Source: Allobrachymonas sp.
GTDB taxonomy: Bacteria; Pseudomonadota; Gammaproteobacteria; Burkholderiales; Burkholderiaceae_C
Length of the DNA: 45,986 nt
Direction: 5' to 3'
NCBI GenBank assembly: GCA_030529505.1
Contig: JAUMWT010000013.1
Coordinates: 1 to 45,986 of the forward strand
Shown here: piece by piece, positions 1-45,986 of the stretch
How positions within the stretch are numbered: the stretch's first letter is position 1
Layout: each line of letters opens with the position of its first letter
Made by a program: the position numbers and the translations under genes
Notes under the pieces: model-generated
Told to the model about the DNA's origin: nothing
What the model saw: the letters and a program-made list of their open reading frames with translations, nothing else
The model's database searches: none

Positions 1-229
1 TGGGTTCACTCCAGATTTGGAAGTAGGCATGTACGGTGCGCCATTTGGGAAAGTCGCTGGGCAGTGCCCGCCACTGGCAGCCGGTGCGCAGCAAGTACAG
101 CACGGCACAAAACACCTCGTACAGATCCACGCTGCGAGGCTTGGTGCGTTTGCGGGCCTGCTCCAGGATTGGAAGGATCTGTTTGAACTGCTCACGGCTG
201 ATGTCACTGGGGTAGGTTCTTTGGCGCAT
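1..229 (-). CDS. IS5-family transposase, N-terminal part (partial at window edge)
   Basis: The minus strand from 229 to the edge stays open for 76 codons, starting MRQRTYPSDISREQF and including CAVLYLLRTGCQWRALP and FPKWRTVHAYFQIW. This is the typical N-terminal DNA-binding segment (DUF4096-like) of IS5-family transposases. The catalytic DDE part would lie beyond the left edge, so intactness cannot be judged. The ATG at 227-229 sits just inside the terminal repeat, as expected for this family. Recognition rests on motif memory, not on an alignment. Confidence 0.85.
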   Translation of the reverse strand, partial: MRQRTYPSDISREQFKQILPILEQARKRTKPRSVDLYEVFCAVLYLLRTGCQWRALPSDFPKWRTVHAYFQIWSEP

Positions 230-269
230 GGCCTCAGTATGCACGCAGCAAAAGATCGTGAACAGGTTC
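1..269 (-). mobile_element. IS5-type insertion sequence, 5' end (runs off the left edge)
   Basis: This is the start of an insertion sequence read on the minus strand. Its terminal inverted repeat lies at 248-269 and reads GAACCTGTTCACGATCTT from the outside in. The transposase starts 40 bp inside this end. The outer flank is TCA (270-272), which fits a TNA-type 3-bp target. The rest of the element lies outside the window. The same terminal sequence ends the neighbouring transposase fragment at 659-679 and, with small changes, the ends of the short repeat elements found across the window. Confidence 0.8.
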
Positions 270-272
270 TCA

Positions 273-679
273 GGGATCAAGCTTCATGTCGCAGTCGACA
301 TCCAAGACTTGCCGCATGCCATCGCGGTGACAACAGCCAATGTGACCGATCGCAAGGAAGCGCTACAGGCACTGCAGCGCTGCAAACACCGATTGAAGCG
401 GGTGCAAAGCCCGCTGTGTGACAGCGGCTATGTGGGAGGCCCCTTTGCACAGGGCGTACAGGACATTCTGGGCGAGCACGTCAAGGTGCAGATAGCCAAG
501 CACAGTGAGTTGCACACGTTCAAGGTGATGCCCAAGCGCTGGATCGTGCAGCGCAGCTTTGCCTGGCTGGAGAAGAACAGAAGGCTGTGGAAGAACTGCG
601 AGAGGCTTGTGAACACCAGCTTGCAGTTCATCCATCTCGCTTTCCTGGCTCTTGTCCTCAAAAGATCGTGAACAGGTTC
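273..679 (+). pseudogene. IS5-family transposase, C-terminal fragment with its terminal repeat
   Basis: The plus-strand frame from about 273 to 671 reads GIKLHVAVD, then LCDSGYVGG, then FAWLEKNRRLWKNCER. These are the regions carrying the three catalytic acidic residues of IS5-type DDE transposases. The N-terminal third is missing: the coding part begins directly beside the terminal repeat of the opposite-strand copy (248-269). The fragment's own terminal repeat is at 659-679 and is followed by TTA. Most likely one IS copy inserted into, or recombined with, another and left this remnant. It cannot make a complete transposase. Confidence 0.85.
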
Positions 680-872
680 TTAGAAGAGTTGTGGCTAGGG
701 TAAGGTGTGTCGGCAACAGGGATGTGCTTGTTCAAGCGAGCTGGGCATGTGGCCAGATTTGCTTCAGTCGATCAGGCGCTGCAAAAACTGCTTGACGCAA
801 GCGACCCAGCCATTTGCGTGGCTGTCAAGCTTTGTTTCAATCAAATTGCAAAACTTTGGGCTGGTTCATTGT

Positions 873-1889
873 TCAAGCCTTGCGCTGCTGCAACGATTGC
901 GTGAGGCTGCGCAGGGTCTGGGTGTGGGCGTTGTCTGGCAAGTGGGCCAAGGCCGCCAGTGCCTGCTCGGCCTGTTGATTGGCTTGGCTGCGGGCGGCTT
1001 GCAAGGCGCCGCTGTTGCGCACCACAGCTTGCACTTCTTGCAGTAGGATTGGGGCCAGCATGGCCGCTTGCTCGGCTGCGCTGGCAGAGGGCGCGCTGAA
1101 TCGCTCAATTACGCCGCGCAGCCATTCAGCCTGCGCGGGTGCTGCCATTTGCTGTGCCAGGATCAATGGTAGGGTGGGCTTGCCTTCGCGCAGGTCGTCG
1201 CCCAGGTTCTTGCCGAGCGCATCTACGCTGCCGTCGTAATCGAGCACGTCGTCGATGATCTGGAACGCCGTGCCCACCGCCTGCCCGTAGCGGGCGCAGT
1301 GTTCTTCGCATTCGGGGCTGCTGCGGCTGAGCACGGCACCCAGGCGGGCGCTGGCCTCGAACAGTTTGGCGGTTTTGGCGCGGATGACGCGCAGGTAGTC
1401 GTCTGTATCCAGCGCGGTGTTGCCCAAGTGCATGAGTTGCAGCACCTCGCCTTCAGCGATGGTGTTGGTGGCGTCGGCCAGGATTTGCATCACGCGCAGG
1501 TCTTGCACTTGCACCATCATCTGAAAGGCGCGCGAATACAGAAAGTCGCCCACCAGCACGCTGGCGGGGTTGCCAAAGCGCGCATTGGCCGTGGGCCGGC
1601 CGCGGCGCAAACTGGATTCGTCCACCACATCGTCGTGCAGCAGGGTAGCGGTGTGGATGAATTCGACCACGGCGGCGAGCCGGTGGTGCTCGCTGCCCGT
1701 GTAGCCCAAGGCGCCAGCCAGCAGCAGCAGCAGGGCCGGGCGCAGGCGCTTGCCGCCGGCCTGAATCAGGTGCTGCGACACTTCTGCCACGAGCGGAACG
1801 CCGGTGTGCAGGCTGGTGTGGATCAGGCGATCAACGGCCTGCATGTCGGCCGCGATGACCGGAAAGACAGAAGGGGCTGGGGCGTGCAA
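873..1889 (-). CDS. ispB: Octaprenyl/polyprenyl diphosphate synthase
   Basis: This trans-type polyprenyl synthase condenses isopentenyl diphosphate onto a growing all-trans chain to make the side chain of ubiquinone; it is cytosolic or membrane-associated. The 338-residue product has GGKRLRP near residue 45, the first aspartate-rich motif DDVVD at 86-90 and the second, DDVLD, at 213-217, both intact. The start is a TTG at 1887-1889 with an AAGGAC ribosome site 8 nt upstream. It gives an N-terminus of the usual family length; the first in-frame ATG (about 1844) would cut into the conserved start. In related genomes ispB is divergent from rplU-rpmA, but here a small unrelated membrane protein takes that place. 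Confidence 0.93.
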   Translation of the reverse strand: MHAPAPSVFPVIAADMQAVDRLIHTSLHTGVPLVAEVSQHLIQAGGKRLRPALLLLLAGALGYTGSEHHRLAAVVEFIHTATLLHDDVVDESSLRRGRPTANARFGNPASVLVGDFLYSRAFQMMVQVQDLRVMQILADATNTIAEGEVLQLMHLGNTALDTDDYLRVIRAKTAKLFEASARLGAVLSRSSPECEEHCARYGQAVGTAFQIIDDVLDYDGSVDALGKNLGDDLREGKPTLPLILAQQMAAPAQAEWLRGVIERFSAPSASAAEQAAMLAPILLQEVQAVVRNSGALQAARSQANQQAEQALAALAHLPDNAHTQTLRSLTQSLQQRKA

Positions 1890-2064
1890 AGGGGCCGTCC
1901 TTGAAAGAAATGGATAAAGAGTCAGGCGCAGGCAAAACGGTCAGGCTTGCAAAAATGCTGTGTGCTGCCGCTATTCGCGATGGGGAAATTATAAAATACG
2001 CGCATTTCACATAAAGAATGCGCATGAGGTGGGCGTCAATATGGAGCGAGTTGCTGTTTGATCA

Positions 2065-2514
2065 ATGGCAAGTATTGATTTTGTGAAGCAGCAACAGCTT
2101 GATTTGAAAAGGGCAATGGCTGTGTTTGATTTAAAAAGAATTGTTTTCTGGTCGATTTGTTTTTCGCCAACCTTGCTGATGCTTGCACCGCTCATGTACT
2201 TTGTTTGGGAAGAGGTGGTGCTTTATCCAGGCCCCTGTATTGGCAGGGGCTGCGCCTTTGGGGAGGCTATTGCCATGATGGCGCTTTTTTCGGTTTTAGT
2301 GATGACTTGGATTGCGCATGCGATAGAGGCGATTGCTATTTTGTTGGTGAGAAAAGATAAAGGCAGAATGTGGCTCTCTGGCGTTGCTGGCGTGAGCTAT
2401 TCAGGCATCAGAAAAATATTGATTTCATGGGCTTTGGCTTACCCGCTTGTAATGGGTTTTTTGACGTTGATGGCGCTTTCTGTGATGTTTGATAGGGGTC
2501 CTGACGTTCCCTGA
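2065..2514 (+). CDS. Small hypothetical membrane protein
   Basis: I do not recognise the family. The 149-residue product has two clear hydrophobic stretches (about residues 27-48 and 68-95) and a third near the C-terminus (about 120-142), so it is probably an inner-membrane protein with three to four segments. The charged N-terminus (FVKQQQLDLKRAMAVFDLKR) would stay in the cytoplasm. The ATG at 2065 follows a weak GGAGCGAG about 15 nt upstream. Base composition is clearly more AT-rich than its neighbours, which suggests acquisition from elsewhere. It converges on the lipoprotein gene at 2667-3077, with a terminator between them. Confidence 0.6.
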   Translation: MASIDFVKQQQLDLKRAMAVFDLKRIVFWSICFSPTLLMLAPLMYFVWEEVVLYPGPCIGRGCAFGEAIAMMALFSVLVMTWIAHAIEAIAILLVRKDKGRMWLSGVAGVSYSGIRKILISWALAYPLVMGFLTLMALSVMFDRGPDVP

Positions 2515-2592
2515 GCAGTTTGACAAAAATCTCTTTTTTTATTCACTTGGTTTTGCTTGCCTGTCCTGATTTTTGGCGGATCTTGCATCATC

Positions 2593-2640
2593 AAAAGACC
2601 GCCGCACACAGCGCGAATGCTGCTTGCGGCGGTTTTGTTT
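2593..2640. terminator. Bidirectional rho-independent terminator
   Basis: Arms ACCGCCGCA (2598-2606) and TGCGGCGGT (2625-2633) pair perfectly. A T-rich tail follows on the plus strand and CTTTT on the minus strand. It lies between two convergent genes and can serve both. Confidence 0.85.
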
Positions 2641-2666
2641 TGACGGACAAGAGTCGCGTTCGGGCT

Positions 2667-3077
2667 TTACGGGCGGGCCACGCGCCAGTTGCCGTTGAGC
2701 AGGCCGTCGCCCAGCTTGTCGCCGGGCTTCGTGTCTTTGACGAAGTAGTACAGCGGCATGCCTTTGTAGGCCCATTGCTTGCTGCCATCGGTGCGCGTGA
2801 TGATGGTGTAGTCACCCAGCGGTTGCGCCTTGCTTTCCACGCCCAGGGGCGGCCAGTTGACGGCGCATTGGCCGTTGCAGACCGAGGTGCCGCTGTTGGC
2901 GCTGTCTTTGGCAAAGGTGTAAAGCGTCATGCCCTTGGGGCCGATGAGCACGCCATCGCGCGATTGCGTGGGTGTGCTTTTGCCTGGCATGGCGGAGTCG
3001 GCCATCTTCTGGGCGCTGCCACAGGCCGTCAAAGCGGCGGTTGCAGCGGCAATGGCGATGAGTTTGCTGAAAGTCAT
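2667..3077 (-). CDS. Secreted-repeat lipoprotein (COG4315 type)
   Basis: The 136-residue protein starts with a lipoprotein signal (MTFSKLIAIAAATAALTAC); the lipobox LTAC puts the lipidated cysteine at residue 19. The mature part has two copies of the 'secreted repeat of unknown function' pattern: GPKGMTLYTFAKD with CNGQCAVNWPPL, then WAYKGMPLYYFVKD with GDKLGDG. Family members are small envelope lipoproteins without a known biochemical role. The ATG has a good AAGGAG site 7 nt upstream. It is a single gene ending at the shared terminator at 2593-2640. Confidence 0.85.
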   Translation of the reverse strand: MTFSKLIAIAAATAALTACGSAQKMADSAMPGKSTPTQSRDGVLIGPKGMTLYTFAKDSANSGTSVCNGQCAVNWPPLGVESKAQPLGDYTIITRTDGSKQWAYKGMPLYYFVKDTKPGDKLGDGLLNGNWRVARP

Positions 3078-3245
3078 GATCGATTCTCCTTGCGGTGATT
3101 GATTGAATGAATCATCAAAAGTCGGGCTGGCAGTGTAAACCGTGCTTGGCCTTTGCCCGCTTTCTGGTTTGGCAAGTCTGTTGGTGCGGCCTGCCGCGAA
3201 TGCTCATGGAAGGAGGGTTGGTAACAGCGTGGCGACAGCGAAACC

Positions 3246-3659
3246 TCAGCCTTCCAATCCCTTGCCGCCTTGCCCGTCTGCGCTTTCGATCAGCTCGATT
3301 TTGTAGCCGTCGGGGTCTTGCACGAAGGCGATGACGGTGCTGCCGCCTTTCACCGGCCCGGCCTCGCGCGTGATGGTGCCGCCCGCGGTGCGGATGCGTT
3401 CCACGGCTGCGGCGGCATCGGGCACGCCCAGCGCCAAATGGCCATAGGCGGTGCCCATGTCGTAGTGGGTGGTGCCGTAGTTGTAGGTCAGCTCCAGCTC
3501 GGCCTGTTCGGGGTTGCTGTCAAAGCCCAGAAAGGCCAGGGTGTATTGGTATTCGGGGTTGTCAGACGTGCGCAGCAGGCGCATGCCGATGACGCGGGTG
3601 TAAAAGTCGATGGAGCGCTGCAAATCGCCAACGCGCAGCATGGTGTGCAGGATACGCAT
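3246..3659 (-). CDS. gloA: Lactoylglutathione lyase (glyoxalase I)
   Basis: Glyoxalase I isomerises the hemithioacetal of methylglyoxal and glutathione to S-lactoylglutathione in the cytosol. The 137-residue product starts [13 protein letters not shown] like the well-known bacterial enzymes. The four metal ligands are present as His5, Glu56, His74 and Glu122, the set used by the nickel-dependent bacterial type. An in-frame ATG seven codons upstream (3680) exists, but the inner ATG matches the family's N-terminus and neither has a strong ribosome site. It appears to be monocistronic. Confidence 0.93.
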
Positions 3660-3958
3660 GGTTGTTACTCGGGAGGTCAATGAATGGATCGGGGCATTTT
3701 ATAAACCGCCATCCACCGAAGCTGCAACGCGCTGGATTGCCCTGGCGCAGGTGTTTTGGGCCTTGTTGCGGCAGAGGCACGGGCAGCTTGCATGGCGCGT
3801 GGCTGGGCCAGGCAATCCGCGCGATCGGGCAATCAGTCAATCAGGCGTTGGAAGTCCGCGTGGATTGGGTTCGGCAAACTTGCAGGCGGGCGCATCGTCC
3901 CCATATGCGCAGCACGGCGCAACCGTTTCATCAACCCCTTTCAAGAAAACCTCTGCCC

Positions 3959-4957
3959 ATGAAGATCAGCGACATCCAGAACATCTTGCGCATTGCCGTG
4001 TTGGCCTCGTTTGCCGATGGCGCCAAGCACGAACGCGAGCGCGAGGCCATCAAGAACATTGCCGATGGCCTGGGCCAGGCCGAGGGGGTGAAGCTGCCCG
4101 CGCTGTATCAAGACGCCCTGCTCAAGCGCGTGACGCTGGAGCAAGCCGCTGCCGCCCTGGGCAGCGACGAAGCGCGTCATCTGGCTTACGAAATGGCCGT
4201 GTGTGTGTGCGATGCCGATGGCGCCGTCAGCCCGGCCGAGCGCCAGTTTCTGGCCAGCTTGCAGCAGGCGCTGGCCCTGCCCGCCAGCGAGGCGCAAGCC
4301 TTTGACCAGCAAGCCGCCGAGTTGGTGACGCTGGATGGCATCAGCGTGCTGCCCCCGGCGGTGCCTGCGGCCGCGCAAGCGTCTGGGGCATCTGCAGCAG
4401 CGCCAGCCCGTGGCCCGCAAGTGGATCGCGCCGCGCTGGAATCACGCATCCAAAGTGCCGCCATCACCAACGGCGCGTTGGAGCTGTTGCCCGAAACCTT
4501 GTCCACCATGGCCATCATCCCGCTGCAAATGCGGCTGGTGTACGCCATTGGCAAAGCCTACGGCTACGAGCTGGACAGCGGCCACATCAAGGACTTTTTG
4601 GCCACCGTGGGCGTGGGCCTGACCTCGCAATACCTGGAGCAGGCCGGGCGCAAACTCATCGGCGGGCTGCTGAAAAAAGTGGGCGGCAAAGGCCTTGGCG
4701 GCATGCTGGGCGGCGTGGGCAAGCAGGCCGTGGGTTCGGGCATGAGCTTTGCCAGCACCTATGCGCTGGGCCATGTGGCGCTGGCGTATTACGAGGGCGG
4801 GCGCCAGCTTTCGGCGCAAATGCTCAAGGATGCCTACAGCCGCCTCGTCGGCCAGGGCCAGCAATTGCAAACGCAGCTGCTGCCGGATATTCGCCAGCGT
4901 GCGCAAACCCTCAACATGACCGAAATCATGAACCTGGTGCGCGCTCAGGGGCGTTAA
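3959..4957 (+). CDS. TerB-like / DUF697-like protein of unknown function
   Basis: The 332-residue product has two parts. Residues 1-125 resemble the tellurite-resistance TerB helical fold: FADGAKHEREREAIKNIADG and a second CDADGAVSPAERQFL, each with the acidic D-G/E pattern typical of the family. Residues about 165-332 resemble the DUF697/YcjF-type domain, with STMAIIPLQMRLVYAIGKAYG and a glycine-rich stretch (GGKGLGGMLGGVGKQAVGSG) that may insert in the membrane. The frame is open further upstream, but the ATG at 3959 begins the conserved part. A role in stress or metal sensing would be guesswork. Confidence 0.75.
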   Translation: MKISDIQNILRIAVLASFADGAKHEREREAIKNIADGLGQAEGVKLPALYQDALLKRVTLEQAAAALGSDEARHLAYEMAVCVCDADGAVSPAERQFLASLQQALALPASEAQAFDQQAAELVTLDGISVLPPAVPAAAQASGASAAAPARGPQVDRAALESRIQSAAITNGALELLPETLSTMAIIPLQMRLVYAIGKAYGYELDSGHIKDFLATVGVGLTSQYLEQAGRKLIGGLLKKVGGKGLGGMLGGVGKQAVGSGMSFASTYALGHVALAYYEGGRQLSAQMLKDAYSRLVGQGQQLQTQLLPDIRQRAQTLNMTEIMNLVRAQGR

Positions 4958-5181
4958 AAGCTGATTCGCTCAAACTGTGCCCGATATGCGGCATGGTGAG
5001 CGCTATGACAAAGGCCAGAAGGGCCAAAGGGGCTGGGGCTGTCGAAGAATGGGGCGCTTTGGGCCCCATTGTTTTGAAGCATGGCAACATGGTGCATCAG
5101 GTGCTGCATGATGAGCAGGGCTTGGCAAAGCATTGACCACAGCATTAACGGCACCCATCGGCAAAGGCAGGAGGTTCATTC

Positions 5182-5901
5182 ATGGGCACGGTTTTGATCA
5201 TCGGCGCATCGCGTGGCATTGGGCACGAATTGGCGCGGCAATATCTGCAAGCAGGGCAGCGCGTGATCGCCACCGCGCGCGATGAATCGGCCTTGCAAGC
5301 CTTGCGCGACATGGGCGCGCAGCCGCTGCGGCTGGATGTGGCCGATGCCGCCAGCATCAGCGCCCTGGCCTGGCAGCTGGATGGCGAGCGCATCGAGCGG
5401 GCCTGGCATGTGGCGGGCGTGATGTGCAGCCGGGCCAACGCCCTGCAAGTGCCCAGCCAGGCCGAGTTTGACCGCGTGATGCACACCAATGTGCTGGGCG
5501 CGATGCAGGTGCTGTCGCAAGTGGCGCCTTTGTTGACCGAGGTGGCCGAGGCGCAGGCAGCAAACGGTTTGCCGGGTCATGCATCAGGCGATGTGCGGCT
5601 GGCCTTTGTCTCCAGCGGCATGGGGCACATCGGCAGTGTGGAAGGCTCCAACGCCTGGCTGTACCGCACCAGCAAGGCCGCGCTGAACATGGCAGTGGCT
5701 GCGGCGCAGCACAGCTATCCGCAGGTGCGCATGGTGTGCTTCCACCCCGGTTGGGTGCAAACCGACATGGGCGGCGCGCAAGCCCCGCTGAGCGTGGTCG
5801 AAAGCGCCGCTGGCCTGCGCGGCGCGCTGGAGAACTTGCCGCCCCACGATGGCCGTGCATGCTTCATGCGCTTTGACGGCACACGCTACGAGGGGTGGTG
5901 A
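5182..5901 (+). CDS. Short-chain dehydrogenase/reductase (C-factor-like)
   Basis: A 239-residue classical-fold SDR. The nucleotide-binding motif is GASRGIG at residues 8-14, with VLII before it. Asp52 follows in LRLDVAD, the serine in FVSSGMG, and the active pair appears as YRTSK near residue 161. The shape, with a short C-terminal region, resembles C-factor/CsgA-type SDRs and YciK-like oxidoreductases. The substrate cannot be predicted. The start has a strong GGAGG site (5171-5175). It is a single gene converging with metH. Confidence 0.85.
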   Translation: MGTVLIIGASRGIGHELARQYLQAGQRVIATARDESALQALRDMGAQPLRLDVADAASISALAWQLDGERIERAWHVAGVMCSRANALQVPSQAEFDRVMHTNVLGAMQVLSQVAPLLTEVAEAQAANGLPGHASGDVRLAFVSSGMGHIGSVEGSNAWLYRTSKAALNMAVAAAQHSYPQVRMVCFHPGWVQTDMGGAQAPLSVVESAAGLRGALENLPPHDGRACFMRFDGTRYEGW

Positions 5902-5960
5902 GAGGTAGTGAAGGCTGGGCCAAGCCGCGTCCGCCCCTTGTTGGGCTGGCCGATGCCTGT

Positions 5961-6000
5961 ACTGTTGCTCGCCCCATTGCTTGCGTTGGCGAGCAACAGT
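5961..6000. terminator. Perfect 13-bp hairpin between convergent genes
   Basis: ACTGTTGCTCGCC at 5961-5973 pairs perfectly with GGCGAGCAACAGT at 5988-6000 around a 14-nt loop. There is no T-run on either side, so it is not a classic intrinsic terminator. It lies between the ends of the SDR gene and metH and may block read-through or protect a 3' end. Confidence 0.45.
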
Positions 6001-6110
6001 TGGGCGTTGCTGAATCAGCCCATTCCCTGCCCGTTTGATGAAGGCCCTTGGGTCCGTAGGTGCGCCGCCACAGCGGGGCACACTGCGTCACGGATCTCTT
6101 GAGGGATCAC

Positions 6111-8864
<2,754 letters not shown>

Positions 8865-9678
8865 GGGTGAATCGTTCCTGGCGAGAAGAAAAAGAGCGAA
8901 AAATCAATTCATCAAATGTGATTGGCTGTGCGCTTGAGCCTTGAATCGGGCAGAGTGCTCCGCCCTTGCCCGGCTTGGCCTGCCCTGATGCAGCGCAGGG
9001 CTGCATGCGCGTGGCCGAAAGCTGGCGGCCAGTGCCTGCGGGGCTGGCAGCCGCATTCGCATCAACCGTGCAAACACGGCCTTGAGCACACACAAGGCAT
9101 CCTTGCCGTTGAAGCCTTGCTGCTGGGGCCTGGGCAAGCTGCAGGGCGCGCCGACGCAGGGCTATGTGTGGGTGGTGTAGGCGGCTTCTTGCCATCATGG
9201 GCTACGCAGCATCGGTTCGCGCATGCCGCATTGCTGCACAAGCAAGACGCAAACCAGGATGCAGGGGCTGATACAAGATGGCGCAGCAGCGCATCCAGGC
9301 AGGCGGTTCAAACGACCGCGCATCATAGGGCCAGTCGGCCGTTTTTGCTTGCGCAAGGACTTGGAACACCCACGAAAAACGCCGGTGTGCCGCGCGGATG
9401 GCGGGTGGAGGAAAACGCTTGTGGCCGTTTGCAAGACTGGCGCTTGCTTGAAGCAATGTCACAATGCCGCCAATAGGGTCGCTCCATGCCTGTGTCTGGC
9501 GCATGGATCATGGATGCACGCGAGGCGGCCGGTGCTCGTTGGCCCCGCTGATGTGCACAGCCCCTTTTGCTTTTCCTGCCGCATGCCAGCGCAGGCGGCA
9601 CAAGTCGTGCGGGCAGGTGCTTGCGCGAGCAATCAAGCGGTGCCACATTCGCGACGTGATGGATAGGGAGATTTTACC
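8865..9678. other. 814-bp stretch without a convincing gene
   Basis: Short frames exist on both strands but none has a recognisable domain, a good start site or typical composition. I looked on the minus strand for a leader upstream of metH and found neither the cobalamin riboswitch core nor a clear S-adenosylhomocysteine riboswitch consensus. It may hold the metH promoter and decayed sequence. Confidence 0.4.
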
Positions 9679-10176
9679 GTGCCTCATCGAATGGCCGTTC
9701 AACTGCTGAGCTCGGCCGCCAGCATCGCGCCTTTTACCGAGGAAGAGGCCGCCGCCCTCGTGCAGCGCATGCACCCCTACACCATTCCGGCAGGCGAACG
9801 CTTTTTGGTCGAAGATGAACACAGAGACACCGACTTCATGATGCTCATCCTCGATGGCGAAGTCGTGGTGGAATCGCACATTGCCGAAGATCAGGTGCTC
9901 ACCGTCAACATCCTGCGCGCGGGCAGTTGGGTGGGCGAACTGGCCCTGCTGGATGGCAGCCCGCGCCAGGCCGACTGCCGCGCCTCGGACGATGGCGACG
10001 TACTCTGCGCCATCATCAGCCGGCGTGAACTGCTGGCCTTGCTCGAAACCGAGCCGCGCCTGGTCGCCAAACTCACCCTGTTGCTGGCTACCAACATCAG
10101 CGCCGTATTGCGCGACATGCACCAAAAAATGTGCAGATACGCCGAGATCCGAAACGCAATTCGCACAACGCTTTAA
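9679..10176 (+). CDS. Cyclic-nucleotide-binding-domain protein (no HTH)
   Basis: The 165-residue product is one cNMP-binding beta-barrel: PFTEEEAAALVQRMHPYTIPAGE, then LILDGEVVV, and the phosphate-binding cassette region AGSWVGELALLDGSPRQAD. The Gly-Glu of the cassette is present, while the usual Arg is followed by Gln. A long helix follows, but there is no helix-turn-helix, so it is not a full Crp/Fnr regulator. The start is a GTG at 9679 with AGGGAG 9 nt upstream; an ATG lies five codons in. It is probably a sensor or regulatory subunit for an unknown partner. Confidence 0.8.
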   Translation: MPHRMAVQLLSSAASIAPFTEEEAAALVQRMHPYTIPAGERFLVEDEHRDTDFMMLILDGEVVVESHIAEDQVLTVNILRAGSWVGELALLDGSPRQADCRASDDGDVLCAIISRRELLALLETEPRLVAKLTLLLATNISAVLRDMHQKMCRYAEIRNAIRTTL

Positions 10177-10468
10177 GTTTGGGCTGCAAGGGATAGGTGA
10201 AAACGTCAGCCTCGCGTCAAACCGGCAAGAGTGGCGGCTAAGGTGTCGCCCCAACGCGACAAGCCTGTTGCCTGTGTGCAACAAATCACAGATAAATTGA
10301 GCAAACCCTTTGCAGATCGGCCCAAGGTCTGGTGCAATAGAGCCAGCTTCCGATAAGGAGGTTGGCCCGGGGAGCCGGGAGCTTTGCGATCCAGGCATTT
10401 CCTGCAATGCAAAGCTCACAACAGGAAAATCCTCCGGCGCCCTCTGTTTAACCTTGGAGAAACTTGCA

Positions 10469-11572
10469 ATGAAAAAATCTCTGATTGCTGTTGCCGCTCT
10501 GGCTGCTGTGGGCGCTGCTTCCGCACAATCTTCCGTGACACTGTACGGTGTTGTTGACGCTGGCTATGGTGTTGAACGAGTTAAAAACAAAGTCACTACT
10601 GTCACTGGTAACGTTTCTGCGACTACTGCCAGCAGAACGCGTACCGCAGGCTTGATCTCTGGTGGCTTGTCCGGTAGCCGCTGGGGTTTGAAGGGCCAAG
10701 AAGATTTGGGTAACGGCTTGTCTGCTGTATTCAACGTTGAGGCTGGCTTCAACTCTACTAATGGTGCTTTCAATGCAGGCGGTTTCAATCGTCGCTCGGT
10801 AGTGGGTTTGAAGGGTAGTTTTGGTCAAGTTCTGCTGGGTCGCGATTACACTCCTGTGGACTCCATTGCTGGTGACTACCAGGCTATCTCTAAAGTCACC
10901 GAAGACGAATTGACCAAAGGCTTCAATACTGGCCGTTACAGCGGTGTTCACTACTCCGGCGAATTCGGTGGCGTAGGTGTGAATGCATTCATTGGTTACG
11001 ATGACAAGAAAACCACTAGCGCGACTGGTATGACCCGTACCCGCGCTGAAGGTTATGGCGTTGGTGTGAGCTACTCTGGCGGTCCTGTGACTGTGGGCGC
11101 GGCTGTTCAGCAATTCCGCGATAAAAATGCTACCACTACCACCCGTAAAAATACTGAGTACGGCGTTGGTGCCACCTATGATTTCACCGCTGCCAAGTTG
11201 TACGCTCACTACTTGGCTAACGATGGTGCGCATGCAGACTCCCGTCATGAGAAGCCTATGCAGCAGTTCGGCGTTGGCGTGACCGTACCTTTCGGCGCAT
11301 TTACTCTGGGCGCTCAATACGCTTATAACTACTGGAAAGCGCCTGCTGGCGTTATGGTGGCTGGTCAAGCAACTGCAAACAACGACAAGATCAAAGGGCA
11401 TGATTTTGCGCTGGAAGGTACTTACGCTTTGAGCAAGCGTACTGCTTTCTACGCTCGTGCTGCTCGCACCAACAGCTGGAAATTTAAAAACAGCTTCGTT
11501 TCCAACGGCGTGCGCAAAACTGCTCAGACTCATACCGACAGCTTTGCGGTTGGTCTGCGTCACCGCTTCTAA
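10469..11572 (+). CDS. Gram-negative trimeric porin (Omp32/OmpC-like)
   Basis: The 367-residue outer-membrane porin has a 20-residue signal peptide (MKKSLIAVAALAAVGAASAQ). The mature protein begins SSVTLYGVVDAGYG, the hallmark of Burkholderiales general porins. SRWGLKGQEDLGNGLSAVF, FNRRSVVGLKG and the loop-3 region VLLGRDYTP follow. The C-terminus ends in phenylalanine (GLRHRF), the sorting signal for BAM-mediated insertion. The ATG at 10469 begins the signal peptide and has TTGGAGA upstream. Codon choice is more AT-tolerant than in neighbouring genes, as often seen in very highly expressed porins. A strong terminator follows. Confidence 0.95.
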   Translation: MKKSLIAVAALAAVGAASAQSSVTLYGVVDAGYGVERVKNKVTTVTGNVSATTASRTRTAGLISGGLSGSRWGLKGQEDLGNGLSAVFNVEAGFNSTNGAFNAGGFNRRSVVGLKGSFGQVLLGRDYTPVDSIAGDYQAISKVTEDELTKGFNTGRYSGVHYSGEFGGVGVNAFIGYDDKKTTSATGMTRTRAEGYGVGVSYSGGPVTVGAAVQQFRDKNATTTTRKNTEYGVGATYDFTAAKLYAHYLANDGAHADSRHEKPMQQFGVGVTVPFGAFTLGAQYAYNYWKAPAGVMVAGQATANNDKIKGHDFALEGTYALSKRTAFYARAARTNSWKFKNSFVSNGVRKTAQTHTDSFAVGLRHRF

Positions 11573-11610
11573 TTCTTCGGGCCTAATAAGGCCCTGGAGT
11601 TAAAGCAGAT

Positions 11611-11640
11611 AAAAAGCCTCCCTTCGGGGAGGCTTTTTTA
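11611..11640 (+). terminator. Rho-independent terminator of the porin gene
   Basis: AAAAAGCCTCCC, a TTCG loop and GGGAGGCTTTTTT form a strong GC stem with a T-run, starting about 40 nt after the porin stop codon. Confidence 0.95.
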
Positions 11641-11796
11641 TTACCCAAATTTGTGTCCAAATGCCGAATGCTTGTAAATATCCGTCCCGGCGAAGGCAGG
11701 CAGGGCCAAGGGCGGGCACAATAGCCGCTTCTTTGCCTCAAAGGGGGGTGGCAAGGGTATTTGGCAAGTGCATTTCGTTTCCCATTTGCTCCGCTT

Positions 11797-12086
11797 ATGG
11801 GAAACCATCACTCCCACAAGTCATCCACTGCGGCATTGATGCTTGGCGCCATTGGCATTGTGTATGACGATATCGGAACCAGCATGCTGTATGCGATGCA
11901 GAGTGTTTTCCATTTCAACAAGCTGCCTGTGACAGAGGGCAATGTTTACGGCATCGTGTCGCTGTTTTTTGGACGATCACGCTGATCGTTTCGCTCAAAT
12001 ACGTGCTGCTGATTTTGCGGGCCGACAACCACGGCGAAGGTGGCCTGGTGGCGATGTTGGCGCTGGTTTCGCGCGCGATTCAAGAC
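11797..12086 (+). pseudogene. kup: Broken Kup-type potassium transporter, N-terminal remnant
   Basis: The frame from 11797 reads [15 protein letters not shown], then [21 protein letters not shown], the start of Kup low-affinity potassium transporters. After the T-run at about 11964-11969 the frame is lost; one more T would continue as [20 protein letters not shown] and on to [10 protein letters not shown]. So a single T appears to be missing. The coding similarity stops at about 12086, where the sequence joins a truncated short repeat element. At least two otherwise conserved positions are changed (VYGDIGTSPLY is [11 protein letters not shown]). About 85% of the gene is absent. Confidence 0.85.
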
Positions 12087-12239
12087 AGAGCGGGATGCGA
12101 TGCAAAGCGCACATCTTTCTATGCGGCGCAGTGCATCGCCCGTGCGACATGTGCAAGATGATGGGCAATATTTGCAACACGGCAAAGCTTGCCCACGTCC
12201 GTTTTCTTAAGCGCCCGCGAGGAGAGTTTGAACAGGTCC
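12087..12239 (+). repeat. MITE-like element A (left end lost)
   Basis: From GCGGGATGCGATGCAAAGCGCAC to GAGAGTTTGAACAGGTCC this follows the same internal order as the copies at 24464 and 33477. The outer left repeat is missing and the element is joined directly to the kup remnant. The right end is followed by TCA. Confidence 0.75.
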
Positions 12240-12271
12240 TCAGGGGGCAAGGCGCTGGCAAGCTGATGAAT

Positions 12272-12850
12272 TTATGCCTTTGAAATGCGCAAAGCCTCGC
12301 CTATGGCGTAATAGGTGCCGCCGCCCGCATGATGCAGGCTGCGCCAGTCCGGATCGGCCTGCTCGTATTTCCAATAGCCGTTCGCAAATGCACGGCTGTC
12401 TGCCCAAGCGCCCACCGCCTCGCCAATGAACAAATCGTAGGTTTGCTGATTGTGCGGTTCAGGAATCAGCCTGCATGCCAGCCAGGCCGAGCACCCCTGC
12501 ACCAACGGCGCTTGGCTGCCCGCTTGCTCAAACAGTTGCACGCCGCAGTGCCGAAGTTTGTCCGACTCGTCACGCAAATTCATGTGGCCTACGGCATCAA
12601 CCAGCTCCAGCTGGTTGGCGGCGGGAACTTGCAGGGCGAAATACCCGCTGCGCTCAATCAGGTCACGTGTGGCGCTGGCTTTGTCAAGCACGACGGTGAA
12701 TCTGGGCGGTTGCGATTCCAGTACGCATGCCCAAGCGGCAGCCATGACGTCGCTGACACCAGCGTGCGTGGCAGAAACCAGAACCGTAGGGCCATGATTC
12801 AACAGCCTGCTGGCTCTTTCCAAGGATACGGGTTCAATCAATGTATTCAT
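12272..12850 (-). CDS. Flavin reductase-like, FMN-binding split-barrel protein
   Basis: The 192-residue product matches the flavin-reductase-like domain (PF01613 type): GPTVLVSATHAGVSDVMAAAW at the FMN site, VVLDKASATRDLIERSGYFALQVP, then FIGEAVGAWAD and a C-terminal GGGTYYAIGEALRI. Such proteins reduce flavins with NAD(P)H or act as flavoproteins of unknown substrate. The ATG at 12850 has only a weak CCGGAA site. Upstream (12880-12905) the DNA is strongly AT-rich against the local background and holds a TATGAT-like -10. It is likely monocistronic. Confidence 0.85.
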   Translation of the reverse strand: MNTLIEPVSLERASRLLNHGPTVLVSATHAGVSDVMAAAWACVLESQPPRFTVVLDKASATRDLIERSGYFALQVPAANQLELVDAVGHMNLRDESDKLRHCGVQLFEQAGSQAPLVQGCSAWLACRLIPEPHNQQTYDLFIGEAVGAWADSRAFANGYWKYEQADPDWRSLHHAGGGTYYAIGEALRISKA

Positions 12851-12888
12851 TTCCGGGAGTGCTTGTGACGGGATGATTTATGAGGATT

Positions 12889-12903
12889 ATGAGATATTAT
12901 CAT
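12889..12903. promoter_or_regulatory. Possible operator/-10 region of the flavin reductase gene
   Basis: ATGAGATATTATCAT is an imperfect palindrome (outer arms ATGA/TCAT) in an AT-rich island directly upstream of the flavin reductase start, overlapping a plausible -10 read on the minus strand. No regulator is implied by the neighbours. Confidence 0.3.
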
Positions 12904-12989
12904 ACGACGACTCAGTGTATCACGCGACGCATCCATGCCTTTGCATGGATGCACAATGCACATGCCGCAAATCGGAGCCAGACAAAAAG

Positions 12990-13307
12990 GTAAAGCCTGC
13001 CGATACGCCGGATTCTGTGCACGGCGGTTGCCCGCCGCGTGACCGCCATTCCTCTGGGCCGACAGTCGCCTGCCGGCTCGGTGCTGCCTACCCGCCAGCT
13101 GAGCGGGCCGCCTCATCGCTGGCCTATTTGGCATTGCTGCGCGCAGAGATTGCCCGTTTCACCCGGACTGAACCGGCTCGTCTCTGTTGCTCTGATCCGC
13201 ACCTTGCGGTGGAGAGGTGTTACCTCCTGCGCTGCCCTGTGCAGTCCGGACGTTCCTCCGGCGCGGTGTTTCCACGCTTGCGCCAGCGGCGGTCTGGCAG
13301 GCTTTAC
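12990..13307 (-). ncRNA. rnpB: RNase P RNA (catalytic M1-type RNA)
   Basis: On the minus strand, AAAGCCTGCCAGACCGCCGC opens the RNA and pairs in P2 with the 3' part CGGCAGGCTTTACC. All hallmark blocks appear in order: GGAGGAACGTCCGGACTGC, GAGCAACAGAGACGAGCC, GGGTGAAACGGGCAATCTC, GCAGCAATGCCAAATAGG, AGAGGAATGG and ACAGAATCCGGCGTATCGG. The length of about 318 nt fits a type A bacterial RNase P RNA. It removes 5' leaders from pre-tRNAs. P4 carries a paired substitution described in the findings. A CCTTTTT run follows the 3' end. Confidence 0.96.
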
Positions 13308-13314
13308 GCCGCGC

Positions 13315-13343
13315 ATTGTCGCGCAATTTGGGCGATGGCCCAA
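13315..13343 (-). promoter_or_regulatory. Promoter of rnpB
   Basis: Read on the minus strand: TTGGGC, 17 nt, GACAAT, then 7 nt to the predicted RNA start at 13307. The spacing is ideal for sigma-70 and agrees with the 5' end inferred from the P2 helix. Confidence 0.65.
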
Positions 13344-13466
13344 GCCCTTTGCATGTGCGGTCAATGCATGAACGATTTTGCGGCGCCGCGCCGCCCGTCC
13401 TCAGCTGCAGGCGGGCGCGCCATCGTTTTTTGATCAAGCCATCAAGCCGACGATACGCCCCATGCC

Positions 13467-13979
13467 TCAGCGTTTGGACAAGTCATCAGGCTTGAAAACG
13501 CTGCCGTCGGCGTAGATGGTGTCGAGCGGAAAGCGGTGGCCATCCAGATAATCCTGCATCGAACGCAGCACCATGGGGCTGCGATGGCGCGCCTGGCTGG
13601 CGCGGATTTCTTCGGGCGTCATCCACACGGTGCGCGCGATGGGCGCGTCCAGCTCGCGCCCTTCGTGGAAACGACCCAGCGTGCCGCAAAAGGTAAAGCG
13701 CAAGAAGGTGAGGTCACGCACATGCCCGTGCCGGGGATCGTGCCCGCGGTAGCGCGACAAGTACACGCCCACCAGCGCCTCGGGCCTGAAGTCGAAAGCG
13801 GTTTCTTCCAGCACCTCGCGCACGCAGGCCTGCGGCAGCGATTCGCCCATGTCGAGGTGGCCGGCCGGGTTGTTGAGCACCAGCCCGCGCGACTGGCGTT
13901 CTTCAACCAGCAAGAAGCGGCCGTCGCGCTCGATCAAGGCGGCCACGGTCACGCGGGGGGTCCATCGGGTTTCCATCAT
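13467..13979 (-). CDS. Nudix hydrolase (NudJ-like)
   Basis: The 170-residue product has a complete Nudix box, G-x5-E-x7-R-E-V-x-E-E-T, starting GHLDMGESLPQACVREVLEE at about residue 40. It is preceded by TVAALIERDGRFLLVEE and NNPAG, typical of NudJ phosphatases, which hydrolyse nucleoside di- and triphosphates or thiamine pyrophosphate intermediates with magnesium. The exact substrate is not predictable. Two adjacent ATG codons can start it. It is divergent from dcd. Confidence 0.9.
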   Translation of the reverse strand: MMETRWTPRVTVAALIERDGRFLLVEERQSRGLVLNNPAGHLDMGESLPQACVREVLEETAFDFRPEALVGVYLSRYRGHDPRHGHVRDLTFLRFTFCGTLGRFHEGRELDAPIARTVWMTPEEIRASQARHRSPMVLRSMQDYLDGHRFPLDTIYADGSVFKPDDLSKR

Positions 13980-14185
13980 GGCGCGCGATCATAGAGCAGA
14001 ATGCACGCGACCGATTCGTGACAGACGCAAACAGAGGCAACGCTTTGCAGCGTGGCCGTGCGCGACGAAACGCCTGCAAGCGCCCCCAACGAATGGCCGG
14101 GCCCGAACGGCCCGTGCAGCCCGCGCGGCCTGAGCGCAGCACATAGAATGGCGCTATTTTTGCCACCACACAAAGGCGCAGCAGC

Positions 14186-14755
14186 ATGAGCATCAAAAGC
14201 GACAAATGGATTCGCCGCATGGCGCAAGAGCACGGCATGATCGAGCCGTTCGAACCCGGCCAGGTGCGCCATGCTGCCGACGGCCAGAAGATCGTGAGCT
14301 ACGGCACCAGCAGCTACGGCTACGACATTCGCTGCGCGCGCGAATTCAAGATCTTCACCAACATCAATTCCACCATCGTCGATCCCAAGAATTTCGACGA
14401 GAAAAGCTTTGTTGATTTCGAGGGCGATGTCTGCATCATTCCGCCCAACAGCTTTGCGCTGGCACGCACGGTGGAATACTTCCGCATTCCGCGCAATGTG
14501 CTCACCATCTGCCTGGGCAAAAGCACTTATGCGCGCTGCGGCATCATCGTCAACGTCACGCCCTTCGAGCCCGAATGGGAAGGCTATGTGACGCTCGAAT
14601 TCAGCAACACCACGCCGCTGCCCGCCAAGATTTATGCGGGCGAAGGCTGCGCGCAGGTGCTGTTCTTCGAAAGCGACGAGGTGTGCGAGGTCTCGTACAA
14701 AGACCGCGGCGGCAAATACCAGGGTCAGCACGGCGTGACCCTGCCCAAAACCTGA
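14186..14755 (+). CDS. dcd: dCTP deaminase
   Basis: It converts dCTP to dUTP and ammonia and so feeds thymidylate synthesis. The 189-residue product matches the usual length and carries [20 protein letters not shown] near the start, [23 protein letters not shown] in the core, and the catalytic glutamate Glu138 in TLEFSN. The C-terminal [14 protein letters not shown] is the nucleotide-closing lid. Gene ybeD follows 12 nt after the stop codon and lipB directly after that, so the three are probably one operon. Confidence 0.96.
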
Positions 14756-14767
14756 AGGACGGCCATC

Positions 14768-15076
14768 ATGACGCAGCCCACCAACCCGGCCAATCAAGCG
14801 GCCGAGGCATTTGCCAAGCGCGAATCGCTCATCGAATACCCCTGCGCCTTTCCGATCAAGATCATGGGCGCCAAAGACCCCGGCTTTGCCGCCGCCATCG
14901 TCACCGTGGCCCAGGCCCACGACCCGGTTTTTGACCCCGCCACGATCGAGCTGCGCGAAAGCTCGGGCGGCAAATACCAAAGCATCACCCTCACCGTCAC
15001 AGCCACCAGCCGCCAGCAGCTCGACGACTTGTATCGCTCGCTCACCGCGCACCCCATGGTCAAGGTGGTGCTGTAA
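14768..15076 (+). CDS. ybeD: YbeD family protein (DUF493)
   Basis: The 102-residue product has the compact ferredoxin-like DUF493 fold: LIEYPCAFPIKIMGAKDPGFAAAI, SSGGKYQSITLTVTATSRQQLD, and LTAHPMVKVVL at the end. The family is conserved next to lipB in many proteobacteria and is thought to be regulatory, but its biochemical role is not settled. Its TAA is immediately followed by the lipB ATG, which implies translational coupling. Confidence 0.92.
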   Translation: MTQPTNPANQAAEAFAKRESLIEYPCAFPIKIMGAKDPGFAAAIVTVAQAHDPVFDPATIELRESSGGKYQSITLTVTATSRQQLDDLYRSLTAHPMVKVVL

Positions 15077-15781
15077 ATGCCCATCGTGGTGCGCCAGCAA
15101 GGCTTGCTGGATTACGCCACGGCCTACGCCCGCATGCGCGCCTTCACCGCCGCGCGCACCGCTGATACCCCCGATGAACTCTGGCTCTGCCAGCACCCGC
15201 CTGTTTACACCCAGGGCCAGGCGGGCCAGCCCGAGCATGTGCTGGCGGCCGACCGCATTCCCGTCATCGCCACCGATCGGGGTGGGCAAGTCACTTATCA
15301 CGGGCCGGGGCAAGTCGTGGCCTACCCTTTGATTGATCTGCGCCGCGCGGGCTATTTCGTCAAGGAGCTGGTGTGGCGCATTGAAGAAGCCGTGCTGCAA
15401 GTGCTGCGCAGCTATCGCCTTCAAGGCCAGCGCGTGCCCGGCGCGCCCGGTATTTACGTGCCCTTGCAGCACGCCGCTGGGCACGCCGAGCCGAGTCCGC
15501 TGCAATCACAGGCTCCCCTTCCATCGAATCAGCCATCGAACCCTTTTGCCGATCTGGGCAAAATCGCCGCACTCGGCCTGAAAGTGCACCGGCATGGCAG
15601 CTACCACGGCGTGGCGTTGAATGTGGACATGGATCTGGAGCCTTTCAGCCGCATCCACCCTTGCGGCTACTGCGGCTTGCCAGTCATCGATTTGGCCGCC
15701 TGCGGCGTGCAGACGACTTGCGAAGAAGCCGCCGAGCGACTGGCGCAGGCGCTGATGCAGCAGCTCACGCCAAATGCTTGA
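15077..15781 (+). CDS. lipB: Octanoyl-[acyl carrier protein]:protein octanoyltransferase
   Basis: It transfers octanoate from acyl-ACP to lipoyl domains, the first step of lipoate biosynthesis. The 234-residue product has [18 protein letters not shown] at 68-85, the catalytic lysine (Lys169 in ALGLKV) and the catalytic cysteine (Cys196 in HPCGYCG). A stretch at about 131-157 rich in Ser, Pro and Gln is an insertion relative to typical LipB, lying between two conserved blocks. The start directly abuts the ybeD stop. lipA, which often follows, is not here. Confidence 0.95.
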
Positions 15782-15976
15782 TGCCTGCATGGCCCCACAC
15801 GGCCTGGCGCCATAGCGTTTTCGCCACACAGCCCCACCCCGCTCCAGCCGCGCATAGGCCGCCTTTTTGCGGCTACATGCCTTGCTCGCTCTGCATTGTT
15901 ACAAGCCCAGTCTGCGCCCATGCGGCTCACAGATGCCCTCTCGGATTTGCCCTGCACAAGGCCCCTGATGCCAGTG

Positions 15977-16002
15977 CGTTTTTCGCTTCGTTGCGAAAAA
16001 CG
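15977..16002. promoter_or_regulatory. Hairpin in the dnaA upstream region
   Basis: CGTTTTTCGC at 15977-15986 and GCGAAAAACG at 15993-16002 form a perfect 10-bp stem with a 6-nt loop. A possible -10 CATAAT lies at 16010-16015. The remaining 15782-16088 interval holds no perfect DnaA boxes. The hairpin could terminate lipB transcription or act near the dnaA promoter. Confidence 0.45.
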
Positions 16003-16088
16003 TTTACCGCATAATAGTCCCCTTCCCCCGGCCCGGCGCTCGCCCGGCCGTCTTGTTTTTCCCTCCCCGTTTCTTGTGTTTTTGCGCC

Positions 16089-17522
16089 ATGTCCATGCCC
16101 CATGAATCGTCTGCTGCCCTTTGGCAGGCCTGCCTGGACGTGATGGCGCAAGAGGTGCCCGCGCAGCAGTTCAACACCTGGCTGCAACCGCTGCAGGTGC
16201 AGCCCAGGCCCGAAGCGCAAGGCCTGGCGCTGGCCGTGGGCAACCGCTTCAAGCTCGACTGGATTCGCGCCCAATACCTGCAGCGCCTGATCGAAGTGGC
16301 CGAGCAGCTGGCCGGCCAGCCCGTACCCATCGAGCTGGTGATTGCCGCGCGCGCACCCGCCGCTGCGCCGCGCCCGGCGGCCGCTCCTGCCAGCCGCACG
16401 GGCAGCAACAGCCAGCAGCCAGCAACAGCAAACGCCTCGGCCCCGGAGCATCAGGCAGCCATTGCCCCCAGCCCCTTGCGCCCGGCAGCCGATGCGCGCA
16501 GCCAGACCCGGCTGGATCCGCGCCGCACCTTCAGCACCCTGGTGGAAGGCAGCGCCAACCGCATGGCGCGGGCGGCGGCCATGCACGTGGCCAATGCGCC
16601 CGGCCAGTTGTACAACCCGCTCTTCATCTACGGTGGCGTGGGCCTGGGCAAAACGCATTTGCTGCAAGCCGTGGGCCACCAGCTGCTGGACAACCACCCC
16701 AGCGCCCGCGTGCTCTACACGCACGCCGAGCAGTTCGTGACGGACGTGGTCAAGTCCTACCAGCGCAAGGCCTTTGACGAATTCAAGGCGCGCTACCACC
16801 AGCTCGATCTGCTGCTGATCGACGACGTGCAGTTCTTCGCCGGCAAGGAAAAAACGCAGGAAGAATTCTTCAATGCCTTTGAAGCCCTGCTTTCGCGCAA
16901 AAGCCACATCGTGATGACCAGCGACACCTACCCCAAGGGCCTGGCCAACATCACGGCGCGCCTGGTGTCGCGCTTCGACTCGGGGCTGACGGTGGCCATC
17001 GAACCGCCCGAGCTGGAAATGCGCGTGGCCATCTTGATGAACAAGGCCCAGGCCGAAGGCTACGCCCTGCCCGAAGACGTGGCCTTTTTCGTCGCCAAAA
17101 ACGTGCGCGCCAATGTGCGCGAGCTCGAAGGCGCGCTGCAAAACGTGCTGGCCTATTCGCGCTTCAGCGGGCGGCCCATCGACATCGGCCTGGTGCGCGA
17201 GGCGCTGCGCGATCTGCTCTCAATCAAGAACCGGCAAATCAGCGTGGAAAACATCCAGAAAGTCGTGGCCGATTTCTACAAGATCAAAGTGGCCGACATG
17301 CACAGCAAAAAGCGCCCGGCCCACATCGCCAAGCCGCGCCAGATCGCCATGTACCTGGCCAAGGAAATGACGCAGAAAAGCCTGCCCGAAATCGGCGAAA
17401 TGTTCGGCGGGCGCGACCACACCACGGTGCTGCACGCCGTGCGCAAGATCACGGCCGAACGCGCCAACGACCCCGATCTGAACCAGCAGCTGCACGTGCT
17501 GGAGCAAACCCTGCGCGGCTGA
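16089..17522 (+). CDS. dnaA: Chromosomal replication initiator protein DnaA
   Basis: DnaA binds origin boxes as an ATP-dependent oligomer and opens DNA for replication. The 477-residue product has domain I at 1-85 ([22 protein letters not shown]), a low-complexity Ala/Pro/Gln domain II at about 86-140, and an AAA+ domain with Walker [10 protein letters not shown] at 182-190 and Walker [10 protein letters not shown] near 241-249. Domain IV carries the DnaA signature [13 protein letters not shown] chose the ATG at 16089 because the conserved domain I begins there; an in-frame ATG at 16053 would add a hydrophobic 12-residue lead. Neither start has a clear ribosome site. dnaN does not follow. Confidence 0.96.
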
Positions 17523-17933
17523 TTGGCTGATTGCACGCATATTGGCTGGCGCGCATTGCCCCAGCAGTTAACCTGACCGGCCGGCCTCGTATTGCGCGCA
17601 CCGCTCAGCCCGCTCTGCCCAACTTGACGGGCAAAACGCAAGTGCAAGCACCACGACTGCGCCCGCCACATGTTCACGCTACAGCCCAAAGCCGGGCCGC
17701 CAGCCCCGTCTGCAACCTGGCACCATCAGCCCCGCCCTTGCCTGACTTTGCTGGGCACAACGACGGCCCCGGCCTGCATGCAACGCGGGGCGGGCACGGC
17801 AAACAAGCACGCACGGGGCCGCCTATTTCGCCGATTCAATCGCTCGTTGAGCTTGGTCACCTGCTTTTATTCGCGCGCCTGCGCAGCCGTGTTCGGCCTG
17901 TTTTTGACAAGGCGCAGACCCCGCCCTCACCCC
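17523..17933. other. About 410-bp intergenic region after dnaA
   Basis: It holds no gene I can support, no perfect DnaA box and no clear terminator. dnaN, usually next to dnaA, is absent. Confidence 0.4.
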
Positions 17934-18377
17934 TCAACGCCCCGTGGCCTTGCGCTGCACGCAAGCCAGATAGCTGTCGCCATCCAGCGGCAGGCCCGTG
18001 CTTTGGCTGTTCCAAATCATCTCGCCCAGGCAATCCATCGCCGCGTGGTGCGCCTCGTGCAAGGAACCCGTTCGCGCAGCCAGCAGTTCCAGCGCCTGGC
18101 GGATGCCGCGCGGGCGATCTATGCTGCTTTGCTCGCTCAAGGCCAGGTGCATCGACAGATGCAGAAACGGATTGGCGTTGTCGGCATGGTCGGGATGCGG
18201 CACGCTGCCCAGCGGCGCGTTCGGCTGCGCCAGCACGGCGTTGTACTCGGGGTGCTCGCGCATCCAGGCGCTCAGCAGCGCCTCCATCGCATCCAGCGGC
18301 TCGCCATTGCGCCACTTGGCGTACACCTCGCAAAAATAACGCCGCATATCGCTGCGGCTGCCGGGGTGAATCATCAT
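17934..18377 (-). CDS. DUF1841 family protein
   Basis: The product (about 147 residues from the ATG at 18377) matches DUF1841: SRSDMRRYFCEVYAKWRNGEPLDAME, then REHPEYNAVL, the repeated HLSMHLALSEQSSIDRPRGI, and a C-terminal DCLGEMIWNSQ. The many histidines are conserved in the family, whose function is unknown. Several in-frame ATGs exist upstream (18389, 18443). The inner pair just before IHPGSRSD fits the family's N-terminus best, but no good ribosome site decides it. Confidence 0.8.
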   Translation of the reverse strand: MMIHPGSRSDMRRYFCEVYAKWRNGEPLDAMEALLSAWMREHPEYNAVLAQPNAPLGSVPHPDHADNANPFLHLSMHLALSEQSSIDRPRGIRQALELLAARTGSLHEAHHAAMDCLGEMIWNSQSTGLPLDGDSYLACVQRKATGR

Positions 18378-18579
18378 GCGCGCCATCATAGCCAAGCACT
18401 CGCTGGCGCTTGTGCTCTTGTGTACTCGTGCACGCGCCTGCATTCATTCATGCCTTCGTGCATCCATAGGCCCCTGCACGGCCGACCTGTTCGAGACGGC
18501 CTCATGCCCGCTTGATGCGCATGGCATGAAGGCTGGCGCTCAAGGCCAGCGGCAGGCCCGAGCCGCGCCAAGCGCCTTA

Positions 18580-18625
18580 GAGCCTGTTTACGATCTCCTC
18601 ACGGGCACTTGAAAGATGGAAGGGG
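18580..18625 (-). repeat. MITE-like element B1 (truncated)
   Basis: GAGCCTGTTTACGATCTCC followed by TCACGGGCACTTGAAAGATGG matches the end of element F (33477-33650) read in reverse; the rest is missing. The flank before it is TTA. Confidence 0.6.
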
Positions 18626-18637
18626 GCAGGTGTGTGA

Positions 18638-18737
18638 GAACCTGTTCAAAGTCTTTCCACGTGTCCACAAGTTTCTGCAAGTGCAACAAATGGCCAGGAG
18701 CGGGACGCACGCCGCTGCCAAGACTTTGCGCAGGCTC
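18638..18737. repeat. MITE-like element B2 with different interior
   Basis: It begins GAACCTGTTCAAAGTCTT and ends AAGACTTTGCGCAGGCTC, so the outer arms are inverted repeats of the same type as the other elements. The interior (ACGTGTCCACAAGTTTCTGC and onwards) does not match them. The flanks are TGA and TTG. It lies between the DUF1841 gene and the MFS transporter. Confidence 0.5.
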
Positions 18738-18990
18738 TTGAAGACGCTGCAAAAACACTGCAAGCGCACAGCCAGAAACACAGTCCGACACACCACCCGC
18801 CAGGCAGCCGCGCCGCCAGACAGCGCCGTCTGCCGCTTCGCAAGCGCCCCCGCAGCAAGTGCTTGGCATGCGTCCGCCACATCCCCGCCAAGCCGCGCCA
18901 GATGGCGCAAACGCGGGTTTTCCCGAGCGGAAGAGTCGGGTTTGCGCTCCTAGAATTTGTTCATCGCAGTTTCAAAGGACGGTTCCCAAC

Positions 18991-20355
18991 ATGCTCCAAC
19001 ATCAATCGACTTTTCCCCGGTGGATTCCGCTGATCGGGGGCTTGGTGGGCAGCACCACGTGCGGCTTGCTGCTGTATGCCTTCAGCGTCTTCATCAAACC
19101 GCTGATGGAGCAATTCGGCTGGAGCGTTTCGCAGGTCAGCCTGGCCTATGCCCTGGTCTGCATGTTCTTCGGCCTGGTGGGCATTCTGGCCGGCCGCCTG
19201 AACGACCGCATCGGCCCGCGCGCCGTGGTGCTGATCGGCGGCCTCATCATGGCATTTGGCTTCTTCATGGTCTCCACCATCACGCCGCCCGACAAGGCCG
19301 CCCTGCTGGCAGGCGACCCCGCCGCCAAAGCCGTGAGCGACAAGGCGCTGAAACTGTTCTACCTGTACTACGGCGTGATTGCCGGCATTGGCGGCGGCCT
19401 GGTGTACGTGCCGCCGATTGCCACCGCACCCAAATGGTGGCCCGATCGCCGCGGCCTGGCCACGGGCTTTGCCGTGGTGGGCTTGGGGCTGGGCTCCTTC
19501 ATCATGGCGCCGCTGGCCACGCGCATGATCGCGGCCTTTGGCGGCTCGGCCCTGCCCGTGTTCCAGTACGTGGGCATCGCCATGGCCGTGATGGTGGTCA
19601 TCACCGCGCTGTGCCTGAAGTCGCCCCCGCCCGGCTATCGCCCCGCGGGCTGGACGCCCCCGGCCCCGCCTGTCACGGCCACCGTGCGCACCGAGTATCG
19701 CGACTACACCCACCGCGAGACCATGCGCTCGCCCCAGTTCTGGTTGTTGTGGGCGGCGTATTTCTGCGGCTCGTTTGCCGGCCTCATGGCCATTGGCCTG
19801 ATCGCCAAGCACGGCATCGACGCCATGAGCATGGTCTATCGCGCCGAGCACGGGCTGGAAGCGGCTGCCGCCCTGCCCGCCGAGGTGGGCAAGAACATCG
19901 CCCTGCTGGCGGCCTGGGCGCCCAGCACCCTGGCCATTTTCAACGCCGCCGTGCGCGTGATGATCGGCCCCGTGGCCGACAAGATCGGCACCAAAACGCT
20001 CTTCATCGTGCTTTTCATTTTGCAAAGCGTGGCGATGCTGCTGCTCTTCCCGGCGGGCAAAAGCCATGTGCTGCTGGCGGCCTGCGCGGCCTTGATCGGC
20101 TGGAACTATGGCGCCATGTTCACGCTCTTTCCGTCCACCTTGCTCTATTACTACGGCCCCACGCACCAGGGCTCCAACTACGGCGTGCTGTTCAGCGCCT
20201 GGGGCATTGCGGGCTTTTTCGGCCCCTTCATCGGCGGCAAATTGCAGGTGGCCACGGGCTCCTTCTTCGTGCCCTTCGTGGTGGCGGCCATCATCGTGGG
20301 CATTGCCGCCGTCATCCTGATGGTGATCAAGGCGCCCGAGAAAAAACACGTTTGA
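18991..20355 (+). CDS. MFS transporter, oxalate/formate antiporter (OFA) family
   Basis: The 454-residue inner-membrane protein has twelve predicted segments. It opens RWIPLIGGLVGSTTCGLLLYAFSVFIKPL, the OFA-type first helix, followed by the MFS loop motif GRLNDRIGPRAV between helices 2 and 3. GGGLVYVPPIATAPKWWPDRRG is the conserved OFA segment in helix 5. The second half begins after ETMRSPQFWLLW. OFA members exchange oxalate, formate or other carboxylates; the real substrate is unknown. The ATG at 18991 has AAAGGA 11 nt upstream. A strong terminator follows. Confidence 0.92.
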   Translation: MLQHQSTFPRWIPLIGGLVGSTTCGLLLYAFSVFIKPLMEQFGWSVSQVSLAYALVCMFFGLVGILAGRLNDRIGPRAVVLIGGLIMAFGFFMVSTITPPDKAALLAGDPAAKAVSDKALKLFYLYYGVIAGIGGGLVYVPPIATAPKWWPDRRGLATGFAVVGLGLGSFIMAPLATRMIAAFGGSALPVFQYVGIAMAVMVVITALCLKSPPPGYRPAGWTPPAPPVTATVRTEYRDYTHRETMRSPQFWLLWAAYFCGSFAGLMAIGLIAKHGIDAMSMVYRAEHGLEAAAALPAEVGKNIALLAAWAPSTLAIFNAAVRVMIGPVADKIGTKTLFIVLFILQSVAMLLLFPAGKSHVLLAACAALIGWNYGAMFTLFPSTLLYYYGPTHQGSNYGVLFSAWGIAGFFGPFIGGKLQVATGSFFVPFVVAAIIVGIAAVILMVIKAPEKKHV

Positions 20356-20391
20356 TCCGAGCAGAGTCCTCCCCCCGGACTTGCTTTTTCA

Positions 20392-20417
20392 TCCGGCCAC
20401 CTGGCCGGATTTTTTTT
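20392..20417 (+). terminator. Rho-independent terminator of the MFS gene
   Basis: TCCGGCC, ACC-T loop and GGCCGGA followed by eight T residues, 37 nt after the transporter stop codon. Confidence 0.95.
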
Positions 20418-20607
20418 GCCACCGCCTTGGCAGCACGGGCTTGGGCCAGTCAGGCACAGCAGATGCGCCAACCCTTGCGAGCAAATCGTCTGCCCGCTCG
20501 CCAGGCAAGCCAAGGCAAACCCGCGCAGGCATGGCATGAAGGGCTGCCCCGTACAATTCATCCGCTCTTTTGTCTGATCTTTTTTCATTCGATTTTTCCG
20601 GCCGCCC

Positions 20608-22071
20608 ATGCAAGTTCACGCTCCCATTTTCAAAGCCTACGACATTCGCGGCGTTGTGCCCGCCACCCTCAACGCCGACGTGGCCCGCGCCGTGGGCCGC
20701 GCCTTTGGCAGCCGCGCCCTGCAACTGGGCAGCCGCACCGTGGCCGTGGGGCGCGATGGCCGCCTGAGCGGCCCCGAACTGGCCGCCGCACTCATTCAGG
20801 GCCTGGTGGATGTGGGCGTGGAGGTGATCGACATCGGCCAAGTCACCACCCCCATGCTCTACTTCGCCGCGCACACCCTGTGCGACAGCGGCATCCAGGT
20901 CACGGGCAGCCACAACCCCAAAGACCACAACGGCTTCAAGATGGTGCTGCAAGGCCGCGCCATTCATGGCGACGAGATCCAGCAACTGCGCCAGATCATC
21001 GAAGCCGAAAGCTGGCAACTGAAAACCGGCGAAGCAGGCGGCAGCGTGCGCAGGCACGACGTGCAGCCCGCCTACCGCGAACGCATCGTGGGCGACATCC
21101 GCCTGGCGCGCCCCGTGCAAACCAGCGGCCAAAGCGCCAGCGCCGGCCTGTGTGAAATCAAGCAGACGATGACACGCCCCATGAAAATCGTGGTCGATTG
21201 CGGCAACGGCGTGGCCGGCGCTTCGGCGCCCGACATCTTTCGCGCGCTGGGCTGCGAGGTGATCGAGCTTTTCAGCGAGGTCGATGGCAACTTCCCCAAC
21301 CACCACCCGGATCCGAGCAAGCTCGAGAATCTGCAAGACGTGCAGCGCGTGCTGCGCGAAACCGACGCCGAACTGGGCCTGGCCTTTGATGGCGATGGCG
21401 ACCGGCTAGGCATCGTCACCAAAGACGGCCAGGTGATCTACCCCGACCGGCAAATGATGCTGTTTGCGCAAGACGTGCTCAGCCGCGTGCCCGGCGCGCC
21501 CATCGTGTTTGACGTGAAGTGCTCGCAGCGCCTGGCCGAGGCCATTCGCGCCGCAGGCGGCCAGCCGCTGATGCACAAAACCGGGCACTCGCTCGTCAAG
21601 GCCAAGATGAAAGAGGCCGATGCCCCGCTGGGTGGCGAAATGAGCGGGCACATCTTCTTCAAGGAACGCTGGTTCGGCTTTGACGACGGCACTTACGCCG
21701 GCGCGCGCCTGCTTGAAATCCTGAGCCGCCACAGCGATCCCAGCGCCGTGCTCAACGCCCTGCCCACGAGCTGCTCCACGCCCGAGATCAATGTGCCCTG
21801 CGCCGAAGGCGAGCCGCACCGCCTGGCGGCTGAACTGGTGGCGCTGGCGCAAAAAGAATGGGCGGGCGAAGCGCAGCTCACCGCCATCGACGGCCTGCGC
21901 GCCGACTGGCCCGACGGCTTTGGCCTGATCCGCGCCAGCAACACCACGCCCGTGCTGGTGCTGCGCTTCGAAGGCCACACGCCCGAGGCGCTGGCGCGCA
22001 TCCAGCAACGCATGCTGGCGCTGCTGCGCCGCGTCAAGCCCGATGCGCAATTGGGCGCGACGGCGCATTGA
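20608..22071 (+). CDS. Phosphomannomutase / phosphoglucomutase
   Basis: It interconverts the 6- and 1-phosphates of mannose or glucose and feeds GDP-mannose and UDP-glucose for envelope polysaccharides. The 487-residue product has FKAYDIRG at the start, the active serine in TGSHNPKDHNGFK (Ser101), the metal-binding DGDGDR at 261-266, the sugar-specificity loop GEMSGH at 343-348 and the phosphate-binding RASNTTP near the end, all as in AlgC-type dual-specificity enzymes. Residues about 171-190 are an insertion between domains 1 and 2. It is followed by a PH-like membrane protein and waaA, consistent with an envelope role. Confidence 0.94.
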   Translation: MQVHAPIFKAYDIRGVVPATLNADVARAVGRAFGSRALQLGSRTVAVGRDGRLSGPELAAALIQGLVDVGVEVIDIGQVTTPMLYFAAHTLCDSGIQVTGSHNPKDHNGFKMVLQGRAIHGDEIQQLRQIIEAESWQLKTGEAGGSVRRHDVQPAYRERIVGDIRLARPVQTSGQSASAGLCEIKQTMTRPMKIVVDCGNGVAGASAPDIFRALGCEVIELFSEVDGNFPNHHPDPSKLENLQDVQRVLRETDAELGLAFDGDGDRLGIVTKDGQVIYPDRQMMLFAQDVLSRVPGAPIVFDVKCSQRLAEAIRAAGGQPLMHKTGHSLVKAKMKEADAPLGGEMSGHIFFKERWFGFDDGTYAGARLLEILSRHSDPSAVLNALPTSCSTPEINVPCAEGEPHRLAAELVALAQKEWAGEAQLTAIDGLRADWPDGFGLIRASNTTPVLVLRFEGHTPEALARIQQRMLALLRRVKPDAQLGATAH

Positions 22072-22132
22072 GCCAGCCCCAGCCTCACACATCCTGCCAA
22101 GGCATCCGCCACAAACCCACATCACGCCTCGC

Positions 22133-22747
22133 ATGAATGATTGGTCGTCTTTTGCTTCATCATCACCCGCTGCCCTGCCCGCCGCCTTGCAAGGCCAACT
22201 GGCCGCGGGCGAGCAACTGCTGTGGCAAGGCCGCCCCCGGCAAGGGCTGATGCTGCGCCGTTCCGACGCCTGGCACATTCCCTTTTCGCTGGCGTGGTGC
22301 GGGTTTGCCATTTTCTGGGAATGGAGCGTCATCCGAACGAATGCGCCGCTGTTCTTCAAGCTGTGGGGCATCCCTTTCGTGCTGGTCGGGCTGTACATGG
22401 TGGCCGGGCGCTTTGTTTGGGATGCGCGCAACCGCTCACACACGCACTACGCCCTCACCACCGAACGCCTGCTCATCGCCAGCGGCAAAGGCCATGCCCA
22501 CATCCAATCCCTGTCGTTGCGCAACCTGCCCGATATCAGCCTGAGCGAGCGGGCCGATGGCACGGGCACCATCAGCCTGGGGTGCTTGCAGGCACCTTTC
22601 GATTCCACAGCCGCCTGGGGCAAGCGGGGCGAATGGCCTGGCAGGCGCGCAGGCGCTCTACAGCTTGTCGGCATTGCCAATGCCCGGCAAGTCTTTCAAC
22701 TGATACGCGATGCGCAGCGGCGCCAGCCCGCCGCCCCTTTTGCATGA
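22133..22747 (+). CDS. Membrane protein with bacterial PH-like domain
   Basis: The 204-residue product has a short N-terminus with GEQLLWQGRPRQGL, the usual entry of bacterial PH proteins. Two hydrophobic segments follow (IPFSLAWCGFAIFWEW and LWGIPFVLVGLYMVAG), then THYALTTERLLIASGK, the PH beta-core. Function in this family is unknown. The ATG at 22133 begins 61 nt after the mutase stop, so co-transcription is plausible. The open frame extends further upstream into the mutase gene, but without a sensible start. Confidence 0.78.
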   Translation: MNDWSSFASSSPAALPAALQGQLAAGEQLLWQGRPRQGLMLRRSDAWHIPFSLAWCGFAIFWEWSVIRTNAPLFFKLWGIPFVLVGLYMVAGRFVWDARNRSHTHYALTTERLLIASGKGHAHIQSLSLRNLPDISLSERADGTGTISLGCLQAPFDSTAAWGKRGEWPGRRAGALQLVGIANARQVFQLIRDAQRRQPAAPFA

Positions 22748-22778
22748 GTCCGCCATGAGTCCGCCCCGAGCGCCCCGA

Positions 22779-22939
22779 GAAGCCGTTCAAACTCTCCTCG
22801 CGGGCACTCGAAAATGGATGCGGGCGGTATGCTGCGTTGCAAATCTTGTCCATAGCTCAAGCCATGCCCTTCGATTTGCGCCTTGCGTCCCATCCCGCTC
22901 CCTTTCCAATCACTTCACGATAAGCGTTTGAACAGGTTC
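22779..22939 (-). repeat. MITE-like element C, directly before waaA
   Basis: A 161-bp copy read in reverse. One end is GAAGCCGTTCAAACTCTC, the other GTTTGAACAGGTTC. The flanks are CGA and TGA, one base apart from a perfect TNA duplication. It ends 7 bp before the waaA start codon. Confidence 0.85.
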
Positions 22940-22946
22940 TGACGTC

Positions 22947-24395
22947 ATGCTGCTTGCCTTGTACAACCTGCTCTTCTGGCTGGCGCAACCCCTGCTGCGG
23001 CGCAAGCTGCGCAGGCGCAGTGCGGCCGAGCCGCTGTACCTGCACGCCGTGCATCAACGCTTTGCGCGCTACACACCGCAAGAGCAGCAGCAGGCCCAAA
23101 GCCACGCCGGGCAATGGCTGTGGGTGCACGCCGTTTCGCTGGGCGAAACGCGCGCAGCCGCCATCCTGATTCAGGCCCTGCGCCAGATGCAGCCCGATCT
23201 GCGCCTGCTGCTCACCCACGGTACGGCCACCGGCTGGCAAACAGGCAGCACGCTGCTGCGCGATGGCGATATGCAAGTCTGGCTGCCGTGGGACGAGCGC
23301 GGCGCCGTGCAACGCTTCGTGCAAACCTTTCGCCCGCGCGCGGGCCTGGTGATGGAAACCGAAATCTGGCCACAGCTGCTGCAAGCCTGCCGGCAGCACG
23401 CCGTGCCCGTGGCGCTGGTCAACGCCCGCCTGAGCGAAAAAACCCTGCGCCAATGGCAGCGCCTGCCCCGCCTGGCACGCCAGGCCTATGACAGCCTGGC
23501 GGTGGCCTATGCCCAAACCGCAGCCGACGCCCAGCGCCTGCACACGCTGGGCGCGCCCGTGGTGCAAATCAGCGGCAACCTCAAGTTCGATGCCACGCCC
23601 GACGCGCAATTGCTGCAACAAGGACGGGCCTTGCGCCAGCACTGGCAAGCGCAAGCCATGCAAAAAACAGCGCACGCCGCACCCCCGCGCCCCGTGGCGC
23701 TGCTGGCCAGCAGCCGCGAAGGCGAAGAGGCCCTGTGGCTGCAAGCCCTGCAGGCCCTGCCCGCCGCCCAGCGCCAGGCCCTGCAATGGCTGATCGTGCC
23801 ACGCCACCCGCAGCGCTTCGATGCCGTGGCCCAACTGCTGCAAGACGCGGGCCTGCAGGTGCAGCGCCGCAGCCAGATCGGTCCAAACGATGCGTCCACC
23901 AGCCCATCCCCCGCAACCGATCAAGTCTCTGCCCACACCACCATTTGGCTGGGCGACAGCCTGGGCGAAATGCCCATGTATTACGCCGCGGCCGATCTGG
24001 CGCTGATGGGCGGCAGCTTTGAAAAGCTGGGCGGGCAAAACCTGATCGAAGCCTGCGCCTGCGGCTGCCCCGTGCTGCTGGGGCCGCACACCTTCAACTT
24101 TGCCCAGGCCAGCGAGCAGGCCATTGCCGCTGGCGCAGCCCTGCGTTGCGCCGATATGGCCAATGCCTTGCAGCAGGCGCTGGCCTTGCTGTTGCCTGCA
24201 TCACTTGCAACGGCAGGCACTGTGGCCGATGCTGCATCCGCAGATGCCGCCAAGGCCACATCTGCCCCGGCAGAAACGCATGCCACGCCCACGCTGGCCG
24301 CCATGCGCCAGGCAGCCGTGGCCTTCAGCCAGGCGCACCAGGGCGCAGCGGTGCGCATCGCGGCCGATGTGCAACAACGCGGCTGGCTGGGCTAG
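22947..24395 (+). CDS. waaA: 3-deoxy-D-manno-octulosonic acid transferase (KDO transferase)
   Basis: It adds Kdo from CMP-Kdo to lipid A precursor at the inner membrane, an essential step of LPS synthesis. The 482-residue GT30 enzyme starts with a membrane anchor (MLLALYNLLFWLAQPLL). WLWVHAVSLGETRAA follows with the catalytic-region glutamate, then METEIWPQLL and NARLSEKT, and in the C-terminal domain GGSFEKLGGQNLIEACACG and GPHTFNF. About 50 residues near the C-terminus are Ala-rich and longer than usual. The start lies 7 bp beyond a short repeat element and has no ribosome site. Confidence 0.95.
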   Translation: MLLALYNLLFWLAQPLLRRKLRRRSAAEPLYLHAVHQRFARYTPQEQQQAQSHAGQWLWVHAVSLGETRAAAILIQALRQMQPDLRLLLTHGTATGWQTGSTLLRDGDMQVWLPWDERGAVQRFVQTFRPRAGLVMETEIWPQLLQACRQHAVPVALVNARLSEKTLRQWQRLPRLARQAYDSLAVAYAQTAADAQRLHTLGAPVVQISGNLKFDATPDAQLLQQGRALRQHWQAQAMQKTAHAAPPRPVALLASSREGEEALWLQALQALPAAQRQALQWLIVPRHPQRFDAVAQLLQDAGLQVQRRSQIGPNDASTSPSPATDQVSAHTTIWLGDSLGEMPMYYAAADLALMGGSFEKLGGQNLIEACACGCPVLLGPHTFNFAQASEQAIAAGAALRCADMANALQQALALLLPASLATAGTVADAASADAAKATSAPAETHATPTLAAMRQAAVAFSQAHQGAAVRIAADVQQRGWLG

Positions 24396-24463
24396 GCTGC
24401 CCACACTGGCAAAAACCGCGCGCCCGGCAAACAAAGAAGCCACACCGCTTGGCGCGGCCCGCA

Positions 24464-24651
24464 GAGCCTGTTCACGACCTCGACGCGAGGCGATTGGACA
24501 GAGTGCGGGATGGGATGCAAGGCGCACACCAAAGGACATGAGCGAAGCGCATGGCCCGTGCGACATGTGCAAGAGGATCGACAAGATTGGCAACGCTGCA
24601 GACCGCCCGCATCCATTTTCAAGCGTCCGTGAGGAGAGTGTGAACAGGCTC
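24464..24651 (+). repeat. MITE-like element D
   Basis: A 188-bp copy with ends GAGCCTGTTCACGACCTC and GAGTGTGAACAGGCTC. Its first 16 bases agree with the IS5-type end at 248-269 except at two positions. The flanks are GCA and TCG, so no target duplication is visible. Confidence 0.9.
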
Positions 24652-24688
24652 TCGGATCGGCAGAGTCTGGCGGCGTTCGCCAGCCGCC

Positions 24689-24946
24689 TCAACGGCTGCT
24701 GAAGAAATAGGCCAAAAACGCCAGCGCCGCAATGGCCACAATGATCTTGCCCACCCAAGGCAGCAAGGCCCAGGCCGTCAGCCCCTTGACGGCCGTTTGC
24801 GCGGTTTTCGATTGCAGAAAAGGCTCATGCGCAGACTCCACCGCCTCTTTGCGGGATGACAGGGGCTGGGGCAGGCCGCAATGCGGGCAGGCCAAGGCCT
24901 GGTCGGATATGCGCCGTTTGCACTCCGGGCAAAGTATCAAAGCCAT
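24689..24946 (-). CDS. Small zinc-ribbon protein with C-terminal membrane segment
   Basis: The 85-residue product starts MALILCPECKRR and continues CPHCG, giving two CxxC knuckles (residues 6-9 and 20-23). It ends with a hydrophobic segment (VGKIIVAIAALAFLAYFF) that should anchor it with the ribbon in the cytoplasm. The ATG has a clear AGGGGAAG site. The function is unknown. It follows the exported-protein block on the same strand after a gap of 164 bp; whether it belongs to that operon is open. Confidence 0.75.
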   Translation of the reverse strand: MALILCPECKRRISDQALACPHCGLPQPLSSRKEAVESAHEPFLQSKTAQTAVKGLTAWALLPWVGKIIVAIAALAFLAYFFSSR

Positions 24947-25110
24947 GCTGCTCTTCCCCTTGTTCCAATCGCTCGTTCAAACCCTGTGCGCCAAGCAGGC
25001 AGCGTTTGGCGGGCCGCCCGTTTGCGTTTGCCCCCGGCCGCATCAACTGCTGGCCCTAGCTGCCTGAACACAAAGCCTGCCATGCCAGCGGGCCGATTTC
25101 CAGACCGCAG

Positions 25111-25824
25111 TCAAGGGGCCACAGGGGCGGTGCAACTCGCCCCCGCCGTTGCTGCGGCCGCCTCGCTGCTCAAGGTGCCGATCACGATTTCCACCCGGCG
25201 GTTGCGCTGCCGCCCCTCGGGGTGGTCGCTGCCATCGGGCTGGGTGTTGGCGGCCACGGGGCGTTCTTCGCCAAAGCCGCGCATTTGCAAATTGCGGGCG
25301 GGCAAGACCCTGCTCAACTGCGTGGCCACGGCCTGCGCCCGCCGCAGCGAAAGCGCCTGGTTGTAGGCGTGGCTGCCTTTGCTGTCGGTGTGGCCGTTGA
25401 TGCACACGGGCGCTTGCGGATAGGCGGCAATCAATTGCGCAGCCTTCGCCAGCACGGGCAGGGCCTCGGCACGCAGAGTGCTTTTGTCGAAGTCGAACAG
25501 CACGTCTGACGGCAAATCAATCACGATCTCCTGCGGCGTTTCGCGCGCCTGCAAGCTCTGCTTGAGTTGCTGCACTTGCTCCAGCTTTGTAGCCGGGTTG
25601 CCAGCGGCTTGCAAACTCGAATCCGCCGCCGCACGGCTCAGGCTGCTGGCCTGCTGCACGGGGCGCAAATGGCTGTCGCGCCTGGGGTGGGCTGGCACGG
25701 CCGACAGGCTTTGCGCCTGCGCGGCATGGATGCCCAGCCCGGCCACCAAGCCCAGCGCCCAGCATTTGCCTTGCCAGCCGCGCGCGCAACGGGCCAAGGC
25801 CGACATCACTGCGACGCGCCTCAT
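25111..25824 (-). CDS. OmpA-family peptidoglycan-binding protein
   Basis: The 237-residue product has an N-terminal signal region ending near AAQAQ. A linker of about 70 residues follows, and then a complete OmpA-type domain: VLFDFDKSTLRAEALPVL, INGHTDSKGSHAYNQALSLRRA with the Asp and Arg that bind diaminopimelate, and GFGEERPVA. It should sit in the periplasm bound to peptidoglycan. The start ATG overlaps the stop of the upstream lipoprotein gene (ATGA), so the two are translationally coupled. It is probably the cell-wall anchor of the CsgG-like export locus upstream. Confidence 0.88.
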   Translation of the reverse strand: MRRVAVMSALARCARGWQGKCWALGLVAGLGIHAAQAQSLSAVPAHPRRDSHLRPVQQASSLSRAAADSSLQAAGNPATKLEQVQQLKQSLQARETPQEIVIDLPSDVLFDFDKSTLRAEALPVLAKAAQLIAAYPQAPVCINGHTDSKGSHAYNQALSLRRAQAVATQLSRVLPARNLQMRGFGEERPVAANTQPDGSDHPEGRQRNRRVEIVIGTLSSEAAAATAGASCTAPVAP

Positions 25825-26486
25825 CCCGCACCCAGTGGCAGATCCAGTTTCAGGCCGGGGCCGGAATCGTCATCGGGCGCGTGGCCCTCGTTGATGACCC
25901 ATTCCACCTGGCGCGTGTTGGCGGGCAAGGCCCCCATGAAGACGAGCTGCCCTTCCAGCGTTTCGCCCTTGCGCACGCGCAGATGCGGGTTGTCGGCCGG
26001 GGCCTTGATCATGATCTTGTTGCCCGCTTCGTCGCGCAGATAGGTTTCGCCCGCGCTCAGGCTGGTGAAGATGGTTTTGTCGCCGCCCAGCGAGAGGCTG
26101 ACGCTGAGCACCGTGACATCAGCGGCCAGTTCAACCTGCTTGACGCGCACCGTCAGCCCCAGCGGCGAAACGGCTTGGGCATCCACCGCCACGATGCGGC
26201 CGGGGGCAGGCGCCGGTGCTGCGGCCATGCCATTGGCCTGTGCGCTGGCTTGCGCCACGGGTGCAGGCACGGCGTCTGCCGTGGGCTGCCCCTGCTGCTG
26301 AGCGGCCGCTTGCTGCTGGGTGGCATCGTGGGTTTGCGGGCCTTTGGAACAAGCGCCCAGCCACAGCGCACTGGTCGTTGCCAACAGCGCAGCACCCAGG
26401 CCTGCACGCACACGGCGCAGGCACGACGCACGGCGGGTGGCCGCAGCAGAAGCAGAAGAAACGGAAAAAGGATGGGTTGGGCTCAT
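25821..26486 (-). CDS. Lipoprotein of unknown function
   Basis: The 221-residue product has a long positively charged lead and the lipobox LGAC (Cys46). A Gln/Ala/Pro linker follows, and then a beta-rich domain: VDAQAVSPLGLTVRVKQVEL, VTVLSVSLSLGGDKTIF, and LEGQLVFMGALPANTRQVEW. The domain's shape recalls DUF4352-like immunoglobulin folds, but that is a guess. The inner ATG at 26486 has an excellent AAGGAGG site 5 nt upstream and is preferred over the frame's first ATG at 26507. The stop overlaps the OmpA-type gene's start. Confidence 0.75.
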   Translation of the reverse strand: MSPTHPFSVSSASAAATRRASCLRRVRAGLGAALLATTSALWLGACSKGPQTHDATQQQAAAQQQGQPTADAVPAPVAQASAQANGMAAAPAPAPGRIVAVDAQAVSPLGLTVRVKQVELAADVTVLSVSLSLGGDKTIFTSLSAGETYLRDEAGNKIMIKAPADNPHLRVRKGETLEGQLVFMGALPANTRQVEWVINEGHAPDDDSGPGLKLDLPLGAG

Positions 26487-26632
26487 GAAAACCTCCTTGA
26501 AATCCAATCACGCAGTAGATAAAAAAACAGGGGGACGGCGCACGATGGCGGCTGGGGCGGCAGCTTGCGATGGCTCGCAGTCGGCTTGGCTGAACAGCGG
26601 CAAGCGGCTCAAGCGCGGCCCACCGAATCGCA

Positions 26633-27196
26633 TCAACGAATGGTGACGCTGTTCACATTGCTCACGCCACCAGTCGATGTATGGCTGCCTTTGACTTGCT
26701 TGCAGTTGCCGCGCACTTGCACATCGTGGCTGTTGCGCCCGGTCACGATCACGGTTTTGCCTTGCAAGCTCTTGCCATCGGCCACCACGCTGTTGACGTT
26801 GACTTGCGCGCCCGGCTCGCCCTGGCACTCCACCACGACCTGGCCGGCCTGGTTGCCCACGACGTTGATCGAGTTCACGCCGCTGCCGCTGCTCTGCACC
26901 ACGCGCACGCTGTGGCCGCTGGCGTGCACATTGCTGTGCGCCTTGCCTGGGGCGCTGTTGCTGATGGCTTGGGCGCGCGCTTCGGCCGCGGCAATCTGTT
27001 TGTTCGCACGGCTCACGGCCGCATCGGCCGCGGCTTGCGCCGCTTTCACCTGCGCTTGCACGCGGGCCTCGATCGCATCCAGCGATTGCGGCTGGGATGC
27101 GGATTGGGCCTGAGCCACGCCGTGCGCCAGCAGGGCCACGGCCGAACCCGCCAAGGCAGCCATGCCGCCCCGCAGGTGAGAAAAGAAAACAGTCAT
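26633..27196 (-). CDS. Exported repeat-motif protein
   Basis: The 187-residue product has a signal peptide ending in AQA (LAGSAVALLAHGVAQA). A coiled-coil-like Ala-rich helix of about 60 residues follows (AAADAAVSRANKQIAAAEAR), and then a beta-rich tail with motifs SGSGVNSINVVGN, VNVNSVVADGK and VSNVNSVTIR. The tail resembles DUF3060-like domains and shares the N-x-N-S-[VI] motif with the repeat proteins at 30809 and 33806. The ATG at 27196 has an AAAGGAG site. It lies within the CsgG-like gene block and may be a subunit or chaperone of the exported fibre. Confidence 0.7.
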   Translation of the reverse strand: MTVFFSHLRGGMAALAGSAVALLAHGVAQAQSASQPQSLDAIEARVQAQVKAAQAAADAAVSRANKQIAAAEARAQAISNSAPGKAHSNVHASGHSVRVVQSSGSGVNSINVVGNQAGQVVVECQGEPGAQVNVNSVVADGKSLQGKTVIVTGRNSHDVQVRGNCKQVKGSHTSTGGVSNVNSVTIR

Positions 27197-27294
27197 GATG
27201 CAACTCCTTTCATCGTGCTGCTGATTCAAAAAACTGGCCGCAGTTGTTGCACGCACAGTTGCACACGCGCTTGGGGCCATGCGCCAGATTGCTT

Positions 27295-28731
27295 TCAGGG
27301 CGCGACCGGCGTAGCAGACGAAGCGGGGGCTTCGACCGGCGCTGCGGGCGCAGGCGCTGGCGGCGGGGCAGGCCGCAATTCCACGGGGCCCACGGGCGCA
27401 GGGGGGACTGAAGGCGCTGGCGGCACAGCCGCTGGCCCAGCCTGGCGGCCCGAGCGTTTGCCTGTTGCGGATCGCTTGCCCTGTGCTGGTGCAGCAGGTG
27501 CAGCCGCCGCGGGGCCAAGGGCTGGCGCGCGCCCATCCATCGGCAAGGCTGATGCAGGCAGTGGCGTGGCCGCCATCTGCCCGGGCAAAACGCCCGCGCC
27601 TAAGCTGGGTTGCACATGGCCCGGCACCGGCCCGATCACCGCGCCCCAGGCTCCGCCCGACTGGACTGCGCCGGGGGCCGCAGCTGTGGGCTGGGCGGCC
27701 GCTGTGGCGGCGCTGCCCTTGTCACCCTTGCCGCCCTTGTCGGCTTTTGATCCTTTGGCGGCACGACGTGCGCTGCCGCCATCGGCCGCGCTGCCCGCCA
27801 CCCCTTGCCCTGTGGCGCCCTGCGCCACGCCCGGCACCACAGCCGCTGCGCTCATCGGCGGCATGTGGGGCGCGCCCGGCAGGCGTTGTCCGTCCAGCAC
27901 GGGCGCAGGGGCGGCCACAGACGGCAGGCCCCACGGCCCGGGCGCCGCATGCCCGGGGGCACCGCGGCTCATCTGCTGGGCCAGTTCTTCGGCAAAGCGG
28001 TCGGCCTGGGCCAGTTCGTAGCTGGCCATGCTTTGGCGCAGGGTGCGCACGGTTTGCGCAGCCTGCTTGCCCGCGGCACTATCGGGCGCCACACGCTGGG
28101 CCAATTGGGCATAGCCCAAGGCCCGCACGCGATCAGGCGCCGTGCCTTGGCCACGGCGGTACATCTCGCTCAGGCGGGTCATGGCCTGCGGGTCGCCGCG
28201 CACGGCGCCCAGCACGTACCAGCGGTAGGCCTGGCTGATGTCGCCCATGCCCTGGCGCTGCCGCTGATAAGCCTCGCCCACCAGAGTCATGAGCTGCGGG
28301 TTGCGGGTGCGCAAGGCCTCCTGCTTGAGTTGCTCCAGCTCTCGCCCGGGCATGTTCGGCGGCGTGCAGCCGGGCAGGTGCTGGCCGCTTTGGGCCGCAG
28401 CGGCGCAGGCTTCCAGAAAGCGTGTGCCAGCATTGCCCGCAGCAGGTGGCGGCGCGGCTTGCGCTGCACGTGCGGCCTGGGCAGCGGCACCGCGAACGGC
28501 CCCTGTGGCGGCACGGCCCGCCTGCGTGGCCTGGGCGTTTTGTGCGGCTTGCACCGCTTGCGTGCCCTGCACGGTTTGCGCCACGGCCAGCGGTGCGCTG
28601 GCCCAGCCTGCCAGCAGGCCAATCAGCCACAGGCGCGGGGCAGCAAGCGCGGCAAGGGGTTTTCTCCATGCACACAGGCGGGGCGGCTTGCGGCTTGCAT
28701 TTCGGTCATCCAACAAGGCGGCTGCTTTCAT
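27295..28731 (-). CDS. Exported Sel1-repeat protein with long Pro/Ala tail
   Basis: The 478-residue product has a signal-anchor region near residues 25-50. Two to three Sel1-like repeats follow at about 140-250 (MTLVGEAYQRQRQGMGD, AYRWYVLGAVRGDPQA, YRRGQGTAPD). A low-complexity Ala/Pro/Gly tail of more than 200 residues makes up the rest. Sel1 repeats are solenoids that hold protein partners together. The GTG at 28746 overlaps the upstream CsgG-like stop; the ATG at 28731 has a GGGGG site 5 nt before it and is my choice. Tight coupling to the CsgG-like gene suggests a scaffold for the secretion complex. Confidence 0.72.
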   Translation of the reverse strand: MKAAALLDDRNASRKPPRLCAWRKPLAALAAPRLWLIGLLAGWASAPLAVAQTVQGTQAVQAAQNAQATQAGRAATGAVRGAAAQAARAAQAAPPPAAGNAGTRFLEACAAAAQSGQHLPGCTPPNMPGRELEQLKQEALRTRNPQLMTLVGEAYQRQRQGMGDISQAYRWYVLGAVRGDPQAMTRLSEMYRRGQGTAPDRVRALGYAQLAQRVAPDSAAGKQAAQTVRTLRQSMASYELAQADRFAEELAQQMSRGAPGHAAPGPWGLPSVAAPAPVLDGQRLPGAPHMPPMSAAAVVPGVAQGATGQGVAGSAADGGSARRAAKGSKADKGGKGDKGSAATAAAQPTAAAPGAVQSGGAWGAVIGPVPGHVQPSLGAGVLPGQMAATPLPASALPMDGRAPALGPAAAAPAAPAQGKRSATGKRSGRQAGPAAVPPAPSVPPAPVGPVELRPAPPPAPAPAAPVEAPASSATPVAP

Positions 28732-28742
28732 CACGGCCCCCT

Positions 28743-29999
28743 TCACTGCGCAGCGGGCTGCGCCGCAGATGCCGGCGCCGCATCGCCTGGCGCGCCAGCG
28801 CCCGCATCAACCGGGGCCGATGGGCTCTGCGCCTGGGCCACGGCGGTAGGCTGTGCGTCCCACGGCATGGGCACGTTGAAGAAGAGCGGCTCGAAGCCTT
28901 CCCAGGTGAGCACATCCACCCGGTCGCCAATCTGCGGGAAGTGCGTGGTGTACACATTGCGGATGGCCTGCACGGTGGCCTCATCCAGTTGCTGGTTGAT
29001 CTGCACCGGCTGCCCGTACTTTTGCAGCATGACCTGGATCATGGCGATCTTCATCGGCTGCTCCAGGCTGTTGAAGGCGTTGCGCACATTGGCCACCACC
29101 ACGGGGTCGGGCTTGCCGTCGGGAATGCAGCGCCAGTAGGGCGTGTTGGTGGCCTTGCCCAGCAGTTCCAGCACGCTCAAATCCACCAGGGTGCGAATGG
29201 CCGAGTGCCGCCCTTGCAAGTATTTGCCTTCGAGCTTGAAGCCGAAAGCGTCGCCGTAAAAGCCCAGGCTGGCATTGGTTTCCTTGCTGAAGTTCCACAC
29301 CTTGATGACGTTGGCCGCCTGCATCTGCGGCACCATCTGGTTGTTGCCGAAGTTGACCAGGTTCAAGTCCAGCCCCAGCGAAGAGAGAATGGCCGTGCGC
29401 TTCAAATCCATGCCCGTATTGGTTTTGCCGCGGCCCTTGCCGAAGTCGAGCGACAGATTGTTGGCGCGGCCCGCGCCCGACAAGGCGCGGTCGAATTCAG
29501 TCAGCGCGCCGGTGATCACGTAGTTGGGCATGGTCACGCCGAACTGCGCGCCCATTTGCGCCTGCGCCACGAGGTAATCGGGGTAGAAGGGCACGTACAC
29601 CACATTGGGGCCGATGCGGTTGATGGCGGTGCGCACCATTTCGGTGATTTCGCCCGGAATTTCGGCCCCGGCCAGCGGGTGCGAGAGGTTGGTGGCATCG
29701 CGAATGTCGCGCGTTTGCACGTAGATGGTGGGGTCGCCCTGCTTGTAAACCTGCAGCATGTCGCCAAAGCGGCGCAGGGCCTGCGAATAGTCGTTGAGGT
29801 TGGCCGCGGGCTTGAGTTTGCGCTGCTCGCTTTCGGCATAGAGCTTTTGCGCGTCGTCCACTGCCGCATTCATGCTGGCGCAGCCGCCTAATGCGCCGAA
29901 CGCGCCCATCAGGGCCAGCGCGGCCAGCAGGCGCGCGCGCGGCACGGCCGATGAGGTTTTGGATTGAGGTTTGCAATTGGAATGAAGCATGGCGCTCAT
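28743..29999 (-). CDS. CsgG/HfaB-like outer-membrane lipoprotein
   Basis: The 418-residue product has a lipobox LGGC (Cys40) followed by ASMNAAV, so it should reach the outer membrane. The core resembles CsgG/HfaB, the pore that secretes curli or holdfast-anchor subunits: GEITEMVRTAINRIG, VVYVPFYPDYLVAQAQMG, then YVITGALTEFDRALSG and DLKRTAILSSLGLDLNLVNF. LVDLSVLELLGK closes the CsgG domain. A C-terminal extension of about 100 residues is not part of usual CsgG. It lies in a run of same-strand exported-protein genes. The family is fairly clear; the cargo is inferred. Confidence 0.82.
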   Translation of the reverse strand: MSAMLHSNCKPQSKTSSAVPRARLLAALALMGAFGALGGCASMNAAVDDAQKLYAESEQRKLKPAANLNDYSQALRRFGDMLQVYKQGDPTIYVQTRDIRDATNLSHPLAGAEIPGEITEMVRTAINRIGPNVVYVPFYPDYLVAQAQMGAQFGVTMPNYVITGALTEFDRALSGAGRANNLSLDFGKGRGKTNTGMDLKRTAILSSLGLDLNLVNFGNNQMVPQMQAANVIKVWNFSKETNASLGFYGDAFGFKLEGKYLQGRHSAIRTLVDLSVLELLGKATNTPYWRCIPDGKPDPVVVANVRNAFNSLEQPMKIAMIQVMLQKYGQPVQINQQLDEATVQAIRNVYTTHFPQIGDRVDVLTWEGFEPLFFNVPMPWDAQPTAVAQAQSPSAPVDAGAGAPGDAAPASAAQPAAQ

Positions 30000-30216
30000 G
30001 AATGAATCCGTTTAGCCAATGTTTTTATTGAAATGTGCGAAGCCACCCAAACAGCCAGTGTGTCCGCCTCCTGAAAAAAACCGCTCGCGCGCAAACGCCT
30101 CGGGGGCGCTGGCCGCGCGCCAACGGTTTCCGAAAAGGCGCATGGGCTGCGTTTGCGCACGTCTCAACATGCCTGCGCGCCCCATGCGCCCGAACCGTCA
30201 AAGCAACTGTTCCCCC

Positions 30217-30720
30217 TTATGGGTTGACCAGGGTGATGTTTTCCGGCGCTTTGCCGTCCACATACAAAATCACCGTGCCGCTGACGTTGCCGTCGATCTG
30301 CGGGCTGGCGATGCGAATGCTGCCGTCTGCGCCGCGCGTCACATCGTTGTAGTGGGTGCGAATCACCACGTTCTGCTGGTTGCCCGGCAACTTCAGGCTG
30401 CCGTCGGCTTGCTCCAGCGCGCGGGCGCTGAGGATCCGGCTTTCGCGCAGCGATTTGGCCGCCAGCGATTTGGCCGCCACCTGGACCGAGACCTTGTCGT
30501 GCAGTTCGATATCGCCCTTTTGCGCATCCTTGTAATTGGCCAGCGCCTCGTTGTAGTTCACGATCTGCGCCTGCCCCACGGCGGGCAGCAGCCAGCAGGC
30601 CGCGCCCAGCAAGGCTGCCCAGCGCATTGCGCCCCGCTCGGCCCTTGCCGTCCTTTCAGCCCGCCCGCTGCATTGGCCCCTTTCATGCGGGGCAGGGGCT
30701 GCCGTCATCGTCTTTTTCAT
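30217..30720 (-). CDS. Small exported protein of the CsgG-like locus
   Basis: The 167-residue product has an unusually long charged lead and then a signal segment (MRWAALLGAACWLLPAVGQAQ). The mature part, about 115 residues, starts IVNYNEALANYKDAQKGDIEL and ends PQIDGNVSGTVILYVDGKAP. I do not recognise the family. The ATG at 30720 has AAAGGAG 6 nt upstream. Its place between the repeat protein and the CsgG-like gene suggests a periplasmic chaperone, nucleator or minor subunit, but nothing in the sequence proves this. Confidence 0.65.
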   Translation of the reverse strand: MKKTMTAAPAPHERGQCSGRAERTARAERGAMRWAALLGAACWLLPAVGQAQIVNYNEALANYKDAQKGDIELHDKVSVQVAAKSLAAKSLRESRILSARALEQADGSLKLPGNQQNVVIRTHYNDVTRGADGSIRIASPQIDGNVSGTVILYVDGKAPENITLVNP

Positions 30721-30808
30721 CACGCACTCCTTTCTTCCCGATCACAGGCTTGCGCAGCGCACACGGGTTTCGTTCGACCACGGTGCAGCTGCGTTTGACC
30801 ACGGCTCT

Positions 30809-33403
30809 TCATCGGTACACCCGATCGGCTGCGCCACCCACAATCACCGACTGGCTCACCACGCCCGTTGGCGGCAGCACGCCAGCGCCCTTGTTGGCCG
30901 ACCAGCCCACGCCGCCGGTCACACCTGCTGCGGCATGCAGCGATCCGCCGTGGTTCACGCGCACGCTGCCTGCCGTCATGCCCGGCCCGGCCACCGTGGT
31001 ATTGCCCACGATGGCCACCTTGCCGTCGATGCGGCCGTGGTTGATCACCGAATTGGCCACGCTGCCCGGGCCTACGGCTGCGCCGTTGTTGCCCGCGATC
31101 AGCACCGTGCCTTTCAAATCACCGTGGTTGACGACCGAATTCACCGTGCCGCCCGCCGTGGCATGGCCGCGGTTGCCCGCAATCACCACCTTGCCGCTCA
31201 AGCGGCCCTTGTTGTCCACGCTGTTGACCGTGCTGCCTTCACCCCGGGCCGAGCCCTGGTTGCCGATCAGGGCCACGGTGGCGTTTTTCATCTCTTTCGT
31301 GTTGCGCACGCTATTGACCAGGCCGCCTCCGTCCGACCTGGCCTGGTTGCCCGCAATCAGCACGCGGCTGTTGTGCATCTCGCGGCGGTTGTCCACGCTG
31401 TTGAGCTGCCCGCCGCGCTGGGCATGGCCGCGGTTGCCGCTGATGACGATGGTGCTTTGGCTGATGGTGCCGCTGTTGCGCACCCCGTTGACCTGCCCGC
31501 CATTGACGGAGCTGCTATCGGCATTGCCCGCCAGCGTGATGGTGCTGTTGCTGATCTGCTTGCTGTTCTCAACACTGCTCACGCTCCCCTTGCCATGCAC
31601 GCTGCCGCGGTTGCCCGCCGCGGTGATGCGGCTGGAGCGGATCTGCCCGCGGTTATCCACGCTGTGCGCCTGACCCTGCTCGGCCACGCTGCCCTGGTTG
31701 CTGCGCAGCGTGATGCGGCTGGAGCGGATCTGCCCGCGGTTATCCACACTGTGCGCCTGGCCCTGCTCGGCCACGCTGCCCTGGTTGCTGCGCAGCGTGA
31801 TGCGGCTGCCGCTTTCGATGCGCGCACCGCTGCGGTTGCGCACGCTGGCCACGGCCGCATCGTCACGCATGGCGCGCAGGCTGCTGATGCGGTTGCTTTC
31901 GATCTGCACCTGGCTTTGGCCGATGTGGCCTTCGTTGTGCAAGCTGGCGGCCAGCGCGGTTTTGCCGTTGTCGGCGCGCACTTCAGCACTTTGGTTGCGG
32001 GCGATGCGCACATGGGTTTTGTCGAGCTGCCCATCGCCTTCGCTCACCACGCTGTTGGCAGCGGCCAGGCCCTTGTTGGCCGCGACCTGCTGGGCCGTGT
32101 TGCGCGACACCTGCACTTGCGCATCGCGCACTTGCCCGTTGATTTGCACCGCATTGGCCTGCGCGTGGCCCACGCCGCGATTGAGCACCGCGCGCCCAAA
32201 GGCCGTGCCTTCGCTGCCCTGGCTGCTGATGTGGCTGGCGCTGTTGCGATCCAGCACCACGGCGCCGCCGCTGATCTTGCCGCGCCCGTTCACGGCCAGC
32301 GCATTGGCGTTGACGCGCCCGCCATCGGCCTGCAAATTGTTGGCGCGGTTGCTGCGCACCAGCACGCTGGCGCGGTTCAGCTCGGTGCGCTCTTGCCCTT
32401 CGGCATACACACCATTGGCCACCAGAATGCCGTTTTTGCTGCGCCCGCCACCCAGCACCTGACCCGATCCGCCCTGGGTGCGCACATCTTGCGCGGTGTT
32501 GCCGGTCACGGCCACGGTGCCGCCTTGCATCTGGCCCTGGCCGTACACCGCCACCGAGTTGACAAAAGCCGTGCCACCACTGGCATCCACGCGCGTGGCC
32601 TGGTTGTTTTTGAGCAGCAGGCGCGCGTCTTGGCGCAATTCACTGTCGCGCAGCGAAATGGAGTTGGCCGCGGCCATGCTGCGCGTGGTGCGGCTGGCCG
32701 CACCAGCGGCCACCGAGCCTTCGCCGCCGCGCGCGCTGATCTGGTTGGCGCGGTTGCCGCTTTGGTGCAGCTGGGCGCCGTCCAGCTTGGACTGGCGCGC
32801 CAGCACGCTGTTGGCCAGGGCCGAACCGCCATCGGCCTGCACGCGCTCGGCCTGATTGTCGAGCAGGGCCGAGCGGGTGTTTTTCATCCCCGAGCCTTCA
32901 AGCGACTGGCTGTTGGCCAGGCCGCGCCCCTGCTTGCTGACGGATGCCACCGCGCCCAGCGCCACACTGCCGCTGCCGCCGCTGGCATTCACATCCCTGG
33001 CGCGGTTGTTGGCATTAATCAGGCGGCTGCTGTCCACGCTGCTGCCCGAGCCGCCTTCAGCCACGATGCTGTTGGCCGCTGCCTGCGCGCCGAAACTGCT
33101 GATCGAGCCTTCGCTGCGGTTGCTGCGCACGCGCAACTGGCTGCTGCGCACATCCTGCTGGCGCAGGGCCACGGCATTGGCATGGGTGGCACTGCTCAAA
33201 TCCACCTTGCCCACCACGTTGGCGCCCACGCCGCCCTTGCCGCCCTGGCTTTGCACCGCGCCGCTTTGCCGGTTGCCCGACACACGCACCTGGCTGTTGC
33301 CATCCAGTCTGGATTGGGCCTGCACGGCGGACAGGGGCAGCACAGCCAGCGCCAGCGCAGCGGCCAGCGCCAAAGGGCGAACAGAGAATTGAGGCAAATC
33401 CAT
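30809..33403 (-). CDS. Large exported N-S-V repeat protein (putative fibre subunit)
   Basis: The 864-residue product has a clean signal peptide (LALAAALALAVLPLSAVQAQ). Nearly the whole remainder is repeats. In the first half, units follow S-x-[LV]-x-V-x-x-N...V-x-A-x-G-G...A-N-S-V. In the second half they shift to about 30-residue units such as NSVDNRGQIRSSRITLRSNQ and end in units like NSVVNHGDLKGTVLIAGN. There are no cysteines. Such N/Q/S/G/V beta-strand repeats resemble curlin-like or hair-like exported fibres. The start has AAGGAT 6 nt upstream. It likely uses the CsgG-like pore downstream. Function is inferred from architecture and context only. Confidence 0.75.
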   Translation of the reverse strand: MDLPQFSVRPLALAAALALAVLPLSAVQAQSRLDGNSQVRVSGNRQSGAVQSQGGKGGVGANVVGKVDLSSATHANAVALRQQDVRSSQLRVRSNRSEGSISSFGAQAAANSIVAEGGSGSSVDSSRLINANNRARDVNASGGSGSVALGAVASVSKQGRGLANSQSLEGSGMKNTRSALLDNQAERVQADGGSALANSVLARQSKLDGAQLHQSGNRANQISARGGEGSVAAGAASRTTRSMAAANSISLRDSELRQDARLLLKNNQATRVDASGGTAFVNSVAVYGQGQMQGGTVAVTGNTAQDVRTQGGSGQVLGGGRSKNGILVANGVYAEGQERTELNRASVLVRSNRANNLQADGGRVNANALAVNGRGKISGGAVVLDRNSASHISSQGSEGTAFGRAVLNRGVGHAQANAVQINGQVRDAQVQVSRNTAQQVAANKGLAAANSVVSEGDGQLDKTHVRIARNQSAEVRADNGKTALAASLHNEGHIGQSQVQIESNRISSLRAMRDDAAVASVRNRSGARIESGSRITLRSNQGSVAEQGQAHSVDNRGQIRSSRITLRSNQGSVAEQGQAHSVDNRGQIRSSRITAAGNRGSVHGKGSVSSVENSKQISNSTITLAGNADSSSVNGGQVNGVRNSGTISQSTIVISGNRGHAQRGGQLNSVDNRREMHNSRVLIAGNQARSDGGGLVNSVRNTKEMKNATVALIGNQGSARGEGSTVNSVDNKGRLSGKVVIAGNRGHATAGGTVNSVVNHGDLKGTVLIAGNNGAAVGPGSVANSVINHGRIDGKVAIVGNTTVAGPGMTAGSVRVNHGGSLHAAAGVTGGVGWSANKGAGVLPPTGVVSQSVIVGGAADRVYR
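31623..31796 (-). repeat. 87-bp tandem duplication inside the large repeat gene
   Basis: 31623-31709 and 31710-31796 are two 87-bp copies differing at only two positions. They encode the same 29 residues twice (ITLRSNQGSVAEQGQAHSVD plus nine), without a frame change. The duplication is clearly recent. Confidence 0.9.
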
Positions 33404-33429
33404 GACCGATCCTTAGCGACACCCACTCA

Positions 33430-33473
33430 GAATCTCTTCAAAATCTCCTCGCAGCGAGATCTTGAACAAACTC
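33430..33473. repeat. 44-bp mini-element made only of inverted ends (E)
   Basis: GAATCTCTTCAAAATCTC and GAGATCTTGAACAAACTC are joined by only a few bases and flanked on both sides by TCA (33427-33429 and 33474-33476). It is the two terminal repeats with almost no interior. Confidence 0.75.
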
Positions 33474-33476
33474 TCA

Positions 33477-33650
33477 GAGCCTGTTCACGATCTCAACGCG
33501 AGGCGATTGGACAGAGTGCGGGATGGGATGCAAGGCGCACACCAAAGCACATGAGCGAAGCGCATAGCCCGTGCCATGGACGAGATTTGCAACGCAGCAG
33601 ACCGCCCGCCTCCGTATTCAGGCGCCCGTGAGGAGATTGTGAGCAGGCTC
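33477..33650 (+). repeat. MITE-like element F
   Basis: A 174-bp copy with ends GAGCCTGTTCACGATCTC and GAGATTGTGAGCAGGCTC. It is flanked by TCA on both sides (33474-33476 and 33651-33653), the left one shared with element E. It sits between the small and the large repeat-protein genes of the CsgG-like locus. Confidence 0.95.
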
Positions 33651-33805
33651 TCAGGGAATAAGAGAGCCAGACAAGAGAAATGAAAGGCCCTGCAGCGCAA
33701 CGCTCGTTGCAACCAGACGAGCCTCTCCCCTCTTGCCATTGATGCCAGGCCCGCCCGCGCACGCGCTTCACCCAAGCAGCACACGCGGGCGAACCCTTCA
33801 CGTCA

Positions 33806-34165
33806 TCACTGCAACTGCAAGCTGTTGACGTTGGCCTGGCCGCCAATGGCCGTTACCTCGCCTGATTCGTTATCCATCACGTTGACCGTGCTCTCATTGA
33901 TCTTGGAATTGATCAGCTGCACGGAGTTGACGTTGGCTTGCCCCGTCAAATTGGCAGAAACGCCATAGCCCCCAGCCGATCCGCCGCCAACACTCACCTT
34001 GTTGGATTTGTTTTTCATGATATTGATGGTGCTGTTCTTCACTTCAGAACCGCTGGAACCTTTCACGCTGGCCAGGCCGGGTATTTCAAGTCCGCCAGAT
34101 TGCGCAAATGCGCTGGCAGAGAACGCAAGGGCCAAAGCGCCGGTCATCATTGCAAGCTTTTTCAT
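33806..34165 (-). CDS. Small exported repeat protein (putative fibre subunit)
   Basis: The 119-residue product has a signal peptide (MMTGALALAFSASAFAQ). The mature part, about 97 residues, contains two similar units, each with a polar N/S/K/E strand and the close GQANVNSVQL or GQANVNSLQL. The glycine-rich turn SVGGGSAGGYGVS separates them. This size, the two-unit design and the Gly/Asn/Ser/Gln content resemble curlin-type amyloid subunits, but there is no clear CsgA consensus. Base composition is lower in GC than nearby. The ATG has GAGGAG at about 8 nt. It is the first gene of the same-strand block. Confidence 0.75.
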   Translation of the reverse strand: MKKLAMMTGALALAFSASAFAQSGGLEIPGLASVKGSSGSEVKNSTINIMKNKSNKVSVGGGSAGGYGVSANLTGQANVNSVQLINSKINESTVNVMDNESGEVTAIGGQANVNSLQLQ

Positions 34166-34544
34166 ACTGAACTCCTCTCTCAGGAAAGATTGAAAGCATG
34201 TGGCTGCCAGTTGTTTGCAGCAACCACGATGCGAACTTTAGGAGCACAGATTCTTCCGTTTTTAGCCCATAAGGCAAACAAATGTAAAACGAGTAAGGGC
34301 GCTTCAAAACAGCATGAAATGGCCCGAAGCAGCAAGCTTGCCGTCAGCTCCGGCAGGCGTTTTTTCAAATTCCCTCTGATTATTCATTCATGTTTTAATG
34401 AATTTGACAATTGCCTGACCAAAAACCATCCGCGGCCCATTGGCAGCCGCTCTCCCAAAGCCAATTCATTATCAAAAACATGTTCGCAAGATTATTCAAC
34501 GCCGATTAACATTCATTTTGATCCCGTTACTTTCCGGCTGCCAA

Positions 34545-34733
34545 CAAGCTGTTCAAAGCCTCAAGGCGAGGCCATTGGACGGGGGCGGGATGCGGTGCAA
34601 GGCGCACATTTTTCTTTTATGCATGTGGCGCAGCGCCCATGTAACACAGAAAGGTCTGGACAAGATTGGCAAAGAAGCAGACTGCCCGCTTCCATCATTC
34701 AAGCGCCCGTGTGAAAACTTTGAGCAACTTTTC
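34545..34733 (+). repeat. MITE-like element G (diverged)
   Basis: From CAAGCTGTTCAAAGCCTC to about TTTGAGCAACTTTTC it keeps the family's internal order (GGGATGCGGTGCAAGGCGCAC, GACAAGATTGGCAA, CTTCCATCATTCAAGCGCCC). Both ends are eroded, so the exact limits and target duplication cannot be set. Confidence 0.75.
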
Positions 34734-34930
34734 CAAGAGCAGGCATGCATCAGCCAAGCAGCCCGCGCCCGAACGGACGGCCATCATTCGATTCCGCTCG
34801 TGCGCGCAATGCCCTGCGCTGGGCGCATTGCCACGCCGCTGCAGCAGCTGGCGCCCCCTCCCTCCTGCGCTTCAATGAACGCCCCGTGCGCGACAATGCG
34901 TGCTTCCTCTGCCGCCCCGAGTTACCCGCC

Positions 34931-36085
34931 ATGCCCCGCCCGATCGAAGCCTTCATCCATCTGGATGCCCTGCGCCACAACCTGCTGCGCTGCCGCCAGG
35001 CAGCCGACAGCGCCCGCGTGTGGGCCGTCGTCAAGGCCAATGCCTACGGGCATGGCATCGAGCGTGTGTACGAGGCCCTGAACGGCTCCGACGGCTTTGC
35101 CCTGCTCGATCTGGACGAAGCGCAGCGCCTGCGCGATCTGGGCTGGCGCGGCCCCATCCTCTTGCTCGAAGGCGTGTTTGCCGCGCGCGATCTGGAGCTG
35201 TGCTCGCGCCTGGGGCTGTGGCACAGCGTGCACCACGAGGCGCAGATCGACTGGCTCGCGGGCCACAAAACCCTGCAGCCGCACACCGTGTTTTTGAAAA
35301 TCAACACCGGCATGAACCGCCTGGGCTTTGCCCCCGAACGCGCCCGCGCCGCCTGCGCGCGCCTGCAAGCCCTGCCCCAGGTGGCCGAAGCCGGGCTGAT
35401 GATGCACTTTGCAACGGCTGATGAAGCTACTGCTGGCTGGCAACAAGCCTGGCGGTGTTTTCAGCAGGCCACGGCCGATCTGGGCGGGCCGCGCAGCGTG
35501 TGCAACAGCGCGGCCCTGCTGCGCCAACCCGAAATCGCTGCGCAAACCGACTGGGTGCGCCCCGGCATCGCCCTTTACGGCAGCAGCCCCGATGCCGCCG
35601 AGCACAGCAGCGCCCACTGGGGCCTGCAGCCCGCCATGAGCCTGCGCAGCCGCATCATCGCCGTGCAAAACCTGCTGCCCGGCCAAAGCGTGGGCTACGG
35701 CGCCAGCTTCACGGCCGAGCGGCCCATGTGCATCGGCATCGTGGCCTGCGGCTATGCCGACGGCTACCCGCGCACCTGCCCCACGGGCACGCCGGTGCTG
35801 GTGAATGGCATACGCACCCGCACCCTGGGGCGCGTGAGCATGGACATGCTGGCCGTGGACTTGTCCGCCCCGCTGGCAGGCACGCCGCTGGATGCAGCGC
35901 CCGCGGCCAAAGCAGCGCAAACGCCACCCGGCTGCCCGCCCGGCCTGGGCAGCGAAGTCACCCTCTGGGGGCAGGCCAGTTGCGGCGCAGTGCTGCCCAT
36001 TGACGAAGTGGCCGCCGCCGCAGGCACGCTGGGCTATGAATTGATGTGCGCCCTGGCCCAGCGCGTGCCGGTGCAAGTGGTTTAA
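34931..36085 (+). CDS. alr: Alanine racemase
   Basis: This PLP enzyme interconverts L- and D-alanine for peptidoglycan. The 384-residue product has the PLP-lysine motif VVKANAYGHG (Lys35), the substrate region KINTGMNRLGF, and the catalytic tyrosine in SVGYGASF (Tyr256) with RVSMDM further on. An Ala/Pro-rich insertion (GTPLDAAPAAKAAQTPPGCP) lies before GSEVTLWG and is not part of the usual core. The ATG at 34931 begins the conserved IEAFIHLDALRHN; the frame is open upstream, but composition and content there are not coding. Confidence 0.96.
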   Translation: MPRPIEAFIHLDALRHNLLRCRQAADSARVWAVVKANAYGHGIERVYEALNGSDGFALLDLDEAQRLRDLGWRGPILLLEGVFAARDLELCSRLGLWHSVHHEAQIDWLAGHKTLQPHTVFLKINTGMNRLGFAPERARAACARLQALPQVAEAGLMMHFATADEATAGWQQAWRCFQQATADLGGPRSVCNSAALLRQPEIAAQTDWVRPGIALYGSSPDAAEHSSAHWGLQPAMSLRSRIIAVQNLLPGQSVGYGASFTAERPMCIGIVACGYADGYPRTCPTGTPVLVNGIRTRTLGRVSMDMLAVDLSAPLAGTPLDAAPAAKAAQTPPGCPPGLGSEVTLWGQASCGAVLPIDEVAAAAGTLGYELMCALAQRVPVQVV

Positions 36086-36434
36086 GCGCCTGTGCCTGCC
36101 TTTTTTGAAAAGGGCCTGCCCCGACACGAAAAGCCACCGGCCCAAGCGGCAGCGGCAAGGCGAAAACCGCAAAGCGGCCGCCCGGCCCGGCTATGCGCTT
36201 TTGCACGCCAGCCGAGGCCATGAAGCAAGGCTGCCCGCACGCGCATCACGGCCGTGACCGCTCCCTGCCGCCCCGCTGCACGGCACAAGCTTTCGCGCAC
36301 CCTCCCCAGCCATCAAGAAATGATGATGCCCCACGGCTGCCCTGGGTTTGCGCACGGCCCCAGCACGCGCCGATTGGGCCGGGACGTAAAAGCCAGCGTG
36401 CAGCCCATCCCCGCGCAAGCAAGGGGCCTGCTTA
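36086..36434. other. About 350-bp interval without a convincing gene
   Basis: The interval lies between alr and element H. No domain, good start or RNA structure could be supported on either strand. Confidence 0.4.
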
Positions 36435-36595
36435 GAACCTGTTCAAAATCTCATCGTGAAGTGATTGGAAATGGAGCGGGATGGGATGCAAGGCGCAAAT
36501 CGCAGTGCATAGCCCGTGCTATGGACAAGATTTGCAACGCAGCAGACCGCCCGCTTCCATTTTCAAGCGCCCGCGAGGAGATTTTGAACAGGTTC
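36435..36595 (+). repeat. MITE-like element H (best-preserved copy)
   Basis: A 161-bp copy with perfectly matching inverted ends: GAACCTGTTCAAAATCTC on the left, GAGATTTTGAACAGGTTC on the right. A direct TTA sits on each side (36432-36434 and 36596-36598). It is the clearest single example of the family. Confidence 0.97.
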
Positions 36596-36715
36596 TTAGG
36601 GCCTGGCCCGCGCACCTGCCAACAAGGCCGAGCGCCAGCCCGGCCAAAAAACAGGCATCCGCCCGCCTGCGTGCACGGGCGCATGAAAAAAGCAAGAAGA
36701 AATCATGCGCCGCAT

Positions 36716-36727
36716 CCCGTATACGGG
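36716..36727. promoter_or_regulatory. Palindrome upstream of the ArsR-type gene
   Basis: CCCGTATACGGG is a perfect 12-bp palindrome 60 bp before the start codon of the regulator. ArsR-type repressors bind imperfect palindromes of this size near their own promoters, so it is a candidate operator. Confidence 0.45.
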
Positions 36728-36787
36728 CCAAGCTTCAGGCAAAATGTTGCCCCTTGTTTCTTTATGCTTACTTGCCTGAAAGCCATC

Positions 36788-37120
36788 ATGCCCAAAGACG
36801 ACAATTCCATCGCTGTCCTGTCATTTGGCGAAAACGCCCGCCAAGCCAGCCATTTGCTGCGCGTGCTCGGCAACGAGAACCGGCTGCGATTGATGTGCCA
36901 GTTGAGCCAGGGAGAAAGATCGGTCGGCGAGCTGGAAACCCTGCTGGGCATCCGCCAGCCCACCCTGTCGCAGCAGCTGGGCATCCTGCGCGAAGAGGGG
37001 CTGACCGCCACCCGCCGAAGCGGCAAACAAATCTTCTACCGCATCAACAGCGAACAGGCGCTGCACATTCTGCGAACACTCTCCCTCCTGTATCCGCCCG
37101 CCCCGCCCGATCAGGCATAA
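36788..37120 (+). CDS. ArsR-family winged-helix repressor
   Basis: The 110-residue product has the full ArsR fold: ASHLLRVLGNENRLRLMCQLSQGERSVGELE, the recognition helix RQPTLSQQLGILREEGL, and the wing ATRRSGKQIFYRI. It resembles BigR/SqrR-type regulators (RLMCQLSQGE) but has only one cysteine where those sense persulfide with two, so another signal is likely. I chose the ATG at 36788; one eight codons upstream is possible. The stop TAA is immediately followed by element I. No obvious target operon is adjacent. Confidence 0.88.
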   Translation: MPKDDNSIAVLSFGENARQASHLLRVLGNENRLRLMCQLSQGERSVGELETLLGIRQPTLSQQLGILREEGLTATRRSGKQIFYRINSEQALHILRTLSLLYPPAPPDQA

Positions 37121-37307
37121 GAAGCCGTTCAAAGCCTCAAGACAGGGCGATTGAACAGGGTGCGGGATGGCGTGCGATGCGCACATCAAAGTACATGGGC
37201 GAAATGCATGACCCATGCGGCATGTGAAAGATGATCGACAAGATTTGCAAAGCCGCAAACCGTCCGCTTCCATTTTCAAACGCCCGCAAGCGGGCCTGGG
37301 CAGGCTC
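37121..37307 (+). repeat. MITE-like element I, abutting the ArsR-type stop
   Basis: A 187-bp copy starting GAAGCCGTTCAAAGCCTC and ending CTGGGCAGGCTC. The left flank is the regulator's own stop codon TAA (37118-37120), which could be one half of a TNA target. The right flank is TTG, so the duplication is not intact. Confidence 0.8.
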
Positions 37308-37477
37308 TTGCCGCCCGCTGGCACGCTCGTCCGGCAGGCATTTGCAGCACGGCAGATGTGCCGTGCCTTTGCCTGCGCCGCATATCCACTACGCGCACCA
37401 CGCCGCAACAACGTCCCCATGGCCGCTAGCGCCACGGGCTGCGGCATGGCAGCGCCCAGCCACGGGCCGCCGCTTCA

Positions 37478-39235
37478 TCACTGCACAGGGGGCAAAGGTG
37501 GGGGCAAATGCGGGGTGGCAGGCGGGCGCGTCATCGGCACGGCCTGCCCCGGGCGCCCGGCCCGCCCAGCCTGGGCGGCCAGCCACACGGTCATGGGGTC
37601 GCGCGGGGCCAATCGCTGCAAGGCGGGCAGCCAGGCCAGGGCCTGATCGAGCCGCCCGGCCTTGGCCCAGGCGTTGCTCAAGCGGCTCAGCAGCACGGGC
37701 ACTTCGGGCCGCTCGCTCGCCTGGCCCAGCAGCAGGCGGCACAGGCGATCGGCTTCGTCCAGATCGCCCAGGGCCACGCAGGCCCGCGCCAGTTGCAGCA
37801 TGTGCACGGGCCGCAGCCGCATGAAGGGCCTGGCCTGTGCCAGATACGTCTTGTAAGCCTGCAACTGCACTTGCTGCGCGCTTTCATCGCGGGCGCGCAG
37901 CTGAAACAGCATGTGCGCAGCGGCGTGAAAGTCTTCACTCTCCGGCCAATGCCGCGCCACGTCAAACCAGGCTTGCAGCACGCCCATATCTCGGGGGCGC
38001 TGCCTGGCCGCCGCCCGCCAGGTTTTGCTGGCGGCGCGAAAGTCCAGCGCATCGGCTTGCGCCCGGGCGCGCACCACCAGGGCGGCAAAGGCATCGGCAC
38101 GCTCGTGATCGTGGCTGTGGCCGTAGGCATCCTGCCCACGTTCGTGTTCACGCCCGCCTGCATGGCTGGCTTGGCCGCGCTTGCGGCCCGATTGGCCCAT
38201 TCGCACGGATTGCCCCGATCGCCCGACTGCCGATCCCCGGCGCGCAAAGGCCGCGCCTGCTGCGCCGCCCGCGCCCTGCCCCGCAGCTACCGGCAAGGGG
38301 CGCAGCATGCCTAAGCCCGCCATCAGCAGCGCGCCGCTGAGCAAGCCGCCAAAGTGCGCCATATAGGCCACCTGGCTGTCGGACACGGCGCTTTGCACCA
38401 GCTCATAGGCCATCCACACCGGCAGCATCACCAGCGCGGGCAGGCGCGCATAGCTGAAGTAGAAGAAGATGTAATAGAAAAAGCGGATGCGCTGCAGGCG
38501 ATACAGCACCGCGTACATGCCCATCAGGCCCGAAATCGCCCCCGACGCCCCCAGCCCGTAGCCGCCATTGCCCGCATAGGCCCAGGCCGCAATCGCCGAT
38601 GCGCCCAGCCCGGCCAGCAGGTAAGCGCCCAGATACAGGCCCGGGCCCAGCGTCTTTTCAAGCGTGAAGCCGAAGATGAACAAAAACACCATATTGCCCA
38701 GCAGATGCCCAAAGCCGCCGTGCAAGAAGGTGGAGGTCAGCAGCGTGATGGGGCGCTGCAGCACCTCGGCCACGCTTTGCAGGCTGTAGTCTTGCGCCCA
38801 GTGCGTGGTAAAGGCCCGGGGTTCGCGCGCGCTGAACGCCTCGCGCGCGCGCCGCCAGGCGGCGTAGTCCTCATCCCCGGGGCCAATCACCAGGCCCGCC
38901 AGCAAATCGTGGCGAAACTGCCGCTCCTCCCACATGAAGACGTACAGATCGGCGTACTCTTTTTCCTCGACATCTTTCTCAACCTGCTCGATCAACTCCT
39001 CGCTGTAAGTCTCGGGGTTTTGCACCCCCTGGTACTTGAGGTAAGTCACCAGCCGCGGCAACTCCAGAGCAGGCAGGGCCGTATCGGCGTAGGCGTAGGC
39101 CGCCTTGCGCACGGCGGCCTCCTCACCCGCCTGCCAGCCGAAATAGATCAGCAGGTTGACAAGGATCAGCGCAATCGTCATCCACGGCGGCGACTGGAGG
39201 GAAGGCTTGTGCTCAACGGGAATGGCCAGAAACAT
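37478..39235 (-). CDS. Rhomboid-family intramembrane serine protease with long C-terminal tail
   Basis: The 585-residue product starts with a membrane segment (MTIALILVNLLIYFGW). A soluble insertion of about 100 residues follows, and then the rhomboid core. HGGFGHLLGN (172-181) has the conserved His and Asn, GASGAISG places the catalytic Ser at 231, and AHFGG places its His partner at 294. The active dyad is intact. About 250 C-terminal residues follow, first low-complexity, then TPR-like helices. The ATG at 39235 is preferred because the frame upstream has no rhomboid similarity. Substrates are unknown. Confidence 0.9.
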   Translation of the reverse strand: MFLAIPVEHKPSLQSPPWMTIALILVNLLIYFGWQAGEEAAVRKAAYAYADTALPALELPRLVTYLKYQGVQNPETYSEELIEQVEKDVEEKEYADLYVFMWEERQFRHDLLAGLVIGPGDEDYAAWRRAREAFSAREPRAFTTHWAQDYSLQSVAEVLQRPITLLTSTFLHGGFGHLLGNMVFLFIFGFTLEKTLGPGLYLGAYLLAGLGASAIAAWAYAGNGGYGLGASGAISGLMGMYAVLYRLQRIRFFYYIFFYFSYARLPALVMLPVWMAYELVQSAVSDSQVAYMAHFGGLLSGALLMAGLGMLRPLPVAAGQGAGGAAGAAFARRGSAVGRSGQSVRMGQSGRKRGQASHAGGREHERGQDAYGHSHDHERADAFAALVVRARAQADALDFRAASKTWRAAARQRPRDMGVLQAWFDVARHWPESEDFHAAAHMLFQLRARDESAQQVQLQAYKTYLAQARPFMRLRPVHMLQLARACVALGDLDEADRLCRLLLGQASERPEVPVLLSRLSNAWAKAGRLDQALAWLPALQRLAPRDPMTVWLAAQAGRAGRPGQAVPMTRPPATPHLPPPLPPVQ

Positions 39236-39381
39236 GCCGCCATTGTGGGGCCAAAGCGGCGCCAGCCCAGGCAAACAGACACCAATCACACAACTGGCTG
39301 CATCCGGCTGCATTTGCCGCCGCGCCCTTGCCGCGCAACCGCCCCGCACCCCGCCTGCGCCCCCTGCCAGCGCCCGCCTTG

Positions 39382-39570
39382 GAACCTGTCCAGGATCCCG
39401 GCGCGAATGGGCAAAAAACGGTTGGGGATGGCTGCAAGGCACGCATCTTTGTATGTGGCGCAACGCATGCCCTTGCAACATGAGCCAAATGCTTGACGAG
39501 ATTGGCTGCACGGCGCAGCCCACCCGCTTTCGTATCCAAACGCCCGCGAAGAAATTGTGAGCGCAGCCTC
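39382..39570 (+). repeat. MITE-like element J
   Basis: A 189-bp copy with ends GAACCTGTCCAGGATCCC and GAAATTGTGAGCGCAGCCTC. The flanks are TTG on both sides (39379-39381 and 39571-39573), a perfect 3-bp direct repeat though not of TNA form. The interior is more diverged than in the other copies. Confidence 0.8.
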
Positions 39571-39752
39571 TTGCGGCCCGCTTTCAGCCCCTGCCTTGCT
39601 GCGCCCCTTGCCTGTGCGCCAGCCTCTTGCTCCCGGGGCTTGCCCCCCTTGCCTTACCCCTTTTCACTACCCTTTTCATTACCCCTTTGCCACCCTGCTT
39701 GCCCCCTGTTGCGCGGCGGCCATATAGCAAAGAATAAACAATTTCACGTCTC

Positions 39753-39781
39753 TTGAAATAAAACCCCTTTGTTTCTATACT
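39753..39781 (+). promoter_or_regulatory. Sigma-70 promoter of the giant repeat protein
   Basis: TTGAAA (39753-39758), a 17-nt spacer and TATACT (39776-39781) lie in an AT-rich island in otherwise GC-rich DNA. The start would be near 39788, giving a leader of about 43 nt. Confidence 0.8.
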
Positions 39782-39789
39782 GGCATTGA

Positions 39790-39809
39790 GTAACGACTGT
39801 AAATGTTAC
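39790..39809. promoter_or_regulatory. Inverted repeat in the leader of the giant gene
   Basis: GTAAC (39790-39794) and GTTAC (39805-39809) are separated by 10 nt, directly downstream of the -10. It could be an operator or a weak leader hairpin. Confidence 0.35.
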
Positions 39810-39830
39810 GAAACCGCAAGGAGGTTTGCC

Positions 39831-42800
39831 ATGCCCGCTCGTTCATCAGTCCCCCCCCCCCGCCGTTACAAGCGCAGGCCGCCCTCGGCCCTGCTGCTGC
39901 TGCCGCTGCTGATTCAGGCGGCCTTTGCCCAGGCCCAGCCCACGGTCGCTGGCCCGCAGGATCTGGGTACGCTCAAAAGCGACAACTCGGGCGAATCTGA
40001 AGCCCATGCCCTGAGCGCCAGCGGCAGCGTGGCCGCAGGCCGGGCTCAGAACAATGCCAGTGAGCAGCGCGCCACCGTCTGGCATGGCAGCAATTGGGGC
40101 AGCAAGGCCGATCTGGGCACTCTCAAGAGCGACAACTCGGGCGGGTGGTCTAGGGCCAAGGCCCTGAACAGCGACGGCAAGGTCGTGGCGGGCGATACCC
40201 CTAACGATGCCGGTGAAATCCGCGCCATCGTCTGGCATGGCCCGGGCTGGCGCGACAAAGTCGATCTGGGCACGCTCAAGAGCGACAACTCGGGTGGGTC
40301 TGCCGCCTGGGCCCTGAGCGCCGATGGCAGCGCGGCCGCAGGTCGGGCCCAGAACGATACCGGTAGACGCCGCGCCATCGTCTGGCATGGCCCGGGCTGG
40401 CGCGACAAAGTTGATCTGGGCACGCTCAGGAGCGACAACTCGGGCAGGTCTGGAGCCCATGCCCTGAGCGCCGATGGCAGCGTGGTGGCGGGCTGGGCCG
40501 ATAACGATGCCGGCAAGGAGCGCGCCGCCGTCTGGCATGGCAGCAACTGGGCCAGCAAGCTTGACCTGGGCACGCTCAAGAGCAACAACTCGGGCGACTC
40601 TGGAGCCAATGCCCTGAGCGCCGATGGCAGCATCGTGGCGGGCTGGGCCAAGAACTACCGTAACCAATACCGCGCCACGCTCTGGTATGGCTCCAACTGG
40701 GCCAGCAAGGCCGATCTGGGCACGCTCAAGCGCGATAACTCGGGCGAAGCTGAAGCTCGTGCCATCACCCCCACGGCCACCGTGGTGGCGGGCTGGGCCC
40801 GTAACGATGCCGGTGAGCAGCGCGCCACGCTGTGGCATGGTGTGGGCGGCACGAACAAGACCGAGCTGCCCTCGCTCAAGGCCGATGGCTCGGGCCAAAC
40901 CGTTGCCAACGCCATCAGCGCCGATGGCCGCATCGTGGCGGGCCAGGCCATCAACGACGATAACTACACGCACGCTGCGCTGTGGATGGTGCGCTACCAC
41001 AGCCCGCTGGCGCCCATCACGGAAGGCAAGCTGCCAAACGCGCCCCGCGACCTGGGCACGCTCAAGGGCGATAACTCGGGCGGGTCTGGAGCCAAGGCCC
41101 TGAGCGCCGATGGCCGCACCGTGGCGGGCTGGGCCGATAGCGATGCCGGCGAGCAGCACGCCGCCGTCTGGCATGGCAGCAACTGGGCCAGCAAGGCCGA
41201 CCTGGGCACACTCAGGAGCGATAACTCGGGCGTGTCTGGCGCCATTGCCATCAGCGCCGATGGCCGCATCGTGGCAGGCTGGTCTGGGCATCCTTTTTCG
41301 AACGCCGTGCTCTGGTATGGTCCCAACTGGGCCAGCAAAACCAATCTGGGTACGCTCAGAAGCGATAACTCGGGCCAGTCTGAAGCCCATGCCCTGAACA
41401 GCGATGGCAAGGTCGCCGCGGGCTGGGCCCAAAGCGACAGCAGCTTGCGTCGCGCCACGCTGTGGCATGAGTCCAACTGGGCCAGCAAAACCGATCTGGG
41501 TACGCTCAAAAGCGATAACTCGGGCCAGTCTGGAGTCAATGCCCTGAACAGCGATGGCAAGGTCGCCGCGGGCTGGGCCCAAAGTGACACCAGCAGCCAG
41601 CGCGCCACCGTCTGGCATGGCAGCAACTGGGCCCGCAAGACCGATCTGGGCACGCTCAAGAGCGACAACTCTGGCAAGTCTGGCGCCTTGGCCCTGAGCG
41701 CCAGCGGCGGCATCGTGGTGGGCTCTGCTGAGGATGGTAACGGTCGGCACGCCACCGTTTGGCATGGCACGGACTGGGGCGAGAAGATCGATCTGGGCAC
41801 GCTCAAGAGCGACAACTCGGGCGATTCTGCCGCCTGGGCCATCACCCCCACGGCCACCGTGGTGGCGGGCGTGGCCCGGAACGATGCCGGTGAAAGCCGC
41901 GCCACGCTGTGGCACGGCAAAGATGGCAAGCAAAAGACCGAGCTGCGCTCGCTCAAGCTTGATGGCTCGGGCGAAACCGTTGCCAACGCCATCAGCGACG
42001 ATGGCACCGTGGTGGCTGGCCGGGCCATCGACAGTCAGGACAGGCATCGCGCTGCGCTGTGGAAGGTGAGGTACCACAGCGCGCTGGCGCCGATTGTGGA
42101 GGATGTGCCGCCGGGCGCGCCCCGCGACCTGGGCACGCTCAAAGGCAACAACAGGGGCGAGTCTGAAGCCCGGGCCTTGAACGCCAACGGCAGCGTGGCC
42201 GCAGGCTGGGCCGAGAACGATGCCGGCAAGAACCGCGCCACCGTCTGGCATGGCAGCAACTGGGCCAGCAAGGCCGATCTGGGCACGCTCAAGGGTGACA
42301 ACACGGGTGAGTCTTCCGTCCGGGCCCTGAGCGCCGATGGCCGCACCGTGGCGGGCCAGGCCCAGAACGATGCCGGCGAAGGTCGCGCCACTGTGTGGCA
42401 TGGCAGCAACTGGGCCAACAAGGACGATCTGGGCACGCTCAAGAGCGACAACACGGGCGGGTCTGCCGCCCGGGCCATGACCCCCACGGGCACCGAGGTG
42501 GTGGGCTGGGCCGAAAGCGACACCAGCTCCAGCCGCGCCACCGTCTGGCGTCGTGGCCTCAACTGGTCCCGCAGGGTTGATCTGGGCACGCTCAAGGCTG
42601 ACAACACGGGCGTGTCTGCGGCCAATGCCCTGAGCACCAGCGGCAGCGTGGTCGCGGGCTGGGCCGAGAATGATGCCGGTGAAATCCGCGCCATCGCCTG
42701 GCATGGCGCGGGCCGCGGCAAGAAAACCGATCTGGGCACGCTCAAACACGACAACTCGGGCACGTCTGAAGCCTGGGCCCTGAGCGCCAGCGGCGGCATC

Positions 42801-45800
42801 GCCGTGGGCCTGGCCCATAACAACCGTGACCAATACCGCGCCACGCTCTGGCATGGCCCCTACTGGGCCAGCAAGCTTGATCTGGGCACGCTCAAGAGCG
42901 ACAACACGGGCGGGTCTGCCGCCTGGGCCATGACCCCCACGGCCACCGTGGTGGCGGGCCGGGCCGATAACGATGCCGGTGAAAGCCGCGCCACGCTGTG
43001 GCACGGCAAAGATGGCAAGCAAAAGACCGAGCTGCGCTCGCTCAAGCCCGATGGCTCGGGCCAAACCGTTGCCAACGCCATCAGCGACGATGGCACGGTG
43101 GTGGCCGGCCAGGCCATCAATCAGGACGGCAAAAACCGCGCCGCGCTGTGGAAGGTGAGCTACGGCGGCCCGCTGGCGCCGATCGTGGACGATGTGCCAC
43201 CGGGCGCGCCCCATGATCTGGGCACGCTCAAGGGCGATGACTCGGGCGGATCTAGCGCCTGGGCCCTGAGCGCCAGTGGCCGCACCGCCGCGGGCTGGGC
43301 CGAGAACGATGCCGGTGAAAGCCGCGCCACCATTTGGCATGGCAGCAATTGGGCCAGCAAGGCCGACCTGGGCACGCTCAAGAGCGATGACTCGGGCAGG
43401 TCTGAAGCCTGGGCCTTGAGCGCCAGCGGCGACACCGCCGCGGGCAGGGCCCAGAACGATGCCGGTGAGCAGCGCGCCACCGTCTGGCATGGCACGGATT
43501 GGGCCAACAAAACCGATCTGGGCACGCTCAAGGCTGACAACTCGGGCGGGTCTGGCGCCTATGCCATCACCCGCACCGCCACCGTGGCGGCGGGCATGGC
43601 CCAGAACGATGCTGGCGAGAATCGCGCTACCGTCTGGCATGGCACGGATTGGGCCAACAAAACCGATCTGGGTACGCACAAGGGCGACAAATCGGGCGAG
43701 TCTGGCGCCTATGCCCTGAACAGCGACGGCAAGGTCGCTGCGGGCTGGGCCCAAAGCGACACCAGCAGCCAGCGCGCCACCGTCTGGCATGGCCCCAACT
43801 GGGCCAGCAAGGCCGATCTGGGTACGCTCAAGGGCGACAACTCGGGCGGGTCTGGCGCCAATGCCCTGAGCGCCAGCGGCGGCATCGTGGCGGGCTGGGC
43901 CCAGAACGATGCCGGTGAAATCCGCGCCACCGTCTGGCACGGCAGCAACTGGGCCAGCAAGCTCGATCTGGGCACGCTCAAGAGCGACGGCTCGGGTGAT
44001 TCTGCCGCCTGGGCCATGACCCCCACGGCCACCGTGGTGGCGGGCTGGGCACATGACGACGCCGGTGAGTTGCTCGCCACCGTTTGGCACGGCAGAGGCG
44101 GCAGGAAAAAAACCAGGCTGCGCTCGCTCAAGACCGATGGCTCGGGCCCGGCACAGGCCCATGCCATCAGCGACGATGGCACGGTAGTGGCCGGCTGGGC
44201 CCGCGATGACAACGAGAAAAACCGCGCCGCGCTGTGGAGGGTGACGTACAGCGACCCGCTGGCGCCGATCGTGGACGATGCATTGGCGCCCCGCGACCTG
44301 GGCACGCTCAAGGGCGACAACTCGGACGACTCCGAAGCCCATGCCCTGAGCGCCAGCGGCAGCGTGGCCGCTGGCTGGGCCGATGTTGCAGCCTTTGCGC
44401 CCCGCGCCACCGTCTGGCATGGCCCCAATTGGGCCAGCAAGCTCGATCTGGGCACGCTCAAAAGCGACAACTCGGGCCAGTCCAGAGCCCATGCCCTGAG
44501 CGCCGATGGCCGCACCGTGGCGGGTGAGGCCCAGAGCGATGCCGGTCAATGGCGCGCCACCGTCTGGCATGGCCCCAATTGGGCCAGCAAGGCCGATCTG
44601 GGCACGCTCAAGAGCGACAACACGGGTGAGTCTGGCGCCTATGCCATCACCCGCACCGCCACCGTGGCGGCGGGCATGGCCCAGAACGATGCCAGTGCGC
44701 AGCGCGCCACCGTCTGGCATGGCAGCAACTGGGCCGAAAAAACCGATCTGGGCACGCTCAAGAGCGACAACTCGGGCTGGTCTAACGCCTATGCCCTGAA
44801 CAGCGATGGCAAGGTCGTGGCGGGCGATGCCCTTAACGATGCCGGTGAAATTCGCGCCATCGTCTGGCATGGCCCCAACTGGGCCAGCAAGACCGATCTG
44901 GGCACGCTCAAGAGCGACAACTCGGGCTATTCCGAAGCCCTGGCCCTGAGCGCCAGCGGCGGCATCATCGCGGGCCAGGCCCAGAACAGTGTCAGTCAAT
45001 GGCGCGCCACCGTCTGGCATGGCGACAAATGGGCCAGCCAGCTCGATCTGGGCACGCTCAGGGGCGACAACTGGGGCGATTCTGAAGCCCGGGCCATGAC
45101 CCCCACGGCCACCGTGGTGGCGGGCTGGGCCGATGACGATGCCCGTGATCGGCGCGCCACGCTGTGGCACGGCAAAGACGGCGCGAACAAGACCGAGCTG
45201 CGCTCGCTCAGGACCGATGGCTCGGGCGAAACCGTTGCCAACGCCATCAGCGACGATGGCACGGTGGTGGCTGGCCAGGCCATCAACGACGATAACGACA
45301 AGCGCGCCGCGCTGTGGAAGGTGACGTACACCAACCCGCTGGCGCCGATCGTGGACGATGCATTGGCGCCCCGCGACCTGGGCACGCTCAAGGGCGACAA
45401 CTCGGGCGACTCCGAAGCCCTGGCCCTGAGCGCCAGCGGCAGCATCGCCGCAGGCCGGGCCCAAAGCAACAGCAGCTTGCGTCGCGCCACGCTGTGGCAT
45501 GAGTCCAACTGGGCCACCAAAACCGATCTGGGCACGCTCAAGGGCGACAACTCGGGTGACTCAAGCGCCCATGCCCTGAGCGCCGATGGCCGCACCGTGG
45601 CGGGCCAGGCCCAGAACGATGCCGGTACGCTGCGCGCCACCGTCTGGCATGGCCCCAATTGGGCCAGCAAGGCCGATCTGGGCACGCTCAAGGGCGACAA
45701 CTCGGGCACGTCTGCAGCCCGTGCCCTGAGCGCCAGCGGCGACATCGTGGCGGGTGAGGCTAGGAACGATACCGATGAAGCCCGCGCCACCGTCTGGCAT

Positions 45801-45986
45801 GGCAGCAACTGGGCCAGCAAGGCCGATCTGGGTACGCTCAAGAGCGATGACTCGGGCTGGTCTGCCGCCTATGCCCTGAACAGCGACGGCAAGGTCGCCG
45901 CGGGCTGGGCCCAAAGCGACACCAGCAGCCAGCGCGCCACCGTCTGGCATGGCCCCAATTGGGCCAGCAAGGCCGATCTGGGCACG
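39831..45986 (+). CDS. Giant exported HAF-like repeat protein (at least 2052 residues, runs off the right edge)
   Basis: The plus-strand frame from the ATG at 39831 has no stop in the lines I read through, which cover every module, and is open at the window edge. An ideal AAGGAGG site (39819-39825) precedes it. A basic lead and a hydrophobic signal (SALLLLPLLIQAAFAQAQ) are followed by about 40 repeats of about 50 residues. The pattern is DLGTLKSDNSGGSAAWALSA, then DGSVVAGWA, then RATVWHGSNW. It resembles the HAF-type 'probable extracellular repeat' found in autotransporters and surface proteins. The repeats group into modules of seven. It is likely a surface adhesin or filament. The C-terminus and its anchor lie outside the window. 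The frame holds an 11-C tract. Confidence 0.92.
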   Translation, partial: MPARSSVPPPRRYKRRPPSALLLLPLLIQAAFAQAQPTVAGPQDLGTLKSDNSGESEAHALSASGSVAAGRAQNNASEQRATVWHGSNWGSKADLGTLKSDNSGGWSRAKALNSDGKVVAGDTPNDAGEIRAIVWHGPGWRDKVDLGTLKSDNSGGSAAWALSADGSAAAGRAQNDTGRRRAIVWHGPGWRDKVDLGTLRSDNSGRSGAHALSADGSVVAGWADNDAGKERAAVWHGSNWASKLDLGTLKSNNSGDSGANALSADGSIVAGWAKNYRNQYRATLWYGSNWASKADLGTLKRDNSGEAEARAITPTATVVAGWARNDAGEQRATLWHGVGGTNKTELPSLKADGSGQTVANAISADGRIVAGQAINDDNYTHAALWMVRYHSPLAPITEGKLPNAPRDLGTLKGDNSGGSGAKALSADGRTVAGWADSDAGEQHAAVWHGSNWASKADLGTLRSDNSGVSGAIAISADGRIVAGWSGHPFSNAVLWYGPNWASKTNLGTLRSDNSGQSEAHALNSDGKVAAGWAQSDSSLRRATLWHESNWASKTDLGTLKSDNSGQSGVNALNSDGKVAAGWAQSDTSSQRATVWHGSNWARKTDLGTLKSDNSGKSGALALSASGGIVVGSAEDGNGRHATVWHGTDWGEKIDLGTLKSDNSGDSAAWAITPTATVVAGVARNDAGESRATLWHGKDGKQKTELRSLKLDGSGETVANAISDDGTVVAGRAIDSQDRHRAALWKVRYHSALAPIVEDVPPGAPRDLGTLKGNNRGESEARALNANGSVAAGWAENDAGKNRATVWHGSNWASKADLGTLKGDNTGESSVRALSADGRTVAGQAQNDAGEGRATVWHGSNWANKDDLGTLKSDNTGGSAARAMTPTGTEVVGWAESDTSSSRATVWRRGLNWSRRVDLGTLKADNTGVSAANALSTSGSVVAGWAENDAGEIRAIAWHGAGRGKKTDLGTLKHDNSGTSEAWALSASGGIAVGLAHNNRDQYRATLWHGPYWASKLDLGTLKSDNTGGSAAWAMTPTATVVAGRADNDAGESRATLWHGKDGKQKTELRSLKPDGSGQTVANAISDDGTVVAGQAINQDGKNRAALWKVSYGGPLAPIVDDVPPGAPHDLGTLKGDDSGGSSAWALSASGRTAAGWAENDAGESRATIWHGSNWASKADLGTLKSDDSGRSEAWALSASGDTAAGRAQNDAGEQRATVWHGTDWANKTDLGTLKADNSGGSGAYAITRTATVAAGMAQNDAGENRATVWHGTDWANKTDLGTHKGDKSGESGAYALNSDGKVAAGWAQSDTSSQRATVWHGPNWASKADLGTLKGDNSGGSGANALSASGGIVAGWAQNDAGEIRATVWHGSNWASKLDLGTLKSDGSGDSAAWAMTPTATVVAGWAHDDAGELLATVWHGRGGRKKTRLRSLKTDGSGPAQAHAISDDGTVVAGWARDDNEKNRAALWRVTYSDPLAPIVDDALAPRDLGTLKGDNSDDSEAHALSASGSVAAGWADVAAFAPRATVWHGPNWASKLDLGTLKSDNSGQSRAHALSADGRTVAGEAQSDAGQWRATVWHGPNWASKADLGTLKSDNTGESGAYAITRTATVAAGMAQNDASAQRATVWHGSNWAEKTDLGTLKSDNSGWSNAYALNSDGKVVAGDALNDAGEIRAIVWHGPNWASKTDLGTLKSDNSGYSEALALSASGGIIAGQAQNSVSQWRATVWHGDKWASQLDLGTLRGDNWGDSEARAMTPTATVVAGWADDDARDRRATLWHGKDGANKTELRSLRTDGSGETVANAISDDGTVVAGQAINDDNDKRAALWKVTYTNPLAPIVDDALAPRDLGTLKGDNSGDSEALALSASGSIAAGRAQSNSSLRRATLWHESNWATKTDLGTLKGDNSGDSSAHALSADGRTVAGQAQNDAGTLRATVWHGPNWASKADLGTLKGDNSGTSAARALSASGDIVAGEARNDTDEARATVWHGSNWASKADLGTLKSDDSGWSAAYALNSDGKVAAGWAQSDTSSQRATVWHGPNWASKADLGT
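39851..39861 (+). repeat. Homopolymer C11 tract within codons 7-11
   Basis: Eleven consecutive C residues lie 20 bases after the start codon of the giant gene. With 11 C the signal peptide is in frame with the repeats; one C more or fewer would shift the frame before the signal sequence. This is the classic layout of a phase-variable locus. Confidence 0.85.
39960..45986 (+). repeat. Higher-order repeat: modules of seven HAF-like units
   Basis: Modules begin at 39960, 41049, 42126, 43215, 44295 and 45375, giving lengths of 1089, 1077, 1089, 1080 and 1080 bp, all multiples of three. Each of the five full modules has seven units of about 150 bp. The seventh unit is always distinct: it starts E-L-[RP]-S-L-[KR]-x-D-G-S-G (module 4: R-L-R-S-L-K) and ends RAALW[KMR]V, followed by a linker such as NPLAPIVDDALAPR. 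The sixth module is cut by the window edge. Confidence 0.9.

Follow-up and report, generated by a model that had tools for sequence, protein, structure and literature searches.

Nine genes, here named A–I, occupy the minus strand between positions 24689 and 34165 of the window (the whole stretch of DNA analyzed, 45 986 nt). The original prediction gave nine or ten genes on one strand; the shared strand and the count of nine hold, and a tenth gene drops out. From A to I, the genes are:

A, 33806–34165, minus strand: small repeat protein, predicted exported (119 aa), its signal peptide followed by two module copies; candidate subunit of the polymer
B, 30809–33403, minus strand: large repeat protein, predicted exported (864 aa); N-terminal part with the module of A, C-terminal part with a 29-residue period
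C, 30217–30720, minus strand: predicted exported protein adjoining D (167 aa), with no Pfam or NCBIfam match; candidate pore accessory
D, 28743–29999, minus strand: predicted lipoprotein of the CsgG/HfaB superfamily by profile–profile comparison (418 aa); candidate outer-membrane pore
E, 27295–28746, minus strand: Sel1-like protein (Sel1 below cut-off), predicted exported, with a long Ala/Pro-rich tail
F, 26633–27196, minus strand: predicted exported protein (187 aa) with the A module in its C-terminal part; candidate minor or nucleating subunit
G, 25821–26486, minus strand: second predicted lipoprotein (221 aa), lipobox read from the sequence
H, 25111–25824, minus strand: OmpA-domain protein (237 aa; PF00691); candidate peptidoglycan anchor
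I, 24689–24946, minus strand: protein of 85 aa with a zinc-ribbon-like N-terminus (PF13248, borderline) and a hydrophobic C-terminal stretch

Neighboring reading frames overlap by 4 nt at two points, the end of D with the start of E (28743–28746) and the end of G with the start of H (25821–25824), both as originally predicted. Among relatives, with ORFs taken as called, the 4-nt overlap is seen in 13 of 33 loci for D/E and in 10 of 30 for G/H. Two starts are available to E, a GTG giving 483 aa and an in-frame ATG at 28731 giving 478 aa. Scans for promoters (2 found, shuffle mean 1.0) and terminators (10 found, shuffle mean 11.7) returned numbers near the shuffle level.

Domain assignments vary in strength. 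The OmpA domain of H is solid (PF00691, 67.3 bits versus a cut-off of 27.2), in keeping with the OmpA-type anchor proposed earlier, for which H is a candidate. A Sel1 scaffold had also been proposed; E does carry a Sel1 match, yet its 26.2 bits fall below the curated cut-off of 30.7. Similarly, the PF13248 zinc ribbon of I scored 26.9 bits, under the curated cut-off of 27, and G matched no Pfam family at its curated cut-off. The lipobox cysteines of D and G were read off the sequence, and that of D (C40) is invariant across 35 sequences.

In all 36 related loci, the genes that were found keep the same order and strand, which argues that the gene set is more than a chance assembly; the neighbors of D are thus conserved with it. 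B and C are each present in 36/36 of these loci and A in 35/36, followed by E (33/36), H (31/36), F and G (30/36 each) and I (27/36). A smaller locus, OmpA–A–C–D (L170), exists in a genome from another family of the same order; in it, A-like, C-like and D genes lie side by side, and the match to C has an E-value of 8.4e-5.

The 418-residue product of D had been described as a CsgG-like pore. Direct searches did not return this family: the Pfam CsgG model failed to match D, D alone gave no CsgG-type match in NCBIfam or PDB, and a profile of close orthologues gave no CsgG match in PDB. A PDB profile search listed CsgG at E 0.14, ranked after unrelated matches at 0.08–0.09. Profile–profile comparison was therefore needed, and here D proved related. 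Against HfaB-like proteins (a reference set of three sequences), the D family scored 97.7% in hhalign, versus ≤2.8% for 20 column-shuffled decoys, 0.64% for the reversed control and ≤5.9% for five unrelated operon families. With signal peptides removed, the match was 96.7% over 196 columns (30 decoys, ≤2.8%). The D family alone scored only 5% against core CsgG. The stretch of D that aligns to HfaB-like and CsgG proteins covers about 230–240 residues and ends at residue 289–292. Among the named proteins tested, the HfaB-like ones are closest to D, and a 100/97 branch of the tree separates D from them. By these profiles, D belongs to the CsgG/HfaB superfamily, with homology to HfaB at the superfamily level only, and is a candidate outer-membrane pore. 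Hence the earlier assignment stands as a profile-level kinship and not as a direct database match.

A, B and F have one Asn/Gly/Ser-rich repeat module in common. With signal peptides removed, profile matches were 98.1% for A–F, 96.0% for B–A and 77.3% for B–F, versus ≤1.2% for decoys. Two repeats in A were scored by the A-repeat HMM; Asn, Gly and Ser make up 44% of this protein, and Cys, Phe and Trp are absent. Against one HfaA and two HfaD reference sequences, which we take to be such from position, A, B, F and C scored ≤4.1%. Two further kinships were considered and rejected. A initially matched Gln/Asn-rich repeat proteins adjoining DUF4384 homologues at 60–80%, but the alignment fell on the signal peptide, and the match dropped to 0.08% without it; from the initial set, a likely wrong-frame ORF (L017) was later dropped and two L015 ORFs were retained. 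Kinship of C with the small proteins encoded upstream of DUF4384 homologues was ruled out at ≤1.6%.

Together, we infer that A–I probably encode a system for secretion and anchoring at the outer membrane that belongs to the CsgG/HfaB superfamily, has a cargo family of its own and exports a β-solenoid or amyloid-like surface polymer, in line with the distinct fiber or amyloid secretion system originally predicted. The lipoprotein D would oligomerize to form the outer-membrane pore. A, B and F would cross the inner membrane by Sec and then pass D unfolded; outside, they would fold and stack via their Asn/Gly-rich repeats into the polymer, with A as the small main subunit, B as the long one and F as a minor or nucleating one. 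C may work at the pore, like CsgE/CsgF by role and not by descent, and E, G and H may be a scaffold tying the complex to the cell wall. The system likely serves adhesion, a biofilm matrix or an envelope coat.

The repeat proteins could also leave through D and fold as single β-solenoid coat or adhesin proteins, with no amyloid polymer. The C-terminal part of B is suggestive in this regard, its 29-residue period being regular (z 15.7), and the B proteins called in 35 relatives span 754 to 1272 aa (most being longer than the B of the window), a variation typical of repeat adhesins. However, the occurrence of one module in three proteins of very different length fits co-assembly of subunits. This point is not decisive, and we regard single solenoids as unlikely though plausible. 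It is improbable that D, A, B and F instead make up a holdfast-anchor-like complex, holding exopolysaccharide at the outer membrane rather than forming a protein fiber. HfaB-like proteins are indeed the closest named relatives of D, and in HfaABD, too, a CsgG-like lipoprotein is accompanied by two surface proteins, one small and one large (PMC6707917; also locus L117). Yet A, B and F show no match to HfaA (one sequence) or HfaD (two sequences), and polysaccharide genes are absent within A–I. That D is a structural lipoprotein and no pore, with the repeat proteins reaching the surface otherwise or remaining periplasmic, is very improbable: pore function has been shown for CsgG and not for the branch of D, and the match of the D family alone to core CsgG is weak (5%), but D aligns to HfaB-like proteins and CsgG over the stretch given above, and D, A and C recur together in the related loci and in L170. 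Finally, we reject an ordinary, diverged curli system. A lipoprotein from the CsgG superfamily alongside small repeat proteins rich in Asn, Gly and Ser would suit it, but CsgE and CsgF profiles, each positive in the E. coli control, found nothing in the one genome searched (83.5% complete), no curlin repeat occurs in the nine proteins A–I (E ≤ 1) or, with the threshold relaxed to E ≤ 10, in the two A proteins and the one F protein scanned, and Pfam CsgG does not match D. These results agree, for that genome and those proteins, with the original prediction of absent csgE and csgF and of no curlin-type subunit.

Our preferred reading of a secretion and anchoring system has a broader form, which we advance tentatively, at somewhat short of even chances: an undescribed class of CsgG-superfamily system in Comamonadaceae that has a separate pore branch (D), accessory factor (C) and three-member repeat cargo (A, B and F) to itself, makes a functional amyloid or β-solenoid surface polymer and has grown from a smaller OmpA–A–C–D cassette. 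Our literature search found no paper describing this system. A conserved operon that joins a distant CsgG/HfaB branch to a different repeat cargo would show one pore scaffold serving unrelated polymers. In environmental bacteria, the operon provides an adhesion or matrix system open to testing, possibly with a new type of pore.

Among known systems, curli (csgBAC/csgDEFG) shares with this locus the pore superfamily and the pairing of a small repeat subunit, rich in Asn, Gly and Ser, with a longer one. Unlike curli, the system here lacks CsgE and CsgF (in one 83.5%-complete genome), A–I contain no curlin repeat, and D lies beyond Pfam CsgG. The Caulobacter HfaABD holdfast anchor is similar in that a CsgG-like lipoprotein, related to D, occurs with one small and one large surface protein; as described in PMC6707917, HfaB is required for surface placement of amyloid-like HfaA and of HfaD, and a pore role of HfaB itself is only proposed. 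In contrast to HfaABD, the cargo proteins A, B and F are unrelated to HfaA and HfaD, six further genes are present, and the order is A-B-C-D versus hfaA-hfaB-hfaD (L117). A third comparison is with CsgG/HfaB-like lipoproteins carrying peptidoglycan-binding and DUF4384 domains, which are the sole type in 28 of 200 family genomes. DUF4384 is found in 7 of 12 members scanned and is lacking in the D of the window; the small repeat proteins of these loci are unrelated to A (0.08%, signal peptides removed), and their small upstream proteins are unrelated to C. Yet these lipoproteins are the nearest relatives of D, with 22–32% identity, an hhalign score of 99.7% and a neighboring position in the tree. 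If our reading is true, the two kinds of locus together would mean that evolution has repeatedly put the CsgG scaffold to use in exporting repeat polymers of unrelated kinds.

On the minus strand, reading from 34165 to 24689, nine genes (A–I) lie in one direction according to the ORF list and translations. Reading the translations by eye assigned a signal peptide to six products (A, B, C, E, F and H) and a lipobox to two (D and G).

Genes of the operon (all on the minus strand)
A, 33806–34165, minus: 119 aa, repeat protein, signal peptide read by eye
B, minus: 864 aa, repeat protein, signal peptide read by eye
C, minus: 167 aa, signal peptide read by eye
D, minus: 418 aa, candidate pore, lipobox read by eye
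E, minus: 483 or 478 aa, signal peptide read by eye
F, minus: 187 aa, repeat protein, signal peptide read by eye
G, minus: 221 aa, lipoprotein, lipobox read by eye
H, minus: 237 aa, OmpA domain, signal peptide read by eye
I, minus: 85 aa

One scan of genome contigs yielded 36 related loci, partly non-independent (L058 and L060 are both from strain E41), several of which share genomes with other sets of this analysis. At all 36, the genes detected share order and strand. B and C were present in 36 loci, A and D in 35, E in 33, H in 31, F and G in 30, and I in 27. Several missing genes correspond to locus ends (e.g. L052, L054, L055, L056, L067), but the locus continues at L063, L081, L082 and L083, where I went undetected, and at L072, where F did. 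B ranges from 754 to 1272 aa as called among 35 relatives, with starts uncertain. Upstream of A lies a divergent alr-like gene, seen among the related loci in L052 only. Locus titles name Brachymonas, Xylophilus, Variovorax, Xenophilus, Pseudacidovorax, Acidovorax, Ottowia, Diaphorobacter and Vandammella; some titles are less specific. Brachymonas (now Allobrachymonas) and Vandammella are Comamonadaceae per NCBI; the remaining genera presumably belong there too.

The window, contig C51, belongs to a 2.39-Mb genome (completeness 83.5%), and the closest named locus, L052, comes from a Brachymonas MAG whose D is 90% identical across residues 40–344. The A–B gap (402 nt; 89 nt in L052) contains one copy of a ∼190-bp dispersed element, found at 24462–24653 and 33475–33652, with a partial copy at 34659–34695, and giving 41 long matches (77–100% identity) in this genome, window copies counted. 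A 13-base inverted repeat can be read at the element's ends, so it resembles a miniature transposable element. Elsewhere in the window, a 420-aa ORF (10310–11572), which we take to look like a Gram-negative porin, lies within the stretch of lowest G+C (52–54%).

Within the family, 40 of 200 genomes had D matches at E ≤ 0.001 (own genome counted in this and the next figure): 12 with at least 65% identity and 28 with distant homologues only (22–32%). A second, distant match occurred in 6 of the 11 other genomes having a close orthologue. Across the order, a close-orthologue profile (E ≤ 1e-20) matched 6 of 399 genomes: our own, two of the same family, G331, G335 and G498. The match was nearly full length in G331, from another family, and partial in G335 and G498. 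A wider profile matched 19/200 genomes of the order and 40/299 of the phylum, own included, many matches being weak and partial. The G331 locus (L170) holds a smaller set, with D (7.2e-119; 47% identity over 353 residues), OmpA-like (2.7e-10), A-like (2.3e-9) and C-like (8.4e-5) genes; the B profile matches the A-like gene, and the E, F, G and I profiles gave no match there. This OmpA-A-C-D locus (L170:9291–12009), in another family of the same order, would be simpler for experiments.

Is D related to CsgG and HfaB? Pfam CsgG matched neither D nor anything in its genome (83.5% complete), and matched weakly 2 of 12 members of a mixed D alignment (best E 0.11). In a PDB search with the mixed profile, CsgG (E 0.14) ranked below unrelated matches at 0.08–0.09. 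Profile–profile comparison of the D family with an HfaB-like set, three sequences picked by their look (L102, L108, L109), gave 97.7%, versus at most 2.8% for 20 column-shuffled decoys, 0.64% for the reversed alignment and at most 5.9% for five other operon families. Without signal peptides, the value was 96.7% over 196 columns (30 decoys, ≤2.8%). Against a CsgG-family set from the 33 of 120 genomes that matched, the D family alone scored 5–13% with other subgroups, and together with its DUF4384 relatives 86% with core CsgG. Searching with a D profile also brought up L117's HfaB-like protein (E 1.5e-4; best single stretch only 0.078). In a tree, D orthologues and L170 formed a clade (100/99), neighboured by DUF4384 proteins (94/82) together with L171 and L179. 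The very long branch of L179, previously labelled HfaB-like, falls in this group, and a 100/97 branch separates it from L102/L108/L109 and CsgG. As the program warned of long branches meeting, the branching beyond the D clade is uncertain. Judged from sequence, the candidate pore D is a member of the known CsgG/HfaB superfamily.

The repeat proteins A, B and F share a module. An A-repeat HMM scored 35.1 bits on B (top of 200 shuffles, 6.8) and 9.6 on F, a signal weak alone given the best of 200 shuffles at 6.9. Profiles without signal peptides linked A–F at 98.1%, B–A at 96.0% and B–F at 77.3% (decoys ≤1.2%). B has a 29-residue period at residues 500–800 (z 15.7) and weaker spacings of 83–85 and 50 at 30–500 (z ≤ 4.6). 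Mature A is 44% Asn+Gly+Ser and lacks Cys, Phe and Trp. Comparisons of A, B, F and C with HfaA or HfaD gave at most 4.1%. When the profiles of B and A were searched against the PDB, only weak matches to unrelated proteins appeared (E 0.58 and 0.26, respectively). After its signal peptide, A carries a conserved stretch, IPG...GS.GSEV, and B of relatives (L053–L086) a similar-looking GLGW...PG; these could be an export tag.

The pore-like proteins of distant loci are related to D. At 14 of 21 loci with distant D homologues (L028 and L123 belong to a single genome), Gln/Asn-rich repeat proteins picked by motif lie near the homologue, and often a small protein sits in between. A curlin Pfam search of five such repeat proteins gave no match. 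These DUF4384-linked loci may possibly be another amyloid-type export system. Profiles without signal peptides detected no relation between their cargo and A; an apparent link of A to the Gln/Asn-rich proteins was a signal-peptide artefact and was dropped. Small exported Gln/Asn-rich repeat proteins of curlin-like look adjoin distant DUF4384-bearing D homologues at L014, L015, L018–L022, L024–L027, L029, L030 and L124.

The relatedness of D, the synteny, the module common to A, B and F, and the sequence features of export are established. In the proposed mechanism, A, B and F would pass through D as the putative pore, with C a candidate accessory and E, G and H a putative scaffold; a polymer may form outside the cell and serve adhesion or matrix. 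Among the openly available journal papers listed, titles, abstract starts and passages gave no description of the A–I operon. The comparison with HfaABD draws on passages of PMC6707917, and the one with curli on passages of PMC3521004 and PMC12822426. The operon is real and conserved, and its cargo and accessory set appear new.
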